DNA of 64,000 nucleotides from an uncultured Aquimarina sp. (GTDB lineage Bacteria > Bacteroidota > Bacteroidia > Flavobacteriales > Flavobacteriaceae). Location: positions 62,001-126,000 of the forward strand of contig CANLRN010000001.1 in NCBI GenBank assembly GCA_947493495.1, written 5' to 3'. Made by a program: the position numbers and the translations under genes. The notes beneath the pieces were generated by a model, which saw only the letters and a list, made by a program, of their open reading frames with translations, searched no databases and was not told the origin of the DNA. Shown piece by piece: positions 1 to 64,000 of this stretch (position 1 is its first letter; each line of letters begins with the position of its first letter).

Positions 1-1
1 A

Positions 2-2074
2 CTTAAAATTACACCTCTAAGTACTAAAGAGAAGTTACACATAGCATTACAACATGTATCCGAGTATAAATCTTCGCATCTTCAGGATGCTAAAATACCT
101 AATCATGGATTTGATAGTATTGATAAAGAAATACAATTATTAAGTATCGAAAATACTTTTTTAGAATCACTACATCTAAAAAAAATAGTAACAATTAGTA
201 CTACTACAAATGAATTAGTACTGTTTTTAAGAAAAAACAAAGAATTATACCCAACATTATATACCACTTCTATAGAAATTCCATTTACTAAAGAGATTAT
301 CAATCATATCCAAGCTATTATAGATAAATATGGCGAAATAAAAGATAATGCTTCTTCTACATTATCTAGCCTTAGGAAGGATATCAATGAGGTGCAAGCA
401 AAACTTAATGGAAGCTTTAGCAAAGATCTGACTAGGTATCACAATTTGGATTATCTCGATGAGATTAAAGAGAGTGTGGTAGATAATCGTAGAGTCTTAG
501 CCGTAAAAGCCATGTATCGCCGTAAAGTAAAAGGGAGTATTATGGGTAGCTCCAAAACTGGAAGTATCGTATACATAGAACCAGAGACTACTATCCAATT
601 TAGCAGAACACTTAGTAATTTAAGATATGATGAGCGCGAAGAAATTGTAAGAATATTAAAAGATCTTACTAATAAAATAAGGCCTTATACAGATGTATTA
701 GTACACTATCAAGAATATCTAAGTGATATTGATATCGTAGCTGCCAAATCAAAATATGCAACTAAACTTAATGCAATACTACCTAAGATATCCGATCATA
801 AGGAGATGATATTAAAAGATGCATACCATCCTCTACTCTATTTAAACAATCAATCTAAAGATGAAAAAACATATCCCCAAACAATATCTTTAGATAGTAA
901 GAATCGGATTATAGTTATATCTGGACCCAATGCAGGCGGTAAAAGTATTACGCTAAAAACAGTAGGCCTATTACAAGTAATGCTACAAAGTGGTATGCTG
1001 GTTCCTGTACATGAATATAGTAGAATGTGTATATTTTCTTTAATACTAACTGATATTGGAGACAATCAATCTATAGAAAATCAATTAAGCACGTATAGTT
1101 ATCGCTTAAAGAATATGAATTATTTTTTAAGAAAATGTAATGATAAAACATTATTTCTAATTGATGAGTTTGGTACGGGTAGTGATCCAGAATTGGGAGG
1201 TGCATTAGCAGAGGCTTTTTTAGAAGTTTTTTATGAACGTGAATCATATGGAATTATCACTACACATTATGCGAACCTAAAAATGCTAGCCAATGAATTA
1301 CCTCATATGAGTAATGCCAATATGCTTTTTGATGCCAGAACGCTAGAACCTCTCTTTAAATTACATCTGGGAGAGGCTGGTAGTTCATTTACCTTTGAGG
1401 TAGCACAGAAAAATGGAATTCCTTATAGTTTAATTAATAAAGCCAAGAAAAAAGTAGAACGAGGCAAAATTCGTTTTGATAAAAGTATTGCTAATCTTCA
1501 AAAAGAACGATCTAAATTACAAAAAACTACTTCTTCGCTTAAATCTAAAGAGCTAAAAACTGAAGAAGAGAAAGAACGTTTGGAAAAAATAAATGCTAGA
1601 ATTCAACAAAAACTAGAAAATTATCAAGAGCTTTATGATAGCAACCAACGCATGATTTATTTGGGACAAAAGATAAATGAGATTAGTGAACACTATTTTA
1701 ATAATAAAAAGAAAAGAGTTCTTATCGATGAGTTTATGAAAATAGTACAAATCGAAAATTCGAAAAGAAAAAAACAAACTGCTCGACAAAAAAAAGTAAT
1801 CAAAGAGAAAGAAAAGAAAATTAAAACAGAAGTCGAGAAAAAAATAGATGTCATTAGGGTTCAGAAAAAAAATCAAAAAAAGAAAGAAGAAAAATTAGAA
1901 AAAACTAAACCCAAAATCAAATTACAGCTCGGTGATAAAGTTCGAATGATCGATGGAAAATCCACGGGTACCATCGATAGTATAGAAAAAGGAAAGGCAG
2001 TTGTTAATTATGGTATTTTTACAACTAATATTGGACTGGATCAATTAGAGTTTGTAGAACGTAAGAAAATATAA
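2..2074 (+). CDS. mutS2: MutS2-type DNA mismatch-repair-family ATPase (5' end outside window)
   Basis: The frame is open from base 2, so the N-terminus lies outside the window; about 690 residues are visible. The MutS ATPase domain is clear: Walker A GPNAGGKS near base 925, then the Walker B stretch LFLIDEFGTGSDP near 1150-1190 and a TTHYANLK segment. A long, Lys/Glu-rich coiled coil follows (about 1440-1910), and the protein ends in a short KOW-like beta segment (LGDKVRMIDGKSTG). No Smr nuclease domain is visible at the C-terminus, as I recall for many Bacteroidota MutS2 proteins. MutS2 proteins act on branched DNA or on collided ribosomes rather than in classical mismatch repair; which role applies here cannot be read from sequence. 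Confidence 0.93.
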   Translation, partial: LKITPLSTKEKLHIALQHVSEYKSSHLQDAKIPNHGFDSIDKEIQLLSIENTFLESLHLKKIVTISTTTNELVLFLRKNKELYPTLYTTSIEIPFTKEIINHIQAIIDKYGEIKDNASSTLSSLRKDINEVQAKLNGSFSKDLTRYHNLDYLDEIKESVVDNRRVLAVKAMYRRKVKGSIMGSSKTGSIVYIEPETTIQFSRTLSNLRYDEREEIVRILKDLTNKIRPYTDVLVHYQEYLSDIDIVAAKSKYATKLNAILPKISDHKEMILKDAYHPLLYLNNQSKDEKTYPQTISLDSKNRIIVISGPNAGGKSITLKTVGLLQVMLQSGMLVPVHEYSRMCIFSLILTDIGDNQSIENQLSTYSYRLKNMNYFLRKCNDKTLFLIDEFGTGSDPELGGALAEAFLEVFYERESYGIITTHYANLKMLANELPHMSNANMLFDARTLEPLFKLHLGEAGSSFTFEVAQKNGIPYSLINKAKKKVERGKIRFDKSIANLQKERSKLQKTTSSLKSKELKTEEEKERLEKINARIQQKLENYQELYDSNQRMIYLGQKINEISEHYFNNKKKRVLIDEFMKIVQIENSKRKKQTARQKKVIKEKEKKIKTEVEKKIDVIRVQKKNQKKKEEKLEKTKPKIKLQLGDKVRMIDGKSTGTIDSIEKGKAVVNYGIFTTNIGLDQLEFVERKKI

Positions 2075-2440
2075 TTAATGTCAGAAATTTGAGTCATTAT
2101 TTTATCTTCGCTATCATGACCAGATATTGCAATGATTAGATCGAGTGCTGCTATAACAATTACACGTTGCTCTCCACCCTCCCCAAGCAAATCTAGCATC
2201 ATAATTTATTATATACTTTTACGAATGTTTGATACCAAAAATAACCGTAACGATAGTCTTTAGGGATCCAATCTTCAGTAGGTTTCACAATTCCAGTAGT
2301 TGCTTTGGCAAGATAGTCTACAGAAATAAGCTGCTCGCCGTTTAATTTATCTTTATTGAGAACCAAATTACCTAGTTTTAGCATGTCTCGAGACATGATA
2401 CGTACACGTCAACCTGCTTCTGGCAAAATGTAAGTAAAGA
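2075..2440 (-). pseudogene. Remnant of a beta-lactamase-fold serine hydrolase
   Basis: Reading leftward from about 2432, the translation YILPEAG, stop, RVRIMSRDMLKLG, then DWIPKDYRYGYFWYQ resembles the C-terminal half of class C beta-lactamase-like serine hydrolases. A TGA (2409-2411) interrupts it. After KVYNKL the frame stops at 2199, and the family C-terminus (GEGGEQRVIVIAALDLIIAISGH) continues in another frame to about 2080. The N-terminal half with the SxxK catalytic motif is absent. The gene is therefore truncated, frameshifted and carries a nonsense codon. It abuts the 3' end of mutS2. Confidence 0.75.
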
Positions 2441-2750
2441 ACTTCAAATAAAACTTGATGGCATGCCAGTTAATGTTTCATTTACATCAATTCTATACAT
2501 TCAGAGTTTTGGGAATTATTTAAAAATCTTTACCGATTCAAGAATGTATCTTATTTCTGAAACACTAATTAATATTACTATTTTATTATCTAAAAATTTT
2601 CAATGCACACATAAATCATACATTGCCAATTTAAACAGAGTTTCAAAAGCAACCAGAACCCATTTGTTAATTGATGATAAAAAAGTGCCTGCAAGCGCTA
2701 TGTATAAAGTTATTGTATTTGAAAAATTAGAAGTTTTAGCAAAATTATAA
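2409..2750 (+). pseudogene. Orphan LytTR DNA-binding domain, truncated response-regulator remnant
   Basis: The open frame from 2409 encodes KELQIKLDGMPVNVSFTSIL, then YIQSFGNYLKIFT and a CTHKSYIANLNRVSKA segment, the usual succession of a LytTR DNA-binding domain. LytTR regulators of this lineage normally have a receiver or membrane domain in front; none is present, because the adjoining DNA is the serine-hydrolase remnant on the other strand. An ATG at 2463 could start a 95-residue product, but it lies inside the domain's first strand. I read this as a 3' fragment left by a deletion. A free-standing LytTR protein cannot be excluded. Confidence 0.65.
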
Positions 2751-3125
2751 AATATTAAACGTTACTTCTAAGTCATTCCATACACATTACTTGATAGATT
2801 TCTATTATTTTAAGAAATTATAAACCTCCAAGATCTGTTCTCATTACACACTTATAGTTACTTCGGAGAAATCAATTTGATTACAATTTCAAAGAAACAT
2901 TTAGAAAGAAAAAATCAAAGGAAGATGTCAGAGCTATAAGGTCAACGCATCTCTTCACGTATAATTTCAAAGGTTGTAAATATCAAAGTTAAAGACAATA
3001 ATTTCTATAAATTTTTGTTAAAAAGTATTAAAATTATGTTTAAATAGTTGTAATTTAAGTAGTTTCAAATAATAACCCTTAATTTTGAATAACCTTTTAT
3101 TTATTTAATAAACTTATTTTCCAAC
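2751..3125. other. Intergenic region upstream of the LPMO gene
   Basis: 375 bases without a credible gene. It is A+T-rich and contains no long inverted repeat. The only interpretable signal is a promoter-like pair near its right end, listed separately. Confidence 0.6.
3014..3042 (+). promoter_or_regulatory. Candidate Bacteroidota promoter for the LPMO gene
   Basis: TTTG at 3014-3017 and TATGTTTA at 3035-3042 are separated by 17 bases. They approximate the Bacteroidota sigma-A consensus (TTG, 17-23 bases, TAnnTTTG) with one mismatch in the second box. The predicted start would leave a leader of roughly 75 bases before the ATG at 3126. Confidence 0.35.
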
Positions 3126-5459
3126 ATGAAAACACACAAACTCAAATCCCAATTCAAGGGGTGGTTAGGTGCATTGTTTTGTACTTTACTTTTAATTACA
3201 CCTTTTCAATCTATTTTCACACATGGTACTGTAACATTTCCTCCCAGCCGGGTTTGGATTTGTTTTCAAGAAGGTCCTGAGGATCCAGATTCTCCTGCCT
3301 GTATCGATGCAATAGCTATGTATGGAACTCAAGCCTTGTATGATTGGAATGAAGTTGCAAGAATGGATGCTAATGGTGCGCACAGAGAAATTATTGCCGA
3401 TGGTAATCTAGCTAGTGCTGGCCGACCTGACAAATACGGTGGGTTAGATCAAATAAGAAATGATTGGGTAGCTACACCTGTTACACCTGGTCCATTAACT
3501 GTAACTTGGACTCATACAGCGCCTCATCAAACATTATACTTTGATGTATATATAACCAAAGCGGATTGGACACCAGATCAACCACTTACATGGGATAGTC
3601 TCGAACTGCTTGTTCGTACACAACCAAGAGACGCTTCATCAGAAGATAATATAGATGTAACTTTACCTAATAGAACTGGTAAACACGTAATTTATAGTGT
3701 ATGGCAACGATCACTCTCTGAAGAAGCATTTTATTCAACTAGTGATGTTGATTTTGGATCAGAACCAATACCTAATAGACCTCCTGTAGCTGCTTTTACA
3801 AGTGATAATGGTCGTTGTGGTGGTCCAGATGTTACTTTTAGTGCAGCTGATTCTAGTGATCCTAATAATGATTCCCTGACATATACTTGGGATTTTGGAG
3901 ATGGTACTACTGCAGAGGGGATTGAAGTTTCTCACAGCTTTGATGCTGCCCTAGATGATGCGACAGTTACATTAACTGTTAGTGATGGAGAATTTAGTAG
4001 TGGTATCGTGGAAACTATTGATCTATCTGTAGTGGTAGATTGTAGAAAACCTGTTTGCCCATTTGATACACCAAGAACAGCAGCATTACCTTCTATAAAT
4101 TCATCATATGAAAATATTTATGTATTTGGTGGTGGTGCGCCAAACTTAGATAATATTGCTAGTCTTTCTATAAACTGGGATTTAGGAAATAATGGTTTAT
4201 ATCAATTCTCAATGAATACAACTAATGGTATTCCTAATTGGTACAATGATTTATCATCAGGTTCTACACAAAACTTTAATTCTGCTGAACCTCAAATCAC
4301 GATATCTGGTTCTGATATTACAGGATTAGATGGTTCGTATCATGTTACTTTAGATGGAGATAATTTTGTTTTAGTTTCTATTGAAGAAGGTTTTACTATC
4401 TATTTTAGTAATTCGACAACAGCTCCAAATTGTGATGGTACAGGAAACCCTAGCCCGCCAGTTGTAGACGGAGGAGTTATTACAGGAGGTCCATTTACCT
4501 TTACAGTAGGAGATGGTATCGTAGATAATGTAAGTGGTATTTCAGTATCAGGTAGTTCAGGAAGTAATGCTACTTGGGTAGTTACCGATGATCAATTAGA
4601 GATATTAGGATTACCACCAACAATTGCTGCTTTAGAAGGCGTAAACTTTGATGTTGCAGGAGTAGGTACTTGTTTAATTTGGTACTTAAGATACGAAGAT
4701 GGACTTCAAGGAGCAGCAGTAGGTAACAATGCAGCAGACTTACAAGGTACATTTGATTTATCTAATTCTATAACAGTAACAAGAAATCAAGCAGGAGGTC
4801 CTATAGGAGGAGATTGTACTTTTGATGCGCCTTTGAGCACTTCGTTAGTGAATATAAATACTTCTTATGAAAATGTTTATGTATTAGGTACTGGTGGTCC
4901 AAATATGGATAATGTGACTATGTTTACCCTAAATTGGGATTTATCTAATAATGGGTTATATCAGTTTTCATTTAATTTAAATACCGCTCCTTGGTATATT
5001 GATTTTTCAGATGCAACTCAAAGTTTTAATGAGTCAAATCCTGAAATCTCTTTAGTTAATACAGGCATTACTGGTTTAGATGGTGACTATTATGCGACTA
5101 TTGATGAAAGAAACTTTGTATTAGTTTCTACTACTGGAGATTTTACTATCTATTTTAGTAATTCGGCTACAGCACCTGATTGTGATCAAGCAGTAAAAGA
5201 AAATGAGAACCTCTCATCATCATTTACTATGTTCCCAAATCCTGCTGCTTCAAATGTTTCTATATCCAATAAAACAGATTTGCAAAATAGTACAATTATC
5301 ATTTCTGATCTTACTGGAAAACAAGTAAAATCCTTATCAGTAAGTGAACGAACAAATAGAGTTACTATAGATATTTCTGGATTAGAAACAGGATTATATT
5401 TAGTACGAGTATTAGATCGATCAGGCTCTAATTACTCCTTAAAGTTATTAGTAGATTAA
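3126..5459 (+). CDS. Secreted AA10-type lytic polysaccharide monooxygenase with PKD, duplicated modules and T9SS signal
   Basis: 777 residues. A signal peptide ends at Thr32, exposing His33 (HGTVTFPPSR) as the N-terminal residue of the copper histidine brace. The second brace histidine is probably in TAPHQTLYFDVY, and the W..S.EAFYSTSDVDF end is typical of AA10 enzymes acting on chitin or cellulose. A PKD domain follows (about 215-301, TYTWDFGDGTT). Two similar copies of about 125 residues (310-436 and 563-687, each ending TIYFSNS.TAP.CD) flank a different domain (438-558). The C-terminus (691-777, FTMFPNPAASN...) is a type A T9SS sorting domain. The enzyme is thus exported and perhaps cell-surface attached. 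Chitin as substrate is inference. Confidence 0.9.
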   Translation: MKTHKLKSQFKGWLGALFCTLLLITPFQSIFTHGTVTFPPSRVWICFQEGPEDPDSPACIDAIAMYGTQALYDWNEVARMDANGAHREIIADGNLASAGRPDKYGGLDQIRNDWVATPVTPGPLTVTWTHTAPHQTLYFDVYITKADWTPDQPLTWDSLELLVRTQPRDASSEDNIDVTLPNRTGKHVIYSVWQRSLSEEAFYSTSDVDFGSEPIPNRPPVAAFTSDNGRCGGPDVTFSAADSSDPNNDSLTYTWDFGDGTTAEGIEVSHSFDAALDDATVTLTVSDGEFSSGIVETIDLSVVVDCRKPVCPFDTPRTAALPSINSSYENIYVFGGGAPNLDNIASLSINWDLGNNGLYQFSMNTTNGIPNWYNDLSSGSTQNFNSAEPQITISGSDITGLDGSYHVTLDGDNFVLVSIEEGFTIYFSNSTTAPNCDGTGNPSPPVVDGGVITGGPFTFTVGDGIVDNVSGISVSGSSGSNATWVVTDDQLEILGLPPTIAALEGVNFDVAGVGTCLIWYLRYEDGLQGAAVGNNAADLQGTFDLSNSITVTRNQAGGPIGGDCTFDAPLSTSLVNINTSYENVYVLGTGGPNMDNVTMFTLNWDLSNNGLYQFSFNLNTAPWYIDFSDATQSFNESNPEISLVNTGITGLDGDYYATIDERNFVLVSTTGDFTIYFSNSATAPDCDQAVKENENLSSSFTMFPNPAASNVSISNKTDLQNSTIIISDLTGKQVKSLSVSERTNRVTIDISGLETGLYLVRVLDRSGSNYSLKLLVD

Positions 5460-5526
5460 TTCTTTAAAATATCAAAGAAAAAATATATTGAATAGAAGAT
5501 AATAATATCTCTTATTCTCAATTCTA

Positions 5527-5572
5527 AAAAAAAGAAGCTGTCATCAAATATTAAGATAGCTTCTTTTTTTAT
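5527..5572 (+). terminator. Rho-independent terminator after the LPMO gene
   Basis: AAAAGAAGCTGTC pairs with GATAGCTTCTTTT (one G-U pair) across a short A+T-rich loop, followed by a run of T. It lies about 70 bases beyond the LPMO stop codon and faces rightward. The A-run on its left could also let it work on the other strand. Confidence 0.85.
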
Positions 5573-5784
5573 TTTTATACTTCAAAAACATAACTCATAG
5601 TATTCCATTAATGGTTTTTATTGATTTTGAAAAGTATTTGCAATTCTTCTCATCAAAAGTCAGATAATTAACATTAAGAAATGAATGTGTACTTTCAGTA
5701 TTTTAAGGTGTTCAGATTCAAAAAATACTTAAACAGTCATATATTTACATATTAGTAAAAATCTTACACGAAACTCAGAACTAC

Positions 5785-6825
5785 ATGTATAGAATACCAT
5801 TTTTATTTTTTTTTGTGATTCAATCTGGTTTTTCGCAAAATGCCTTTCATAAAGCTTTCAATTCTAAAAGTAAATCCATAAAACAGAACATTCGCGTAGA
5901 ATTTTCTGATGATATGGGAAATTCTGGGCACTTGCCTATATCAATTATAAAAGGTAATACTGAAGGGCCAGTATTTACAATTGTTGCAGGTGTTCACGGG
6001 TATGAATATCCACCAATTGTTGCAATGCAAAAACTTCTAAAGCACATCAAAACAGAGAAACTTAATGGAACACTAATTATTATTCCAATTGCCAATATCG
6101 CTTCATTTTTTAAACGAACTCCTTTTATTAACCCACAAGATCAAAAAAATTTAAACAATGCCTTTCCTGGAAAAAAAGAGGGTAGCATTACAGAAAAAAT
6201 AGCATTCTTTATATCCACAAACATTATCCCAGTTAGTGATGTGTTTTTGGATGTACATGGTGGAGATGCTTGCGAAGATTTAATGCCTTTTGTATGCTAT
6301 TATAACAACACCAAAAAACCAGATCAAACTGCATTGGCGAAGAAACTTTCTGATAATAGCGGATTCCAATATGTGGTATCCTATCCTTATACCATCTCAG
6401 AAACGGAGCCAGCAAAATATGCATTCAAACAAGCTGTACAAGATGGAAAAACTGCATTAAGCATTGAATGTGGAAAATTAGGAAATGTGCAAAAAGAAAA
6501 TGTCGACATGATAAAACAAGGAGTCTTGAATATGCTAGAAACTATGGGGATGTATTCTGATGGAACTGGAGCCCATAAAGACATTACTCAGCTTAATAAT
6601 CAAACGTATATAAATGCTAGTGTAAATGGAATTTTTTACAGTAAACACAAAGCTGGAGATACAGTAAAAAAAGATGATATTGTTGGATATACTACTGACG
6701 AATTTGGAACTGTTCTAGAGGAGTACAAAGCAGTAAACGATGGAATCATCCTATATATGCTTGCTACACCTCCTATAAATGTTGATGATACTGTTATGTG
6801 TATTAGTTCTTACCTAAAAAACTAA
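5785..6825 (+). CDS. Secreted succinylglutamate desuccinylase/aspartoacylase-family (M14-like) hydrolase
   Basis: 346 residues beginning with a signal peptide (MYRIPFLFFFVIQSGFSQ). The zinc-site pattern of the AstE/AspA branch of M14 is visible: GVHGYEYPP (HxxE) around residue 75 and FLDVHGGD around residue 156. The segment FINPQDQKNLNNAFPG matches the substrate-pocket region. The last 85 residues form a beta-rich domain (KHKAGDTVKKDDIVGYTTD) typical of the family's C-terminal barrel. It should hydrolyse an N-acyl or amide bond in the periplasm or outside the cell; the substrate is unknown. It stands alone, between the LPMO terminator and a MITE copy just past its stop codon. Confidence 0.82.
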   Translation: MYRIPFLFFFVIQSGFSQNAFHKAFNSKSKSIKQNIRVEFSDDMGNSGHLPISIIKGNTEGPVFTIVAGVHGYEYPPIVAMQKLLKHIKTEKLNGTLIIIPIANIASFFKRTPFINPQDQKNLNNAFPGKKEGSITEKIAFFISTNIIPVSDVFLDVHGGDACEDLMPFVCYYNNTKKPDQTALAKKLSDNSGFQYVVSYPYTISETEPAKYAFKQAVQDGKTALSIECGKLGNVQKENVDMIKQGVLNMLETMGMYSDGTGAHKDITQLNNQTYINASVNGIFYSKHKAGDTVKKDDIVGYTTDEFGTVLEEYKAVNDGIILYMLATPPINVDDTVMCISSYLKN

Positions 6826-6847
6826 ACTTTTTGCTAACAAATGTATA

Positions 6848-7010
6848 ATACGATTTACGAATAAAAATTTCGCATCTAATGACATTCTTTTTCTACTATA
6901 TTTTCTTCATAAAATGAAACAATAGCTATGGCTATTCTTTAATTTGATTCATCAATCTAGCGAAAAATCCTTGCCATTATTTTTACGAAATTCTCATCCG
7001 TAAATCGTAT
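6848..7010. repeat. MITE-like repeat A, copy 1
   Basis: A 163-base element recurs without visible difference at 30242-30404. Its ends are inverted repeats of about 25 bases with three mismatches (left starts ATACGATTTACG, right ends CGTAAATCGTAT). Both copies sit between TA dinucleotides (6846-6847 and 7010-7011), as expected for Tc1/mariner-IS630-like insertions. An inner hairpin AATAGC-TATG-GCTATT is near the centre. It has no coding capacity, so it would be moved in trans by a transposase elsewhere. Confidence 0.8.
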
Positions 7011-7117
7011 AACAGATAAGGTTTTAGTTCTTAATGGGAAATCTACTTGAATTTGTAAAATCTCCAAAGATAAAATTTGGTGTTTATGAGATAAAACAAC
7101 ATCTATTATTATTGCGT

Positions 7118-7807
7118 TTATAGTATTTCTAGTAACTCAATAGACTTAGTTAAACTTCTAAAATTTGGGTGATCAATTGCAGCATCGTGCATTTCATGAA
7201 TCCAAGTAGTATGAAAAGGAATATGAATTGCGTGTGCACCAATAGCAAGAACAGGCAACACATCTGACTTTACTGAATTGCCAATCATCAAAAATTCTGA
7301 TGGTTGGATATCTAAATGTTGAACAAGTTTTTGATATTGTTTTTCTGTTTTGTCAGAAACAATTTCTATATGATGAAAGTATGTTGATAATCCAGATTTT
7401 ATAAGCTTGCGTTCTTGATCTAACAGATCTCCTTTGGTTGCCATAACCAATCGATATTTTTCAGATAGTTGTTGTAATGTTTCTTCTATACCATCGAGTA
7501 ATTCAATTGGTTCCTGAAGCATTTGTTTTCCTTTATCAATTAACTGTGTTACTAATTGAGCATTCATATTCCCATTAGTAATCTTAATTGCTGCTTCGAT
7601 TAAAGAAAGGGTAAATGGCTTGATACCGTATCCATATAACGCAAGATTTTGCATTTCTACTTCGAAAAGTAATTTATTTGCTTCGTCTTTTGACATGTAT
7701 TCCGACACAAGTTCGCAGAACTCTTCTTCGGCTTTTCTAAAAAAAGGTTCATTTACCCACAAGGTATCATCAGCATCGAAAGCAATGACTTTGATATGAT
7801 CTAACAT
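7118..7807 (-). CDS. HAD-superfamily hydrolase
   Basis: 229 residues with the four HAD motifs. Motif I is FDADDTLW with nucleophile Asp11 and acid/base Asp13. Motif II is MATKGD. A lysine near KLIKSG serves as motif III, and motif IV is MIGNSVKSDVLP. The insert between motifs I and II fits a helical C1 cap, as in small-molecule phosphatases. It probably dephosphorylates a small metabolite in the cytoplasm; the substrate cannot be told. The start codon overlaps the stop of the upstream gene (7801-8373) by seven bases, so the two are translationally coupled at the end of the ettA cluster. Confidence 0.85.
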   Translation of the reverse strand: MLDHIKVIAFDADDTLWVNEPFFRKAEEEFCELVSEYMSKDEANKLLFEVEMQNLALYGYGIKPFTLSLIEAAIKITNGNMNAQLVTQLIDKGKQMLQEPIELLDGIEETLQQLSEKYRLVMATKGDLLDQERKLIKSGLSTYFHHIEIVSDKTEKQYQKLVQHLDIQPSEFLMIGNSVKSDVLPVLAIGAHAIHIPFHTTWIHEMHDAAIDHPNFRSLTKSIELLEIL

Positions 7808-8373
7808 TTTGTATTGTAATATATAACCATTCGTTCGAAAGCTTCGATGATTTGCTCAAAATAACCTTCTTTTATTTTTGAAATTAAATCTGGACAATCC
7901 TCAAAATATTCTATTAAAACCTTTTTCGTTTTTTTAAATTTTGGTCGCCATTTTACAGGTATAACTTCATTCTCCCCTTTTTTACAAAAATAATAAAGAA
8001 AATTAACCGTCGTGACATCACTAATTCCGCTAGAAGAGCCTTCCTTTATAACATAAAAACAATCCATTTTTCCAGAAATAGCTTTGGTTAATCGTAATGT
8101 TTGATTCGTACCTTTTAATTGCCTTAATACATATAACCCTTTATCGTATTCTTTTCTGGTTTCAGAATTAATTATAGATTTCAAGGATTTATATCTATAC
8201 GATTGTTTTTCATCTGTACTGGCTTTTCTAAAAATTAGTGCATTCATATCCCATACTACTACTTTTCCTTGTACTTCGGTACCATCCTTAAAAAGCAATA
8301 CATGAGGATATTCTGATTGTGCAAATACTCCCGCAGAAAATAAGAAAAAAACCACTTTCAGTGTTATGTTCAT
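7801..8373 (-). CDS. Secreted protein of unknown function
   Basis: 190 residues with a signal peptide (MNITLKVVFFLFSAGVFAQ). The mature part begins with a short beta-rich segment (LLFKDGTEVQGKVVVWD). That pattern is common in flavobacterial proteins annotated only as hypothetical. No catalytic motif is visible; the rest is mixed, Lys-rich and ends in Cys. It starts 20 bases after the ettA stop and overlaps the HAD gene by seven bases, so it is probably co-transcribed with both. Envelope location is inferred from the signal peptide only. Confidence 0.75.
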   Translation of the reverse strand: MNITLKVVFFLFSAGVFAQSEYPHVLLFKDGTEVQGKVVVWDMNALIFRKASTDEKQSYRYKSLKSIINSETRKEYDKGLYVLRQLKGTNQTLRLTKAISGKMDCFYVIKEGSSSGISDVTTVNFLYYFCKKGENEVIPVKWRPKFKKTKKVLIEYFEDCPDLISKIKEGYFEQIIEAFERMVIYYNTKC

Positions 8374-8393
8374 AGTATATATACTTCAATAAA

Positions 8394-10085
8394 CTATCGT
8401 ACCAATTTCTTATACTTAATACGTTTTGGCATTACATCTCCTCCCAGGCGTTTCTTTTTATTTTCTTCATATTCAGAAAAACTCCCTTCGTAAAAATATA
8501 CCTGAGAATCTCCTTCAAAAGCTAATATATGGGTACAAATTCTATCTAAAAACCAGCGGTCGTGAGAAATGACAACTGCACATCCTGCAAAATTTTCTAA
8601 GCCTTCTTCTAACGCTCTTAAAGTATTGACATCAAGATCATTAGTAGGCTCATCTAGAAGTAGCACATTACCTTCTTCTTTTAGTGTCATGGCAAGGTGT
8701 AATCGATTACGTTCTCCACCAGAAAGCGTAGACACCTTTTTATTCTGTTCACTTCCTCCAAAATTAAATCGACTTAGATACGCTCTAGAATTTACCTTAC
8801 GTCCCCCCATCATAATAAGTTCTTGCTCATCACTAAAATTTTGCCAAATTGATTTTTCTGGATCTATATTAGAATGTGATTGGTCTACATAGGCAATTTT
8901 TGCAGTTTCTCCAAGAGAAAAAGTTCCTTTATCAGCTGTTTCTTCTCCCATTATCATCCTAAAAATAGTAGTCTTCCCAGCTCCATTAGGGCCAATAATT
9001 CCTACAATCCCAGCTTGTGGAAGCTTAAAATTAAGATCTTCATATAATAGCTTATCATCATATGCTTTACTAATTCCAGTAGCCTCTATAACATTGGTAC
9101 CTAATCGCGGGCCATTGGGGATATAAATTTCTAATTTTTCATCAAGTTGTTTTTGGTCTTGACTTAGTAATTTATCATAATTCTTAAGACGCGCTTTTTG
9201 TTTTGTTTGTCTTCCTTTAGCCCCTTGACGTACCCACTCTAATTCTCGTTCTAGAGTTTTCTGACGTTTAGAAGCAGTTTTACTTTCTTGGGCTAAACGC
9301 TTAGATTTCTGATCTAGCCATGAAGAGTAATTCCCTTTCCATGGGATGCCTTCTCCTCTATCCAATTCTAATATCCACCCCGCAACATTATCTAAGAAAT
9401 ACCTATCGTGAGTAACTGCTATAACAGTTCCTTTATATTGTGCTAGATGGTGTTCCAACCAATGTACAGATTCTGCATCCAAGTGATTTGTAGGTTCATC
9501 TAGTAAGAGTACATCAGGTTCTTGTAGTAATAACCGACATAGTGCTACTCTCCTTCTTTCTCCACCTGATAATACAGCTACTTTTTTTTCTGAATCAGGA
9601 GTTCTTAGTGCATCCATTGCTATGGCTAGCTTAGTATCTAGCTCCCAAGCATTATTAGCATCAATTTGATCTTGTAGATTCGCTTGCTTGTCCATGAGTT
9701 CTTGCATCTTATCTGCATTTTCATATACCTCTGGTAAACCAAACATATCGTTGATCTTATTATACTCATCTAATATTGCAACGGTCTCTGCAACACCTTC
9801 TTTGACTATTTCTAGCACTGTTTTTTCTGGATCCAATTGTGGTTCTTGCTCTAGGTATCCTACAGAATAATCTGATGAAAAAACCACATCTCCTTGATAA
9901 TTTTTATCAATTCCAGCTATAATTTTAAGCAAAGTAGATTTACCAGAACCATTAAGTCCCAATATTCCTATTTTAGCTCCATAAAAAAAACTTAGATATA
10001 TATTTTTAAGAACAGGAGTATTTGCACTTTTATATGTTTTAGATACTCCAGACATAGAAAAAATTATTTTTTTATCGTCTGACAT
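8394..10085 (-). CDS. ettA: Energy-dependent translational throttle protein EttA (ABC-F ATPase)
   Basis: 563 residues with two complete ABC domains and no membrane segment. Domain 1 has Walker A GLNGSGKST (43-51), signature LSGGERRR (172-179) and Walker B LLLDEPTNHLD. Domain 2 has GPNGAGKTT, LSGGERNR and LLLDEPTNDLD. A basic helical linker lies between them (KQKARLKNYDKLLSQ). Length, the TNHLD/TNDLD pair and the linker match EttA rather than Uup. EttA binds the ribosomal E site and gates early elongation according to ATP/ADP ratio. The gene follows a 60-residue membrane protein and precedes the secreted protein at 7801. Confidence 0.93.
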   Translation of the reverse strand: MSDDKKIIFSMSGVSKTYKSANTPVLKNIYLSFFYGAKIGILGLNGSGKSTLLKIIAGIDKNYQGDVVFSSDYSVGYLEQEPQLDPEKTVLEIVKEGVAETVAILDEYNKINDMFGLPEVYENADKMQELMDKQANLQDQIDANNAWELDTKLAIAMDALRTPDSEKKVAVLSGGERRRVALCRLLLQEPDVLLLDEPTNHLDAESVHWLEHHLAQYKGTVIAVTHDRYFLDNVAGWILELDRGEGIPWKGNYSSWLDQKSKRLAQESKTASKRQKTLERELEWVRQGAKGRQTKQKARLKNYDKLLSQDQKQLDEKLEIYIPNGPRLGTNVIEATGISKAYDDKLLYEDLNFKLPQAGIVGIIGPNGAGKTTIFRMIMGEETADKGTFSLGETAKIAYVDQSHSNIDPEKSIWQNFSDEQELIMMGGRKVNSRAYLSRFNFGGSEQNKKVSTLSGGERNRLHLAMTLKEEGNVLLLDEPTNDLDVNTLRALEEGLENFAGCAVVISHDRWFLDRICTHILAFEGDSQVYFYEGSFSEYEENKKKRLGGDVMPKRIKYKKLVR

Positions 10086-10124
10086 AAGCCCTTTATTGTT
10101 TATTTAGAATAGTTAGTTTTTTTG

Positions 10125-10307
10125 TTAGACCCTACCTTTTAGCGCATTAAACACCCAGGCGTTGGCCAAAAAACCAACCCCTACTGCTGCAAATCCCCAA
10201 CCTGAGACATCTCTATATCTAAATGCTCCTAAAAGGATTAATCCTACACCTGCCAATATCATTATAAATGTAGCCCATGCTAACACTGTATTTTTATTCA
10301 TTCCCAT
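10125..10307 (-). CDS. Small two-helix membrane protein (CAL67264-like family)
   Basis: 60 residues with two hydrophobic helices (TVLAWATFIMILAGVGLILL and GWGFAAVGVGFLANAWVF) joined by a short charged turn (RYRDVSG). I recognise it as resembling the small flavobacterial family named after Gramella CAL67264; function unknown. It lies 39 bases upstream of ettA on the same strand and may share its transcript. Confidence 0.75.
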   Translation of the reverse strand: MGMNKNTVLAWATFIMILAGVGLILLGAFRYRDVSGWGFAAVGVGFLANAWVFNALKGRV

Positions 10308-10379
10308 ATTGTAAATAATATTTAATGCAATTTTAAAATAAAATATGAATTCTACTACAAATTTTGGGTTTTTATCATC

Positions 10380-10540
10380 GAAGTGATTTAAACTTTTTTC
10401 AATTTGTTAAAAAAATGTCTTTTTGTGTCCATATTTCACAATTTTTGACTTCCGTAACGCTGCTATGCAACTAAAAAATTGTTTCATCTGAAAACAAAAC
10501 CATTATTTTTCACTTAAATCAAAAAAGTTTAAACCACTTC
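10380..10540. repeat. MITE-like repeat B
   Basis: 161 bases bounded by inverted repeats of about 20 bases with one mismatch: GAAGTGATTTAAACTTTTTT on the left and the complement of AAAAAAGTTTAAACCACTTC on the right. ATC flanks both sides and may be a target duplication. There is no coding capacity. Its left 39 bases recur with one difference at 30768-30806. It fills most of the gap between the small membrane protein and the nuclease gene; nothing else is seen in 10308-10658. Confidence 0.72.
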
Positions 10541-10658
10541 ATCAAAAATTAACTTTTAAGAGTTTCGTATAATTCTAAACTTGATACATATTATTTTTAT
10601 GCATACATTTTCTAACTAAAAATGAATATTAAGATAAGTGTATATTTTGTTGGAATGC

Positions 10659-12074
10659 TTAATTAGAAGGACCATTATCTATTCTAGATTCTAATACAGA
10701 TTCTATAGAATTGGTAATATTTTCTAAGAGATCATATCCCGTTATCCTCTCAATAGTATTTACAGAGGTTCTAAATTGAGTCCAATCACTACTTATTCCT
10801 TGATTATTGGGTATATTGACGGCAATAACTCGTGTAGAAGTTGTTACTCTATTGATATCATCAGTCCCATTTGGTAAAATCAGTGCCACTTTCCAGAAAG
10901 AATCTGGAACTGTAATATTACCTCCATCTATAGTATTGGCAAATCCATTTCTTCCAGTCCCACCAGTGCCTATAACTCCAGCAATGATATGAACTTCATT
11001 TCCCTCTAATGTTAAGGATCTCAAGTAGTTTTCAAAATTAGCCCAACTCCGCTGATTGTTATCAGGAGCTTGTGGAGCTATATTAGTCATAAAATATGTA
11101 TTTTCATTAGAATTTTCTGACCCATTGCGATCGGCAGATGGGCATAAATGCCCTCTATCAAAACCTGAATTGGTATAATCACTGGTGGTTGCCCTAAAAA
11201 AATTACTAGGTAAAGAAGTATCTTGCTTAAAACAGTTACATCTGGGAGTATTTCCTGTCCAAGCACTACTTAAATGCCAACTCACCCAATTAGCGGTTCC
11301 TCTATTGTTATTATATGACAATGTATAGTCTGTTTTAGAAAGAAAATAATTTGCAGCATTAGCATTAGCATTTGAAGGATTTCCAAACGTAAGATTACTA
11401 TCTCTAGATGCAGCTCCTCCTCCATTAGTCGTAGCAGTTACGATCTCAAAATTATCAATATTCATACGATTAGTATCTCCAGAGGTCTTATATATCCCAT
11501 AGCGTACGCTTCTTGTTTCATTTACTGTAAACGTAACTGTGTTTAATCGTGTAGAACTACTGATAACTGTAGTTCCTGCAAAAAACCAAGAAGAACCATT
11601 ATCATAAGAAGCAATCAATCTCCAAGTAGCATTATTGTCGCTCCCGTACTTAGCATGACGTACTCTTATCATTTGTGCTCCTTCATCCATATTAAAAGAC
11701 ATAATAGCATAGCCTCTATTTCTTATTCTGATGGATTTTGCTCCAAATTTACGATCATTAGATAAGTCGCCAATCAGAGCATCATTAAGAAACCAATTTC
11801 CTGATAAAGAAAGACTTACACTGCTTCCTCTGTAGCTCTCTTTAAATCCAGATTCATAGGTCTCGGTAAAACCTCTTCTTCTTCTTTCAGAAAAATTATG
11901 ATCATGAGGACCCTGATTATCATAGAAATTAGTTTCTACTTTTAGTTCTCCATTGATCTTTAATGTAGTGCCTTCTAGTTCTTCATATATGGATTCGTTA
12001 TTTATACTACAACTAGTAATAAATAAACTTATAAAAAATAGTGTCGTAATGTAGTTGGGATTAAAGAATTTCAT
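10659..12074 (-). CDS. Secreted lipoprotein DNA/RNA non-specific endonuclease (NUC1 family) with N-terminal beta domain
   Basis: 471 residues. A lipoprotein signal (FFISLFITSCSINN) suggests lipidation at Cys22. Residues about 60-210 are rich in beta strands and resemble a jelly-roll or lectin-like module (ATWRLIASYDNGSSWFFAG). The C-terminal half is a beta-beta-alpha-metal nuclease: DRGHLCPSADR with catalytic Asp306-Arg-Gly-His309, then the metal-binding Asn region NTYFMTNIAPQ and NFENYLR. Such enzymes cut DNA and RNA without sequence preference and serve in nutrient scavenging or extracellular DNA removal. It is transcribed alone. Outer-membrane placement is inferred. Confidence 0.9.
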   Translation of the reverse strand: MKFFNPNYITTLFFISLFITSCSINNESIYEELEGTTLKINGELKVETNFYDNQGPHDHNFSERRRRGFTETYESGFKESYRGSSVSLSLSGNWFLNDALIGDLSNDRKFGAKSIRIRNRGYAIMSFNMDEGAQMIRVRHAKYGSDNNATWRLIASYDNGSSWFFAGTTVISSSTRLNTVTFTVNETRSVRYGIYKTSGDTNRMNIDNFEIVTATTNGGGAASRDSNLTFGNPSNANANAANYFLSKTDYTLSYNNNRGTANWVSWHLSSAWTGNTPRCNCFKQDTSLPSNFFRATTSDYTNSGFDRGHLCPSADRNGSENSNENTYFMTNIAPQAPDNNQRSWANFENYLRSLTLEGNEVHIIAGVIGTGGTGRNGFANTIDGGNITVPDSFWKVALILPNGTDDINRVTTSTRVIAVNIPNNQGISSDWTQFRTSVNTIERITGYDLLENITNSIESVLESRIDNGPSN

Positions 12075-12288
12075 AGTTGAGTTTGATTTAATTAATAGTA
12101 AAATATTAGTATATAATGTAGTGATAAAGCTATTCTTCTATTGTTAACTCTCTACTAATCATATGTTATCAAACTGTTATAAACAGTTCATTTTCATATA
12201 ATTAATACTACAACTCAAAATATTTTTAACTATAAACTCATCTTCAACAATGTTTTGAACTTTTATAAACTATCTAATCATTCTCAAT

Positions 12289-12800
12289 TAGAATGACAAA
12301 AATCCGCAAGAAGAGAAACGAATTTTTATGTTCTTAGATCTTAAAGATTCTAGAACTATTGCAGAAAAACTAAGGCATTTCAAGTATAGTCAATTGATCC
12401 AAGATTGTTTTTATGACCTTAATAAAGTAGTCCTCAAACACAATATAGAAATGTATCAGTATATAGGTGATGATATGGTATTAAATTGGCCTTACGAAAA
12501 GGCGTTGGCAAATAGCAATTGTGTAAATCTGTTCTTTGTTTTTCAACAAAAAAAGTAATACCAGTTCTTATATGAAACTACCGAAATATTAAATTGAGCT
12601 ATTTTGATTCCAGACAAGGAAGAAAATTTATGGATAGCACACAAGGCCAATATAATATATATAAAGTACCAATATTAATATCAGAAAAGCTAATACAATA
12701 CCCGAAAATTTTGGAAAGACTTCTATATTGCGAGCTTGAGAAAACTCACCAAAAATGGACTATAAATACTTTGATATGTTGTCCGGGACAACACAATTAG
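12289..12800 (+). pseudogene. Degenerate adenylate/guanylate cyclase (class III) gene
   Basis: From 12289 the frame reads EEKRIFMFLDLKDSRTIAEK and continues to MYQYIGDDMVLNWPYEKA, the start of a class III cyclase catalytic domain including the metal-binding FLDLKDS aspartate. It ends at a stop at 12556. After a gap, 12594-12800 gives VPILISEKLIQYP, like the end of the same domain, in a degraded context. The middle, with the second metal aspartate and the purine-binding residues, is missing, as are any membrane helices before the domain. The product cannot be an active cyclase. Confidence 0.7.
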
Positions 12801-12954
12801 ACTTTTCAATTGGTTAAATAATTAGAATTATGTATTGTCCGATACAATGGATAAAACCATATCTAGTTCTCTATCTAGAAATACATTTTCATTAAATTAG
12901 TACCAGATCGAAGTTGGTAGTAATTTAATTTTTTTTATAACTAAAAATAACTGC

Positions 12955-13512
12955 TTATAAACGGTAACCAATTGATAACTGTATATTTCTATTTTTACCA
13001 TCAAGACTAATTGATGCACCTTCATCATCTAGTACATTAGACAAGCCAAGAGCATATCGAAGATCTACAAAAAAATTATTTGTAATATTCACACCAAGTC
13101 CTAAAACTCCAGCAAAATCGAAAGTATTAAAATTAGTTTCGAAATCAGTATTGTCTTCCCATTCCCATATTTTTAATCCTACTTGTGGTCCAATATGTAT
13201 ATTTATCCAATTTTTTATGTCATATTTTAGTAGTATAGGTAACTGAAGGTAATTTACACGAACTACTTCATCTTTATTACCTTGACCAGAAAATTGTAGT
13301 TCGGGTTGCAGACGTAATTTTTGCGTCAATGCATAATCTGCAAAAAAGCCTACAACAACTCCAATTCTACTATCATCAAGGTTGTCAGGGATGTCATCTG
13401 AGCTAATAGAACTTAAATTTGCTCCAATTCTAATCCCGTATCTGGATTCTTGAGCACTTGTAACACTAATTCCAATTAAAAAAATGCTGATGAAAAGTAA
13501 ATTTTTATTCAT
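12955..13512 (-). CDS. Outer-membrane beta-barrel protein (PorT-like fold)
   Basis: 185 residues with a signal peptide (MNKNLLFISIFLIGISVTSAQ). The mature part alternates amphipathic strands with short turns: YGIRIGANLSSI, IGVVVGFFADYAL, LRLQPELQFS, YLQLPILLKYDI, INIHIGPQVG, FFVDLRYALGLS and a closing NIQLSIGYRL. This is the usual layout of the eight-stranded barrels annotated as porin-family or outer membrane beta-barrel proteins in Bacteroidota. No ligand or partner is evident. It is transcribed on its own. Confidence 0.82.
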   Translation of the reverse strand: MNKNLLFISIFLIGISVTSAQESRYGIRIGANLSSISSDDIPDNLDDSRIGVVVGFFADYALTQKLRLQPELQFSGQGNKDEVVRVNYLQLPILLKYDIKNWINIHIGPQVGLKIWEWEDNTDFETNFNTFDFAGVLGLGVNITNNFFVDLRYALGLSNVLDDEGASISLDGKNRNIQLSIGYRL

Positions 13513-13636
13513 AATATGTTTTTTGGTTATGTATACAATTTAATGTAAAAAAAATGATTTTTCTATTTTTTGAAAATTTATTGTAGAAAAAAAAGTTTAA
13601 AAAACCGATAAAGTAGTATAAAACCTCGTTAAACAT

Positions 13637-14536
13637 CTATTTTCTATTTAATCTCTCATTGTATAAAGTTTTAATAATTCCATCAGACAAACCAATTTTA
13701 GGGACGTAAATTTCCCTTGATTTACTCCACTTCATGGCTGATAAATAGATTCTAACCGCAGGCAATATAACATCTGCTCTATCTTGATTAAGGTTTAGTT
13801 GCCAGATTCTTTCTTCATACGATAATGAATTTAATAAATCATAATAGGAACTAAGGTAAAAAAATGAGAGTGATTTTCCTGCTCTTTTACCACTGTTCTT
13901 AAATATATTATTGATATTCCCTCCAGATCCAATTAAAGATATCCTAGAATAAGGTTTTGTATGAGCTACTACCCATTGTTCAGTCTCTTGCCAGACAGTA
14001 TCAGATACTACATTGTTAAGTAATCTAACTGTTCCTAACTTAAATGATTTTGAGGCAATTGTCATTCCATTATGATACACTGTAAACTCTGTACTTCCTC
14101 CACCTACATCTACATATAGATAGGTTGCATCGGTATTTATTAATTCGTGTAAGTCTGTCATAGCTATAATTGCAGCCTCATCATTCCCATCAATAATGTC
14201 AATATGAATTCCTGTTTTTTGTTTGATCAATGAGACTATTTCTTCTCCATTTTCTGCTTCGCGCATGGCAGAGGTAGCACAGGCTTTATAAGTTACAACA
14301 TTATGAGTTTTCATTAATAATTGATAGGATTTCATAGCATCAATCATTCGTATGATATTAGCTTCGGATACTTTTTGGGTCAAAAAAACATCAGCTCCTA
14401 ATCGAATTGGAACACGTACTAAACTAGTTTTTTTAAACCGCGTAGTTTTTCCTTCTTCTTGATGGATACTACTAATCAGAAGTCTTACTGCATTAGAACC
14501 TATATCAATAGCTCCATATTTTTCTATTGTCAACAA
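13637..14536 (-). CDS. ppx: Ppx/GppA-family exopolyphosphatase
   Basis: 299 residues of the ASKHA fold. The phosphate-1 loop is YGAIDIGSNAVRLLI near the start and the phosphate-2 loop is YLYVDVGGGSTEFTV in the middle; ATSAMREAENG is also family-typical. The length matches short Ppx/GppA proteins without the C-terminal HD domain. It should release phosphate from polyphosphate ends or hydrolyse pppGpp; sequence does not decide between these. It starts five bases after ppk1 and is the last gene of the sixA-ppk1-ppx unit, which places synthesis and breakdown of polyphosphate in one transcript. Confidence 0.9.
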   Translation of the reverse strand: MLTIEKYGAIDIGSNAVRLLISSIHQEEGKTTRFKKTSLVRVPIRLGADVFLTQKVSEANIIRMIDAMKSYQLLMKTHNVVTYKACATSAMREAENGEEIVSLIKQKTGIHIDIIDGNDEAAIIAMTDLHELINTDATYLYVDVGGGSTEFTVYHNGMTIASKSFKLGTVRLLNNVVSDTVWQETEQWVVAHTKPYSRISLIGSGGNINNIFKNSGKRAGKSLSFFYLSSYYDLLNSLSYEERIWQLNLNQDRADVILPAVRIYLSAMKWSKSREIYVPKIGLSDGIIKTLYNERLNRK

Positions 14537-14541
14537 AATAT

Positions 14542-16647
14542 CTAGTTTCCTAATTTTCTTAAATAATAATCATATGTTGCGATCTGTGACCTAACCTTAA
14601 CATTATCGTTTCTAATGTATTCATTATTTTGATTTTCAGACAATCTTCTGGCTTTTACATTATCACTCCAGCATATATCAAAGGTATCAATTAATTCTTC
14701 TTTAATATCTTTATCATATATAGGGCATGAGATTTCTACTCGCCTATCTAGATTTCTACGCATCCAATCCGCAGAAGAAATGTAGACTTCTGGTGCTCCA
14801 GCGTTATGAAATATATAAAGCCTTGGATGTTCTAAAAATTTATCCACTACACTAATAGCTTCTATAGTTTCACTCATGCCTGGCACACCAGGAATAAGAC
14901 AACAGATGCCTCTGATTATAAGATGTATCTCAACACCTGCTCTACTTGCTTCATATAACTTATCGATCATATCATAATCACTTAAGCTATTCAATTTTAA
15001 TTTAATCCCAGAAGGTTTCCCTTCAGTACTATTTCTTATTTCATTATCAATTAATTTTATCAATGCACTCCTTGTATAATGAGGAGATATTAGTAAGTGT
15101 TTATATCTACTAACTTTATAATTGATATCAAAAAACTTAAAAACTTTATTAGTTTCTTTTAGTATCTTTTCATTTGTGGTAAATAAAGTATAATCTGTAT
15201 ATATCTTAGCTGTGGATTCATTAAAATTACCTGTACTTATAAATCCATAACGCTTTAGTTTACCATTTTCTTCTCGTTCTATTACACAAGCTTTACAGTG
15301 TACTTTTAGCCCAGAAACTCCAAATATCATATGTACTCCTTCTCGTTGCATCTGCTCTGCGTACTTAATATTTGCAGCTTCATCAAATCTTGCCTGTAAT
15401 TCTATCTGTACAATTACATTTTTCCCATTTTTAGCAGCATTGATAAGTGAACTCGCTATGTGTGATATAGTTGCTAATCGATAGATTGTGATTTTTATAG
15501 ACTTCACTTTAGGGTCTATTGCAGCTTCTCTTAGAAACTTTACTATATAAGAGAATGTATGATAGGGAGCATATTGAAGAAAATCTTTTTGTGCGATCTT
15601 GTCTAGTAAACTACCCTGTAGACTCAATCCAGGAATTGGTAATGGCAACAAAGGCTGATACACCAGAGCTTTTCTACCCAAATCAGGAAAATTCATATAA
15701 TCTCTTCGATTGTGATATCGCCCACCAGGAATAATACTATCGGTATTATCTACTCCCATTTTATCCATTAAAAATTTAAGTGTATCCTTACCTATATTTT
15801 TATCATACACAAAACGAACAGGTTCGCCATCTCTTCTGGATTTTACACTACTCGCTATTTTTTCTATAAAACTTTTGCTAAAATCATTATCAAAATCTAA
15901 TTGCGCATCTCTTGTAATTTTTATCATATGTGCTGAAGCGCTGACATAGTCAAAAATACTAAAGTTGATTTGCAGACAATATCTAATTAAATCATCTAAC
16001 ATGATGATATACTGTTTCCCATCTTTTTCTGGCAATACTACAAATCGATTTGTACTTTTAGGAATTTCTACTAACGCATATATTTTCTCTTTAGTTTTTT
16101 GATGTAACATCCTAGAAATTGTGCCATCTTTACGCTTTTTATCTTTTAGTATTAACTTAATAGCTAGATAGGCCACACTATCTTTTAGATGTGGTAGGGT
16201 ATCTAAATCATTAAGTATAAAAGTGACCAAAGCTGGACTAACTTTATCTACAAAATACTTACGGATAAAACTATCTTGATCAGCAGTAACCTGATTTTCA
16301 TCAATAATATAAATATGATGTTGTTTTAGTTTTTCTGTGATCGTCTCTATAATTTTTAAGCTTTCGGATTGTTGTTTAATAACAATGCTAGTAATATCAT
16401 CTAATAACTCATTGGCTGTTTTACCTTTTAAAACATTTTTTCCATCTCTTCCTGCTAGATCTATTCGTTTAATGGTAGCATACCTCACTTTAAAAAATTC
16501 ATCAAGATTATTAGAAAATATACCAATAAAGCGCAATCTTTCTAATAGAGGAACACTATCATCTGATGCTTCTTGTAGTACTCTCGCATTAAACTGTAAC
16601 CAACTTAATTCTCTGTTAATATAGCGATTAGGATTGCTTTTTTGCAT
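14542..16647 (-). CDS. ppk1: Polyphosphate kinase 1
   Basis: 701 residues, full family length. The N-terminal NRELSWLQFNARVLQEA motif is diagnostic. The phosphorylated-histidine region is LKVHCKACVI (around residue 449), where HxK is the phospholipase-D-like motif; a second such motif follows in YISSADWMRRNLDRRVE. The enzyme makes inorganic polyphosphate reversibly from ATP and is usually membrane-associated. Its ATG directly follows the TAA of sixA, and ppx follows five bases after its stop, indicating a tight operon. Confidence 0.95.
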   Translation of the reverse strand: MQKSNPNRYINRELSWLQFNARVLQEASDDSVPLLERLRFIGIFSNNLDEFFKVRYATIKRIDLAGRDGKNVLKGKTANELLDDITSIVIKQQSESLKIIETITEKLKQHHIYIIDENQVTADQDSFIRKYFVDKVSPALVTFILNDLDTLPHLKDSVAYLAIKLILKDKKRKDGTISRMLHQKTKEKIYALVEIPKSTNRFVVLPEKDGKQYIIMLDDLIRYCLQINFSIFDYVSASAHMIKITRDAQLDFDNDFSKSFIEKIASSVKSRRDGEPVRFVYDKNIGKDTLKFLMDKMGVDNTDSIIPGGRYHNRRDYMNFPDLGRKALVYQPLLPLPIPGLSLQGSLLDKIAQKDFLQYAPYHTFSYIVKFLREAAIDPKVKSIKITIYRLATISHIASSLINAAKNGKNVIVQIELQARFDEAANIKYAEQMQREGVHMIFGVSGLKVHCKACVIEREENGKLKRYGFISTGNFNESTAKIYTDYTLFTTNEKILKETNKVFKFFDINYKVSRYKHLLISPHYTRSALIKLIDNEIRNSTEGKPSGIKLKLNSLSDYDMIDKLYEASRAGVEIHLIIRGICCLIPGVPGMSETIEAISVVDKFLEHPRLYIFHNAGAPEVYISSADWMRRNLDRRVEISCPIYDKDIKEELIDTFDICWSDNVKARRLSENQNNEYIRNDNVKVRSQIATYDYYLRKLGN

Positions 16648-17133
16648 TTATCTTAATTCTTTAGGAAATATCGTTAATAAGGTTTTTCCTACATTTATAT
16701 CTTCCCATTTTAATACATCAAACTGTATGACTACAACACCAGCAGTAGGCAAATTAACGATCATAGTACTACCGTAGCGATTCACTATTGAAGTAAATGC
16801 ATGATTATGTCCAAAAATCATTAGTGTATCTACTGTACTATCAGTATTTTTTATGACCTCAATTACTTGCTGACCGCTAAAATCATACAAATTAGGCTCT
16901 AGAGTTAATATTTCATCAGGAAAATCCAGGTGTTCTAGAACAATTTTAGCTGTTTGCTTAGCTCTTTCTGCATGACTACTTTTTACGATATCTATCGATT
17001 TTATTATAGTTTTCAGCTTATGAGCTATTAGATTCGCATCTTTAATTCCTCGTTGATTAAGAGGTCTTTTATGATCTTCTAGATCAAACTCCCATGAAGA
17101 TTTAGCATGTCTGATACAATACAAGGTTTTCAT
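16648..17133 (-). CDS. sixA: Histidine phosphatase family protein, SixA type
   Basis: 161 residues. The phosphoglycerate-mutase-fold active site is CIRHAKSSW with catalytic His9, and the second histidine is in MIFGHNHAFTSI. Family landmarks HKRPLNQRG and SSHAERAKQTA are present. SixA-type proteins dephosphorylate phosphohistidine in other proteins. In Bacteroidota they often lie beside ppk1, and PPK1 itself carries a phosphohistidine intermediate, so a role in tuning it is conceivable but inferred. It is the first gene of the polyphosphate operon. Confidence 0.88.
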   Translation of the reverse strand: MKTLYCIRHAKSSWEFDLEDHKRPLNQRGIKDANLIAHKLKTIIKSIDIVKSSHAERAKQTAKIVLEHLDFPDEILTLEPNLYDFSGQQVIEVIKNTDSTVDTLMIFGHNHAFTSIVNRYGSTMIVNLPTAGVVVIQFDVLKWEDINVGKTLLTIFPKELR

Positions 17134-17241
17134 AAATAGAAGCGTTTATAAACAATTAGCATTTTATATATACAAGTTTAAGAATAAGCTTTTAAATAAA
17201 TAGTAAAATAAATAAAAAATAAAAGTTTCCTAAAAAAACAA

Positions 17242-17262
17242 GTGCAATCTATCAGATTGCAC
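17242..17262 (-). terminator. Leftward terminator-like hairpin in the sixA upstream region
   Basis: GTGCAATCT-ATC-AGATTGCAC forms a perfect 9-base stem. On the minus strand it is followed by TTGTTTTTTT, a terminator layout. It lies 109 bases upstream of sixA with no recognised leftward gene before it. It could end a short untranslated transcript or act as an attenuator for the polyphosphate operon. The rest of 17134-17497 is A+T-rich without other clear signals except the palindrome at 17441. Confidence 0.55.
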
Positions 17263-17440
17263 ATACGAATTCATAAAAAATGACACCTTAAATATATGAA
17301 AATGAATATGCTACAAAAAAAGCTTTTAATCGTAGAAACAAGTGTTTATGTCGAAAAATCTTATTTTTGTTCACGTAATTGGCTACAAAAATTTAAATTT
17401 ACATGTGGTTTCCCCTTAATTACCTAAAGATCTGCTCCTA

Positions 17441-17460
17441 TTTTAATGTTTACATTAAAA
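17441..17460. promoter_or_regulatory. Palindrome upstream of the OmpA-family gene
   Basis: TTTTAATGT-TT-ACATTAAAA is a perfect inverted repeat of 9-base arms, 37 bases before the GTG start at 17498. The position suits an operator or a short 5'-leader hairpin. No known regulator is implied. Confidence 0.35.
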
Positions 17461-17497
17461 GATTTTGAATCAGTAAGAGGGGATAAAAGATGAAATA

Positions 17498-19678
17498 GTG
17501 AAAAAAAATCTACTTAACTTACTGTATCAGATTAGGGTAATATATCTATTGCCTGTAGTATGTTTAGTATATACAAGCATACACAGTCAAGTAGAAGCTC
17601 CATTACAAAAAAGAACTGAATTTACTATCAAAGGTGATTTTCAATTTGTTTCTAATACCATTCTTGGTAAAACTAGTAACGATGATGGAACAGATATATT
17701 TGATCCAAATGAAAGCTATAATAATGGCGGATTGAATAATCAATTCAAAATGGGGTTTATTGATATAGACAATGACCCTTCTACCTTTAATTCTAGTAGT
17801 GCAGATCTATCAATGGCTACTGATTGTTCTAAGATCAAACATGTTGGTTTATATTGGACCGCAGCATATGCAGATACAGAAAGAAAACACGACATTACTA
17901 GTGTTAAGATTAAATATCCCGGTAATGATTTCTACTCTTCTATAACTAATGCTCAGATCATCCACGATTATTATAATGATGAAAAGTCTTTATTTAAACA
18001 ATATTCTTGTTATAAAGATATCACGAATGAAGTGGCAAAACTCAGCAATCCTATTGGTACATATACTGTAGCTAATATCCCAGCTACTACTTCAGAAATT
18101 GATGATGATGAAACACTAGGTAATGGACTTGCTGGAGGATGGACTATGATTGTTATTTATGAAGATAACTCTAAACAACGCAAACGATTTTATGTATATG
18201 ACGGGTTTGTTAATATCGATGCAAAAGCTAAGCCTGTAGAATTTTCTTTTGATAATTTCCAAACCATTCCTCAAGGAGCTGTACATGGTAAAATAGGAGT
18301 TATCTCTTATGAGGGAGACAAAGGGATTAGAGGAGATCGTTTTCAAGTACTGTCTAATGAGACCAATACCTATAAAAGTATTACGGATAGTACTAATCCC
18401 ATGAATAATTTTTTTAATGCTAATATCACTAATAACGGTAAAAATATAACTACTAGAGAACCTGCTAGCCAAAATACCTTAGGGTATGATGCCGATTTGT
18501 TTGATATAAAAAATCCTAGAAACAGTATCATTGGGAATAATCAAACCAAGTCAAGTTTTAGGTTACTTACCGATAATGATGGGTACTCTGTGATGGCAGT
18601 AGCTTTTAGTGTAGAAATATATGAACCAGCTATCCATATCGTAAAAAGATCAACTTATCCAGATAATACATATGTATATCCTAATGATATTGTAACTCCT
18701 GACCAAGAGATTAGTTATAGCCTTACAATACATAATGATGGAAATGATGACGCAAAAAATACTGTTATAACAGATATTTTACCTGAACACGTATTTTTTT
18801 CTGAGAAATCTATAAAGTTACCCTCTAAAAAAATTAAAGTAAAGTATGACAAAGCTTCTAGGAAATTAAGTTTTACTATTCCTGATAAAATGGTAAAAAT
18901 GGATAATGCCCCCTTTATTATCAACTATACCGTAAAAGTGAATACTTCTTGTGATCTACTAAATAAAATGAGCGAGATTATCATAAAAGATGAACCAGTT
19001 GTAGCGGCATTTAATGGTTCATTAAATAAAGATATTAAGTACTCTAAAGGGTATAATTTTATCAATAAATGCAAATTACCTGATTATTATCAGCTTAAAT
19101 TAGCAGTGGATATGAGTGGATTAAATTGTCCTAATACACCCACAGATATCATAGCAAACACCAAAGAATTAGAAAAAAATTCATTAGAAGCTAATTCATT
19201 TGATAAATCTCAAAATACAGAAAATAAAGGAATCGATGAAGATGATATTGTAGAAGGTGATCATACGCCCTCTTCTAAAATTTCTTCTGATACTAATGCA
19301 GACAGGACGCTTAATGACCTCATTAATCTGAATGAAATATATTTTGAGTTTGATAAATGGGACATCACCGAAAAAGCTATTGTAGAACTTGACAAAGTAG
19401 TACATCTAATGAGTAAGGAGTATCCTGATATGATCATCAAAATAGAAACACATTCTGATAGTCGTGGAAATCATTTATATAATCTAAATTTATCTCAGAA
19501 AAGAGCAGAATCTATATATGAGTATTTGGTAAGTAAAAGTATTGCCACATATAGAATCCTCTCTTATCAAGGTTTTGGAGAGACCAGACCTGTAAATAAT
19601 TGTTTAGATGGTGAAAACTGTGATGAAGATGAATATCGAAAAAACAGAAGATCTAATTTTGTTATCATCATGGATTAA
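17498..19678 (+). CDS. Large OmpA-family envelope protein with DUF11-like repeat
   Basis: 726 residues from a GTG; the upstream ATG at 17490 runs straight into TAG, so GTG with the purine-rich AGAGGGGATAAAAG leader is the best start. A hydrophobic signal segment ends near SIHSQ. Residues about 40-370 are a beta-rich domain without a recognised motif. About 378-483 is a DUF11/CARDB-like Ig domain (ISYSLTIHNDGNDDAKNTVI, ILPEHVFF). Residues 605-726 are an OmpA peptidoglycan-binding domain (NEIYFEFDKWDITEKA, THSDSRGNHLYNLNLSQKRA, NRRSNFVI). It probably links an outer-surface domain to peptidoglycan. It forms a single-gene unit. Confidence 0.8.
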   Translation: MKKNLLNLLYQIRVIYLLPVVCLVYTSIHSQVEAPLQKRTEFTIKGDFQFVSNTILGKTSNDDGTDIFDPNESYNNGGLNNQFKMGFIDIDNDPSTFNSSSADLSMATDCSKIKHVGLYWTAAYADTERKHDITSVKIKYPGNDFYSSITNAQIIHDYYNDEKSLFKQYSCYKDITNEVAKLSNPIGTYTVANIPATTSEIDDDETLGNGLAGGWTMIVIYEDNSKQRKRFYVYDGFVNIDAKAKPVEFSFDNFQTIPQGAVHGKIGVISYEGDKGIRGDRFQVLSNETNTYKSITDSTNPMNNFFNANITNNGKNITTREPASQNTLGYDADLFDIKNPRNSIIGNNQTKSSFRLLTDNDGYSVMAVAFSVEIYEPAIHIVKRSTYPDNTYVYPNDIVTPDQEISYSLTIHNDGNDDAKNTVITDILPEHVFFSEKSIKLPSKKIKVKYDKASRKLSFTIPDKMVKMDNAPFIINYTVKVNTSCDLLNKMSEIIIKDEPVVAAFNGSLNKDIKYSKGYNFINKCKLPDYYQLKLAVDMSGLNCPNTPTDIIANTKELEKNSLEANSFDKSQNTENKGIDEDDIVEGDHTPSSKISSDTNADRTLNDLINLNEIYFEFDKWDITEKAIVELDKVVHLMSKEYPDMIIKIETHSDSRGNHLYNLNLSQKRAESIYEYLVSKSIATYRILSYQGFGETRPVNNCLDGENCDEDEYRKNRRSNFVIIMD

Positions 19679-19779
19679 CCTCTAACTATTATGAATTCGA
19701 AGGACATCTAGTTTTTATCCACCTAGGAAGTATTAGAAAAGAGGATTATATACATAGTATATAATTTTATAAGTAGTTT

Positions 19780-20286
19780 TTATTTCTTCATTTTTGTTTT
19801 GAGCAATTTATCTCGTTTAATAAAAAAGAATAACATATCTGTAGAAGGTGCTTTTGAGAACCTTAACTGATGCCCCATTGTAATTATTTGTCCTCGATGA
19901 AAAGTACTATGATTCATACAATGTTGAATTAATTCGATCTGAGTGAAGGTTCCTTCCAAATTTTTTATTTTCACCAATCTAACCTCATTTAATGATTTTT
20001 GACTTTTTACATAGTCTATAAAAATTTCTGATTGTTCAATAAGTCCTTTAATAATTTCTTCAACAGTATTTCCCCATAATCTTTCAATCGGTTGTTCTTT
20101 TAAAACGCAATAATAAAAGATTTGACCATCTAAAATATGATTTACAGTACTTAATATATTAGAAAAACTTGATTGACATTCCTTAGTCAGCAAACTCTTT
20201 TCGTTAGCTTTTATCCAAGTTACTAATCGTTTATTAGCCCATAAATTATAATTAACTAACTCTTTTATTTTGTCTATTCCTTCCAT
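19780..20286 (-). CDS. DinB-family protein
   Basis: About 168 residues from the ATG at 20286 (MEGIDKIKELVNYNLWANKR); the frame extends upstream to 20340, but the added 18 residues are Cys-rich and unlike the family, so the inner start is preferred. The DinB four-helix bundle is indicated by YNLWANKRLVTWI at the start, ILSTVNHILDGQIFYYCVL with the first metal histidine, and HCMNHSTFHRGQII, where HxxxH completes the likely metal site. DinB-like proteins include metal-dependent thiol transferases and hydrolases. Specific function unknown. It follows pdxH on the same strand. Confidence 0.8.
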   Translation of the reverse strand: MEGIDKIKELVNYNLWANKRLVTWIKANEKSLLTKECQSSFSNILSTVNHILDGQIFYYCVLKEQPIERLWGNTVEEIIKGLIEQSEIFIDYVKSQKSLNEVRLVKIKNLEGTFTQIELIQHCMNHSTFHRGQIITMGHQLRFSKAPSTDMLFFFIKRDKLLKTKMKK

Positions 20287-20357
20287 TAATCTAGAATTCT
20301 TAAAGTATCGCATACAATTACAACATATCTCATAAATCAATACAATACTACGAACTA

Positions 20358-21002
20358 CTATGGAGATAATCTATCTACCTTCCAATCAGAGTCTGTCTTT
20401 GTATAGTGTATTCGATCGTGCAGGCGATTAGGCCTCCCTTGCCAAAATTCGAATGATATAGGAGTGATACAATAGCCCCCCCAAAAAGGTGGTTTAGGAA
20501 TTTCTCGTCCAGCATATTTCTTTTCTAAAGCTTCTAATGAGTTTTCTAAAACTGTTCTCGAGGCTATCACTGTACTCTGATGTGATGCCCACGCTCCTAA
20601 TTGACTTCCTTTGGGTCTTGAGTGAAAATACGTAGTGCTTTCTGCTTCTGATATTTTAGTCCCCACACCTTTGATAATTACTTGTCGCTCCAAATTAGGC
20701 CAAAAAAAAGAGATACAAACTTGATTATTCTCTTCTAGAGCCTTGCCTTTTTCAGATTGATAATTGGTATAAAATACAAAACCATTAGTATCATAGTGTT
20801 TTAAGAGTACTATTCTTCCTTTTGGAAAACCATCTAGGCCGATAGTGGTTAATGTCATTGCATTAGTTTCTTCTACTCCACCTGCTGTTTCAACTTCTTT
20901 AAACCAAACAGAAAATAACTCAAAAGGAGATATTGGCAACGTTTCTTCTTCTAAAATCATTTTATCATATGATTTACGATATCCTGTAAAATCTCTGTTC
21001 AT
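20358..21002 (-). CDS. pdxH: Pyridoxamine/pyridoxine 5'-phosphate oxidase
   Basis: 214 residues, standard length. The PNPOx fold is recognised from NAMTLTTIGLDGFPKGRIVLLK near the FMN site, FVFYTNYQSEKGKALEENNQ, the RQVIIKGVG strand and the C-terminal FWQGRPNRLHDRIHY signature. That segment contains the substrate-binding Arg-Leu-His triad. It oxidises pyridoxamine or pyridoxine phosphate to pyridoxal phosphate, the cofactor of cysM nearby and many other enzymes. It lies between rnz and a DinB gene on the same strand. Confidence 0.95.
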   Translation of the reverse strand: MNRDFTGYRKSYDKMILEEETLPISPFELFSVWFKEVETAGGVEETNAMTLTTIGLDGFPKGRIVLLKHYDTNGFVFYTNYQSEKGKALEENNQVCISFFWPNLERQVIIKGVGTKISEAESTTYFHSRPKGSQLGAWASHQSTVIASRTVLENSLEALEKKYAGREIPKPPFWGGYCITPISFEFWQGRPNRLHDRIHYTKTDSDWKVDRLSP

Positions 21003-21053
21003 AAGCTTCTATTTATCTATTTCAATGTAAGAAAGGAAATACTACTTTCATAC

Positions 21054-21959
21054 TTAAAACTCGAAAATTTTACCGTCATCTGCAATTTCTATTGCATCAA
21101 AAACGGTTTTCGCTTCTTTTCTAAATAATTCGAGGTCTGGATAACGAGTAGAATAATGCCCTAGTATGAGTGTATGTACATTTGCCTTTTTAGCGATTGT
21201 TGCTGCTTCTATTGCTGTACTGTGTCCTGTTTTTTGACAAAGATGTTTATGACTTTCTAAAAATGTAGACTCATGATACAAGGCCGTTACTTCTTTTAGT
21301 AGTTCAATTTTTGCTTCATCATAGCGTGTATCACTACAGAATGCATAACTCTTTGTCGGATTAGGAGCGTCTGTCAGTTCTTTATTATCGATAATGGTTC
21401 CATCTTCTAGCTGTACATCTTTTCCTTTTTTTATAGAACGGTAATAAGATGTATCAATATCATAATTTAGCACCTTACTCATTATTAATTTTCTATCACC
21501 TAGTTTTTCTTGGAATAAAAAACCATTACAATAAATCCTATGTTGTAATGGGATTGTTGTAACGATTACTTTTTCATCTTCGAAAATAATTTGGTTATCG
21601 GTACTGGTAAGTTCATGAAAATGTAAAGGGTAATCTGTCCAAGAATTAGAAAGTTTAAGTTGTAATGTGATGCTCTCTTTAATTCCTTGGGGACCATAAA
21701 TATGTAATGGATTCTCTCTATTTAACATCTTAAATGTAGAAACCAATCCTATGAGTCCATAAAAATGATCTCCGTGTAGATGTGATATAAAAACGTGATT
21801 AATTCTAGAAAATCGTATTTTATTTCTTCTAAGTGCTACCTGAGTTCCTTCTCCGCAATCAATCAAAAAAATATGATTATTGATTTCTAACACTTGCGAA
21901 GTAGGGTTAGTAAATGTTCTAGGGGTTGCCGAATAGCAACCTAAAATCGTAAGTTTCAA
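21054..21959 (-). CDS. rnz: Ribonuclease Z
   Basis: 301 residues of the metallo-beta-lactamase fold. The zinc motif is SHLHGDHFYG (His60, His62, Asp64, His65), with further ligands in YHESTFLESHKH and LGHYSTRY. FLIDCGEGTQVALRR precedes the motif, as in tRNase Z. The length is that of the short single-domain form. It cleaves tRNA 3' trailers. It is followed 51 bases later by pdxH. Confidence 0.94.
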   Translation of the reverse strand: MKLTILGCYSATPRTFTNPTSQVLEINNHIFLIDCGEGTQVALRRNKIRFSRINHVFISHLHGDHFYGLIGLVSTFKMLNRENPLHIYGPQGIKESITLQLKLSNSWTDYPLHFHELTSTDNQIIFEDEKVIVTTIPLQHRIYCNGFLFQEKLGDRKLIMSKVLNYDIDTSYYRSIKKGKDVQLEDGTIIDNKELTDAPNPTKSYAFCSDTRYDEAKIELLKEVTALYHESTFLESHKHLCQKTGHSTAIEAATIAKKANVHTLILGHYSTRYPDLELFRKEAKTVFDAIEIADDGKIFEF

Positions 21960-22058
21960 AATTTTATATCCCTTATGTAATTAATCAGCTGTGAAGATAC
22001 TTTAATCTCCACTATTTACAATGATCTTGCTCAGTCTTTTATACTAAATAACACAGGC

Positions 22059-22511
22059 CTATTTGCCAAAAGAATCAAATGTGTTTAATAATTTTATATA
22101 TCGCTTAGCAGGCATTTTTCTATACCCTGTAGCGCCGAGTACTTTTCCTTCTTTGTTAATTACTAAAATAACAGGAAAAGTCATTTGTTTATTATAACGC
22201 TTGGCAAGTTCCATATTTTTTTGAGATTGCTCTTTGGAGAGTCTATTCTTTTTTCTTTTGGGAAAATCTGCTTTTACCCAAACGAAGTTATCTTTTGCAA
22301 AGTTTTCAAACTCTGGATTAGAAAATATTCTTCTTTCTAATTTTATACACGGAGGACACCAATCGGAACCTGTAAAGAGAAGTACTATGCTCTGATCTGT
22401 TTCTTTTGCAATATCTAATGCTTTATCAAAATCATATTGCCAATTTTGTGCTTGTAATGAACTACTTACTATAAATAGTACAAAAATAAATGGGGCTAAT
22501 CTATTCTTCAT
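22059..22511 (-). CDS. Exported thioredoxin-fold protein
   Basis: 150 residues from the ATG at 22511, which gives a proper signal peptide (MKNRLAPFIFVLFIVSSSLQAQ); the open frame reaches 22538 but would add nine polar residues. The thioredoxin-like active site is TGSDWCPPCIKLERRIF with Cys-Pro-Pro-Cys, and the cis-proline region is MTFPVILVINKEGKVLG. Such DUF255/thioredoxin_7-like periplasmic proteins reduce or isomerise disulfides; the partner is unknown. It sits between gapA and rnz on the same strand. Confidence 0.88.
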   Translation of the reverse strand: MKNRLAPFIFVLFIVSSSLQAQNWQYDFDKALDIAKETDQSIVLLFTGSDWCPPCIKLERRIFSNPEFENFAKDNFVWVKADFPKRKKNRLSKEQSQKNMELAKRYNKQMTFPVILVINKEGKVLGATGYRKMPAKRYIKLLNTFDSFGK

Positions 22512-22571
22512 ATACAACCTAGTCGAAAAAGAATACAATTTCTTACAATGAGATTGTGCTCAATTACATAT

Positions 22572-23561
22572 TTATAATTCTTTAATCTGTCTAATCATTT
22601 GATTGGTAAACCCCCATTCATTATCATACCAGATCATGATCTTTACTAGATCCCCGTCTACTACCCTAGTCATGGAAGCATCTACTGTAGATGCAAATGT
22701 ATTCATCTGTATATCCGAAGATACAATGGGCTCATACGTTACATCCAATACTTTTTTGTACCTATTCGTTGTAGCTTCTTTTTCTAAAATGTTATTGATC
22801 TCATCTGCGGTTGTATTTCTCTCTGCAATAAAAGTAACATCACTTACAGAGCCAACAGGCACTGGTGTTCTGATAGCAACTCCATCAAATTTTCCTTCAT
22901 ATTGAGGCAATGCTTTAGTTGTAGCAATTGCAGCTCCTGTAGAGGTAGGTGTTAGATTAATAGCTCCTGCCCTTCCCATTCTTGCATTTTTCTTAGATGG
23001 AGAATCTACTAGAGTTTGTGAGGCTGTATATGCATGTATTGTATTCAGAATTGCTTTTTTTATACCGATAGTTCTTCCTAGAATTTCTACTACAGGACTA
23101 ATATTATTTGTAGTACAACTGGCACAAGAAAATATAGCAGTCTTACCTTCTGCAGTATTTACCCCATGAACGACTGTTGGTGTATCTTTACTCTTGGTAG
23201 GTCCAGAAATAACTACATTCGTAGCACCTGCTTTGATATGCTTCTCAGCATCTTCTCTATTCGTAAAAAACCCTGTGCTTTCTATAACAATATCAATATT
23301 ATGTTCTTTCCAAGGGAGTAATTCGGGATCTCTCTGGTTAAAGTATGCTATTTTTTGTCCATTTATAACTAAATCATCTCCATCTACAGCTACTTCTTTA
23401 TCATATATTCCATATACGCTATCGTATTTTAGTAGATAACGAGCATTCTCTAATGACATTAAATCGTTAACAGCAACGACTTCCATATCTTTTTCTTGCA
23501 TAATTACTTTTAGCGCAGCACGCCCTATTCTCCCAAAACCATTTATAGCAATTCTTTTCAT
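22572..23561 (-). CDS. gapA: Glyceraldehyde-3-phosphate dehydrogenase
   Basis: 329 residues. NAD-binding fold INGFGRIGRAALKVI at the N-terminus with VNDL (Asp33) favouring NAD over NADP. The catalytic motif is SCASCTTNN with Cys149, and the paired histidine is in NTIHAYTASQ. The C-terminal WYDNEWGFTNQM is intact. It catalyses the oxidative phosphorylation step of glycolysis, or its reverse in gluconeogenesis. The leader is A+T-rich; no clear promoter was identified. Confidence 0.96.
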   Translation of the reverse strand: MKRIAINGFGRIGRAALKVIMQEKDMEVVAVNDLMSLENARYLLKYDSVYGIYDKEVAVDGDDLVINGQKIAYFNQRDPELLPWKEHNIDIVIESTGFFTNREDAEKHIKAGATNVVISGPTKSKDTPTVVHGVNTAEGKTAIFSCASCTTNNISPVVEILGRTIGIKKAILNTIHAYTASQTLVDSPSKKNARMGRAGAINLTPTSTGAAIATTKALPQYEGKFDGVAIRTPVPVGSVSDVTFIAERNTTADEINNILEKEATTNRYKKVLDVTYEPIVSSDIQMNTFASTVDASMTRVVDGDLVKIMIWYDNEWGFTNQMIRQIKEL

Positions 23562-23658
23562 TTATATACGTATTATATTTTTTTGAATTTATATGCAATC
23601 TATCAATAAATAAACATCTCCATAGCTTTTGTCCTATTTAAGTTTAAAAATTATTCAA

Positions 23659-24336
23659 TTATTCGAGTAATGAAACTCCATTAAGATCTGTTGTTAACAC
23701 ATCACTCATATAGTCAAAATACGGCCGAAGTAATTGATAGTGATAAATCAAATGATCTAAAAAATCAGGAGCAAACACTTCTTCATCCGTAAAACTATGT
23801 TTAACAAAAAATGATTTATTTTTGATCAAATCAATTGCAGGATGTTGTTTATCAAAACCTTTTGGGGCAGTCTTTACTTGATACTCTGTATTAAATCCGC
23901 CAAAGGCTTTCTTAAAATCTGAATTTGCTAATATTGCTCTTATCTCTTGATCATCTGTTTCAAATTCTTTGCGTATACGCAATAAATCTTTAGACTCTGG
24001 ACTAAAAAAACCTCCTGCCATAAGAGAATTTCCCGGTTCTAAGCGCAAGTAGTACCCACCACGTCTATGTGCTCCTGAGCGACTAAAGCTAGCACTTCTA
24101 TGTACATTGTAAGGTGTCTTATCTTTACTAAAACGAATATCTCTATTGATACGAAAAACTTTAACTTTTTCTATCTCATCTTCTTCATTAAGGCGATCAG
24201 TTACTGCTGCATAAAAAGCTTTTAGTGCTTTCTCATTAGCTAAATAGGTTTTTTTATTTGCTTGCATCCAATCACGATGGTTATTTTTTTTTAGCTTTTT
24301 TAGAAATTCGAAAGTAGTTTTTGGGATCGTATTCAT
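23659..24336 (-). CDS. DUF2461 (TIGR02453-like) protein
   Basis: 225 residues. The family pattern is plain: FEFLKKLKKNNHRDWMQANK at the start, FRINRDIRFSKDKTPYNVHR in the middle and GGYYLRLEPGNSLMAGGFF after it. Proteins of this family are widespread in Bacteroidota and Actinobacteria and have no established function; the conserved Arg/Lys/Asp residues could bind a phosphate or nucleic acid, which is a guess. It is divergently placed from cysE with about 190 bases between. Confidence 0.88.
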   Translation of the reverse strand: MNTIPKTTFEFLKKLKKNNHRDWMQANKKTYLANEKALKAFYAAVTDRLNEEDEIEKVKVFRINRDIRFSKDKTPYNVHRSASFSRSGAHRRGGYYLRLEPGNSLMAGGFFSPESKDLLRIRKEFETDDQEIRAILANSDFKKAFGGFNTEYQVKTAPKGFDKQHPAIDLIKNKSFFVKHSFTDEEVFAPDFLDHLIYHYQLLRPYFDYMSDVLTTDLNGVSLLE

Positions 24337-24528
24337 GAATTGATAATTTGTTTTCTAAAAATACTAAAATCTGAATTGCTTTCTAAAGTTTAACTAAAAA
24401 TTATACATATTGTGTAATAATAAAGCATTGATGCTATATTTACCGAAAAAATGTAAGATATTTATCAAGATTATGACAGAGTCACCTGCGTATACTTTAT
24501 ATTTACTATATGATTTAAAAAAGGCATT

Positions 24529-25320
24529 ATGACGAAAGCAAAAGATAAAATCATTGCTAAGATTAAACAACAAAAACAAAATCCTAATCTTAGACTTAAA
24601 ATTAAAGAAAGAACAGAATATTTCACGAATCTTCTATTCTATACTTTATTTGATATGGATACTGAAGTAGAAACAAATATTGATCTACTCGAAAAAACAT
24701 TTGAAGAGTTAATTGATCTTGCTTGTTGGGAAACTGATAAACCATGTAGTAAAATATGGCAATCATATTTAGAAAAATTACCTCACATTCTTCAGAAATT
24801 AAATAAAGATGCTGAAGCGTTTATGAAAAGTGATCCAGCCGCTAACTCTATAGAAGAAGTATATCTTGCTTATCCTGGGTTTTATGCCATAGCTATCTAC
24901 AGATTAAGTCATGAATTACTAACATTCGGGATGCCGCTAGTGCCTAGATTAATGACAGAATACTCCCATCGTTTAACAGGAACTGATATCAATCCAGGTG
25001 CTGAGATTGGAGAATCCTTTTTTATTGACCACGCAACAGGAATTGTTATTGGAGAAACTGCTATTATAAAAGATAATGTAAAAATCTATCAAGGAGTTAC
25101 ACTTGGAGGATTGTATGTAGATAGAAAATTACGTAATGTAAAACGTCATCCAACAGTAGAAAACAATGTCACTATCTACGCTAATGCTACAATTCTAGGT
25201 GGGGCGACTGTTATTGGCAAAAATAGTACTGTAGGAGGTAATGCTTGGATTACTTCTTCTGTCCCTGCAAATTCTATTATATCTAACACATCAGAAATCA
25301 AGATTAAAAAAGTAGTTTAA
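24529..25320 (+). CDS. cysE: Serine O-acetyltransferase
   Basis: 263 residues: a helical N-terminal domain (to about 135) followed by left-handed beta-helix hexapeptide repeats (PGAEIGESFFIDHATGIVIG, NNVTIYANATILGGATVIG). The catalytic His-Asp pair is in FIDHATGIVIG, and the glycine-rich loop in QGVTLGGLYV. It acetylates serine with acetyl-CoA for cysteine synthesis. Its stop overlaps the cysM start (TAATG), so both are translated from one message. This long form is of the EpsC/SrpH-like type. Confidence 0.94.
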   Translation: MTKAKDKIIAKIKQQKQNPNLRLKIKERTEYFTNLLFYTLFDMDTEVETNIDLLEKTFEELIDLACWETDKPCSKIWQSYLEKLPHILQKLNKDAEAFMKSDPAANSIEEVYLAYPGFYAIAIYRLSHELLTFGMPLVPRLMTEYSHRLTGTDINPGAEIGESFFIDHATGIVIGETAIIKDNVKIYQGVTLGGLYVDRKLRNVKRHPTVENNVTIYANATILGGATVIGKNSTVGGNAWITSSVPANSIISNTSEIKIKKVV

Positions 25321-26204
25321 TGTCATATAGCATAGTAGAACTTATAGGTAATACACCTTTAATAAAAGTTACTTCGTTACTAAAAAACCCAAACATTACG
25401 TTATACCTCAAACTCGAAGGACATAATCCTGGAGGTAGTGTAAAAGATCGCGCAGCATATAATATGATCAAATCTGCTTTGGATCGAGGAGATATCAATA
25501 CACAAACCAAGCTGATCGAAGCCACTAGTGGCAACACAGGTATAGCTCTAGCGATGATTGCAGGTGTTTTTAAACTAGATATAGAATTGGTTATGCCCGA
25601 AAATTCTACAAAAGAAAGAGTGCAAACCATGAGAGCTTATGGAGCAAAAGTAACTTTAACCTCAAAAGATATTGGTATTGAAGGAGCTCGTGATTATGCA
25701 GAGGCAAAAGTTGTCAATGAAGGCTATGTAATGCTAAACCAATTCGCCAATGATGATAATTGGAAAGCGCATTACAAAAGTACTGGCCCTGAGATATGGA
25801 GGGATACCGAAGGAACAATCACTCATTTTGTATCATCTATGGGTACAACAGGAACTATTATGGGTACATCAACCTATTTAAAAGAACAATCTAAAAATAT
25901 ACAAATTGTAGGAGTACAGCCTACTGATGAATCTCGAATACCAGGAATACGTAAATGGCCTAAAGAATATCTCCCAAAAATATTTAACCCTGATAAAGTA
26001 GACCAAGTGATCGAAGTGAGTGAACAAGAAGCTACTACGATGGCTAAGCGGTTGGCAAAAGAAGAGGGTGTGTTTTCTGGGATGAGTAGTGGTGGATCTG
26101 TTACAGCTGCTCTAAAATTAGCAGAGACACTAGAAAAAGGTGTATTGGTGGCTATTATATGTGATCGTGGGGATCGCTATTTAAGTTCTGATTTATTTGA
26201 GTGA
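25320..26204 (+). CDS. cysM: O-acetylserine sulfhydrylase (cysteine synthase B)
   Basis: 294 residues of the fold-type II PLP family. The PLP lysine is Lys42 in GGSVKDRAA; the substrate loop is EATSGNTGIALA, and SSMGTTGTIMG is the phosphate-binding glycine loop. The RIPGIRKWP segment and shorter C-terminus point to CysM rather than CysK. It forms cysteine from O-acetylserine and sulfide. It is coupled to cysE by a TAATG overlap. Confidence 0.94.
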   Translation: MSYSIVELIGNTPLIKVTSLLKNPNITLYLKLEGHNPGGSVKDRAAYNMIKSALDRGDINTQTKLIEATSGNTGIALAMIAGVFKLDIELVMPENSTKERVQTMRAYGAKVTLTSKDIGIEGARDYAEAKVVNEGYVMLNQFANDDNWKAHYKSTGPEIWRDTEGTITHFVSSMGTTGTIMGTSTYLKEQSKNIQIVGVQPTDESRIPGIRKWPKEYLPKIFNPDKVDQVIEVSEQEATTMAKRLAKEEGVFSGMSSGGSVTAALKLAETLEKGVLVAIICDRGDRYLSSDLFE

Positions 26205-26250
26205 CAACATCGTGTTGTGCATTTCAACTTAAAAAAAATACGGAAATAGG

Positions 26251-26270
26251 ATCAATTTTATAAAATTGAT
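26251..26270. promoter_or_regulatory. Perfect 20-base palindrome between cysM and the broken T9SS gene
   Basis: ATCAATTTTA-TAAAATTGAT is fully self-complementary and lies 47 bases after cysM and 68 bases before the next start codon. It may be an operator or a weak terminator for cysM; the following T-run is short. Confidence 0.4.
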
Positions 26271-27155
26271 GTTTCTAACACTTTCATTGTATTAGTTCTA
26301 CATAGACATATCCTATTTTTACAATAAATCAACAAAAATGAATTCTATGAATTTTATAAACAAGATAGTACTTATCTATTTTTTGATAATTTCATCAATA
26401 GAATGTTTTGCACAACATCATATTGATGAAATTACCAATCAATAAGTATTGATGTAGATATTGATGTTAACTTTGGAAAAATTAACATCAATCCCAAGCA
26501 TATTGAAGATCTTATAATTCATAACCACGGTACAAATTTAAAAATAAACATATATGGAATATATAATGACAACCCTCCTACCCGTCTAACACCAAAGACC
26601 GTAAATCTTCACGTTCCTGATGAATTGAATCTACAATCAAGAAAAGCATTAACTCCAATAATAATTCCTCCTAAAAAACCTGATTCAGCTAGTAATCATT
26701 CTTCAGAAAAAGATAAGTTTAGAATCTTTCTCGGTACTATTTATCTATTCCTTGATGAATATGATATAAAACCTAATGATTATATCTTTACGATAAAAGT
26801 GACTGAAAATCCTGATCATAGTTTAGTAGATACTGCAACAATTCCTATTCATATATATGATATTCAGAAACTAGGTGACTTAACATTAGATTCTGCTGAA
26901 ATAGTATATCCTATCAATCAATACACAATGCAAGGTTATTATATAAAAAATAACATCTTTAATTCACAAATTCATGATATTAATGAGTCAGCAAAAATTA
27001 AATATTATTACTTTAAAAATGGGAACTATTTTTTACTAGGAACTACACTAATTAAACCTCTAGAAGGTAATGAGGAAACTAACGCTATGCTGTTTATTGA
27101 TTCCAATACATATAATATGATTAGCAGTAATCAAATTATTAATCGTTTAGTTAAT

Positions 27156-28242
27156 TAGTTCGTATAAATCTTTCAGGCAGCGTATCTGGCGTGCTTGTGG
27201 TTGAAATATTTTTTTATCTGAGGTTTATCAGCTTTTCTTTTATTCATAAAATCGTTGATGTTATTTTTGAGTTGTTCTTTGTTTATGGCTCTTTTCTTTC
27301 TAATGATGTTTGTTTTCAAATCTTGATTTACATATTCTTGAGGATTGAGTTCTGGAGAATAAGGGGGAATGAAGAATACTTCTATTTTACTCTTATTTTC
27401 ATCTAGCCATTGGTTTAGTTTTTTGGTTTTGTGAGCGGGATGATTATCAGTAATAAAGAATATTTTTTTCTTACTATACTTTATCATTTGTTGTAAAAAT
27501 GTTTTAAAAACCTCACTATTAAAACCCGCTTCCATCAACATGAACTGTAAATGTCCTTTATTACTTATAGCAGAAATCATATTGACAGTGAAACGTTTGC
27601 CAGTTGCCTTAATGATAGGTGTCTTCCCTTTGGGGGCGTAACTCCTTCCTGCTTGGTGATTACTTCTACAACCTGTTTCATCACCAAAATATATAGTTGC
27701 TTTTTCTTTACTAGCTCTTTGCTTTATAGTAGGATATTCTTCTTCTAACCATTGTTGAACTTGTGCTGGTTTTTGTTCGAAAGCTTTTTTAATAGGCTTC
27801 TGTGGAGTAAAACCCCAGTCCTTTAGATAGCGACCTACTTGCCATCGGGAAAGTTCTACACCATACCTTCTAGAAATCAATTGCTGGACTGCCTCTCGTG
27901 TCCATAAACCAAAAGGAAGCTTGAGTTGATCAGGCATTTTTTCCTTTATCAATTCTCGAATTGCATAAGCCTGATCTTTCTTAAGTTTCTTGCCTTGTTT
28001 TACACCTCGCTTTTTATTCCTCAATGATTGTTTTCCTCCTACTTTATAACTAGCCCAAATCTTATTGACAGCTCGTTCCGTGATATCAAATACAACACTA
28101 GCTTGCTTCTGAGTACCTCGCTTATTTCGTAAATAATCTGCTACCCTAAACCGTATCTCTTCTTGAGCCTGTTGATTCTTCCTCTTTTTTACCTTGATTT
28201 TCATAGCATAAAGATAAAAAACATAAATCAAAATAAGAACTA
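27156..28242 (-). mobile_element. IS630-type insertion sequence
   Basis: About 1,087 bases bounded by short imperfect inverted repeats, TAGTTCGTAT on the left and the complement of ATAAGAACTA on the right (nine of ten matching). It contains one complete transposase gene on the minus strand. TA at both outermost ends fits the TA target preference of IS630/Tc1 elements. AAT also flanks both sides, so the exact boundary is uncertain by a few bases. It is inserted in a T9SS-protein gene. Confidence 0.85.
27173..28204 (-). CDS. IS630-family transposase
   Basis: About 343 residues from the ATG at 28204 (MKIKVKKRKNQQAQEEIR); an upstream in-frame ATG at 28231 is less likely. The N-terminus holds two helix-turn-helix segments (QKQASVVFDITERAVNKIW and a winged SRWQVGRYLKDWGFTPQ). 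The DDE catalytic core shows IYFGDETGC, FFITDNHPAHKTKK and PPYSPELNPQEYVNQDLK. All three acidic residues are present and the frame is intact, so the element may still be active. Confidence 0.92.
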   Translation of the reverse strand: MKIKVKKRKNQQAQEEIRFRVADYLRNKRGTQKQASVVFDITERAVNKIWASYKVGGKQSLRNKKRGVKQGKKLKKDQAYAIRELIKEKMPDQLKLPFGLWTREAVQQLISRRYGVELSRWQVGRYLKDWGFTPQKPIKKAFEQKPAQVQQWLEEEYPTIKQRASKEKATIYFGDETGCRSNHQAGRSYAPKGKTPIIKATGKRFTVNMISAISNKGHLQFMLMEAGFNSEVFKTFLQQMIKYSKKKIFFITDNHPAHKTKKLNQWLDENKSKIEVFFIPPYSPELNPQEYVNQDLKTNIIRKKRAINKEQLKNNINDFMNKRKADKPQIKKYFNHKHARYAA

Positions 28243-28590
28243 AATTATGCTCTTATTAATAACTCCGATAGTATAACAGTTTACCCTAATCCATTTCAGG
28301 ATACAGTTAATTTTACATTTCGACTTAACACTACAACTATTGTAGCCGCTGATACTAATAATACCACTGCTGTCCTTGAATTTTTTGATAGGAATGGTTT
28401 TCGTATTTATAATAAGGAGTATCCATTGAAAATAGATACAGACTTAAAAACAATTTCTTATATAAATGATAAGTCATTACCATCGGGTAACTACTTTTAT
28501 TCTTTATCTATTCATCAAAATACAGGAGATACTAAATATTATGGTGTTATTATGAAAAAATAATAGTAGTTCCGAAATATAAATATCTAA

Positions 28591-28624
28591 AAGCGATTTC
28601 TAAAGTAAAAGAAATCACTTTTTT
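28591..28624 (+). terminator. Terminator after the broken T9SS gene
   Basis: GCGATTTCT pairs with AGAAATCAC (one mismatch) around an 8-base loop and is followed by TTTTTT. It lies 28 bases past the stop of the sorting-domain fragment, as expected for the original gene's 3' end. Confidence 0.7.
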
Positions 28625-28664
28625 CATGGATAACTAATAATTGTTAATATTTTGTATCTAAACA

Positions 28665-28700
28665 AAGTCAGATTTATAAAATTGACTTTTCTTCTTTTTT
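28665..28700 (+). terminator. Second hairpin with T-run before the lipoprotein gene
   Basis: AAGTCAGATTTA-TAAAATTGACTT is self-complementary apart from one G-U pair and is followed by TTCTTCTTTTTT. It lies in the 5' gap of the lipoprotein at 28787, where it could be a backup terminator or a leader attenuator. Confidence 0.55.
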
Positions 28701-28786
28701 CATAATCAATGATTTACCTATAGTTTTACGAATGTATTCTAGTCGACGAGAATCATAAATCATTTTAAAAACTTAATCAAAATAGT

Positions 28787-29410
28787 ATGAAAAATAGTAT
28801 AAGTAAAGTGTTGTTAATAGTATTGTTATGCCCTATCATAAGTTGTCAAAAGGAAGATGATTCTTTTATAGAAGAGCAGACACTTATAGAAAATGAAATT
28901 AATAGTAAAAGTAATCCAGAATATCTTTTTGTATGTTCTGTAGACGGTATTCCAAATGGATACTTTGTCGAGGAATATATACACAATAATGACTGTCCAT
29001 TTACTAATTTATTTCAAGGAGGTTATAATGCTGCTATTGTAAAACGAAACGGTACTCCAAGAATAATCAGTGCAGGAGCTGGTTGTGATGACAACTACTG
29101 TATTTGGATTAGGGGTTCTAATTTTGATAACAATTCGTATGTAGATATCCGAACCACTACTGGTCCCAGTATCATAGGAACTTATCGAGATGCTAATAGA
29201 ACCTTAACCACAAATGCTCAAGGGCAACAAGTCATTACATTACGATTAGCATCTGCTTATGAACGTAATAAATTTGCCAGTCGCGGATTACGCATATGGG
29301 TGGTAAATCCAGATCCTAGAAAATGAGCTGATGGAAGAACAGTAAGAAGGCCAGGTAGTGGAAATGGGAATCCTATTGATCCCCCTTGCGATCCACCAAC
29401 ATGTCCATAA
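28787..29410 (+). pseudogene. Small Cys-containing lipoprotein with an in-frame stop
   Basis: The first frame encodes 179 residues ending at TGA 29324-29326. A lipoprotein signal (LLIVLLCPIISCQKEDD) is followed by an acidic linker, a Cys-bearing segment (YLFVCSVDGIPNG) and a beta-rich tail ending RIWVVNPDPRK. Directly after the TGA the same frame continues ADGRTVRRPGSGNGNPIDPP and ends CDPPTCP at 29410. The TGA therefore looks like a mutated Trp codon, cutting off a 27-residue Cys/Pro tail. The 179-residue product may still be made. The N-terminus resembles the lipoprotein at 30419 (C.KE.DS..E pattern). Function unknown; probably outer-membrane anchored. Confidence 0.7.
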
Positions 29411-29450
29411 ATGTATCCGTATAAAAAAGATTTGATATATACCTAAATTT

Positions 29451-29509
29451 GATCAATTTGAGAAACAACAAATTTGATCTGTACTTTATAAAGACTATTT
29501 TTATAAAGT
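29451..29509 (+). promoter_or_regulatory. Two adjacent inverted repeats upstream of the GG-leader peptide
   Basis: GATCAATTTG at 29451 pairs with CAAATTTGATC ending at 29480, with one bulge. ACTTTATAAA at 29483-29492 pairs perfectly with TTTATAAAGT at 29500-29509. They lie 49 bases before the peptide's start codon and 40 bases after the lipoprotein frame. They may be the lipoprotein's 3' end or a leader structure for the peptide. Confidence 0.4.
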
Positions 29510-29557
29510 AAAACATAATTCATTTAAAATTAATGGTATCATTAAAACCGTATCGAT

Positions 29558-29755
29558 ATGTTAAAAAAAATTCTAAAATTAAACGGAGTTACCCAATTAG
29601 ACAGTACTAAGCAAAAAAATATAAAAGGAGGAGGCTTTCCTTTTGTAGATTATTGTTACTGTATTTATAGAGATCATAGTGGTTTTTTAGTCATTTCAGA
29701 AGACTTGCCTTGCAATAGTACCTGTCCAGACGGATCTGATCCTATTGGATTTTAA
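29558..29755 (+). CDS. Double-glycine-leader peptide, putative ribosomal natural-product or bacteriocin-like precursor
   Basis: 65 residues. The first 25 (MLKKILKLNGVTQLD...KNIKGG) form a typical Bacteroidota GG leader: amphipathic helix with L..LNGV.QL, then K..QKNI-KGG ending at Gly24-Gly25. Such leaders are cut by C39 peptidase-containing ABC transporters. The 40-residue core begins GFPFVDYCYCIY and has four cysteines (33, 35, 52, 56), Ser/Thr near them, and ends GSDPIGF. Disulfide or thioether crosslinks are possible. No modification enzyme, transporter or immunity gene is next to it in this window. It is flanked by two small lipoproteins and followed by a strong terminator. The leader call is firm; activity is unknown. 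Confidence 0.78.
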   Translation: MLKKILKLNGVTQLDSTKQKNIKGGGFPFVDYCYCIYRDHSGFLVISEDLPCNSTCPDGSDPIGF

Positions 29756-29811
29756 ATCATAACTGGTATAAACCGTTATTCTTTATTACATAAATGTAAT
29801 GAGAGAGTACC

Positions 29812-29862
29812 AAACCATTTTTTATATGTTTATATATATTATCATATAAAAAATGGTTTTTA
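29812..29862 (+). terminator. Strong terminator after the GG-leader peptide
   Basis: AAACCATTTTTTATATG and CATATAAAAAATGGTTT form a perfect 17-base stem, closed by an A+T loop and followed by T residues. It lies 57 bases beyond the peptide stop codon. The A-rich left flank is weak, so it should act mainly rightward. Confidence 0.85.
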
Positions 29863-30241
29863 TTACCTCTTTAAATTTGATAACAGCATACTCTATTACG
29901 TTTTCGTAAACTGAATAAATTCCCCCTTTTTTTCAAGACGCTTATCCATACAGATTGCACATAAATCCCTAAAAATAAGGCATTCATCACTTTTTCAGTA
30001 AATAATCCTTGGGACAAGCCCACGAGGCATTCAACTGAAAATAATTTTTATAATTCCGAAGCAAGTCTACATGGTATCAGTCAGACAGGCTTCGAGGTAT
30101 TAGACCTGAAATCCCGGCGAAAAAGCGGGATTAGTTCAACTATCTGATTTGAAGGCATTGCTGTGCAACTTTTCAAATCAGAGTTTCATTAATAATACCT
30201 TAGGTGTGATAAATTAATTTGATTAGTAGTATTAACCATTA
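29863..30241. other. Hairpin-rich non-coding stretch of relatively high G+C
   Basis: No convincing gene. From about 30008 the composition changes: GGGACAAGCCCACGAGGC, CAGACAGGCTTCGAGGTATT and two hairpins stand out. ATCCCG...CGGGAT is at 30111-30131, and CTGATTTGA...TCAAATCAG at 30144-30181 has a loop holding GCATTGCTGTGCAACT. Copy 2 of repeat A begins at 30242. The stretch may be a decayed mobile element or a structured RNA; neither is shown. Confidence 0.5.
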
Positions 30242-30404
30242 ATACGATTTACGAATAAAAATTTCGCATCTAATGACATTCTTTTTCTACTATATTTTCT
30301 TCATAAAATGAAACAATAGCTATGGCTATTCTTTAATTTGATTCATCAATCTAGCGAAAAATCCTTGCCATTATTTTTACGAAATTCTCATCCGTAAATC
30401 GTAT
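30242..30404. repeat. MITE-like repeat A, copy 2
   Basis: Same 163 bases as at 6848-7010, with no difference seen, also between TA dinucleotides (30240-30241, 30404-30405). It ends 14 bases before the ATG of the lipoprotein at 30419, so it forms that gene's entire near 5' region and may supply its promoter or leader. Confidence 0.82.
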
Positions 30405-30418
30405 AAATCATTTAAAAA

Positions 30419-30706
30419 ATGAAAAAACAACTCTTAAGCATTATATCAATTTTTGTTCTAGTGATTACACTAATCGCTTGCGAAAAAGAAGAAGACTCAC
30501 TGAATGAAGAATTACAAAATCTAGAAAACACTGATGAAAAGGTAGCTGAAGAAATTAATGCAAAAGCTCAAACTTTTGTCGTATGTTTTAATGAATACGA
30601 TTTTTGTTGGCATCAAATCATTAGACCAGTATGGGAGAGTAGATGTCCCTTTCAGGCACCTGGTGCTCCTTATAATTCTTTTTTAGTTACGCCTAAACAA
30701 AAATAA
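30419..30706 (+). CDS. Small Cys-containing lipoprotein
   Basis: 95 residues. Lipoprotein signal MKKQLLSIISIFVLVITLIAC, then an acidic linker (EKEEDSLNEELQNLENTDEK) and a short Cys-bearing end (FVVCFNEYDFCWHQ, ESRCPFQAPGAP). The start and the FVVCFNEYD/LFVCSVDG region resemble the lipoprotein at 28787, suggesting paralogues. No known domain. A MITE copy ends just before the start codon and a long terminator hairpin follows the stop. Confidence 0.75.
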   Translation: MKKQLLSIISIFVLVITLIACEKEEDSLNEELQNLENTDEKVAEEINAKAQTFVVCFNEYDFCWHQIIRPVWESRCPFQAPGAPYNSFLVTPKQK

Positions 30707-30714
30707 GTTTAAAA

Positions 30715-30761
30715 AATAACAACATAGAAAAGAATTACATTTTCTTTTCTATGTTGTTATT
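30715..30761. terminator. Long bidirectional terminator between the lipoprotein and ppc
   Basis: AATAACAACATAGAAAAGAA and TTCTTTTCTATGTTGTTATT form a perfect 20-base stem with a 7-base loop. On the minus strand it is followed by TTTTTT, fitting the end of ppc; on the plus strand the stem serves the lipoprotein gene though the T-run is short. Confidence 0.85.
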
Positions 30762-30767
30762 CTATAT

Positions 30768-30806
30768 GAAGTGGTTTAAACTTTTTTCAATTTGTTAAAA
30801 AAATGT
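30768..30806. repeat. Solo end of MITE-like repeat B
   Basis: 39 bases match the left end of the element at 10380 except for one base (GAAGTGG instead of GAAGTGA at the start). The match stops abruptly four bases before the ppc stop codon. No partner end is seen nearby, so it is a remnant or a one-ended copy. Confidence 0.7.
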
Positions 30807-30809
30807 AGA

Positions 30810-33392
30810 TTATGCAGAATTTCTACTGGCGTTAATATTACCAAATAGAGATCTCATCACAATTTTTTCATATACCTCTAAATTATCAGTTCCTTTTCCG
30901 GTTCGGTTGATGTCCTGAATTTTCTTTAATGCATATTGCTGTATTGTGAGTAGTGGTAATACTATATTTTCTCTAATTTCTATAGAAGCCTTACCTGCTG
31001 GTTCGTTTTCCATTAATTCCGTATAGCCAGTAAGTTTTAACAAAAGACGTTTTGTTAATTGATATTCATTGTGGATAATATTCCAAAATGCTCCATATTC
31101 TTGATCTTCTTTCATATAGGACGTAAGTTCGAAAAAGGATTTAGTTAAACTCATCATACTATTGCCTATCAGTGCTCTAAAGAATGCAGATTCTTTGTAC
31201 AAAGAAATTACTTTATCAAATGTACCTCTATCTTCATATACTTTTAGCGCAGTACCTACTCCATAAAACCCAGGAACATTTTGTTTTAATTGACTCCAAC
31301 TCCCCACAAAAGGGATTGCTCTAAGATCTCCAAAATCCAGCGTACTACTTTTACTACGTTTAGATGGGCGACTACCAATATTAGCTTTTCCATAATATTT
31401 TAGCGTACTCATATGTTCTAAGTATGGCAAGAATTTAGGATGATTCTTAAAATCTACATAAGTTTGGTAGCTGATATCTGCTAGTTCTTGCATAGTCTCC
31501 TTATTTTCTTTCGAAAATAGATTAGCTTCATTATTAGTGAGTTCATTTTCTACTCCAGCTCCTAGTAATTGTTCTAAGTTGTACTGACAAGAATCTAATG
31601 TCCCAAAATTAGAACTAATAGTCTGCCCTTGTACGGTTAATTGAATTTCTTCATCTTCTACCGTAGGTCCAAGTGATGCATAAAACTGATTTGTATTTCC
31701 TCCTCCTCTGGCTGGTGGTCCTCCCCTGCCATCAAAGAATATTACTTTGATATTATATTTTCTAGAGATTTCTGTCAGTGCTTCTTTGGCTTTAAAAATA
31801 CCCCAATTTGCCATCAAGTACCCTCCATCTTTTGTTCCATCAGAGAAGCCCAACATAATGGTTTGTTTCATTCCTCTCCGTTTCAGATGTTCTATATATA
31901 CTGGATTGGTATATAAGGCTTCCATTACGGTATGCGCTACTCTAAGGTCAGGAACAGTTTCGAATAGTGGTATCACATCTACACTAGGCTGCTCCCAATC
32001 GCATAATCGAATCATCGCAAAGGTTTCCATGACATTAAGAACACTACCATTATTACTGATAATATATCTATTTGCACCCCGTTCTCCATTATTATTTTGT
32101 ATGGTTTTTATAGCATATATAGATTCTATGGTGGCTCTAGCCATATCATTATCTAATATCGATGGATCTAGTACACCTGTAGTATTGGATAAGGCTTTAA
32201 TCTGTTCTTTTTCTGATAGTTCATTATAATTTTCAGGAAAAAAACCTAATCCTAGCTCATTGGTCTTACGTACTATTTCTGTCAATACACTATGATGTAC
32301 TCTAGAATCTTGTCGGATATCTAATGTCCCAAAATGGAATCCAAATATCTTTACTTTATTAATCATATCCTGCAACTCTTCGAGAAATAAGGATTGATGT
32401 TTTTCTATTAATTCTTTTTTGATTTCTAATAATCCATCCATCAAAGTACTGATAGAAAGAGGTTCTGCTGTTCTTGCGTAATAAAAATTATCATATAGTG
32501 CACTTTCTAATACCGCAATCTTATCTTGTAAGTCACCAAAAGTGATTCTTCGCTTTAATTTGCGCATGTCCCTGTAGTAATTGATCAAAATCGTTTTGCG
32601 CAATCTCTTTGCTACTTTTAGCGTAGTTTCTGTAGTTACAAAAGGATTTCCATCTCGATCACCTCCAGGCCAAAATCCAAGGTTAATCAAATCATTTTCG
32701 AGATCTTCTCCTTCAAAAATATTCTGTTGAATATAATTATATATTTTGCTCACAGAATGATAAAATACATTTTCTAAATACCATATTAAACTCACAGCTT
32801 CATCATAAGGTGTAGGTTTTTCTTTTTTAAAAAAAGCTGTTTTACCTAATTGCGCTAATAAACGCTTAATACTGAGCGAATCATTTTCTCTGATTGCAAT
32901 ATCCAGATCATGAATAATACCTAATACGGTTCCTGGATAGAATTGTGTAGGGTGTGCTGTTAATGTTGGTCTAATCTTAAAACGTCTTAAGTACTCTTTG
33001 AGTGCCTCTTGTTGTCCTTTGGCTTGTGCTTCTTCTTTAATACTTCTTAGTGTTCCCCGACCATCCATATTATTCACTTTGTGAAAAGCAGCATCCTCAA
33101 TGGCATCAAATAGTACTACCTGTCTTTCGATATATTGTATAAATCGAAATAACAAATCATATTTTTCTTGATCGGTGGGATTGTTCTGATACAGCTCAAA
33201 AAAACTTTCTATAATCTCTGTTGGGTTCTTCTTCTGGTTGAAGCCATTTTCACAAATTTCTTTAAAAAGAGGTAATAATACTCCAGTATTTGTAATTGTA
33301 TCAAAGGGTAATGTGATAAATATGCTATTATATATCTGATATTTGGTAAGTACGTTGTGATTAAAGCGTTCTATTTTTGGTTGTCTGGCCAT
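30810..33392 (-). CDS. ppc: Phosphoenolpyruvate carboxylase
   Basis: 860 residues, full-length bacterial-type enzyme. Landmarks in order: TLTAHPTQFYPGTV with the catalytic His, GFWPGGDRDGNPFVT, FGFHFGTLDIRQDSRVH, MLGFSDGTKDGGYL and FFDGRGGPPARGGGN with the mobile glycine-rich loop. The C-terminus (SLFGNINASRNSA) lacks the usual terminal NTG; as far as I recall this is seen in Bacteroidota homologues. It makes oxaloacetate from phosphoenolpyruvate and bicarbonate to refill the TCA cycle. Its end touches the solo repeat B remnant and a terminator. Confidence 0.95.
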   Translation of the reverse strand: MARQPKIERFNHNVLTKYQIYNSIFITLPFDTITNTGVLLPLFKEICENGFNQKKNPTEIIESFFELYQNNPTDQEKYDLLFRFIQYIERQVVLFDAIEDAAFHKVNNMDGRGTLRSIKEEAQAKGQQEALKEYLRRFKIRPTLTAHPTQFYPGTVLGIIHDLDIAIRENDSLSIKRLLAQLGKTAFFKKEKPTPYDEAVSLIWYLENVFYHSVSKIYNYIQQNIFEGEDLENDLINLGFWPGGDRDGNPFVTTETTLKVAKRLRKTILINYYRDMRKLKRRITFGDLQDKIAVLESALYDNFYYARTAEPLSISTLMDGLLEIKKELIEKHQSLFLEELQDMINKVKIFGFHFGTLDIRQDSRVHHSVLTEIVRKTNELGLGFFPENYNELSEKEQIKALSNTTGVLDPSILDNDMARATIESIYAIKTIQNNNGERGANRYIISNNGSVLNVMETFAMIRLCDWEQPSVDVIPLFETVPDLRVAHTVMEALYTNPVYIEHLKRRGMKQTIMLGFSDGTKDGGYLMANWGIFKAKEALTEISRKYNIKVIFFDGRGGPPARGGGNTNQFYASLGPTVEDEEIQLTVQGQTISSNFGTLDSCQYNLEQLLGAGVENELTNNEANLFSKENKETMQELADISYQTYVDFKNHPKFLPYLEHMSTLKYYGKANIGSRPSKRSKSSTLDFGDLRAIPFVGSWSQLKQNVPGFYGVGTALKVYEDRGTFDKVISLYKESAFFRALIGNSMMSLTKSFFELTSYMKEDQEYGAFWNIIHNEYQLTKRLLLKLTGYTELMENEPAGKASIEIRENIVLPLLTIQQYALKKIQDINRTGKGTDNLEVYEKIVMRSLFGNINASRNSA

Positions 33393-33495
33393 AATAATGG
33401 TTACTTCTAATTTGGTTGTAAAAAAAATGAAATTTATACAGCTTACTAATCTATTGTTACTGTGCTATTTAGTTTGTTGTTACACAATTATGCAT

Positions 33496-33529
33496 TAAAA
33501 AAACCCTCTAAGAATGTCCTAAAGGGTTG
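33496..33529 (-). terminator. Terminator after the Lrp/AsnC gene
   Basis: On the minus strand AACCCTTTAGGACATTCTTAGAGGGTT closes a stem of AACCCT/AGGGTT with further inner pairing, followed by TTTTTT. It lies 22 bases beyond the regulator's stop codon. Confidence 0.8.
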
Positions 33530-33550
33530 TATGTATGACGTGAGCACCCT

Positions 33551-34030
33551 TTACATATCTTGAAAAATAGAATGCATCAATCGTTTTTTATCATTAATAC
33601 TTTCTTCTAACGAAATCATGGTCTCTGTGCGATACACACCATCAATATCATCTAACATAAAAATAATATCTTTTGCATTATTAGTGTCTTTAGCTCTTAC
33701 CTTACAGAAAATATTAAACTTCCCAGTAGTAATATGTGCAACGGTAACATATGGAATTTCATTGATACGTTGTAAAACAAATTTGGTTTGTGAAGTATTT
33801 TGAAGATATATCCCTACATATGCTATAAAAGAATATCCTAATTTTTTATAATCTAATGTTAAGGAAGAACCTTCAATAATCCCAGCTTCTTCCATTTTTT
33901 TAACTCGTACATGAACAGTCCCAGCAGATATCAATAGTTTTTTTGCTATGTCCGTAAATGGAGTACGTGTGTTTTCGATCAACATGTCTAAAATTTGGTG
34001 ATCTACCTCGTCTAATTTAAACTTTGCCAT
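33551..34030 (-). CDS. Lrp/AsnC-family transcriptional regulator
   Basis: 159 residues. The N-terminal winged helix-turn-helix is DEVDHQILDMLIENTRTPFT, then DIAKKLLISAGTVHVRVKKM. The RAM ligand-binding domain follows (AYVGIYLQNTSQ, VAHITTGKFNIFCKV, RTETMISLEES). The length matches the family. It probably responds to an amino acid and controls amino-acid metabolism; possible local targets are the M14 peptidase gene 75 bases upstream on the same strand, and itself. It has its own terminator. Confidence 0.92.
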   Translation of the reverse strand: MAKFKLDEVDHQILDMLIENTRTPFTDIAKKLLISAGTVHVRVKKMEEAGIIEGSSLTLDYKKLGYSFIAYVGIYLQNTSQTKFVLQRINEIPYVTVAHITTGKFNIFCKVRAKDTNNAKDIIFMLDDIDGVYRTETMISLEESINDKKRLMHSIFQDM

Positions 34031-34105
34031 AATGATTCTTAATAATTTTCCCGATTAATTACTTTGCAAAAATAACAGAAAAATAATGTTTTTATATTTT
34101 TTTTT

Positions 34106-35269
34106 TCAGTTTTTTATTAATTCTGTTGAGAATAATTCATTATTTAGATAGAATTTAGAAAACTCAAGCTCTGAAACTATTAGATTTCTATCGTTTTCGG
34201 AAGAAATAGTTCTTTTATTACCAATGATTTCTTTATGTCCATAAAAATTTTTCAAATTTGCTATTTTAACAATTTTCGGAATAAATTTTATATCGTTTTC
34301 AAATAATTCTTCGGTATACTGGATGGCTATATCCACTTCTTTTTTGTCTAAAATAACATCTCTAATAATAATATCATAAAAGCATTTTTCATTTTCTGGG
34401 ATATCAAAATACGCTTGATAGGCATCTCCTTTTATAACAGTAGAAGATATATAGTTTGCAGAAGTAATTAATGCATAAAAGATATACTCTCTGGTTTTTT
34501 CGCGATTATAGTCATTCTTATAATGACCAGCTTCAAATAATATAGTTGGGATATCCATATCTGATAATGTATCTCCTACACAATTAATATTAAAACCATC
34601 ATCATATCTACCTACACTATCAGGAATATACTGTTGCAACACTGTATTCATTTCTGCTATAATTTCCATAGCAATTTTACGGCAATGAGTAACTGTTCGC
34701 TTTTTATTAGCCGCAGGAGATAAAAAAGAAACTGTAGCAGAGTGATTTGTATTTCCAGCACTAAAAATAGTTCGTTGCCCGTGTAAATTAAATGCATAAT
34801 CTGGTTGTATCTCACGTATTATATCGCTTAATACTATACTTTCTTTCTGAGTCTTGTTTTGCGCATCACGATTAAGATCAACTTGATTGTAATTAAGCCT
34901 GGTGTATGCCTTAGCTCCATCAGGAGAGAGCATCGGTATAATATAGAAAGTACAGTTGTCTAATAAATTAACAGCAATCTCATTAGTACTATCTACCAAT
35001 AACTTAATAAAATCAAAAATAGCCTTGGTAGTTGTACTTTCATTCCCGTGCATCTGCGACCAATACAATAGCTTTTTAGTTCCATTCCCTAATCTTATCA
35101 GATGGATAGGAGCATCATTTTCAGAAGTTCCCAGCTGTCTCACCAGAACTTCATTGATAGATGATAAGTTGTCAATCAGTGGAGTAATTGTGTCCAGATG
35201 TATATAACGACCAAATAGCAAGCTTTCTTTATATGTAGAAAACCATTTTGGGAGTTGATGTGTTTCCAT
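34106..35269 (-). CDS. M14-family zinc carboxypeptidase-like protein
   Basis: 387 residues, no signal peptide. The zinc motif is WSQMHGNESTTTKAIFDF (HxxE), with MLSPDGAKAYTRLNYNQVDL, NRDAQN and the third ligand in FNLHGQRTIF. DIPTILFEAGHYKNDYNRE carries the likely catalytic Glu region. The C-terminal 110 residues are a separate beta/alpha extension (CFYDIIIRDVILDKKEVDIA). It should trim peptides or amidated substrates in the cytoplasm. It starts opposite an XRE regulator across an operator-like region. Confidence 0.87.
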   Translation of the reverse strand: METHQLPKWFSTYKESLLFGRYIHLDTITPLIDNLSSINEVLVRQLGTSENDAPIHLIRLGNGTKKLLYWSQMHGNESTTTKAIFDFIKLLVDSTNEIAVNLLDNCTFYIIPMLSPDGAKAYTRLNYNQVDLNRDAQNKTQKESIVLSDIIREIQPDYAFNLHGQRTIFSAGNTNHSATVSFLSPAANKKRTVTHCRKIAMEIIAEMNTVLQQYIPDSVGRYDDGFNINCVGDTLSDMDIPTILFEAGHYKNDYNREKTREYIFYALITSANYISSTVIKGDAYQAYFDIPENEKCFYDIIIRDVILDKKEVDIAIQYTEELFENDIKFIPKIVKIANLKNFYGHKEIIGNKRTISSENDRNLIVSELEFSKFYLNNELFSTELIKN

Positions 35270-35644
35270 AAATTTCTAAAAGAAGCAAAACTACTATGCT
35301 TTACTGAGTAATCATAACCAAACAAGGGTAAATTAACTATGTTTACAAATGTAACTTAAGTAGTTATATACTTAATAATGTTTACAAATGTAATTGTTAT
35401 CATTTTATATATTCTCAATCTATTTTTTCGAATTTCTCGTAAGATTATTTTCAGTAACAATCATTTAACAATATTTTATATATTACAAAATATAATCTTT
35501 AATAGATTATTAATCAATTATATAAATTATATTATTTAATGTATTAGTTTATATATTATTATATGCAATAAAGCTCATAACCTAATTACTTACTACCTTT
35601 TTGTTTACTTTTGTGATTAACCTCTTTTAATTCATTAGTTCACA
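35270..35644. other. Divergent intergenic region, very A+T-rich
   Basis: 375 bases between the M14 gene and the XRE regulator. It holds the repeat cluster at 35339-35393 and a TACTTTTG promoter-like box at 35606-35613 (TAnnTTTG) upstream of the regulator. The remainder is nearly pure A+T without further structure noticed. Confidence 0.6.
35339..35393. promoter_or_regulatory. Two direct repeats enclosing a palindrome: candidate operator array
   Basis: ATGTTTACAAATGTAA occurs at 35339-35354 and exactly again at 35378-35393. Each contains the inverted pair TTACA-AA-TGTAA. Between them lies TTAAGTA-GTTATA-TACTTAA (35356-35375). The array is 70-125 bases upstream of the M14 gene and about 250 bases from the XRE gene. 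It suggests cooperative binding of a dimeric regulator, perhaps the neighbouring XRE or Lrp protein. Confidence 0.5.
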
Positions 35645-36127
35645 ATGGTAAACAGTTTAGATTTTGGAAAAAGGATACAAATAGTAATGGAATATTATAC
35701 ACTATCTGCATCTGGTTTTGCAGATGCTATGGGAGTTGGTCGATCCTCTATTTCTCATATTCTTTCTGGGAGAAACAAACCAAGTTTGGATTTTGTGATG
35801 AAAATTACAGAAGCATATCCAGAAGTCGATTTGATTTGGTTAGTATACGGAACTGGTGTTTTTCCTAAAAATAAAGACATGGAAATCAAATCTAAAGAAT
35901 CGCCGAAACCAGAAATAAAAGAAATACTTCCATTACAAGATATTCCTGAAAAGTTAGACGTTGCACAAGATTTATTTTCTCAATCAGAACTAATTGAAAC
36001 CAATATGACTAAAAAAGATGTTGAAGTAACTAATCCCCAACCTACTCTTAGAGCTGTTGATAACAAAGAAATATCACAAATTGTAATTTTTTATAAGGAT
36101 GGTAGTTTTGACGCTTACAAAAATTAA
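35645..36127 (+). CDS. XRE-family helix-turn-helix regulator
   Basis: 160 residues. The HTH domain occupies about residues 5-65 (FADAMGVGRSSISHILSGRN, SLDFVMKITEAYPEVDLIWL). The rest is a Lys/Glu/Pro-rich linker and a short conserved-looking end (EISQIVIFYKDGSFDAY). This arrangement, with a DxxWLxYGTG motif after the HTH, is common in small flavobacterial regulators. It starts from the ATG at 35645; a TANNTTTG-like box lies 32 bases upstream. Its target is unknown; the operator-like array upstream is a candidate. Confidence 0.87.
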   Translation: MVNSLDFGKRIQIVMEYYTLSASGFADAMGVGRSSISHILSGRNKPSLDFVMKITEAYPEVDLIWLVYGTGVFPKNKDMEIKSKESPKPEIKEILPLQDIPEKLDVAQDLFSQSELIETNMTKKDVEVTNPQPTLRAVDNKEISQIVIFYKDGSFDAYKN

Positions 36128-36202
36128 ATCAAACTATTTTTTTAGCTAATACTTCTCAAATTTTGTATAATATGTCTATTTTCATCCATTAGTATTTATT
36201 TT

Positions 36203-36580
36203 ATGAAAAAGAAAATGTTTTTATTATCATTAACGATCTCACTATCTAGTTGTTACCATCAAGAGCGTGAATGCATTAATTTTCATACTGGCACTTTTGA
36301 ATTTGAAACATATCTTAACGGAGAGCTTGCAAAAACTACTTTTGTACGTAATGATTCTATAGAGATTGATTTTTTTAATGGAAAAAGTGATACCGCTACT
36401 ATTCGATGGATTAATGATTGTGAATATATTGTGACTAAATTACATCCTAAAAATATGGCCGAAGAAAAAGCGATTCATATGAAAATTCTAACCACGCATA
36501 AAGATACTTATACGTTTGAATATGGAATAGTAGGTACTACTAAAGGCAAACAACAAGGAACCGCAAAAAAGGTAAAGTGA
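36203..36580 (+). CDS. Small conserved lipoprotein of unknown function
   Basis: 125 residues with a lipoprotein signal (FLLSLTISLSSCYHQ). The mature part is beta-rich (TGTFEFETYLNGELAKTTFV, DTATIRWINDCEYIVTKL). I recall close relatives labelled DNA topoisomerase IV in flavobacterial genomes; nothing here supports that, and the real topoisomerase IV genes are at 43-48 kb. It follows the XRE gene by 75 bases on the same strand. Confidence 0.78.
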   Translation: MKKKMFLLSLTISLSSCYHQERECINFHTGTFEFETYLNGELAKTTFVRNDSIEIDFFNGKSDTATIRWINDCEYIVTKLHPKNMAEEKAIHMKILTTHKDTYTFEYGIVGTTKGKQQGTAKKVK

Positions 36581-36626
36581 TGTTTATGTCAGGCGGTTAT
36601 GATATCATATACAGTATTATGTGTAT

Positions 36627-37073
36627 TTAGTCATTATTCCATTCGTAAAAATTTGATCCTTCATTTAGTTTAAATCCTGTTTTAAGATACAAATTATTGC
36701 CTATTAGATTAGATTTTTCTGTTTCTAAAAACATTGCACAAGCAGAAGAGTCTGCTACTAACTTTTTTGCTCTCTCAATAAATTTTACAGAAATTCCTTT
36801 ACCTCTATATTCAGGATTCACATACAAGTCATTTAATAGCCATAATTTTTTCATTCTTGTTGATGAGAATAGTGGATATAAATGCACGAAACCAACAAGA
36901 TTATTTTCATTTGTTTCGCAAACAAAAATTTCAGAATCTTTATTTTTTAACCGTTCAGCAAGAAATTTTTTTGCTCCATACTTATCGGAATTATTTCGGT
37001 AGAAGATTCGGTATGCATCAAACAGTTCAGTTATCTGTTCAAGGTCTGTATTTTTGACTTTTCTTATTTTCAT
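36627..37073 (-). CDS. GNAT-family N-acetyltransferase
   Basis: 148 residues. Motif A of the acetyl-CoA fold is LWLLNDLYVNPEYRGKGISV with the RGKG pyrophosphate loop; the C-terminal FLETEKSNLIGNNLYLKTGF is motif B. IRKVKNTDLEQITELFDAYR at the start is typical of small GNAT enzymes. It acetylates an amine; the substrate is unknown. It is a single gene in a region of small genes and remnants. Confidence 0.87.
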   Translation of the reverse strand: MKIRKVKNTDLEQITELFDAYRIFYRNNSDKYGAKKFLAERLKNKDSEIFVCETNENNLVGFVHLYPLFSSTRMKKLWLLNDLYVNPEYRGKGISVKFIERAKKLVADSSACAMFLETEKSNLIGNNLYLKTGFKLNEGSNFYEWNND

Positions 37074-37207
37074 TATTAGTTCACAATTGTTAGATATTGT
37101 GTGTTTTTTATCATTAGTTTTATGGTATTTTTCGAAAGAAAGTTATCTGTATTTAATTCCAAGCTCATATTCTGTCATTAAGATTAATACTTTCTGAAGC
37201 ACTTAAG

Positions 37208-37462
37208 TCAGTCTCTATTTTTTAGTTCTTTTTTAACTTCTTTTAATTCAGGATATAGTACAGCAGGTCCTCCAAGAATACATATTGCTATTGTTAAAAT
37301 TGAGAAGTCTATTTCTTTTCCGTTATAATAATCTATAAAAACAAAATAAAATAATCCAATAATTAGTGGAATAAACAAAATGATGAATGCTTTTAGATTT
37401 TTCTCTTTTGATTTTAATTGTTCCTTGGTCAATTCTTTCAGTTTGTCTTTTCTTATTTTCAT
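37208..37462 (-). CDS. Small membrane protein of unknown function
   Basis: 84 residues: a charged N-terminal helix (KDKLKELTKEQLKSKEKNLK), two hydrophobic helices (AFIILFIPLIIGLFYFVFI and FSILTIAICILGGPAVLY) and a charged tail (ELKEVKKELKNRD). The charged ends and central hairpin suggest an inner-membrane protein with both termini in the cytoplasm. No family recognised. It has its own ATG and no coupled partner. Confidence 0.6.
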   Translation of the reverse strand: MKIRKDKLKELTKEQLKSKEKNLKAFIILFIPLIIGLFYFVFIDYYNGKEIDFSILTIAICILGGPAVLYPELKEVKKELKNRD

Positions 37463-37605
37463 TTATTTAGATTTTCAGCTCAGTTTTAACATAATATCGA
37501 ACACTTGTATGGTGCTTTTGATTCCCGAAGAGAGCATATGCAATATACCAATTGTTATATACGTTTATTTTATTAATACCGTTATTTCTTTTGGTTTATA
37601 ACAAA

Positions 37606-37890
37606 CTATACTTTTTTATCTTTGTTTTCGATTACTGCTTCGCTCCACAAACGATATTGGAATTTATCGTCAAATTTAAAATTATTTGAAGACAAAGAAT
37701 TTATTAATTCTCCATTTTTCTTATTTAAGAAGCCATTAATATATTGTCCACCTTCTAGCTTTAATGTTCCAAGCAGAGTATTGTCGTCAAAATCTATTAG
37801 TTCACAAGTCCGAGTAAGTGATAGCAATTGGAATCTTTTTCAGAATATTTATTCAGCATAGATTTAATTTCAGAGCGCAAAATATCTTTT
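37606..37890 (-). pseudogene. Gene remnant of unknown family
   Basis: Two frames join into a plausible protein piece. ATG at 37862 reads MLNKYSEKDSNCYHLLGLVN and stops. A neighbouring frame continues ELIDFDDNTLLGTLKLEGGQ and ends WSEAVIENKDKKV at 37606. One frameshift near 37800 separates them. The composition looks coding, but I do not recognise the family. It directly adjoins the esterase remnant. Confidence 0.45.
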
Positions 37891-37894
37891 TCAG

Positions 37895-38283
37895 TTTTTT
37901 GTTATTCGTTGCAAAAGTAAAGTCTTTTTTTCTATCAACATTAGAAATTCCGACAAAAATCGATTCTGGCATCATATTAATCCAAGAAAAAGAGCCAAAT
38001 TGTACAAGTCCAGAAATATGAATAAAATCTTCATTAATCTAACCATCTAGTAAATAAATAACAGGATATTCTTTTAATGAATCTTTTGAATATCCGTTTG
38101 GTAGATAAACGTTTAAAATTCTATTTTCATTAAGTATTCTTGATTGATAATCTATTTTTCTCCAATCGAGAGTTGAGTTATCTCATTCTGTTTGTTTTCA
38201 TTTTGAGCAAAAATAAAATTGCAGAATATTATGCCAATAAATGTTAAAATATTTTTGATATTTTCATTCGCATCGTTTTTTTA
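37895..38283 (-). pseudogene. Remnant of an esterase D/IroE-like alpha/beta hydrolase
   Basis: Reading leftward, a signal peptide (ILTFIGIIFCNFIFAQNENK) is followed by a TAG, then ILNENRILNVYLPNGYSKDS and EYPVIYLLDG, another stop, then INEDFIHISGLVQFGSFSW and ESIFVGISNVDRKKDFTF. This is the N-terminal third of a secreted putative esterase. The nucleophile GxSxG region and everything after are gone, replaced by unrelated remnant sequence. Confidence 0.7.
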
Positions 38284-38298
38284 AATTGGCTACAACTG

Positions 38299-39261
38299 TT
38301 AGTTGCTATTTGTATTTTTGAGGATTTCCTTTTTTAATTGATTGAAATCTACCCAGTAGATGTCGGATTCCCAATAAGTACTTCCATCTTCTCCTTTCTT
38401 TTCTACTCCCCTGTCAAAAAATAAATATTTTCCATCAGGTGAAACCGTTGCTGTTGTTTCACTCATTTCTGTGTTTATTTTAGGTCCCAAGCTACGAGCT
38501 TTACTCCAAGTTCCGTTATTGTTAAAGCTGATAAATAGGTCACTATTTTCAGGGATATCAGTTGTTTCGGCATCGAATATGATATAACTTTCGTCTGGAG
38601 CAATATATGGATGGGCTCTCCACTTTCCAGAGAAATTAACCGTCCCGTTCATACGTATGATAGAATCATAGTGCCCATTTCTATTTATACAATAATAGTT
38701 AGCTTCATTCTCCAACATATGTTCTTTTTCTTTAGAGGTAAAGTAAAGATTGCCATTCATGGCAGGTGAAACACACATAATCCATTCATTATCAAAAAGT
38801 TTTGGCAACAGTAGTTTGGGTGCTCCCCATATGCCATTATTTTTTTCAACATACCATTGATGAAATCCTGTTGATTCGGTTGAGTCCTTTAAGGGTCTCC
38901 TGCTTCCAAAATATAGTCGGTCGCCATTTTGATTCAGTCGTGGATGTAGTTCTAAGTGTTCTATACTAGTAGAAAATGTGGCTAATTCTGGTTCTGACCA
39001 TTCTTCATCTATTAATTTAATCGTATATATATTATAGCTTCCATCTATAGAGATTTTTCGTTGAAAAAATAGTTCGCTCATATCTGGATTAAATGTGATA
39101 GATGCTTCGCTATAATTTTCAAGTGAAATAATATTTGGGGCAAATATGGTTGGAGTGATAGTCGGCTGATGATTGTCGAGCAAAGTAAGATTTGATTTAT
39201 CCTTGTGTTGACAACTCATAAGAGTAATGAGTATTAAAAGAAATAATTTTTTTTGTTTCAT
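38299..39261 (-). CDS. Lipoprotein with PD40/TolB-like beta-propeller repeats
   Basis: 320 residues with a lipoprotein signal (LFLLILITLMSCQHKD). Repeated blades are visible: SITFNPDMSELFFQR, LHPRLNQNGDRLYFGSRRP, VSPAMNGNLYFTSKE, AHPYIAPDESYIIFDAETT and ATVSPDGKYLFFDRG. These match WD40-like PD40 motifs. Such propellers usually mediate protein or ligand binding; some are sensor modules. It has no enzyme motif. The gene is bracketed by a 13-base inverted repeat, reported separately. Confidence 0.85.
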   Translation of the reverse strand: MKQKKLFLLILITLMSCQHKDKSNLTLLDNHQPTITPTIFAPNIISLENYSEASITFNPDMSELFFQRKISIDGSYNIYTIKLIDEEWSEPELATFSTSIEHLELHPRLNQNGDRLYFGSRRPLKDSTESTGFHQWYVEKNNGIWGAPKLLLPKLFDNEWIMCVSPAMNGNLYFTSKEKEHMLENEANYYCINRNGHYDSIIRMNGTVNFSGKWRAHPYIAPDESYIIFDAETTDIPENSDLFISFNNNGTWSKARSLGPKINTEMSETTATVSPDGKYLFFDRGVEKKGEDGSTYWESDIYWVDFNQLKKEILKNTNSN

Positions 39262-39567
39262 TTTTAATGTCTGATTCTCATAAATAGCAACTAAAAGTAT
39301 AATTATGTATCCCTTTTGATGTTTGAATCACTATAGTAATGCTTAACTATTAGCAACATATTACCAAAAATAAACAAAAAAACATCTTTGCCTGTATTCT
39401 TTATAGAGCTGATACTACGGATCATATTGCTTTTTTGGTATTTCGTTATTGGTCGTCTTTCTGTAATTGATTAAATTTTAGATTTTATAAAAAGATAAAT
39501 TAATCTAAAGAATTAATTGCATTTTTGTGCGTATTAAAAGTATATGATTTATCTAATAACAGAAATG

Positions 39568-40143
39568 AGTAAATTAAAAGAATTACAAGACAGAAGCGGT
39601 TCTATCTGTGAATTATGTGGAGCTACAGAAGGTTTATCCGTATATGATGTTCCCGAATCTCCTAATGTAGGATTAGATTCTAGTCTTTTATCTTGTGCCA
39701 CTTGTATAGAACAAATGGAAAATCCAGAAAAAACAGAGCCTAATCACTGGCGTTGTCTCAATGATAGTATGTGGAGTCAGGTACCAAGTGTTCAGGTAAT
39801 GGCTTGGAGAATGCTTACTCGATTACGACCTGAAGGTTGGCCTCAAGACTTATTGGATATGTTATATCTTGACAAGGAAATACAAACTTGGGCATCCGCC
39901 ACTGGAGAAAGTGATGATAAAGAAGATGCAATTATCCATAAAGATGTAAATGGTGTCACCCTACAAGCTGGAGATGCTGTCGTACTCATTAAAGATATTG
40001 ATGTAAAAGGAGTTAATTTTATAGCTAAAAGAGGTACTGCAGTCCGCAATATATCCTTAGTACATGACAATTCTGAACATATAGAAGGGAAAATTAATGG
40101 GCAGCATATCGTGATCCTAACTAAGTTTGTCAAAAAATCTTGA
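39568..40143 (+). CDS. PhnA-domain protein
   Basis: 191 residues from the ATG at 39568 (MSKLKELQDRSGSICELCG); the frame is open from 39544 but the extra eight residues are not family-like. An N-terminal zinc ribbon has Cys pairs CELC and CATC. The C-terminal PhnA domain (DVNGVTLQAGDAVVLIKDID, FIAKRGTAVRNI) is an SH3-like barrel. Despite its name, the family is not known to be needed for phosphonate use. Role unknown. Confidence 0.87.
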   Translation, partial: SKLKELQDRSGSICELCGATEGLSVYDVPESPNVGLDSSLLSCATCIEQMENPEKTEPNHWRCLNDSMWSQVPSVQVMAWRMLTRLRPEGWPQDLLDMLYLDKEIQTWASATGESDDKEDAIIHKDVNGVTLQAGDAVVLIKDIDVKGVNFIAKRGTAVRNISLVHDNSEHIEGKINGQHIVILTKFVKKS

Positions 40144-40272
40144 TGTAGCTATGAATTTAGACTTAAGTACTAATTTCATTATTCTATTCCAAAAAGGCGC
40201 ATAATAAATTAGGGTAATCGATATGTCATTTGTTTTAAGATCGTATTAATTTTAATTCTAAAAAATTTAGAT

Positions 40273-41394
40273 ATGAATACCCTCAAAAATATCTCCTTTG
40301 AATTATGCTTCTTATGTATCGTATTATTTAGCTTTATTAGTTGTGAAAAGGACAATGAGAACATTACTCAACCAACTGATAATAATAATAATCTTAAAAT
40401 CACATCTTCTTTTGGGGGAACACTCTATATTGATGGTAAATATGTCAATAAAACATTGCCAACGGACATCAAATTAACTAGGGGAACTTATATAGTATCT
40501 ATTGGTGTAGAAGGTAATGAGGCTGGGTATTATAGAAAAGAAGTAACCATTGAAAATGAAGCTGAATTACAACAAATAACATTTACAAAAGAAGATAAAG
40601 TAGCACCAAAAATATGGAAGGTTCTTTGGGTAAGTTATACAAAAGCTAAAACTGTAGATGGATGTACCACTTCGGTATCAAAAAACTATGTAGATATTGC
40701 CTATAATACATTTTTGGAAAAGCTAAAAGAAATAGAAGACAATTCTTTTCAGGCTATTTCTTGGGAAATAGTAACGAAAAACTTTTATGAAGAAACAGTT
40801 ACTATATTTAATGAGGCTGCACCAGAGAATGACCCAGCGTATGGTATGAACTGGGATAAAAGTTTGAGTGCCATTAGGAAAGAGATAAATATAGATGATT
40901 TTGATTTAGTTTCTTTTTATTGGCCTGCTAACTCAGAAGACACAACACAATGCAGTGGTTATAAAACTAATTTTGGAGCTAGGGCTGCACCAGCTCCCAA
41001 TGGAAACAAAATTATAGGTATTATGGAATTTCCTTTTATAAATAATGAGTTTGGTATTCAACATCCTTTAGCATTTGTCCACGAATGGATGCATACTGTA
41101 GAAGCCTCATATCCAAAAAAAGGATTTAAATTACCTGTAGATCAGGGTGCTTGTTGTACGGCGCATTCAGGAAACGATTTTGGATATGCTACCAATTTCA
41201 AAGATTTTTATCCAGATGTCATCAAAGGAAAGGTGCTATCAGTAGACAGAAAAGAATATCTAGGTATTGGACCCGAAGCTTTATGGATATATTCAACTAA
41301 TGATATAGAAATATCTTTATTCACTTCCAAAAGCATTCCTCATAAGAGTTCTCCTTCTTTTTCGTTTACACGTAATTGCGGTTTTCTAAAATAA
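40273..41394 (+). CDS. Lipoprotein with PEGA-like domain and HEWMH metalloprotease-like motif
   Basis: 373 residues. Lipoprotein signal (IVLFSFISCEKDNEN), then a short PEGA-like beta domain (GGTLYIDGKYVNKTLPTDIK, about 50-105). The larger domain (about 115-360) contains FVHEWMHTVEASYP around residues 268-281, an HExxH zinc-protease signature, followed by a Cys- and His-bearing stretch (DQGACCTAHSGNDFGYAT) that could supply the third ligand. Four or more cysteines suggest disulfides. I do not recognise the peptidase family. Secreted zinc peptidase is a motif-based inference. Confidence 0.7.
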   Translation: MNTLKNISFELCFLCIVLFSFISCEKDNENITQPTDNNNNLKITSSFGGTLYIDGKYVNKTLPTDIKLTRGTYIVSIGVEGNEAGYYRKEVTIENEAELQQITFTKEDKVAPKIWKVLWVSYTKAKTVDGCTTSVSKNYVDIAYNTFLEKLKEIEDNSFQAISWEIVTKNFYEETVTIFNEAAPENDPAYGMNWDKSLSAIRKEINIDDFDLVSFYWPANSEDTTQCSGYKTNFGARAAPAPNGNKIIGIMEFPFINNEFGIQHPLAFVHEWMHTVEASYPKKGFKLPVDQGACCTAHSGNDFGYATNFKDFYPDVIKGKVLSVDRKEYLGIGPEALWIYSTNDIEISLFTSKSIPHKSSPSFSFTRNCGFLK

Positions 41395-41557
41395 AATTGA
41401 AATAAAAAATATAATCTAGCAAAAAAATGTGGTAGATTGAATGATTTATATATGCTATGCAACCATCGTTCTGTTTTGCTTTTATAACAAAATATAGTTC
41501 CAAAACAGATCTATTTTATTGGTAAATTCGAAATGTAAGTGGTATTACTTGGTATCG

Positions 41558-42220
41558 TTATGCCAAACCAAAGTAAACACAAATTAAAGCAATAGTGTCA
41601 AAAAAACCGTGTACTGCAACAGTAAACCACAAATCGTATTTACGCAAGTAGAATATCAGGGCTAAGAGCGCTCCGACAATCCCTGTAACTAGTTGGCCTG
41701 TAATTCCTTGATAACTATGCATAAATCCGAAAAAACAAGCAAGTAGAACAATATTAAGCACAATACTTACTTTGCTTTCTCCAAAGAATTTAACAAATTG
41801 TCGCATAAAATAACCGCGAAATATAATTTCTTCTCCAAACCCCGCAGAAGCCCAAACTACTAACAAGGCAACTAAACAAGCTGGGAGATTTCCTTTCAAT
41901 TCATCAAAACTTGAATAATCTATAGGAGTTCCTGTGAGTTTTGTAATTCCAGGAACCAGTATAAATACATAAAAAACAAAGAGTCCTAATGCAACTAATG
42001 GAGCAAGTACGAAAATGTTTTTGAATGTGAATTTTTCACGTTGAAATCCCAGTGTTGAAAATGGTTTTCCTTTGTATTCTATGTAATTGGCAATAATAAC
42101 TAGTATAGAGATAATTATGTTTTCTATGTAACTTATACGAATTGGGCCAAACCATAAAAAGCAGATAATTGTAATGGTAATTAGTGGGACTAATATTTGT
42201 CGTAAAGTGATTTTGTTCAT
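41558..42220 (-). CDS. CPBP-family intramembrane glutamic protease
   Basis: 220 residues, about six to seven hydrophobic helices. The Abi/CPBP motif 1 is GFGEEIIFRGYFMRQ (Glu-Glu-x3-Arg), and motif 2 is FFGFMHSYQGI with the conserved His. A third conserved region is AVHGFFDTIAL. These are the catalytic residues of Rce1-like intramembrane proteases. Substrate unknown. The next gene upstream on the same strand, 125 bases away, is a membrane LytTR regulator, a possible functional partner. Confidence 0.88.
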   Translation of the reverse strand: MNKITLRQILVPLITITIICFLWFGPIRISYIENIIISILVIIANYIEYKGKPFSTLGFQREKFTFKNIFVLAPLVALGLFVFYVFILVPGITKLTGTPIDYSSFDELKGNLPACLVALLVVWASAGFGEEIIFRGYFMRQFVKFFGESKVSIVLNIVLLACFFGFMHSYQGITGQLVTGIVGALLALIFYLRKYDLWFTVAVHGFFDTIALICVYFGLA

Positions 42221-42345
42221 TATTTTTTGATTTTAAATTCTAAGCGAAATAATGAACAAAATCTCTAAAAACCCCTTTAAACAATTATGTTTTTACTGAA
42301 TGGTCGCAAATTCACAACTGAATAGTTGATAGTTTTCGGAATCTT

Positions 42346-43188
42346 TTATTTAAACCAATTTATAAATGCTTTTCGCTTGTAACGACTAATATTGATTTCA
42401 GCAATCACGTCACTTTCAATGGAAGTTTTTAACCGAATACGCAATTTGCCATTTTCAATCTTTTCAATTTGATCTACAACATCTTTGTGAATGATAATTT
42501 GTCTATTGGCTCTAAAAAACAATTGATCGTTTATTTTTTCTTCGAGCTCATTCAATGTAAAATCGGTGTTGATTATTGTGCCATCATTTTGAACAGTATA
42601 TACAATTTTGTTTTCGCTGTAAAAGCATGCAATATTTTCATAGGCAAGCTTTGTCATTTTCGCACCACTTTCAATAGTAATTTCAGCATTTTTTATAGAT
42701 AATTTATATAAATTATATAGGTCTTGTGCATACCATAAACCTATGAGAATAAAACTCACTAATAGAGTAATTAGTAAACCAATTAATATATAATAAACCT
42801 CGATCTGTCCACCTGAAACTTTTTCTATAATAATATTTACAGGAATATACATAATGGTAATATATCCCAGTGTAGAAACCATAAACCAGGCGATAGTGAC
42901 AATTTCTACTTTTTTAGAGAAATGTTTTTTCTTATAAAATTTAAAATTAAAATGCGCTATGACTCCAATGAGAATACATAAAGCAATAGATGCCAGAAAA
43001 CCTTCTATGGGGAATCTATATGAGTCACCACCTGGAAAACTATCTCTCGTTGCTAAATGATTTACTACTAAAGAGAAAATTGTCAATACAATTGCTTTCT
43101 GAGACCAACGCCATGCAGTACTACTGATAAGTGTATGCCATATTGTTTTTACTGTATTCTTATTCTTGGTTGGTTGTGTAATACTCAT
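42346..43188 (-). CDS. Membrane-bound LytTR-family transcriptional regulator
   Basis: 280 residues: four predicted transmembrane helices in the first 165 residues (AIVLTIFSLVVNHLA, GFLASIALCILIGVIAHF, VTIAWFMVSTLGYITIMYI, YYILIGLLITLLVSFILIGL), then a C-terminal LytTR DNA-binding domain (ENIACFYSENKIVYTVQND, FFRANRQIIIHKDVVDQIE, ISRYKRKAFINWF). The helices replace the receiver domain, so the protein may sense a membrane or envelope signal directly. Adjacent downstream gene: CPBP protease. Confidence 0.88.
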   Translation of the reverse strand: MSITQPTKNKNTVKTIWHTLISSTAWRWSQKAIVLTIFSLVVNHLATRDSFPGGDSYRFPIEGFLASIALCILIGVIAHFNFKFYKKKHFSKKVEIVTIAWFMVSTLGYITIMYIPVNIIIEKVSGGQIEVYYILIGLLITLLVSFILIGLWYAQDLYNLYKLSIKNAEITIESGAKMTKLAYENIACFYSENKIVYTVQNDGTIINTDFTLNELEEKINDQLFFRANRQIIIHKDVVDQIEKIENGKLRIRLKTSIESDVIAEINISRYKRKAFINWFK

Positions 43189-43495
43189 GAATTAGAAGCT
43201 CTTTTTTGTCGGGTTCAAAAGTAAAGAATAAGTTATCCATAGATTTTTTATCAAAATATTGTTCATTATTCATTACATCCATTTTTTAGTATTTTTTTAT
43301 TAAATCTAATCAAATTTTGGCGTGAAATTGTAAAAAAGAGAATATCTGATTAGATATAAAATTACTATGAAGAACATCACTCAAATATTAAACACAATAC
43401 AGCAATAAATGACACTCTTTTTACTTCTATCAAGATAATATTATAATGAAGTATTACTTTATAAAACTTATTTTAACTAAGTATAAATCAATATA
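43189..43495. other. Intergenic region between parC and the LytTR regulator
   Basis: 307 bases, both neighbours leftward. The only structure seen is a spaced inverted repeat ATCTAATCA (43304-43312) and TGATTAGAT (43347-43355). No gene and no convincing terminator was found. Confidence 0.5.
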
Positions 43496-46180
43496 TTAAA
43501 ATAAAGAAGTTTGCTCACCATTACCGTCATCTATATCATCATCTAAAGAGATTCCATTACCAGTCTCATTATCTTCTAAAGTGGTATTTTCTGAATCTGA
43601 AGCTACAGACTCTTCTGCTACTACCTCTATTTCTTCTGTAGGCAATTCTTCAGGTTCTTCAAATGGTAATGAGTCCAATAAGTTTATTTGCTTTACTTTG
43701 TCTGTTGTCAATTGATTACCCTGCGCTTTAATTCCTTTTATTGTAATAAAATCTTCAAGGCTTATCTCATCATTAGGTTTTTGATCTTTTCCTCTTTGTT
43801 TATTATATATAATCTCTGCTACAGGTCTGTGATCTGTTGATACAATTTCCAAAAATGATTTTTGATGCTCAGAAATAAATGTTTCTTCTCGATCTGCATT
43901 TTCTATTAAGAATCGTTTTACATAGTATCGTTCTTTTTCTCCATCCCAATAAATTGCTGAGATAGGCTTCATAGGTTTCCATTTTTCAAGCACAATCATA
44001 TCCGAACCAAAGTGCACTGTGATTTCTGGAATAATTGTCTTGGCAACACCTTTTTGATTGATAATTAATAATCGATCCTCTCCTCTAAATTCTCCTAACA
44101 ACTCTCCTCTACCATCAACATTTAATCGTTGTACTGTATCATCAAACCATATTTTACGAGGTTTTAATGTTGAGACTCCTTGCTCTTTAAGTTCAATTTT
44201 TTTGATACTATATTTTGTAACAATATTCCCTTTTACCCCGCGTCCTTTTATCAATAAATCTGCGAAATCAAGGTCAAATTTTAATTTTTTAATACTCCCT
44301 GCCTGTCTTAAAAAAATACTTATTACTTCTGCCTCTCCGTTAGGATTTGCAGAAAAATATGACACCTTAGAACTTTTCTTACCTTGTGTCATATCATATT
44401 CTTTATCCCTAGTCACCCCTGTAACAGCAAAACGTTTTACATATGAAGCTCCTCCTCTACCATCTTGATAAATCATATTGTAGATGGTACGCTTATCTTT
44501 TTTCTTAAAAACAGCGACATGGATAATATCTTTTCCAACAAAAGTTTTAGCATCGACTTTGGTAATCATAAGTTTACCTTCTGCTGTAAAACAAATAATA
44601 TCATCTATATCAGAGCAATCAGTAACATATTCATTTTTACGAAGTGAAGTCCCTACAAAACCTTCTTCTCTATTCACATACAGCTTTGTATTTCTAATTA
44701 CGACTTTAGTTGCTTCAATATCATCAAAAATTCTAATCTCTGTTTTACGTTCTCTTCCCTTCCCATAGGTATCTTTCAGCCTTTTAAAATAAGAAATTGC
44801 ATATTCTATTAGGTGTTCTAAGTGATGTTTTACTTGCGCAATATCTTCTTCTAAAGCTTCTATTTTCTGTTGCGCTTTATCAATATCAAACTTAGATATT
44901 CTTTTAATTCTTATTTCTGTTAGACGAACGATATCTTCTTCGGTAACAGCTCTCCTAAGGTGTTTTATATAAGGTTTAAGTCCTGTATCGATAGCTTTAA
45001 TAACTCCTTCCCAGGTCTCTTCTTCTTCAATTTCACGATAAATCCTATTCTCTATAAAAATACGCTCCAGAGAAGCAAAATGCCATTGTTCTTGCAATTC
45101 ATTTAGCTGAATCTCCAACTCCTTTTTCAACAGCGCTACGGTATGATCTGTAGAACGCCTTAACATTTCGGAAACTCCAATAAAATTTGGCCTGCTATTT
45201 TCTTCAATAACACATCCTAATGGAGAGATTGATGTTTCGCAATTGGTAAAAGCATACAAAGCATCAATTGTTTTATCAGGAGAAATACCACTAGGAAGAT
45301 GTACCAATATCTCTACTTCTGCCGCTGTATTATCTTCTATTTTTTTTACTTTTATCTTTCCTTTATCATTTGCTTTAAGGATTGAGTCTATTAAACTAGA
45401 GGTTGTAGTAGAGAAAGGTATCTCATTTATAACCAGTGTGTTCTTATCTAATTGAGAAATTTTTGCACGTACTCTAACTTTCCCTCCACGATTACCATCA
45501 TTGTAGTTCGTAAAATCAGCTATTCCTGCTGTTGGAAAATCCGGCAGTATTGTAAAACGTTTTCCTTTTAAATGTTTTATTGACGCCTCTATCAGTTCAA
45601 TAAAATTATGTGGAAGAATTTTGGTGCTTAATCCCACCGCAATACCTTCTGCTCCTTGTGTTAATAATAAAGGAAATTTTACAGGAAGATTGATAGGTTC
45701 TTTTTTACGACCATCATAAGAGAGTTGCCAATCTGTTACTTTGGGATTATACACTACATCTAATGCGAATTTAGACAAACGCGCTTCGATATACCTAGAG
45801 GCTGCAGCTCTATCACCTGTAAGGATATTACCCCAATTCCCCTGCATATCAATCAGTAAATCACGTTGACCGATTTGTACCATAGCATCTGCAATACTGG
45901 CATCACCATGCGGGTGATATTGCATGGTATGCCCTACAATATTTGCTACTTTATTATACCTACCATCATCTAGGTCTTTCATAGAATGTAAGATCCTACG
46001 TTGTACTGGTTTTAATCCATCTTCGATAGCAGGTACTGCTCGTTCTAAGATTACGTATGATGCGTAATCCAAGAACCAGTCCTTATACATTCCTGTAACT
46101 TTGGTGATTACTTCCTGAGGCTGATGATCCTCTGGCGTTAACTCATGATGTAATTCTTCGTTTTCGTTTTCTATATCCAT
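43496..46180 (-). CDS. parC: DNA topoisomerase IV subunit A
   Basis: 894 residues. The breakage-reunion domain shows KPVQRRILHSMKDL, HTMQYHPHGDASI and the catalytic Tyr130 in AAASRYIEARLS. The C-terminal part has weakly conserved beta-pinwheel repeats (RGGASYVKRFAVTG, RGVKGNIVTKY) and a long acidic tail (EELPTEEIEVVAEES, ending GNGEQTSLF). Partner of ParE, encoded 34 bases upstream in the same transcript; together they decatenate chromosomes. Lack of a GyrA box and pairing with a short ParE favour ParC over GyrA. Confidence 0.93.
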   Translation of the reverse strand: MDIENENEELHHELTPEDHQPQEVITKVTGMYKDWFLDYASYVILERAVPAIEDGLKPVQRRILHSMKDLDDGRYNKVANIVGHTMQYHPHGDASIADAMVQIGQRDLLIDMQGNWGNILTGDRAAASRYIEARLSKFALDVVYNPKVTDWQLSYDGRKKEPINLPVKFPLLLTQGAEGIAVGLSTKILPHNFIELIEASIKHLKGKRFTILPDFPTAGIADFTNYNDGNRGGKVRVRAKISQLDKNTLVINEIPFSTTTSSLIDSILKANDKGKIKVKKIEDNTAAEVEILVHLPSGISPDKTIDALYAFTNCETSISPLGCVIEENSRPNFIGVSEMLRRSTDHTVALLKKELEIQLNELQEQWHFASLERIFIENRIYREIEEEETWEGVIKAIDTGLKPYIKHLRRAVTEEDIVRLTEIRIKRISKFDIDKAQQKIEALEEDIAQVKHHLEHLIEYAISYFKRLKDTYGKGRERKTEIRIFDDIEATKVVIRNTKLYVNREEGFVGTSLRKNEYVTDCSDIDDIICFTAEGKLMITKVDAKTFVGKDIIHVAVFKKKDKRTIYNMIYQDGRGGASYVKRFAVTGVTRDKEYDMTQGKKSSKVSYFSANPNGEAEVISIFLRQAGSIKKLKFDLDFADLLIKGRGVKGNIVTKYSIKKIELKEQGVSTLKPRKIWFDDTVQRLNVDGRGELLGEFRGEDRLLIINQKGVAKTIIPEITVHFGSDMIVLEKWKPMKPISAIYWDGEKERYYVKRFLIENADREETFISEHQKSFLEIVSTDHRPVAEIIYNKQRGKDQKPNDEISLEDFITIKGIKAQGNQLTTDKVKQINLLDSLPFEEPEELPTEEIEVVAEESVASDSENTTLEDNETGNGISLDDDIDDGNGEQTSLF

Positions 46181-46214
46181 ACCTTTTTCAGGGCACTTTT
46201 AGTATTCTTTTAGG

Positions 46215-48068
46215 TTACTCTTCTACTGCGTCTAGCTCTACTTTTAGATTTTCTATGATAAACTCTTGTCTGCTTGGTGTATTTTTTCCCATATAAAAAG
46301 ACAATAATTCTTCTATTGATTTTTCTTTATCTAACATAACGGGATCCAAACGAATATCATCTCCTATAAAATGTACAAATTCATCAGGTGATATCTCTCC
46401 TAATCCTTTAAATCTTGTTATTTCTGGTTTCCCAGATAATTTGGCAATGGCATCTTTTCTTTCTTGCTCAGAGTAACAATAAATCGTTTCTTTTTTATTA
46501 CGCACTCTAAATAATGGCGTTTGCAAAATATATAAATGTCCTTCTTTAATCACTTCTGGAAAGAATTGAAGAAAAAATGTAATTAGTAATAATCGAATAT
46601 GCATTCCATCTACATCGGCATCAGTAGCGATTACAATATTGTTATATCTAAGGTCTTCTAGGGATTCTTCAATATTAAGGGCAGCTTGTAAGAGATTAAA
46701 TTCTTCGTTCTCATACACAATCTTCTTACTCATGTTATAGCTATTCAACGGTTTTCCGCGTAAGCTAAAAACAGCTTGAGTATTCACATCACGTGATTTA
46801 GTTATAGAGCCACTTGCAGAATCTCCCTCTGTAATAAACAGTGTGCTCTCTAGGTTACGATCTTTTTTACTATCTGTTAGATGTACTCTACAATCTCTTA
46901 ATTTCTTATTATGTAAACTTGCTTTTTTGGCACGCTCGCGAGCTAATTTACGTATACCAGACAAATCTTTACGTTCCCTTTCGGCTTGTAATATTTTTCT
47001 TTGTAGCGCTTCAGCGGTATCCGAATTTTTATGTAAAAAATTGTCTAATTTGGTTTTTACAAAATCATTTATATAGGTTCTTACAGTAGGGAGCCCTCCT
47101 CCCATTTCTGTGGATCCAAGTTTTGTTTTTGTTTGACTTTCAAAAACGGGTTCCATCACCTTAATACTAATAGCAGATACTATCGACTTACGTATATCAC
47201 TTGCTTCATAGTTTTTACCATAAAACTCTCTAATGGTTTTTACAACTGATTCTCTAAAGGCTGCTTGATGTGTCCCTCCTTGTGTAGTATGCTGCCCATT
47301 CACAAAAGAATGATACTCTTCACTATATTGTGTTTTGCTATGCGTAATGGCAATTTCAATATCATTTCCTAATAAATGAACGATAGGATATAAACGATCT
47401 TCTTCATTAATAGTATCTGATAGCAGATCTTTTAATCCATTTTCAGAAAAATATTTTTCGCCATTAAAAATTATGGTCAATCCTGGATTGAGATACACAT
47501 AATTCTTTAGCATTTTTGCCACATACTCTGTACGGTACTTGTAATTCTTAAAAATAGTACTATCAGGCACAAAAGAAACTTTGGTTCCTTTTCTTCTAGA
47601 GGTTTCTTCTAAAGTCTCTTGATTGGTAAGATTTCCTTTCTCAAATTCTGCTGAAGCTGATTTACCATCACGAGTGGATTCTACTCTAAAAAACTTAGAT
47701 AGTGCATTTACTGCTTTTGTACCAACTCCATTTAATCCAACAGATTTTTTAAAAGCTCTGGAGTCATATTTACCACCAGTATTCATTTTGGAAACAACAT
47801 CTACTACTTTACCCAATGGAATACCGCGACCATAATCTCTAACAATGACTTTATCTCCTTGAATAGAAATTTCTATAGTTTTACCAGCACCCATAACATA
47901 TTCATCTATAGAATTGTCAAGTACTTCTTTTAATAAAATGTAAATACCATCGTCTGCAGAAGATCCATCGCCTAGTTTACCTATATACATCCCAGGTCGC
48001 ATACGGATATGCTCTTTCCAATCGAGTGAACGTATATTATCTTCGGTATATTTAGTTTCCTTACTCAT
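46215..48068 (-). CDS. parE: DNA topoisomerase IV subunit B
   Basis: 617 residues, the ParE-type length. The GHKL ATPase site is [15 protein letters not shown] with [13 protein letters not shown] and [28 protein letters not shown] is also typical. The TOPRIM domain shows [17 protein letters not shown] and [14 protein letters not shown]. It provides ATP-driven strand passage for ParC. It starts the parE-parC operon. Confidence 0.94.
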
Positions 48069-48269
48069 AAAATCTCGGGTAGAATGCTTGCTAATATAAG
48101 GTTTAGGCTACACAATTAAAACAGTGCCCTAGCAAAGTAATTAACAATTACAGCAGTAATTTTGTTGATTATTTGATTCTTAAATTTGGATGATACATGT
48201 AGGCTTCAAATTGAGCCGTAACAAGCAACAAGGATATTTTAGTCTAAAAAACTCTTCTTCAGAGCTTTA

Positions 48270-49145
48270 TTATAAAATTGAATGTATTCCGTTTTCTAGA
48301 GCGTATAATGTTTTAATTTCTGAGTTTGTAAGCGTCTTATTATAAATTGACAACTCGTCCATAAGTCCTATATATCCAAGACCAATATATATATTAGATT
48401 TCTCTAATTCCCAGGTAAAAGGTGTTGTTATAGTATCTCGTGTTCCTGCTAATTTACCATTCATGTACAAAGATGCTTTTCCGTTCTCTGTATTAAGATC
48501 AGAAAAATTGATCAGGATATGTGTCCATCTATTTTTTCCGAATGGAGGGTTTTTTACTACAGGTAATTTATTTATAAAAATAGGGTTCTCGTTATCAGGT
48601 CCCTTGGGCTTAGGGTTCCATACATCTCGATCTCCAATTACTCCTAATCTAAAATCACGAGGGTTTTCTTTCGTGAAATCAACCCATATAGCAGCATCGT
48701 TATAGCTAACATCAGTAATCTGAATTGGATCACAATAGCCTGGTTTTAGGTCCGTAGCTGGGTCTAGTTGTAACCAAAAAGAGATGGCTCCACTCCATTT
48801 TTTTTGATTGTACGCAATATTTTTCTTGCTAGGGTAATATATATTGCCTTTACTTCTTTCTGTGAATAATAGACCATCTCCATATTTTCCTTTCCCAGGA
48901 GCGATCATAATATCTGATTTATGCAAGCCAACTTTTGCAGAATCTCTAAATTTTCGAGATGGTACTGTATACATATGTTCATCTCCAAGAGCAAAATCAG
49001 CATCAATCCCCTTATCAAACGATGCATAAAATGTTAATGCTTTTTTTAGGGTTGCCTTATCATCACTCGTAATAAATGAAGTAATAAAAAACATACATAT
49101 TGATACGATAATTATATTGTTTTTAGTGGTGAAAAATCGAGACAT
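48270..49145 (-). CDS. Secreted LamG/concanavalin A-like domain protein
   Basis: About 291 residues from the ATG at 49145 (MSRFFTTKNNIIIVS); the frame extends to 49181, but the inner start gives a normal signal peptide or anchor (IIIVSICMFFITSFITS). The body is a LamG-like jelly roll: ALTFYASFDKGIDADFA, GAISFWLQLDPATDL, RWTHILINFSDLNTENGKAS and the closing IYIGLGYIGLMDELSIYNK, ending LTNSEIKTLYALENG. Such domains bind glycans or proteins. No catalytic residues identified. Single gene. Confidence 0.82.
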   Translation of the reverse strand: MSRFFTTKNNIIIVSICMFFITSFITSDDKATLKKALTFYASFDKGIDADFALGDEHMYTVPSRKFRDSAKVGLHKSDIMIAPGKGKYGDGLLFTERSKGNIYYPSKKNIAYNQKKWSGAISFWLQLDPATDLKPGYCDPIQITDVSYNDAAIWVDFTKENPRDFRLGVIGDRDVWNPKPKGPDNENPIFINKLPVVKNPPFGKNRWTHILINFSDLNTENGKASLYMNGKLAGTRDTITTPFTWELEKSNIYIGLGYIGLMDELSIYNKTLTNSEIKTLYALENGIHSIL

Positions 49146-49327
49146 AATGATTGTATTTAGTGTGCAATAAATATAAAACATAATTATGTGAAGGTTTTGC
49201 TAATTATGTTAAAGAATTCTATAGTTTACCTCCTGCAACTACTGTTGTTAACACTACTTTAAGATATTTTGTATGTCAATTCACTATTTTCGATTTACTT
49301 AAGTTCCTTAACTCACAAACGTAACGC

Positions 49328-50401
49328 ATGAAAGCTTCTACATTTACTCTACTCATGATAGCTGCAATATTATTTAGTTGTTGTACTAAAACTTCGGAAC
49401 AAAAAACTAATATTGAAGAACAACCTGACCCATCTATTGAGTATCATGATTTTACCAATAGGGAGGATCAATTTATGGGAGGAATCAAAATGATTCCTAT
49501 CACGACTCCCAAAGGAGAGTTCAAAGTTTGGACAAAACGTATTGGTAATAATCCAAAGATAAAAGTACTTCTCCTCCACGGTGGCCCTGGAATGACACAC
49601 GAGATCTATGAATGTTTTGATGGATATTTTCCTAAAGAAGGGATAGAATATTACTATTATGACCAATTAGGTTCTTATTATAGTGATCAGCCTAAGGATA
49701 AAAGTCTTTGGGACTTAGATCGTTTTGTCGAAGAAGTAGAGCAAGTACGTATTGCTTTAGGGTTGAATCAAGATAATTTTTATTTATATGGACAATCTTG
49801 GGGAGGTATCCTAGGAATGCAATATGCCTTAAAATATCAAAAAAACGTAAAAGGACTCATTATTTCTAATATGGTGGCTTCTATCCCCGAATATCAAAAA
49901 TATTCTGACGAGGTATTAGCTCCTCAATTAGATCCTGAAGTACTGAAAGAAATTATGAGTTATGAAGAAAAAGAAGACTACAGTAATGAACGTTACTTAG
50001 ATCTTATTGTAAAAAATTATTATACCAAACATATTATCAGAATGCCTGTTGATCAATGGCCAGAGCCAATTAACCGATCTTTTAAGCACTTAAATCCCGA
50101 TGTGTATGTTACGATGCAAGGACCTAGTGAATTTGGAATCAAAGGTGATGCTACTTTAAAAAACTGGGATGTAAAAGATCAATTATCAAAGATTACAGTA
50201 CCGACGCTTACTATCGGAGCGCAGTATGACACTATGGATCCTAAAGCTATGGAATGGATTGCTAATGAAGTACAAAATGGAAGATATTTACATTGCCCTA
50301 ACGGAAGTCATCTCTCGCAATTTGATGATCAAAAGGTGTTTTTTGCAGGTTTGATTTCATTTATTAAAGATGTAGATAATAAAACATTCATAGGAAACTA
50401 A
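49328..50401 (+). CDS. Proline-iminopeptidase-like alpha/beta hydrolase lipoprotein
   Basis: 357 residues with a lipoprotein signal (LMIAAILFSCCTKTSEQ). The alpha/beta-hydrolase core shows VLLLHGGPGMTHEIYE (oxyanion HGGPG), YYYDQLGSYYSDQP, the nucleophile elbow LYGQSWGGILGMQYAL and the late IGAQYDTMDPKAM (Asp) and NGSHLSQFDD (His). HGGPG with GQSWGG is the proline iminopeptidase pattern. It should release N-terminal proline from peptides in the periplasm. First gene of a rightward cluster with DUF3291 and two amidohydrolases. Confidence 0.88.
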   Translation: MKASTFTLLMIAAILFSCCTKTSEQKTNIEEQPDPSIEYHDFTNREDQFMGGIKMIPITTPKGEFKVWTKRIGNNPKIKVLLLHGGPGMTHEIYECFDGYFPKEGIEYYYYDQLGSYYSDQPKDKSLWDLDRFVEEVEQVRIALGLNQDNFYLYGQSWGGILGMQYALKYQKNVKGLIISNMVASIPEYQKYSDEVLAPQLDPEVLKEIMSYEEKEDYSNERYLDLIVKNYYTKHIIRMPVDQWPEPINRSFKHLNPDVYVTMQGPSEFGIKGDATLKNWDVKDQLSKITVPTLTIGAQYDTMDPKAMEWIANEVQNGRYLHCPNGSHLSQFDDQKVFFAGLISFIKDVDNKTFIGN

Positions 50402-50406
50402 TCACT

Positions 50407-50865
50407 ATGCAATTAGCACAAATTAATATTGCAGAAATGCTAGCACCTATTGATGATCCGATAATGGGAGATTTTGTAAATAATCTTGATCGTATTAATC
50501 TATTAGCAGAACAAAGTGATGGTTTTATCTGGAGACTTAAAGAAGATGATACTATAAACTCAAGTACGATATTCGATAACATTTTTTTAATTATCAATAT
50601 GTCTGTATGGAGAGACAAAATAGCACTCCATAATTATGTGTATAAAACCGCACATGCAGATATCTTAAAACGTAAAAAAGAATGGTTTCATAAATTTTCG
50701 AGAATGCATATGGCATTGTGGTATATCAAAGATGGTCATAAACCCACTCTTGAAGAAGCTAAAGAAAGGCTATACTATCTACAAGAGCATGGAGATACTC
50801 CTTATGCTTTTACTTTTAAAAGTGAATATACAGAACAGAATGTTATAAACTATTCAAAAAAATGA
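50407..50865 (+). CDS. DUF3291 protein
   Basis: 152 residues. QLAQINIAEMLAPIDDPIMG at the start, NNLDRINLLAEQSDGFIWRL, then IINMSVWRDKIALHNYVYKT and MHMALWYIKDGHKPTLEEAK match DUF3291, a ferredoxin-like dimeric alpha-beta fold related to antibiotic-monooxygenase-like proteins. Function unknown. It begins five bases after the hydrolase stop and overlaps the next gene by ATGA. Confidence 0.85.
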   Translation: MQLAQINIAEMLAPIDDPIMGDFVNNLDRINLLAEQSDGFIWRLKEDDTINSSTIFDNIFLIINMSVWRDKIALHNYVYKTAHADILKRKKEWFHKFSRMHMALWYIKDGHKPTLEEAKERLYYLQEHGDTPYAFTFKSEYTEQNVINYSKK

Positions 50866-52298
50866 AAGCGACATCTATTAGAAAAGTTATACTTCTCATA
50901 CTATTGTTGTTTGCTTTTAGTTGCTCCCACATAGAAAAAGAGCTTTATGATACTGTTATTTCTGATATTAATTTGATAAGCATCGAAGATGGTAGTATCA
51001 CAACAAAAACAATATACATACATCGAGGGATTATCAAAAAAATAAGCTCATTTGACAGTATAGATACCTACACAACAAAACATAAGATAAATGGATCTGG
51101 AAAATATCTACTCCCAGGGTTTTGGGATAATCATATTCATCTTAGAGGAGGAGATTCTTTAATCGAAGAAAATAGAAATCTATTGCCATTATTTATTGCC
51201 AATGGCATTACGACTGTAAGAGATGCAGGAGGAGATCTTACCAATGCGGTATTAGAATGGAAAAAAGATATTGACAATACTAAATTAATTGGGCCAACAA
51301 TCTACACCTCTGGACCCAAAATAGATGGAGTCAATCCAACTTGGGCTGGTTCATTAGAAGTGGCATCAGTAAAGGATATATCCAAAGCTCTGGATTCTTT
51401 ACAAAAGATACCATCTGATTTTGTAAAAATCTATGATAGTAAGATCTCCAGAGAGAATTATTTAGAAACAATACGACAAGCAACAGCTAGAAATATGATA
51501 TCTTCTGGCCACATGCCATTTACTGTAGAACTTAGTGAAGCGATACAGTCAGGTATTGGAGCAATCGAACATCTATATTATATCCTAAAAGGGTGTTCTA
51601 CAAAAGAAAAAGAGATCACGCAAGCTATAATCGCTAATAAACTTGGGTTTTGGGACTCTATGGAACAATTGACAGCTACTTATCAAGATTCAACTGCCCA
51701 AAAAACTTTTCAGTTATTAAAAAAACAAGACACCTATGTTGTCCCTACTTTACATATTGGTAACATTTTAAGTTATCTCGATGAGGTAGATCATACCCAT
51801 GATCCTTACCTAAAAATTATAGGAAAAGGAATTATCAAAACATACGATGGCCGTATCAAACGTGCTGTAAATGCTTCTGAAGAAGCAAAAAAATCTAGAA
51901 AAAAATTGAATTCCTTTTTTAAAGAACTAACTAACTCTTTGCAAAAAGCAAATATTAAATTGTTGGCAGGATCTGATAGTGGCGCTTACAATGCGTATAC
52001 CTATCCAGGGATTTCACTTCATTATGAATTAGAAGCAATGGTCGCTGCTGGTTTATCGCCACTACAAGCCATACAAACCTCAGCATATAATGGTTCTAGG
52101 TTTCTAAAAAAAGATATACTCTCCGGAACTGTTACAGTAGGTAAAGTATCTGATCTAGTGATTCTCAATAGTAATCCATTAGAAAAAATAACAAACACAC
52201 GTAATATTCATAGAGTTATTAAAAAGAATCAAATTTATGATCCCATCAAAATTGCAAAACAATATGACTGCTTAGATTGTTTTACTTTCAAAAATTAA
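50862..52298 (+). CDS. Amidohydrolase-family lipoprotein (first of a tandem pair)
   Basis: 478 residues with a lipoprotein signal (LLILLLFAFSCSHIEK). The metal site is assembled by DNHIHLRGGD (HxH), DFVKIYDSKIS (bridging Lys), SSGHMPF, AIEHLYY and AGSDSGAYN (Asp). The layout is that of imidazolonepropionase/prolidase-like amidohydrolases. LPGFWDNH and the C-terminal VGKVSDLVILNSNPLE are also typical. It hydrolyses an amide or cyclic amide, perhaps a proline dipeptide given the neighbours. It overlaps DUF3291 by four bases and the next gene's frame. Confidence 0.88.
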   Translation: MKATSIRKVILLILLLFAFSCSHIEKELYDTVISDINLISIEDGSITTKTIYIHRGIIKKISSFDSIDTYTTKHKINGSGKYLLPGFWDNHIHLRGGDSLIEENRNLLPLFIANGITTVRDAGGDLTNAVLEWKKDIDNTKLIGPTIYTSGPKIDGVNPTWAGSLEVASVKDISKALDSLQKIPSDFVKIYDSKISRENYLETIRQATARNMISSGHMPFTVELSEAIQSGIGAIEHLYYILKGCSTKEKEITQAIIANKLGFWDSMEQLTATYQDSTAQKTFQLLKKQDTYVVPTLHIGNILSYLDEVDHTHDPYLKIIGKGIIKTYDGRIKRAVNASEEAKKSRKKLNSFFKELTNSLQKANIKLLAGSDSGAYNAYTYPGISLHYELEAMVAAGLSPLQAIQTSAYNGSRFLKKDILSGTVTVGKVSDLVILNSNPLEKITNTRNIHRVIKKNQIYDPIKIAKQYDCLDCFTFKN

Positions 52299-52309
52299 AT
52301 GCTTTCAAC

Positions 52310-53689
52310 ATGAAAAAATATTTTTTATTCCTTTCTCTATTATCCTTGATATCCTGTAGCCAAACTCCCAAGCAACAAGTAAGTAAAACGGCTATTTTAA
52401 TTACTGATGTACATATTATCAATGTACAGGATGGTACGATTAGCAATAAACAACAAGTCATAATCGATTCTGGAAAAATTAAACAGATCATCAAAATTGT
52501 AGAAAACCCAAATAGTTATACTACAAAAATTCCTGGAGAAGGAAAATATCTCATGCCAGGTTTGGCAGAAATGCATGCACACATCCCTCCTCCTACTACC
52601 AGTGAAAAACGTATCGAAGAGACCTTATTCTTGTATCTTTCTAATGGGATTACAACCATTAGAGGAATGCTCGGGCACGCATCTCACTTGGAATTACGAA
52701 AAAAAGCTACCACGGGAGAAATTATAAGTCCTAGAATCTATACGGCTAGTCCATCATTAAATGGAAACTCAGTTACAACCAAAGAAGAAGCTATCGCCAA
52801 AGTAACAGCATATCAGAAAGATGGTTATGATTTTCTAAAAATTCACCCAGGGATACAGCGAGAAGTATTTGATCAAGTGGTACAAACAGCAAATGATGTA
52901 GGGATTTCTTTTGCAGGGCATGTGCCTGTAGATGTAGGAATACGACATGCGCTAAAGAGTAACTATATGGCTATTGACCATGTGGATGGGTTCTTAGAAG
53001 GACTAGTGCCTGATTCTGAAAATGTTGATCCTAAAAAAAATGGTTTTTTTGGGTATAATTTCACGCCATTAGCGGATATTACTAAAATTGATGAATTGGT
53101 GCAACTAGCCAAAAGTAATAAAGTATGGATTGTTCCCACTCAAAGTCTATATGAACGATGGTTTGCTCCTGTCTCTGCAGGGGAACTCCTCAGAGCTCCA
53201 GAAATGAAATATATGCCTGCTTCTACTCTGGCCAATTGGAAAGAAAGAAAAGGAAAATACACTGATGAGAATCCTGATTTCAATGAAACACAATGGAAGC
53301 AATTTAATACCATCAGAAAAAAATTAATTAAAGCATTACAAGAAGGTGGACACGGAATGCTACTAGGATCAGATGCACCTCAATTATTTAATGTTCCTGG
53401 ATTCTCTATCCATCACGAGATTAATGGAATGCTAGATGCTGGATTAACACCCTTGCAAATCATACAATCTGGGACTATTAATCCTTCCATTTTTTTCAAT
53501 GAACAACATACTTTTGGACAAGTCAAAGAAGGATTAGATGCAGATTTAGTACTCCTAGATGCTAATCCGCTAGAAGATATCAAATCTTTACAAAAAATAT
53601 ACGGTGTCCTACGACAAGGGAATTGGTTATCCAGAGATATGATCGACAAAAAATTAAAAAAAATTGCTAGCAATGCTTCCAAGAATTGA
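52310..53689 (+). CDS. Amidohydrolase-family lipoprotein (second of a tandem pair)
   Basis: 459 residues from the ATG at 52310, which begins a good lipoprotein signal (MKKYFLFLSLLSLISCSQTP); an earlier in-frame ATG at 52277 lies inside the previous gene. Metal ligands: EMHAHIPPP (HxH), DFLKIHPGI (Lys), AGHVPVDV, AIDHVDG and LGSDAPQLF (Asp). It is clearly homologous to the preceding gene but diverged, so the pair is an old duplication with probably different substrates. It ends the operon. Confidence 0.88.
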   Translation: MKKYFLFLSLLSLISCSQTPKQQVSKTAILITDVHIINVQDGTISNKQQVIIDSGKIKQIIKIVENPNSYTTKIPGEGKYLMPGLAEMHAHIPPPTTSEKRIEETLFLYLSNGITTIRGMLGHASHLELRKKATTGEIISPRIYTASPSLNGNSVTTKEEAIAKVTAYQKDGYDFLKIHPGIQREVFDQVVQTANDVGISFAGHVPVDVGIRHALKSNYMAIDHVDGFLEGLVPDSENVDPKKNGFFGYNFTPLADITKIDELVQLAKSNKVWIVPTQSLYERWFAPVSAGELLRAPEMKYMPASTLANWKERKGKYTDENPDFNETQWKQFNTIRKKLIKALQEGGHGMLLGSDAPQLFNVPGFSIHHEINGMLDAGLTPLQIIQSGTINPSIFFNEQHTFGQVKEGLDADLVLLDANPLEDIKSLQKIYGVLRQGNWLSRDMIDKKLKKIASNASKN

Positions 53690-53782
53690 TATACTTTAGC
53701 CCAAAAGATAGACTATCAATTCATAGTACATTAGTCTCTCTTGTTGTTAATAAAAGTTTATTGGAAAAACTCTGTATAAAAA

Positions 53783-55894
53783 ATGATAGTAAAAACTCTA
53801 AAAGAATATTTTGGGTATGATAGTTTTCGACCATTACAAGAAGAAATTATAAATTCTATTTTCAAAGGGCAAGACAATCTTGTGATTATGCCTACTGGTG
53901 GAGGAAAATCAATATGCTATCAATTACCTGCAATAGTACTCCCAGGTTTTACATTAGTAATATCGCCATTAATTGCACTTATGAAAGATCAAGTAGATGG
54001 TCTGGTAGCTAATGGCATCTCAGCAGCATATATAAATAGTAGTCAGGAAGGAAAGGAACATCAGGAAATATACCAAAAGCTTATTGCTAAGGAACTGAAA
54101 TTACTATATGTAGCGCCAGAAAGCCTTAGCTTTTTGGTTACAGTTATATCGCAGGTCGAGATTAGCTTAATTGCCATTGATGAAGCACATTGTATATCTG
54201 CATGGGGACATGATTTTAGACCCGCTTATACACAATTAGGATATCTAAGAAATAAGTTTACTAAAACTCCAATAATAGCATTAACCGCAACAGCAGACAA
54301 AGCTACAAGGCAGGACATCTGCGATCAATTAAACATTCCTCATGCCATACAACATCTAGCGTCTTTTGATAGGCCTAATCTTAGATTAGAAGTTCGTCCT
54401 GGAAACAAAAGAATTGAGCAGATTCTAAATTTCTTGATAGATAAACCTAATGATTCTGGCATTATTTATTGTCTTAGTAGAAAAACTACAGAACAATTAG
54501 CAGAAAAACTACAATCTCAAGGATATAAAGCCGAAGCATATCACGCAGGTATTGAACATCAAAAAAGAACTCAAGTTCAAGATCAATTTATTAATGATAC
54601 CCTACAGATTGTATGTGCTACTATTGCTTTTGGTATGGGAATAGATAAATCTAATGTTAGGTGGGTGATTCATTATAATTTACCAAAAAATATAGAAGGG
54701 TATTATCAGGAAATAGGTCGAGCAGGAAGAGATAGCTTACCGTCATACACCTTACTTTTTCATAGCTATGCCGATGTGATACAGCTACAAAAATTTGCTA
54801 ATATGTCTGGTAACAAAGAGGTACAGCTAGCTAAATTAGATCGTATGAAACAATATGCAGATTCATTAAGCTGTAGGCGCAAAATTCTGCTAAGTTATTT
54901 CGGTGAATTGATACAAGAAGATTGTGGTAATTGTGATGTATGCACTGATCCCCCAAGTATCATTGATGGAACAATAATAGCACAGAAAGTATTATCCTGT
55001 GTTGCAAGAGTTAATGAAGAAGAACCAATCGGCATCATAATCGATATTTTAAGAGGAGCACAAAATGCAGTTATTCTTGATAAAGGATATCAATCCCTAA
55101 AAACATATGGAATTGCCAGAGATATACCCTGGAGAGACTGGCAACAATATATAATTCAATTAATTAATCAAGGATATATAGAAATTGCTTTTCATCTAAA
55201 CAATAAATTAAAACTCACTGAACTCTCTAAAAAAGTATTGTTTAATAGCGAAAAAGTAAAACTGGCTAATCTTGCTGAATTCGATAAAGTAAAAGAGTTA
55301 GCGATAGAAGAGCTAAAGACACCAAAAAAAGATACACTATTCGAAAGATTAAGAGAACTACGATTAAACCTAGCAAGAGAAGCTGGTATTCCTGCCTATC
55401 AAATTTTTAATGATGCTACCCTTAGAGAAATAGAACAATTAAAACCTACAACGGATGAAGAGTTTATACAAATTAATGGTGTTGGTAAGCTAAAAATGCA
55501 GAATTATGGAACTAAGTTCATAAAAGAAGTTATTCGCTTTTCTGAACAAAAAACAAATAAGCCGAAACGCGCTCATAAAAATAAAGGAAACTCTTATAAA
55601 AAAACATTCGAACTATATAAAAATGGATTATCAATAGAAGAAATTGCTATCGAACGACAATTGGCAACATCTACTATCTATACACATATCCAAAAATTAT
55701 ACGAAGAAGGAGAAGATATTGACCTGCATACATTAATAAGTAAAGATGATTTGATTGCTGTACGAAAAGCAAAAAATACGCTCAATTCACCAGATGCACT
55801 AAGACCGTATTTTGATCATTTTGATCAAGCTATGGAATATAACACCATAAGAATAGCCTTGACAATCATCAATGATGAAGTTAATCAAGAATAA
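53783..55894 (+). CDS. recQ: ATP-dependent DNA helicase RecQ
   Basis: 703 residues. Helicase motifs in order: LVIMPTGGGKSICYQLP (Walker A), AIDEAHCISAWGHDFRP (DEAH box), IALTATA, IIYCLSRKTTEQLAE, and QEIGRAGRDSLPS (motif VI). The zinc-binding cysteines are in SCRRK and DCGNCDVC, followed by the winged RQC domain. An HRDC domain (about 515-590) and a C-terminal helix-turn-helix extension (LSIEEIAIERQLATSTIYTH) complete it. 3'-5' helicase in recombination and fork repair. Confidence 0.95.
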   Translation: MIVKTLKEYFGYDSFRPLQEEIINSIFKGQDNLVIMPTGGGKSICYQLPAIVLPGFTLVISPLIALMKDQVDGLVANGISAAYINSSQEGKEHQEIYQKLIAKELKLLYVAPESLSFLVTVISQVEISLIAIDEAHCISAWGHDFRPAYTQLGYLRNKFTKTPIIALTATADKATRQDICDQLNIPHAIQHLASFDRPNLRLEVRPGNKRIEQILNFLIDKPNDSGIIYCLSRKTTEQLAEKLQSQGYKAEAYHAGIEHQKRTQVQDQFINDTLQIVCATIAFGMGIDKSNVRWVIHYNLPKNIEGYYQEIGRAGRDSLPSYTLLFHSYADVIQLQKFANMSGNKEVQLAKLDRMKQYADSLSCRRKILLSYFGELIQEDCGNCDVCTDPPSIIDGTIIAQKVLSCVARVNEEEPIGIIIDILRGAQNAVILDKGYQSLKTYGIARDIPWRDWQQYIIQLINQGYIEIAFHLNNKLKLTELSKKVLFNSEKVKLANLAEFDKVKELAIEELKTPKKDTLFERLRELRLNLAREAGIPAYQIFNDATLREIEQLKPTTDEEFIQINGVGKLKMQNYGTKFIKEVIRFSEQKTNKPKRAHKNKGNSYKKTFELYKNGLSIEEIAIERQLATSTIYTHIQKLYEEGEDIDLHTLISKDDLIAVRKAKNTLNSPDALRPYFDHFDQAMEYNTIRIALTIINDEVNQE

Positions 55895-55968
55895 CTCCTA
55901 TATAGTACGATCTGGATTAGTATTATAAGTGGTAAAATAGTAATTTTGAAGAATCTAAGATAAAAATA

Positions 55969-56550
55969 ATGCTAGGTCTAAAACTCCCTACAGATCCCAG
56001 ATGGGTAAACATAGTAGAAAAGAATATTGAAGAAATTCTCACTGATCATGCCTATTGTGAGCAAAAAGCAACTTCAACAGCGATTTCTCTCATAGTTAGT
56101 TTTCCTGAATATACAGATTTAGTACAAGAAATGACCAAATTGGTCAAAGAAGAAATTAGTCATTTTAAAATGGTACATGACAAAATTTTGGAACGTGGAT
56201 TTATTTTAGGGCGAGATCGAAAAGATGAATATGTGATACAATTACTCACTTTTTTTCCTAAAGGAGGCAGTCGAACTACCCAATTAGTACATCGATTATT
56301 ATATGCGGCATTGATAGAAGCCAGAAGTTGTGAACGGTTTAAATTATTATCTGAGGAATTAGAAGATCAAGAATTATCAAAATTCTATAGAGATTTAATG
56401 GTTAGTGAAGCAAATCACTATACTATGTTTCTAAATTTTGCTCGACAGTACGGAGATCGAAAAGAAGTAGATCAAAAATGGCAAGAATTATTGGATTATG
56501 AAGCAGAAATCATGAAAAACCTAGGTACTAAAGAAACAATACACGGATAA
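55969..56550 (+). CDS. miaE: tRNA-(ms2io6A) hydroxylase
   Basis: 193 residues of the ferritin-like di-iron fold. Iron ligands are suggested by VKEEISHFKMVHDKI (ExxH), IEARSCERFKLLSEE and VSEANHYTMFLNFAR (ExxH). The N-terminal LGLKLPTDPRWVNIVEKNI is a MiaE hallmark. It hydroxylates the isopentenyl group of modified adenosine 37 in tRNA. Single gene between recQ and a convergent DUF2853 gene. Confidence 0.92.
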   Translation: MLGLKLPTDPRWVNIVEKNIEEILTDHAYCEQKATSTAISLIVSFPEYTDLVQEMTKLVKEEISHFKMVHDKILERGFILGRDRKDEYVIQLLTFFPKGGSRTTQLVHRLLYAALIEARSCERFKLLSEELEDQELSKFYRDLMVSEANHYTMFLNFARQYGDRKEVDQKWQELLDYEAEIMKNLGTKETIHG

Positions 56551-56601
56551 ACGTAAAATTATCCCCTAAAATTTGCTCTTTTACATATACACCAAAAAAA
56601 T

Positions 56602-56628
56602 ACTCGCAAAACATTGCGAGCATTTTTC
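56602..56628. terminator. Bidirectional terminator between miaE and the DUF2853 gene
   Basis: ACTCGCA-AAACAT-TGCGAG forms a tight G+C-rich hairpin with CATTTTT on the right and AAAAAAAT on the left, so it can stop transcription from both convergent genes. Confidence 0.85.
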
Positions 56629-56641
56629 TATATAATGAACT

Positions 56642-56691
56642 CATCTTGACTTTTTCTCTTCATTTTCGGTTAAAAACAAAAAGTTAAGATG
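56642..56691. other. Second stem-loop beside the miaE/DUF2853 terminator
   Basis: CATCTTGACTTTTT and AAAAAGTTAAGATG pair over 14 bases (one G-U) around a 22-base loop. It lies 19 bases beyond the DUF2853 stop on the minus strand and may be part of its 3' end. Confidence 0.45.
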
Positions 56692-56709
56692 AATTCAATT
56701 TTCTTATTC

Positions 56710-57051
56710 TTATTTATAGACAGATTCTTTCTTAAAATGTTTAGCAAGTAGATAATATACTACAGCTCTATATTTATTACGGTTTGATTTACCATACTTC
56801 TCCATAACAGATGCAATAGCTTCATCAAGTTTTGGGCTATCAGCAAGCCCTAATTTTTTCATTAAGAAATTTTTCTTTACTGTTTCAAGTTCGCTTTTGT
56901 CACTTCCTGATACTGTAGAAGCGTCGGCATTATAGATAGATGGTCCACATCCAATAGTAACTTTTGTCAAAAAATCCATATCTGGAGTTTGTCCAATTTT
57001 GTCTTTGATATCTGATGCGTACTTCTTAATTAATTCGTCTCTTTTGCTCAT
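56710..57051 (-). CDS. DUF2853 protein
   Basis: 113 residues, helical. MSKRDELIKKYASDIKDKIG at the start, VTIGCGPSIYNADASTVSGS in the middle and RNKYRAVVYYLLAKHFKK near the end match DUF2853, a small helical-bundle family with no assigned function. Cytoplasmic, no signal or membrane segment. Its leader before 57165 is A+T-rich and separate from menD. Confidence 0.87.
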   Translation of the reverse strand: MSKRDELIKKYASDIKDKIGQTPDMDFLTKVTIGCGPSIYNADASTVSGSDKSELETVKKNFLMKKLGLADSPKLDEAIASVMEKYGKSNRNKYRAVVYYLLAKHFKKESVYK

Positions 57052-57164
57052 AAGATGATAATGTTTATGGTTTTTAGAAAATTTAGTTAATTTATTATGT
57101 TATCTCAAATATAATATAATTATAAATGAATAAGTAATTAATAATTTATTTAATATAATAGTAT

Positions 57165-58889
57165 TTAGACAAAATGCTTAAAATAATCGATTAAAATCCG
57201 GTCATTTATTTTTCGGGGAGTAAAAATTTCTAATAGCTGAGGCTTATTGTTATGCTGATACAGTGTATTGAGCGCTGACTTTAATGTTTGTAGTTCTTTT
57301 ACTTTATGATATGTTATAGTATACATATCACATAATTGACTAGCATTCAACTGGTGTTTGGTTTCAAAATATGTACTAAAGGTATCACTTTCTTCTTTTC
57401 CTGGTAAAATTCTAAAAATCCCTCCTCCTCCATTGTTAATCAAAATGATTTTAAAATTTTTAGGGATATATGCATTCCATAATCCATTACTGTCATAAAA
57501 AAAGCTAAGATCTCCTGTTAGTAAAGTAGTGGGAGTTTTGGATACCAATGCAGCTCCTATAGCCGTAGATGTACTACCGTCTATACCGCTAGTCCCTCTG
57601 TTGCAGTATACATTAAAAGTTGGTTTTAATGAAAAAAGCTGCGCATAGCGTACTGTAGAGCTATTACTTAATTGTATGGATTGATAATCTGGAATCAAGT
57701 TAAAAATAGTTTCAAATACTTTTAAATCCGAAAAAGGAATTTCTTCTAGATATGCTTTATGTCGTTCTCGTCGTTGTTCTCTAATGCTTATCCATGAATT
57801 TTTATACTCAGAATCTACTAGTGCAGTGTCTTTTAAGTACTCCATAAAAAACAAAATCGGCTTCATTCTAATATGTTCTGTGAGACAGAAATAGGTATTA
57901 TATGCTTTTTTGGGATCGATGTGCCAATGCTCTTTTGGTTGATATGAGCGTAGAAAAGCTTTGATTCTTTTAGAAACAATCATTCCTCCAAATGTTAGTA
58001 AAACTTCTGGTTGTAGTGCTTTAAACGCTTCGTCATCTAGAGAAGTGATCAATTGATCTATACTATTAATATGTGATGGGTGATGGATATTAGAAGTAGT
58101 TTCTGTTAAAACCAATACAGATGGATCTTTTGCAAAATAATCAATACATGCTTGATCTAAAGTATTAGGAGGGTTGACTCCAATGAGTATCATTTTCCGT
58201 TTTGCACGATTCCATGTTGTCAGCATTTTATCTCGTAATATATCCGAAATCTGATAGTTAGTGTACGCTACAAGTTTATTTTTTGGAAAAACAGTAGATG
58301 TATCTACTTTATCATATAAAGGTTCGTAAAATGGAACATTAATATGAACAGGACCATTATCAATTATAGCGGTATTTAATGCTAGATTGATCTCTTGTTC
58401 ATTATACTGCTGAGATTCTCGCTGTTTTTTTATTATTTTGGGATCTGCCTGATCGTTCTTTAGAACCATTTCAGAATACAAATTAGCAGCATATAGAATA
58501 TGATTTTCGAATACATTTTTTTGCCTAATGGTTTGTCCATCCCCAATATCAATTCGCTCAATAGGCCTATCAGCACTTAGAATAACTAATGGAATATCAC
58601 TATAAAAAGCTTCGGCAATAGCGGGATAATAATTAAGCAATGCGCTACCAGAAGTACATACTAATACTACAGGTGTATGCAATTGTTGTGCAATTCCCAA
58701 CGCAAAAAATGCCGCGCAACGTTCATCTACGATACTGTAACAATGCATATCAGGATGTGCTGTGAAACCTATTGTCAGTGGTGCATTTCTGGATCCAGGA
58801 GAGATGACTATATGATAAATTTCCTTTGCTTCGCATAGCGCGACAATAGTCTGTGACAAAGGAATCTTAGAATATAATCGTTTTTTCAT
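57165..58889 (-). CDS. menD: SEPHCHC synthase (MenD)
   Basis: 574 residues, thiamine-diphosphate enzyme. IVISPGSRNAPLTIGF at the N-terminus is the MenD signature; DERCAAFFALGIAQ carries the catalytic Glu. The thiamine-binding part is NRGTSGIDGSTSTAIGAAL, LLTGDLSFFYDSNGLW, and NNGGGGIFRILPG. It joins 2-oxoglutarate and isochorismate for menaquinone. It follows menF by 55 bases on the same strand. Confidence 0.95.
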   Translation of the reverse strand: MKKRLYSKIPLSQTIVALCEAKEIYHIVISPGSRNAPLTIGFTAHPDMHCYSIVDERCAAFFALGIAQQLHTPVVLVCTSGSALLNYYPAIAEAFYSDIPLVILSADRPIERIDIGDGQTIRQKNVFENHILYAANLYSEMVLKNDQADPKIIKKQRESQQYNEQEINLALNTAIIDNGPVHINVPFYEPLYDKVDTSTVFPKNKLVAYTNYQISDILRDKMLTTWNRAKRKMILIGVNPPNTLDQACIDYFAKDPSVLVLTETTSNIHHPSHINSIDQLITSLDDEAFKALQPEVLLTFGGMIVSKRIKAFLRSYQPKEHWHIDPKKAYNTYFCLTEHIRMKPILFFMEYLKDTALVDSEYKNSWISIREQRRERHKAYLEEIPFSDLKVFETIFNLIPDYQSIQLSNSSTVRYAQLFSLKPTFNVYCNRGTSGIDGSTSTAIGAALVSKTPTTLLTGDLSFFYDSNGLWNAYIPKNFKIILINNGGGGIFRILPGKEESDTFSTYFETKHQLNASQLCDMYTITYHKVKELQTLKSALNTLYQHNNKPQLLEIFTPRKINDRILIDYFKHFV

Positions 58890-58944
58890 TCGAAAGGCTA
58901 AATTACAATATCACTATAAGCTAAACCAATGTTTTTAGTACAAA

Positions 58945-60027
58945 TTACTGCAAAACTTTTTTCATAGTTTCTGTTTTACGTACAGTTTCTTCCCATTCTT
59001 TTTCTGGATCAGAATCTTTTGTAATTCCTCCTCCAATATATACGATCGCTTTTTCATTTACCAATTCCATACACCTAAGATTGACAAATAGATTTGTCTT
59101 TTTTATGCCAATTTCAGACATATTAAGTTCTCCTAAAAACCCTGTATAATATCTTCTATCATAGCCTTCATTCATATCAATAAATAATTTGGCTTCATTT
59201 TTTGGTAATCCACAGACCGCAGGAGTAGGATGCAATATTTCGATCACATCTTTAATCCCATTTGATGACATATCCAATACCCCTTTAAAATCTGCTCTGA
59301 GATGTAATAGTGTTCCTGCTTTATGTGTATACACTTCAGAGACATCTAGATGACTCATAATAGTAGATAACTTAGTCTGTATAAATTGTTTGACCAGAGC
59401 GTGTTCTTCTACTTCTTTCACTCCCCATTGGATATTCGTTTCCTGTGTATCAGGCTGTGTCCCTGCCAATGCCATCGTATACAACTTGTCACCATTAATT
59501 TTTACTAATGTTTCTGGAGTAGCACCTAACCACATACCAATTTTAGGATGATACCAACAATACACAAAAGCATTTTTATAGCTTTGCACCAGATCTATAA
59601 ATATATCAAGCGCTTTTTTTTTACTCAAAACAACTTCTTCCTGTCTAGAAAGAACGATTTTTTTTAAGGTATTAGAAGTCTTGATTTGATCTATACCACT
59701 CTGTACTAAAGCTATATGTGTTTGCTTGACCTTGGAGTCTATTCTCTTTTTATTAGCTGTCTTTTTTTTGTAAACCTGTACTTGTTTATCAGAAATAGTA
59801 CAGGTATACTGTATACTATCTGCTAATGGTAGGAGTATCGAAGTACGGTTATGATCAAAAGGAGCAAAAACAAAGCCTGAATTGTCATAAGATTGTAGTG
59901 TATGTAGTATATCATCTTTTTGTAAGATACAAGATAGCGTATGCTCGGTTGCTTTTCTGTATATTACAAAGGGTAATTTATGATCTAATTGAGATTGAAT
60001 TTGTACAAATAAATCTTCGATCTCCAT
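58945..60027 (-). CDS. menF: Isochorismate synthase
   Basis: 360 residues from the ATG at 60027, one base after the menI stop (TAATATG); the frame runs on into menI but the added residues are not family-like. The chorismate-binding fold shows KTSNTLKKIVLSRQEEV, GATPETLVKINGDKLYTMAL, AGTQPD, HPTPAVCGLPK and GFLGELNMSEIG, ending in YIGGGITKDSDPEKEWEET. It converts chorismate to isochorismate, the substrate of MenD next door. Confidence 0.94.
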   Translation of the reverse strand: MEIEDLFVQIQSQLDHKLPFVIYRKATEHTLSCILQKDDILHTLQSYDNSGFVFAPFDHNRTSILLPLADSIQYTCTISDKQVQVYKKKTANKKRIDSKVKQTHIALVQSGIDQIKTSNTLKKIVLSRQEEVVLSKKKALDIFIDLVQSYKNAFVYCWYHPKIGMWLGATPETLVKINGDKLYTMALAGTQPDTQETNIQWGVKEVEEHALVKQFIQTKLSTIMSHLDVSEVYTHKAGTLLHLRADFKGVLDMSSNGIKDVIEILHPTPAVCGLPKNEAKLFIDMNEGYDRRYYTGFLGELNMSEIGIKKTNLFVNLRCMELVNEKAIVYIGGGITKDSDPEKEWEETVRKTETMKKVLQ

Positions 60028-60028
60028 A

Positions 60029-60454
60029 TTACTTTGATTTGGGCAACGCGATAGTAGTAAGCTTAACAATAGATATTAAATTCTCTTCTTCATCACGTAT
60101 TTTGATGTCCCATAACTGTGTCGTTCTTCCTTGGTGTACTATTACCGCTTTAGCAAAAATATATCCTTCTTTAATACTCTTTACGTGATTTGCAGAAATT
60201 TCTATTCCACGAATATAAAAATCTTCGGCATTTAAAAACATAAAAGAAGCGGCACTACCTACACTCTCTGCAAGAGCTACCATAGCACCTCCGTGTAGCA
60301 CTCCATCTGGTTGATGAACTCTTGGAGTAACTGGCATCTTAGCGACCAAATAATCTGTCCCTACTTCACAAAAAGAAATATCCAAGGTTTCCATCAATGT
60401 ATTCTTACACATTTTTGCACATTGTTTCAATATTTCTTCTTCAGTGAGATGCAT
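60029..60454 (-). CDS. menI: Hotdog-fold acyl-CoA thioesterase (MenI-like)
   Basis: 141 residues of the PaaI/YdiI type. VHQPDGVLHGGAMVALAESV with the HGG loop and the catalytic acidic residue in LAES, then GIEISANHVKSIKEGYIFAK. In the men operon it most likely hydrolyses 1,4-dihydroxy-2-naphthoyl-CoA; context decides, since sequence alone fits several thioesterases. First gene of menI-menF-menD. Confidence 0.88.
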   Translation of the reverse strand: MHLTEEEILKQCAKMCKNTLMETLDISFCEVGTDYLVAKMPVTPRVHQPDGVLHGGAMVALAESVGSAASFMFLNAEDFYIRGIEISANHVKSIKEGYIFAKAVIVHQGRTTQLWDIKIRDEEENLISIVKLTTIALPKSK

Positions 60455-60504
60455 CGTTTTCTAATTTTAAGTAAAAATAAACAATGACAATAAATAATTC
60501 TAAC

Positions 60505-60536
60505 TATATTTGATTATTATTTTAACGAACGTTCAA
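60505..60536 (+). promoter_or_regulatory. Promoter box and TetR-type operator before the TetR gene
   Basis: TATATTTG (60505-60512) fits the TAnnTTTG box. TTAACGAACGTTCAA just after it contains the perfect palindrome GAACGTTC (60527-60534), a common core of TetR-family operators, ending seven bases before the ATG. Autoregulation is the simplest reading; the divergent menI leader starts 50-90 bases away. Confidence 0.5.
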
Positions 60537-60540
60537 TAAA

Positions 60541-61110
60541 ATGCCTAAAATTAAAACATCCAAAGAAGAAGTCTTAAAAAAGGTCATTCCTATATTGAGA
60601 GAACGAGGAATAAGCAAAAGTAGCATGAGTGAATTGGCAAAAGCCTGTGATATTCAAAAATCTCATTTCTATTATTACTTCAATAACAAAGAACAATTGA
60701 TTAAAGAAGTACTAGCCACAGTACATAGTTATTTTAAGTATAATCTATTTAGAGTCATAGAAAACAAAAGTCTTACGATTGCTCAAAAGCTTGAAAAAAT
60801 TAATCTGCTAATTGATAAAATGTTTAAAAACAACCATAGCGGCTGTATTATGGCTAATACTGCTCTAGAGACTGCACATCTTGATCCTATTTACAAAGAA
60901 GAAATCAGGTGTTTTTTTGAAGATTTTATTACTGGATTACAAATCCTACTACTTAGTAATCATGATAAAGAAAAGTCATTATCATTAGCAGAGCAGATAG
61001 TTCAGGATCTAGAAGGGGGAATTCTGTTAATGCGTATCTACAACGATCATAAATACATTAATAATGCTATATCTAGAATGGAAAAAATAATTCTTAATTC
61101 TAAGACATGA
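60541..61110 (+). CDS. TetR/AcrR-family transcriptional regulator
   Basis: 189 residues. The HTH is VIPILRERGISKSSMSELAK, then ACDIQKSHFYYYFNNKEQLI, standard for TetR. The C-terminal ligand domain is the helical type seen with CxMANTALE (GCIMANTALETAHLDP), resembling TetR_C regulators of fatty-acid or aromatic stress genes. It overlaps the downstream hydrolase by ATGA and has a palindrome in its promoter. Likely represses the cluster. Confidence 0.92.
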   Translation: MPKIKTSKEEVLKKVIPILRERGISKSSMSELAKACDIQKSHFYYYFNNKEQLIKEVLATVHSYFKYNLFRVIENKSLTIAQKLEKINLLIDKMFKNNHSGCIMANTALETAHLDPIYKEEIRCFFEDFITGLQILLLSNHDKEKSLSLAEQIVQDLEGGILLMRIYNDHKYINNAISRMEKIILNSKT

Positions 61111-61955
61111 AATCATATACAGTTCTATCCTCTGATGGGTATCCAATTTCGATTCATGAATTTATACCAAAATCACCGGTTAATAAAACTATTGTCTTTG
61201 CTCCAGCAGTTGCTGTACCTCAAAAATTTTATTTCAATCTTGCCAAATATCTATCGGAAAAAGGATGTCATGTATTTACTTTTGATTATAGGGGAATTGG
61301 TACTTCTACTTTCGAAAGCATAAAATCCTTAAAAGAGCACGGTTTCTTTTCGTGGGCGATGGATTTTAAAGCTGTTTCTAAACACGCTAACGACACCTAT
61401 CCTGCTAACTTACACTATTTAATCGGACATAGTTATGGAGGAAATAGTGTTGGGTTTAGTGACGCGCATCAATATTATGATAAATATCTTACCATAGGTT
61501 CGCAATTCGGATATTATAAACATTTTACCAAAAAAATGAGATTTTTAATCTACCTAAATTTTAAATTTTTCGTTCCAATAACTACTAGTATACTAGGCTA
61601 TTATCCATCTAAGTGGTTTGGATTAGGAAGACCATTATCCACTAAAGCCGCAAAAGATTGGGCTTTATTTTTGTTACATCCCGATTCAATGCTATATTTT
61701 ACCCAAGGTACTTCTCAGACGTACTATCAAGATATTTTGAAACCAATGCTCCTTATCAGCATTGATGATGATCTTTTTGCTCCAAAGAAATCTGTAGATA
61801 TCCTAGGGCAACGTGTCTATCACAATGCCATCGTTAGCAGAAAACACATAAAACCATCTAATTATGGTCTAAAAACCATTGGACATTTTGATTTTTTTAG
61901 AAAGAAAAATCAAGATATCTTGTGGCCTATTATTGACCAATGGTTTCAACTATAA
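61107..61955 (+). CDS. Alpha/beta hydrolase
   Basis: 282 residues, no signal peptide. FTFDYRGIGTSTFES marks the core strand and the nucleophile elbow is LIGHSYGGNSVGF (GHSYG). A late Asp is in LLISIDDDLFAPKK and the His in KTIGHFDFFR. It resembles YheT/PHB-depolymerase-like serine hydrolases of 280 residues. Its start overlaps the tetR stop by four bases, so it is probably the regulator's main target. Substrate unknown; lipid or ester-like. Confidence 0.85.
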   Translation: MKSYTVLSSDGYPISIHEFIPKSPVNKTIVFAPAVAVPQKFYFNLAKYLSEKGCHVFTFDYRGIGTSTFESIKSLKEHGFFSWAMDFKAVSKHANDTYPANLHYLIGHSYGGNSVGFSDAHQYYDKYLTIGSQFGYYKHFTKKMRFLIYLNFKFFVPITTSILGYYPSKWFGLGRPLSTKAAKDWALFLLHPDSMLYFTQGTSQTYYQDILKPMLLISIDDDLFAPKKSVDILGQRVYHNAIVSRKHIKPSNYGLKTIGHFDFFRKKNQDILWPIIDQWFQL

Positions 61956-61964
61956 AAATTAACT

Positions 61965-62594
61965 ATGCAAAAAGCAGTAGTATACTCATCTACCAATACC
62001 TATGACACACTAAATGAACTGACTGATCATACTAAAACAGTTTGGTTAGTTTTTCATGGAATTGGATATTTAAGCAGGTATTTTATTCGTTTGTTTCAGG
62101 AGCTCAATCCACAAGAAAATTACATTATCGCTCCTCAAGCACCGTCAAAATATTACAAGAACGACGGGTTTAAAAACATAGGAGCTAGCTGGTTAACGAG
62201 AGAAAACACGCAATCAGAAACAAAAAACATTCTCAATTATATAGATGCAGTGATTGCATCAGAAAATATACCTGATCATATCAATTTAGTGGTATTGGGA
62301 TATTCTCAGGGAGTCAGTATAGCTAGCAGATGGGTAGCAAGTAGAAAAATTGATTGTAATGCACTAGTTATAATCTCTGGAGGTTTCCCAAAAGAATTAG
62401 ACAAAGAAGATTTTACATTCTTAGACAAGGATACTCCTATTATTCATATTGTTGGAGAAAAAGACCCTTATTTTGATCCTGATAAGGTAATTGCAGAAAA
62501 AATCAGGGTACAAGAAATATTACCTCAGATACAATATAGAACCCACCCTGGAGGGCACGAATTAAATATCAAAAGTTTACATAATATTTTTTAG
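61965..62594 (+). CDS. Carboxylesterase/phospholipase-family hydrolase
   Basis: 209 residues. WLVFHGIGYLSRYF near the start, IIAPQAPSKYYKND, nucleophile VVLGYSQGVSIASRW (GYSQG), Asp in HIVGEKDPYFDPDKV and His in HPGGHELNIKS. This is the short carboxylesterase/lysophospholipase type. It follows the preceding hydrolase by nine bases and is co-transcribed with tetR. Confidence 0.87.
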   Translation: MQKAVVYSSTNTYDTLNELTDHTKTVWLVFHGIGYLSRYFIRLFQELNPQENYIIAPQAPSKYYKNDGFKNIGASWLTRENTQSETKNILNYIDAVIASENIPDHINLVVLGYSQGVSIASRWVASRKIDCNALVIISGGFPKELDKEDFTFLDKDTPIIHIVGEKDPYFDPDKVIAEKIRVQEILPQIQYRTHPGGHELNIKSLHNIF

Positions 62595-62600
62595 TCTGCA

Positions 62601-62996
62601 CTATACATTTCTTATTTCACTGATGGCATTTCTACTGTATACAGTATCATAAATAATGGTGAGTTTTTTTATCTTAAGCTCATCAGTAAACTCTATAATA
62701 TCAACTACTTTAAAATGTACTTGCTTACCATTAACCAGTACCCAATGATAATCAAAAAGGACAGACACCCTTTGTGTATTCACTTCAGAAAAAATACCGT
62801 CTAGCGTAAGAATAGATTTCTGCGTATCACTAAATAATTTTTCATAAAATTCTTTTACTAAAACCTCTCCATAGAGTGGAGATATGATAATAGCATCATC
62901 AGTAAATAAATCTAACATTGCTGTAAGATTTGCTTCTTGTAATATCTCTAGATATTTTTTTGCAATTGCTTCTCTCGACTTCAAAATATTATACAT
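62601..62996 (-). CDS. NTF2-like (SnoaL-type) protein
   Basis: 131 residues from the ATG at 62996 (MYNILKSREAIAKKYLEILQ), which overlaps the stop of the upstream DinB gene by eight bases; the longer open frame to 63065 duplicates DinB sequence in another frame. The cone-like NTF2 fold is suggested by LTAMLDLFTDDAIIISPLYG, LFDYHWVLVNGKQVHFKVVD and IIEFTDELKIKKLTIIYD. Such proteins are small isomerases, hydrolases or binding proteins. Function unknown. Confidence 0.8.
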   Translation of the reverse strand: MYNILKSREAIAKKYLEILQEANLTAMLDLFTDDAIIISPLYGEVLVKEFYEKLFSDTQKSILTLDGIFSEVNTQRVSVLFDYHWVLVNGKQVHFKVVDIIEFTDELKIKKLTIIYDTVYSRNAISEIRNV

Positions 62997-63501
62997 ATCG
63001 TTCTTTAATAACGGTAAAATGATGTATTTGATGTCCTGTAATAATATATCCAACAGCTCTAGCACTCATTGGGCTACCACTAGCCTCTCCTATCCTACTT
63101 GACATGGTAGCTGTAAAGCTTTTAAACAAGGCAATAGAATGATTACGTACAGCCGTAAATTCTTCTATCAACTCCTGTTTAGTGTAGTCATTAGCATTAG
63201 TATTAGGAACATATGCATCTTGATCAAATCCTACCAAAGGGCTTTTGTCATTTCTGGCAAAACGAAGCGCTCTATATACAAATATCCGTTCGGTATCTAT
63301 AAGATGTAATAAAACTTCGGCAATAGTCCATTTCCCATCTTCATATGCATATACTAATTTATCGTCTGAAAGTCCTTTAACGAATATGATAAAATCTTCT
63401 TTAGAGATCCCTAACCCTTCAACAATATTCTTATGCATTGCTTTTTCTATATACATCGCATAATAAGGATTGTATTCACTGGGAGATAATTCTGATAACA
63501 T
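62989..63501 (-). CDS. DinB-family protein
   Basis: 170 residues. GKWTIAEVLLHLIDTERIFV with the first histidine, YRALRFARND, then TGHQIHHFTVIKER with the C-terminal His pair, the three expected metal ligands of DinB-like four-helix proteins. It differs from the DinB gene at 19780, so the two are distinct subfamilies. Translationally coupled to the NTF2-like gene. Possible thiol-dependent detoxification role is inference. Confidence 0.88.
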   Translation of the reverse strand: MLSELSPSEYNPYYAMYIEKAMHKNIVEGLGISKEDFIIFVKGLSDDKLVYAYEDGKWTIAEVLLHLIDTERIFVYRALRFARNDKSPLVGFDQDAYVPNTNANDYTKQELIEEFTAVRNHSIALFKSFTATMSSRIGEASGSPMSARAVGYIITGHQIHHFTVIKERYV

Positions 63502-63640
63502 ATATAGTTTTTTAAAAGAATGAAAGAAGAAATGTACTAATTCCTATTTCATTTTTTTTAATGTTAACAGTACTTTATCATCTAATGATATAGTTGAACT
63601 AATAATATAGCTTCTTTTCTTTAAATTGTTTTAATGTAAT

Positions 63641-64000
63641 CTAAATAGCAAGCTTAGTTGCTCCGGTAGTTTTTAAACTTTCGTTCTGAGTATAGGCAAT
63701 AACAGAGAGCTCGTCATCTGCAGTGATCCAATCAGGAATAGATAATATCGCTGTACCAGAGGTATCTCTATGCACCAGACGATTAGCCACAATATTTGTG
63801 TTTTTTAATGTTCTATTTCTATTTTCTCCTCTCCCCACTTTTGTAACTCGTTCAGAAACTACTAAGGCAAAAGTAATTCTGTCAAATTGCGTATCTGCTA
63901 CATTGTACTTTATAACTATTCCTTCCCTTTCTTTTTTTAGGATGTTCAGTTTGATATCGTGTGTAGCTGTATTTTTAGCATACTTATGTAATGCTAAATT
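63641..64000 (-). CDS. DUF1223 protein, C-terminal part (start outside window)
   Basis: The frame is open to base 64000 and runs off the window; 119 residues are visible. VVSERVTKVGRGENRNRTLK, then NIVANRLVHRDTSG and LSVIAYTQNES resemble the C-terminal half of DUF1223 proteins, which carry an N-terminal thioredoxin-like fold and are usually exported. The catalytic-like Cys region would lie outside. The GTG at 63838 is internal, not the start. Confidence 0.82.
   Translation of the reverse strand, partial: NLALHKYAKNTATHDIKLNILKKEREGIVIKYNVADTQFDRITFALVVSERVTKVGRGENRNRTLKNTNIVANRLVHRDTSGTAILSIPDWITADDELSVIAYTQNESLKTTGATKLAI

Follow-up and report, generated by a model that had tools for sequence, protein, structure and literature searches.

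Which enzymes could cut, modify, and export the product of a peptide gene that has no such enzymes beside it? The gene in question encodes a double-glycine (GG) leader peptide and lies in a 64,000-nucleotide stretch (the window, G000:C1:62001-126000) of the 5.0 Mb, 333-contig genome of an uncultured Aquimarina. A sequence-only reading of the window had described a solitary 65-residue open reading frame (ORF) with a GG leader and a Cys-bearing core, and had predicted that the product would be processed by machinery encoded elsewhere. The ORF is found at the position and on the strand claimed, and neither a list of neighboring ORFs nor domain scans reveal an adjacent transporter or modifying enzyme. 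The features of the locus are as follows.

27173 to 28231, minus strand: IS630 transposase gene, from ORF and domain match, 1.3 kb upstream of the peptide gene
28787 to 29326, plus strand: small lipoprotein-like gene, upstream, with four of five full-C-terminal relatives near GG-leader ORFs
29451 to 29510: pair of hairpins upstream of the gene, from folding, that may be leader or terminator elements
29558 to 29755, plus strand: GG-leader peptide gene, 65 codons plus stop, from the ORF, its homologs, and apparent purifying selection on the core
29558 to 29632, plus strand: leader of 25 residues ending in Gly24-Gly25, from sequence and conservation in 34 chosen homologs
29633 to 29752, plus strand: core of 40 residues with four Cys (CxC...CxxxCPDG), from conservation in the same 34 homologs
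29812 to 29859: perfect 17-pair inverted repeat, terminator-like, from pairing and folding energy
30419 to 30706, plus strand: small lipoprotein-like gene, downstream, 38% identical to a copy on contig C85 (E 1e-16)

The peptide gene, its relatives, and its flanks

The plus strand translation of 29558-29755 reads MLKKILKLNGVTQLDSTKQKNIKGG, then the core GFPFVDYCYCIYRDHSGFLVISEDLPCNSTCPDGSDPIGF; in this 65-residue product the GG occupies positions 24-25, and the four Cys are residues 33, 35, 52, and 56. A full-length paralog lies on contig C85 of the same genome (71% identity, E 5e-27), and peptide matches at E<=0.01 occur in 41 of 188 genomes (its own included), all of one genus; the best match extends past residue 52 in 35 of the 41, and covers the leader or little more in the other six (G016, G027, G054, G060, G061, and G063). 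Named genomes with relatives include Aquimarina megaterium (strain XH134) and an uncultured Aquimarina. The paralog and the matches in 41 genomes make the ORF more than a chance reading frame, and we conclude that it is a real gene. Against the C85 paralog, a simple Nei-Gojobori count gives dN 0.13 and dS 2.16 for the core (a synonymous distance near saturation) and dN 0.36 and dS 0.70 for the leader, so the core is the better-kept part; in more distant homologs leader and core have changed to a similar degree. Judged by these counts, purifying selection acts on the peptide core. The 200 bases 5′ of the gene give no meaningful alignment with those 5′ of the C85 paralog.

The leader and the Cys-bearing core both hold up in an alignment of 34 homologs, a set chosen as carrying the core motif (CxC...CxxxC[P/E]DG for the family) and including one Kordia sequence with PCNSTCPDG and two Flavobacterium sequences: G24, G25, C35, C52, C56, and G59 are invariant, M1, I5, L6, L14, and Q19 are nearly so, and C33 and D58 are kept at 90% or more. 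The Ser and Asp emphasized beforehand are indeed common in the family, Ser at CxSxC and Asp before Gly, but without clear meaning. In a published complex the C39 domain grips the leader via residues -4, -7, and -12, and hydrophobic residues at these positions characterize GG leaders (PMC6363468, whose numbering we follow). The window leader has conserved GG, Ile at -4, and Leu at -12, as in C39 substrates; the hydrophobic -7 position is occupied by Gln and, since this Gln is nearly invariant in the family, the leader recognition code may differ in detail. A predicted structure of the peptide (pLDDT 80.7, pTM 0.42) retrieved nothing usable from the PDB (best E 1.3), and the best candidate in a profile search of PDB sequences (E 0.22) was rejected.

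The hairpins upstream and the perfect 17-base stem downstream are both present. Bases 29812-29828 pair perfectly with 29843-29859 (17 pairs), and 29800-29875 folds at -22.9 kcal/mol (z -7.9, 0 of 200 shuffles as good); the upstream hairpins, at about 29451-29479 and 29482-29510, have a z of -2.85 (3 of 200 shuffles as good). The downstream stem itself thus stands, but the terminator role assigned to it is better regarded as putative because the stem is A+T-rich and absent from a consensus terminator scan. The Bacteroidota-type promoter TTTG-N17-21-TANNTTTG occurs twice in the window (3.4 expected by chance), in neither case at the peptide gene, and sigma-70 matches in the window are no more numerous than chance.

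The further claim that no immunity gene is adjacent has become less sure, since two mutually related small lipoproteins (whole-family profile, E 9e-10) flank the peptide gene; all Pfam and NCBIfam matches to them are below cut-off. The upstream protein (28787-29326) stops some 30 residues short of its closest relatives, and longer copies exist in other genomes. Of five relatives seen outside the genome with the full C-terminal part, four (L209, L212, L214, and L216) lie no more than 1.5 kb from a same-strand GG-leader ORF; no such ORF is that close to the fifth (L210) or at the remaining loci that this search gave (L211, L213, L215, and L217). A homolog of the 95-residue downstream protein (30419-30706) lies directly beside the C85 paralog, between two GG-peptide genes, and is its only near relative; weaker matches to longer proteins occur in 13 other genomes of 61. 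Linkage to GG-leader ORFs favors a partner role, but with its near relative limited to the C85 locus, the 95-residue protein is only a candidate immunity protein; both flanking lipoproteins are candidates for a partner, a receptor, or an immunity protein.

Exporters and a C39-like/VKOR/thioredoxin fusion

The genome is not without a C39-type exporter. A C39 ABC exporter on contig C28 (L070) is over cut-off for PF03412, keeps DCGPTC, and has an HlyD-type partner gene beside it; another on contig C108 (L071:5528-7711) is also over the PF03412 cut-off and followed by an HlyD-type gene, and has DNELIC in place of DCGPTC, a replacement that probably leaves it unable to cut leaders. Because the DCG motif is kept there, the C28 protein looks, from its motif, like the sole exporter in the genome able to cut. 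A nearly identical copy of the window IS630 lies at L071:3036-4094, beside the degenerate C108 exporter, placing the same element near two parts of the peptide system.

The only machinery-like neighbor to recur in 22 family loci (other recurrent genes being judged housekeeping by eye) is a fusion protein of about 530 amino acids, encoded upstream and on the same strand in 11 of the 22 at 1.6-3.0 kb start to start. The window genome has one such fusion, on contig C13 (L072:8531-10126), so candidates for both an exporter and a modifying enzyme are encoded on other contigs, much as predicted. Specifically, i) the C13 protein is over cut-off for VKOR (E 3e-12, the sole VKOR match of the genome) and Thioredoxin_4 (3e-5), and unites what defines a VKOR-thioredoxin fusion, namely the two domains and the six redox Cys; ii) these Cys (193, 201, 268, 271, 381, and 384) are kept in 116 of 116 fusion ORFs, its own copy counted; iii) in the predicted structure (pLDDT 86.9, pTM 0.66), residues 1-126 match PCAT1 (Z 15.3) and the complex of the LahT protease with its leader (Z 14.6), residues from about 155 to 292 match VKOR (Z 13.9), and those from about 349 to 516 match ScsC/DsbA (Z 17.6); and iv) profile comparison aligns the N-domain with the C39 domain of the exporters (probability 93%), the match to PF03412 itself being below cut-off (19.1 of 22 bits) and beginning at profile position 24. 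The alignment of fusion and exporter profiles starts past the DCG Cys of the exporter, and the fusion has Asn and His at the exporter His and Asp columns, which we take to be the catalytic ones; the N-domain lacks the catalytic Cys, His, and Asp of an active C39 peptidase.

Bacterial VKOR fusions are reportedly mentioned in early surveys of VKOR homologs. The Synechococcus VKOR (4nv5) is a VKOR-thioredoxin fusion with the same relay of CxxC, loop Cys pair, and thioredoxin CxxC, but the fusion described here adds an N-terminal C39-like domain and linked GG-peptide genes, and has a larger, DsbA/ScsC-like thioredoxin domain. Its N-domain shares its fold with the C39-like domain (CLD) found in type I exporters and with the protease domains of LahT and PCAT1. 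Degenerate C39-like domains have been proposed to recruit substrates, and a single LahT serves nine precursors with diverse cores; the CLD, however, is joined to an ABC transporter, whereas the degenerate domain here is joined to a putative disulfide-forming membrane enzyme (PMC6363468). No description of a C39-like/VKOR/thioredoxin fusion, or of its link to GG peptides, was recognized in the open-licence literature, which is weak evidence of absence. The peptide belongs to a kind known in outline (GG-leader, Cys-rich); neither its family nor the fusion enzyme was recognized among the open-licence papers searched.

Linkage in relatives and the diversity of cores

With a leader profile built from 68 non-Aquimarina leaders only, a GG-leader ORF is found within 1.5 kb in 49 of 90 fusion loci (29 of the 48 close fusions and 20 of the 42 distant ones) and not in the remaining 41, the 90 being the best-scoring of 108 places. 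GG-leader ORFs near fusions lie on the same strand in 124 cases and on the opposite strand in none, and 60 long loci contain 52 such ORFs within 1.3 kb of the fusion versus 4 at 2.6-3.9 kb. Among 22 named loci from the peptide search, 14 have the fusion, and 11 have the fusion, GG-leader ORFs, and a C39 exporter; the linked exporters are 67-68% identical to C28 in ten unbroken loci, and that of L059 is in two pieces. For 81 fusion places and 80 exporter places in G000-G060, an exporter lies no more than 62 bp from the fusion in nine cases in the genus, and within 754 bp in a tenth, always on the strand of the fusion. In the window genome, the neighbor of the fusion is not the window peptide but another one, whose Cys count of 5 is odd.

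Of 54 genomes of the genus that bear the fusion, 41 have a peptide match, versus 0 of 12 that lack it (p 1e-6); at 90% completeness or more the counts are 40 of 51 and 0 of 7 (p 1e-4). This test is confounded by small genomes and by relatedness, which may inflate it. Of 61 genus genomes, 51 have a C28-type exporter, as do 36 of the 37 sampled genomes that match the peptide, the exception (G046) being 55% complete; some genomes (G005, G007, and G036) have the exporter without the fusion.

Among 6076 distinct small ORFs of the fetched loci, 244 are picked up by a whole-peptide profile seeded with the window peptide, a proportion that is not a genome rate since these loci were chosen for holding GG peptides or the fusion. 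Going by these profile matches, one leader type precedes very different cores across the wider repertoire, at least among the matches listed. The variable core expected of the window family thus has a mixed outcome: within the family the core is conserved, and changes less than the leader against the C85 paralog, whereas cores across the wider repertoire are diverse. Of the sequence-only reading, the GG leader, the Cys core, the lone gene, and the machinery elsewhere survive.

A leader-only search yields 165 non-redundant cores, of which 150 have an even number of Cys, 8 an odd number, and 7 none: 4 Cys in 82 cores, 6 in 59, 2 in 7, 8 in 2, and 0 in 7, with odd counts of 3 in one core, 5 in six, and 7 in one. 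(Non-redundant sets drop cores more than 70% alike by difflib ratio and cores shorter than 15 residues, the 165-core set also drops cores longer than 90 residues, and its leader profile was built from peptides first found by the whole-peptide profile.) Among cores with 4 or more Cys, the GG set has 143 even and 7 odd versus 125 and 35 for control small ORFs (p 9e-6); the even lean of the controls perhaps reflects unrecognized peptides among them. Leaders are almost free of Cys (1 in 3537 leader residues), and the window core, with four, has the even number expected of a disulfide-bonded peptide.

At least 12 GG-leader ORFs occur in the fetched loci of the window genome, and single loci have up to 21 (L058, Flavobacterium sp. 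KMS; 17 in L053, F. hydatis). In the L058 and L053 arrays the Cys-rich GG ORFs share one orientation, and the fusion and a C39 exporter adjoin them. Cys-free products are also seen: L205:399-1220 (minus strand) holds tandem short GG-ending ORFs with Gly/Asn-rich tails beside a fusion, similar ORFs lie near other fusions, and in L084-L087 the fusion is separated from the family peptide by runs of two to four GG ORFs of 51-54 residues whose tails lack Cys (cluster 14).

Proposed maturation and its alternatives

From the observed conservation of leader and core, the Cys parity, the domains and intact redox Cys of the fusion, and the linkage in relatives, we infer that the window peptide is probably (at roughly 0.7) secreted, disulfide-bonded, and bacteriocin-like, and matured in trans by C28 export and trimming and by oxidation through the C13 fusion. 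In such a pathway, i) C39-type domains would recognize the 25-residue leader in the cytoplasm; ii) the C28 exporter and its HlyD-type partner would cut after Gly24-Gly25 and export the 40-residue core; iii) the C13 fusion would oxidize the core, electrons passing to quinone at the VKOR CxxC and the loop Cys pair acting as relay; iv) the thioredoxin CGYC of the fusion would form both disulfides on arrival of the core in the periplasm; and v) the protease-dead C39-like domain of the fusion may hold the leader on the cytoplasmic side while the thioredoxin domain acts across the membrane, coupling oxidation to export. We wish to stress that use of the C28 and C13 proteins by the window peptide, the order and topology of these steps, the disulfides themselves, and a final role in killing, signaling, or anything bacteriocin-like are all proposed here rather than observed. 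Disulfide formation by the fusion is nonetheless the best-supported modification, ahead of LanB or radical SAM chemistry.

Bacteroidetocins offer a precedent for the disulfide step in their thiol-redox genes (PMC6671954, Coyne et al. 2019). Like the window peptide they come from Bacteroidota, have a GG leader, and measure about 40 residues, with four Cys in A and B; the bacteroidetocin locus encodes a multi-TM protein, a thiol oxidoreductase, and a C39-type exporter, with no obvious immunity gene; the multi-TM protein and the oxidoreductase are required for full activity, and the peptides migrate differently on reduction (PMC6671954). A bacteroidetocin target has been identified, and the title of PMC8546649 names BamA. 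Comparing locus descriptions rather than mature sequences, three differences from the bacteroidetocins of PMC6671954 stand out: their leaders have 15-16 residues rather than 25; their machinery is adjacent, whereas no exporter, TM protein, or thiol oxidoreductase is found in the neighborhood of the window gene, and its counterparts would act in trans; and their TM and oxidoreductase genes are separate, whereas here there is one C39-like/VKOR/thioredoxin protein, which by analogy could be a merged form of the two.

The same maturation could instead deliver a signal, a protease inhibitor, or a surface factor, an outcome that we consider rather unlikely but the strongest of the alternatives. A conserved core under apparent purifying selection would suit a fixed partner, and the linked lipoproteins could be receptors; arrays of up to 21 ORFs with one leader type and diverse cores look more like weapons, however, and bacteroidetocins, with a comparable locus make-up, kill (PMC6671954). 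It is improbable that the window gene is an orphan copy, whether stray, decaying, or silent, that ended up next to an IS630 element. The transposase gene 1.3 kb upstream, the early end of the upstream lipoprotein, and the lack of synteny with the closest relatives would all fit, but the frame is intact, every conserved position is kept, the gene has its own hairpin-bounded unit, and the core dN/dS against the C85 paralog is low; it is this core conservation that tells against decay.

A genome search for LanB/LanC-like and radical SAM enzymes found LanB and LanC at C14 (L154 4096-10793) and one SPASM-type protein at C46; a second LanC-like gene lies at C76 (L155:7884-9113), and the LanB match at C14 is the only one in the genome. 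A class I lanthipeptide, modified in trans by the C14 LanB/LanC or the lone C76 LanC and exported via C28, would accommodate these genes and the Ser/Thr near Cys in the core (CNSTC), and we give it slightly less credence than the decaying orphan. Several observations disfavor it: both LanB/LanC (C14) and LanC (C76) are unlinked to the precursor, and the C14 locus has small GG-type ORFs of its own with a different leader; the window peptide matched none of the lanthipeptide leader models, and one other peptide of its genome had a match far below cut-off; the VKOR fusion recurs in family loci, and no LanB was recognized among the recurring neighbors scanned; the Ser of CxSxC is not invariant; and thioether rings would not predict Cys parity. 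A RiPP modified by a radical SAM enzyme, of either the TIGR04149 or the grasp-with-spasm type, is very improbable, because, despite the C46 SPASM protein and a GG leader of the Bacteroidota type that the TIGR04149 leaders share, the window leader reaches 18.9 bits (E 0.001) against a curated cut-off of 25, TIGR04149 is over cut-off nowhere in the genome, and no SPASM gene was recognized near the family.

Returning to disulfide formation by the fusion, we also put forward, tentatively and at somewhat less than even odds, a broader scheme in which a leader guides oxidation: a protease-dead C39 domain built into a quinone-driven VKOR/DsbA enzyme would pick out GG precursors and tie their oxidation to export, one enzyme and one pump would serve a dispersed and expanding library of Cys-rich peptides whose cores differ widely, and the window gene would be an orphan member acting with its flanking lipoproteins. 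In a phylum-wide sample of 395 genomes from 171 genera, the fusion occurs in 41 genomes and 13 genera, so such a system would be widespread but patchy. If correct, this would explain how disulfide-rich secreted peptides can arise from scattered orphan genes in Bacteroidota; the C39-like/VKOR/thioredoxin fusion would be a simple genomic marker for such peptides, and might serve as an enzyme for folding Cys-rich peptides under the control of their leader.
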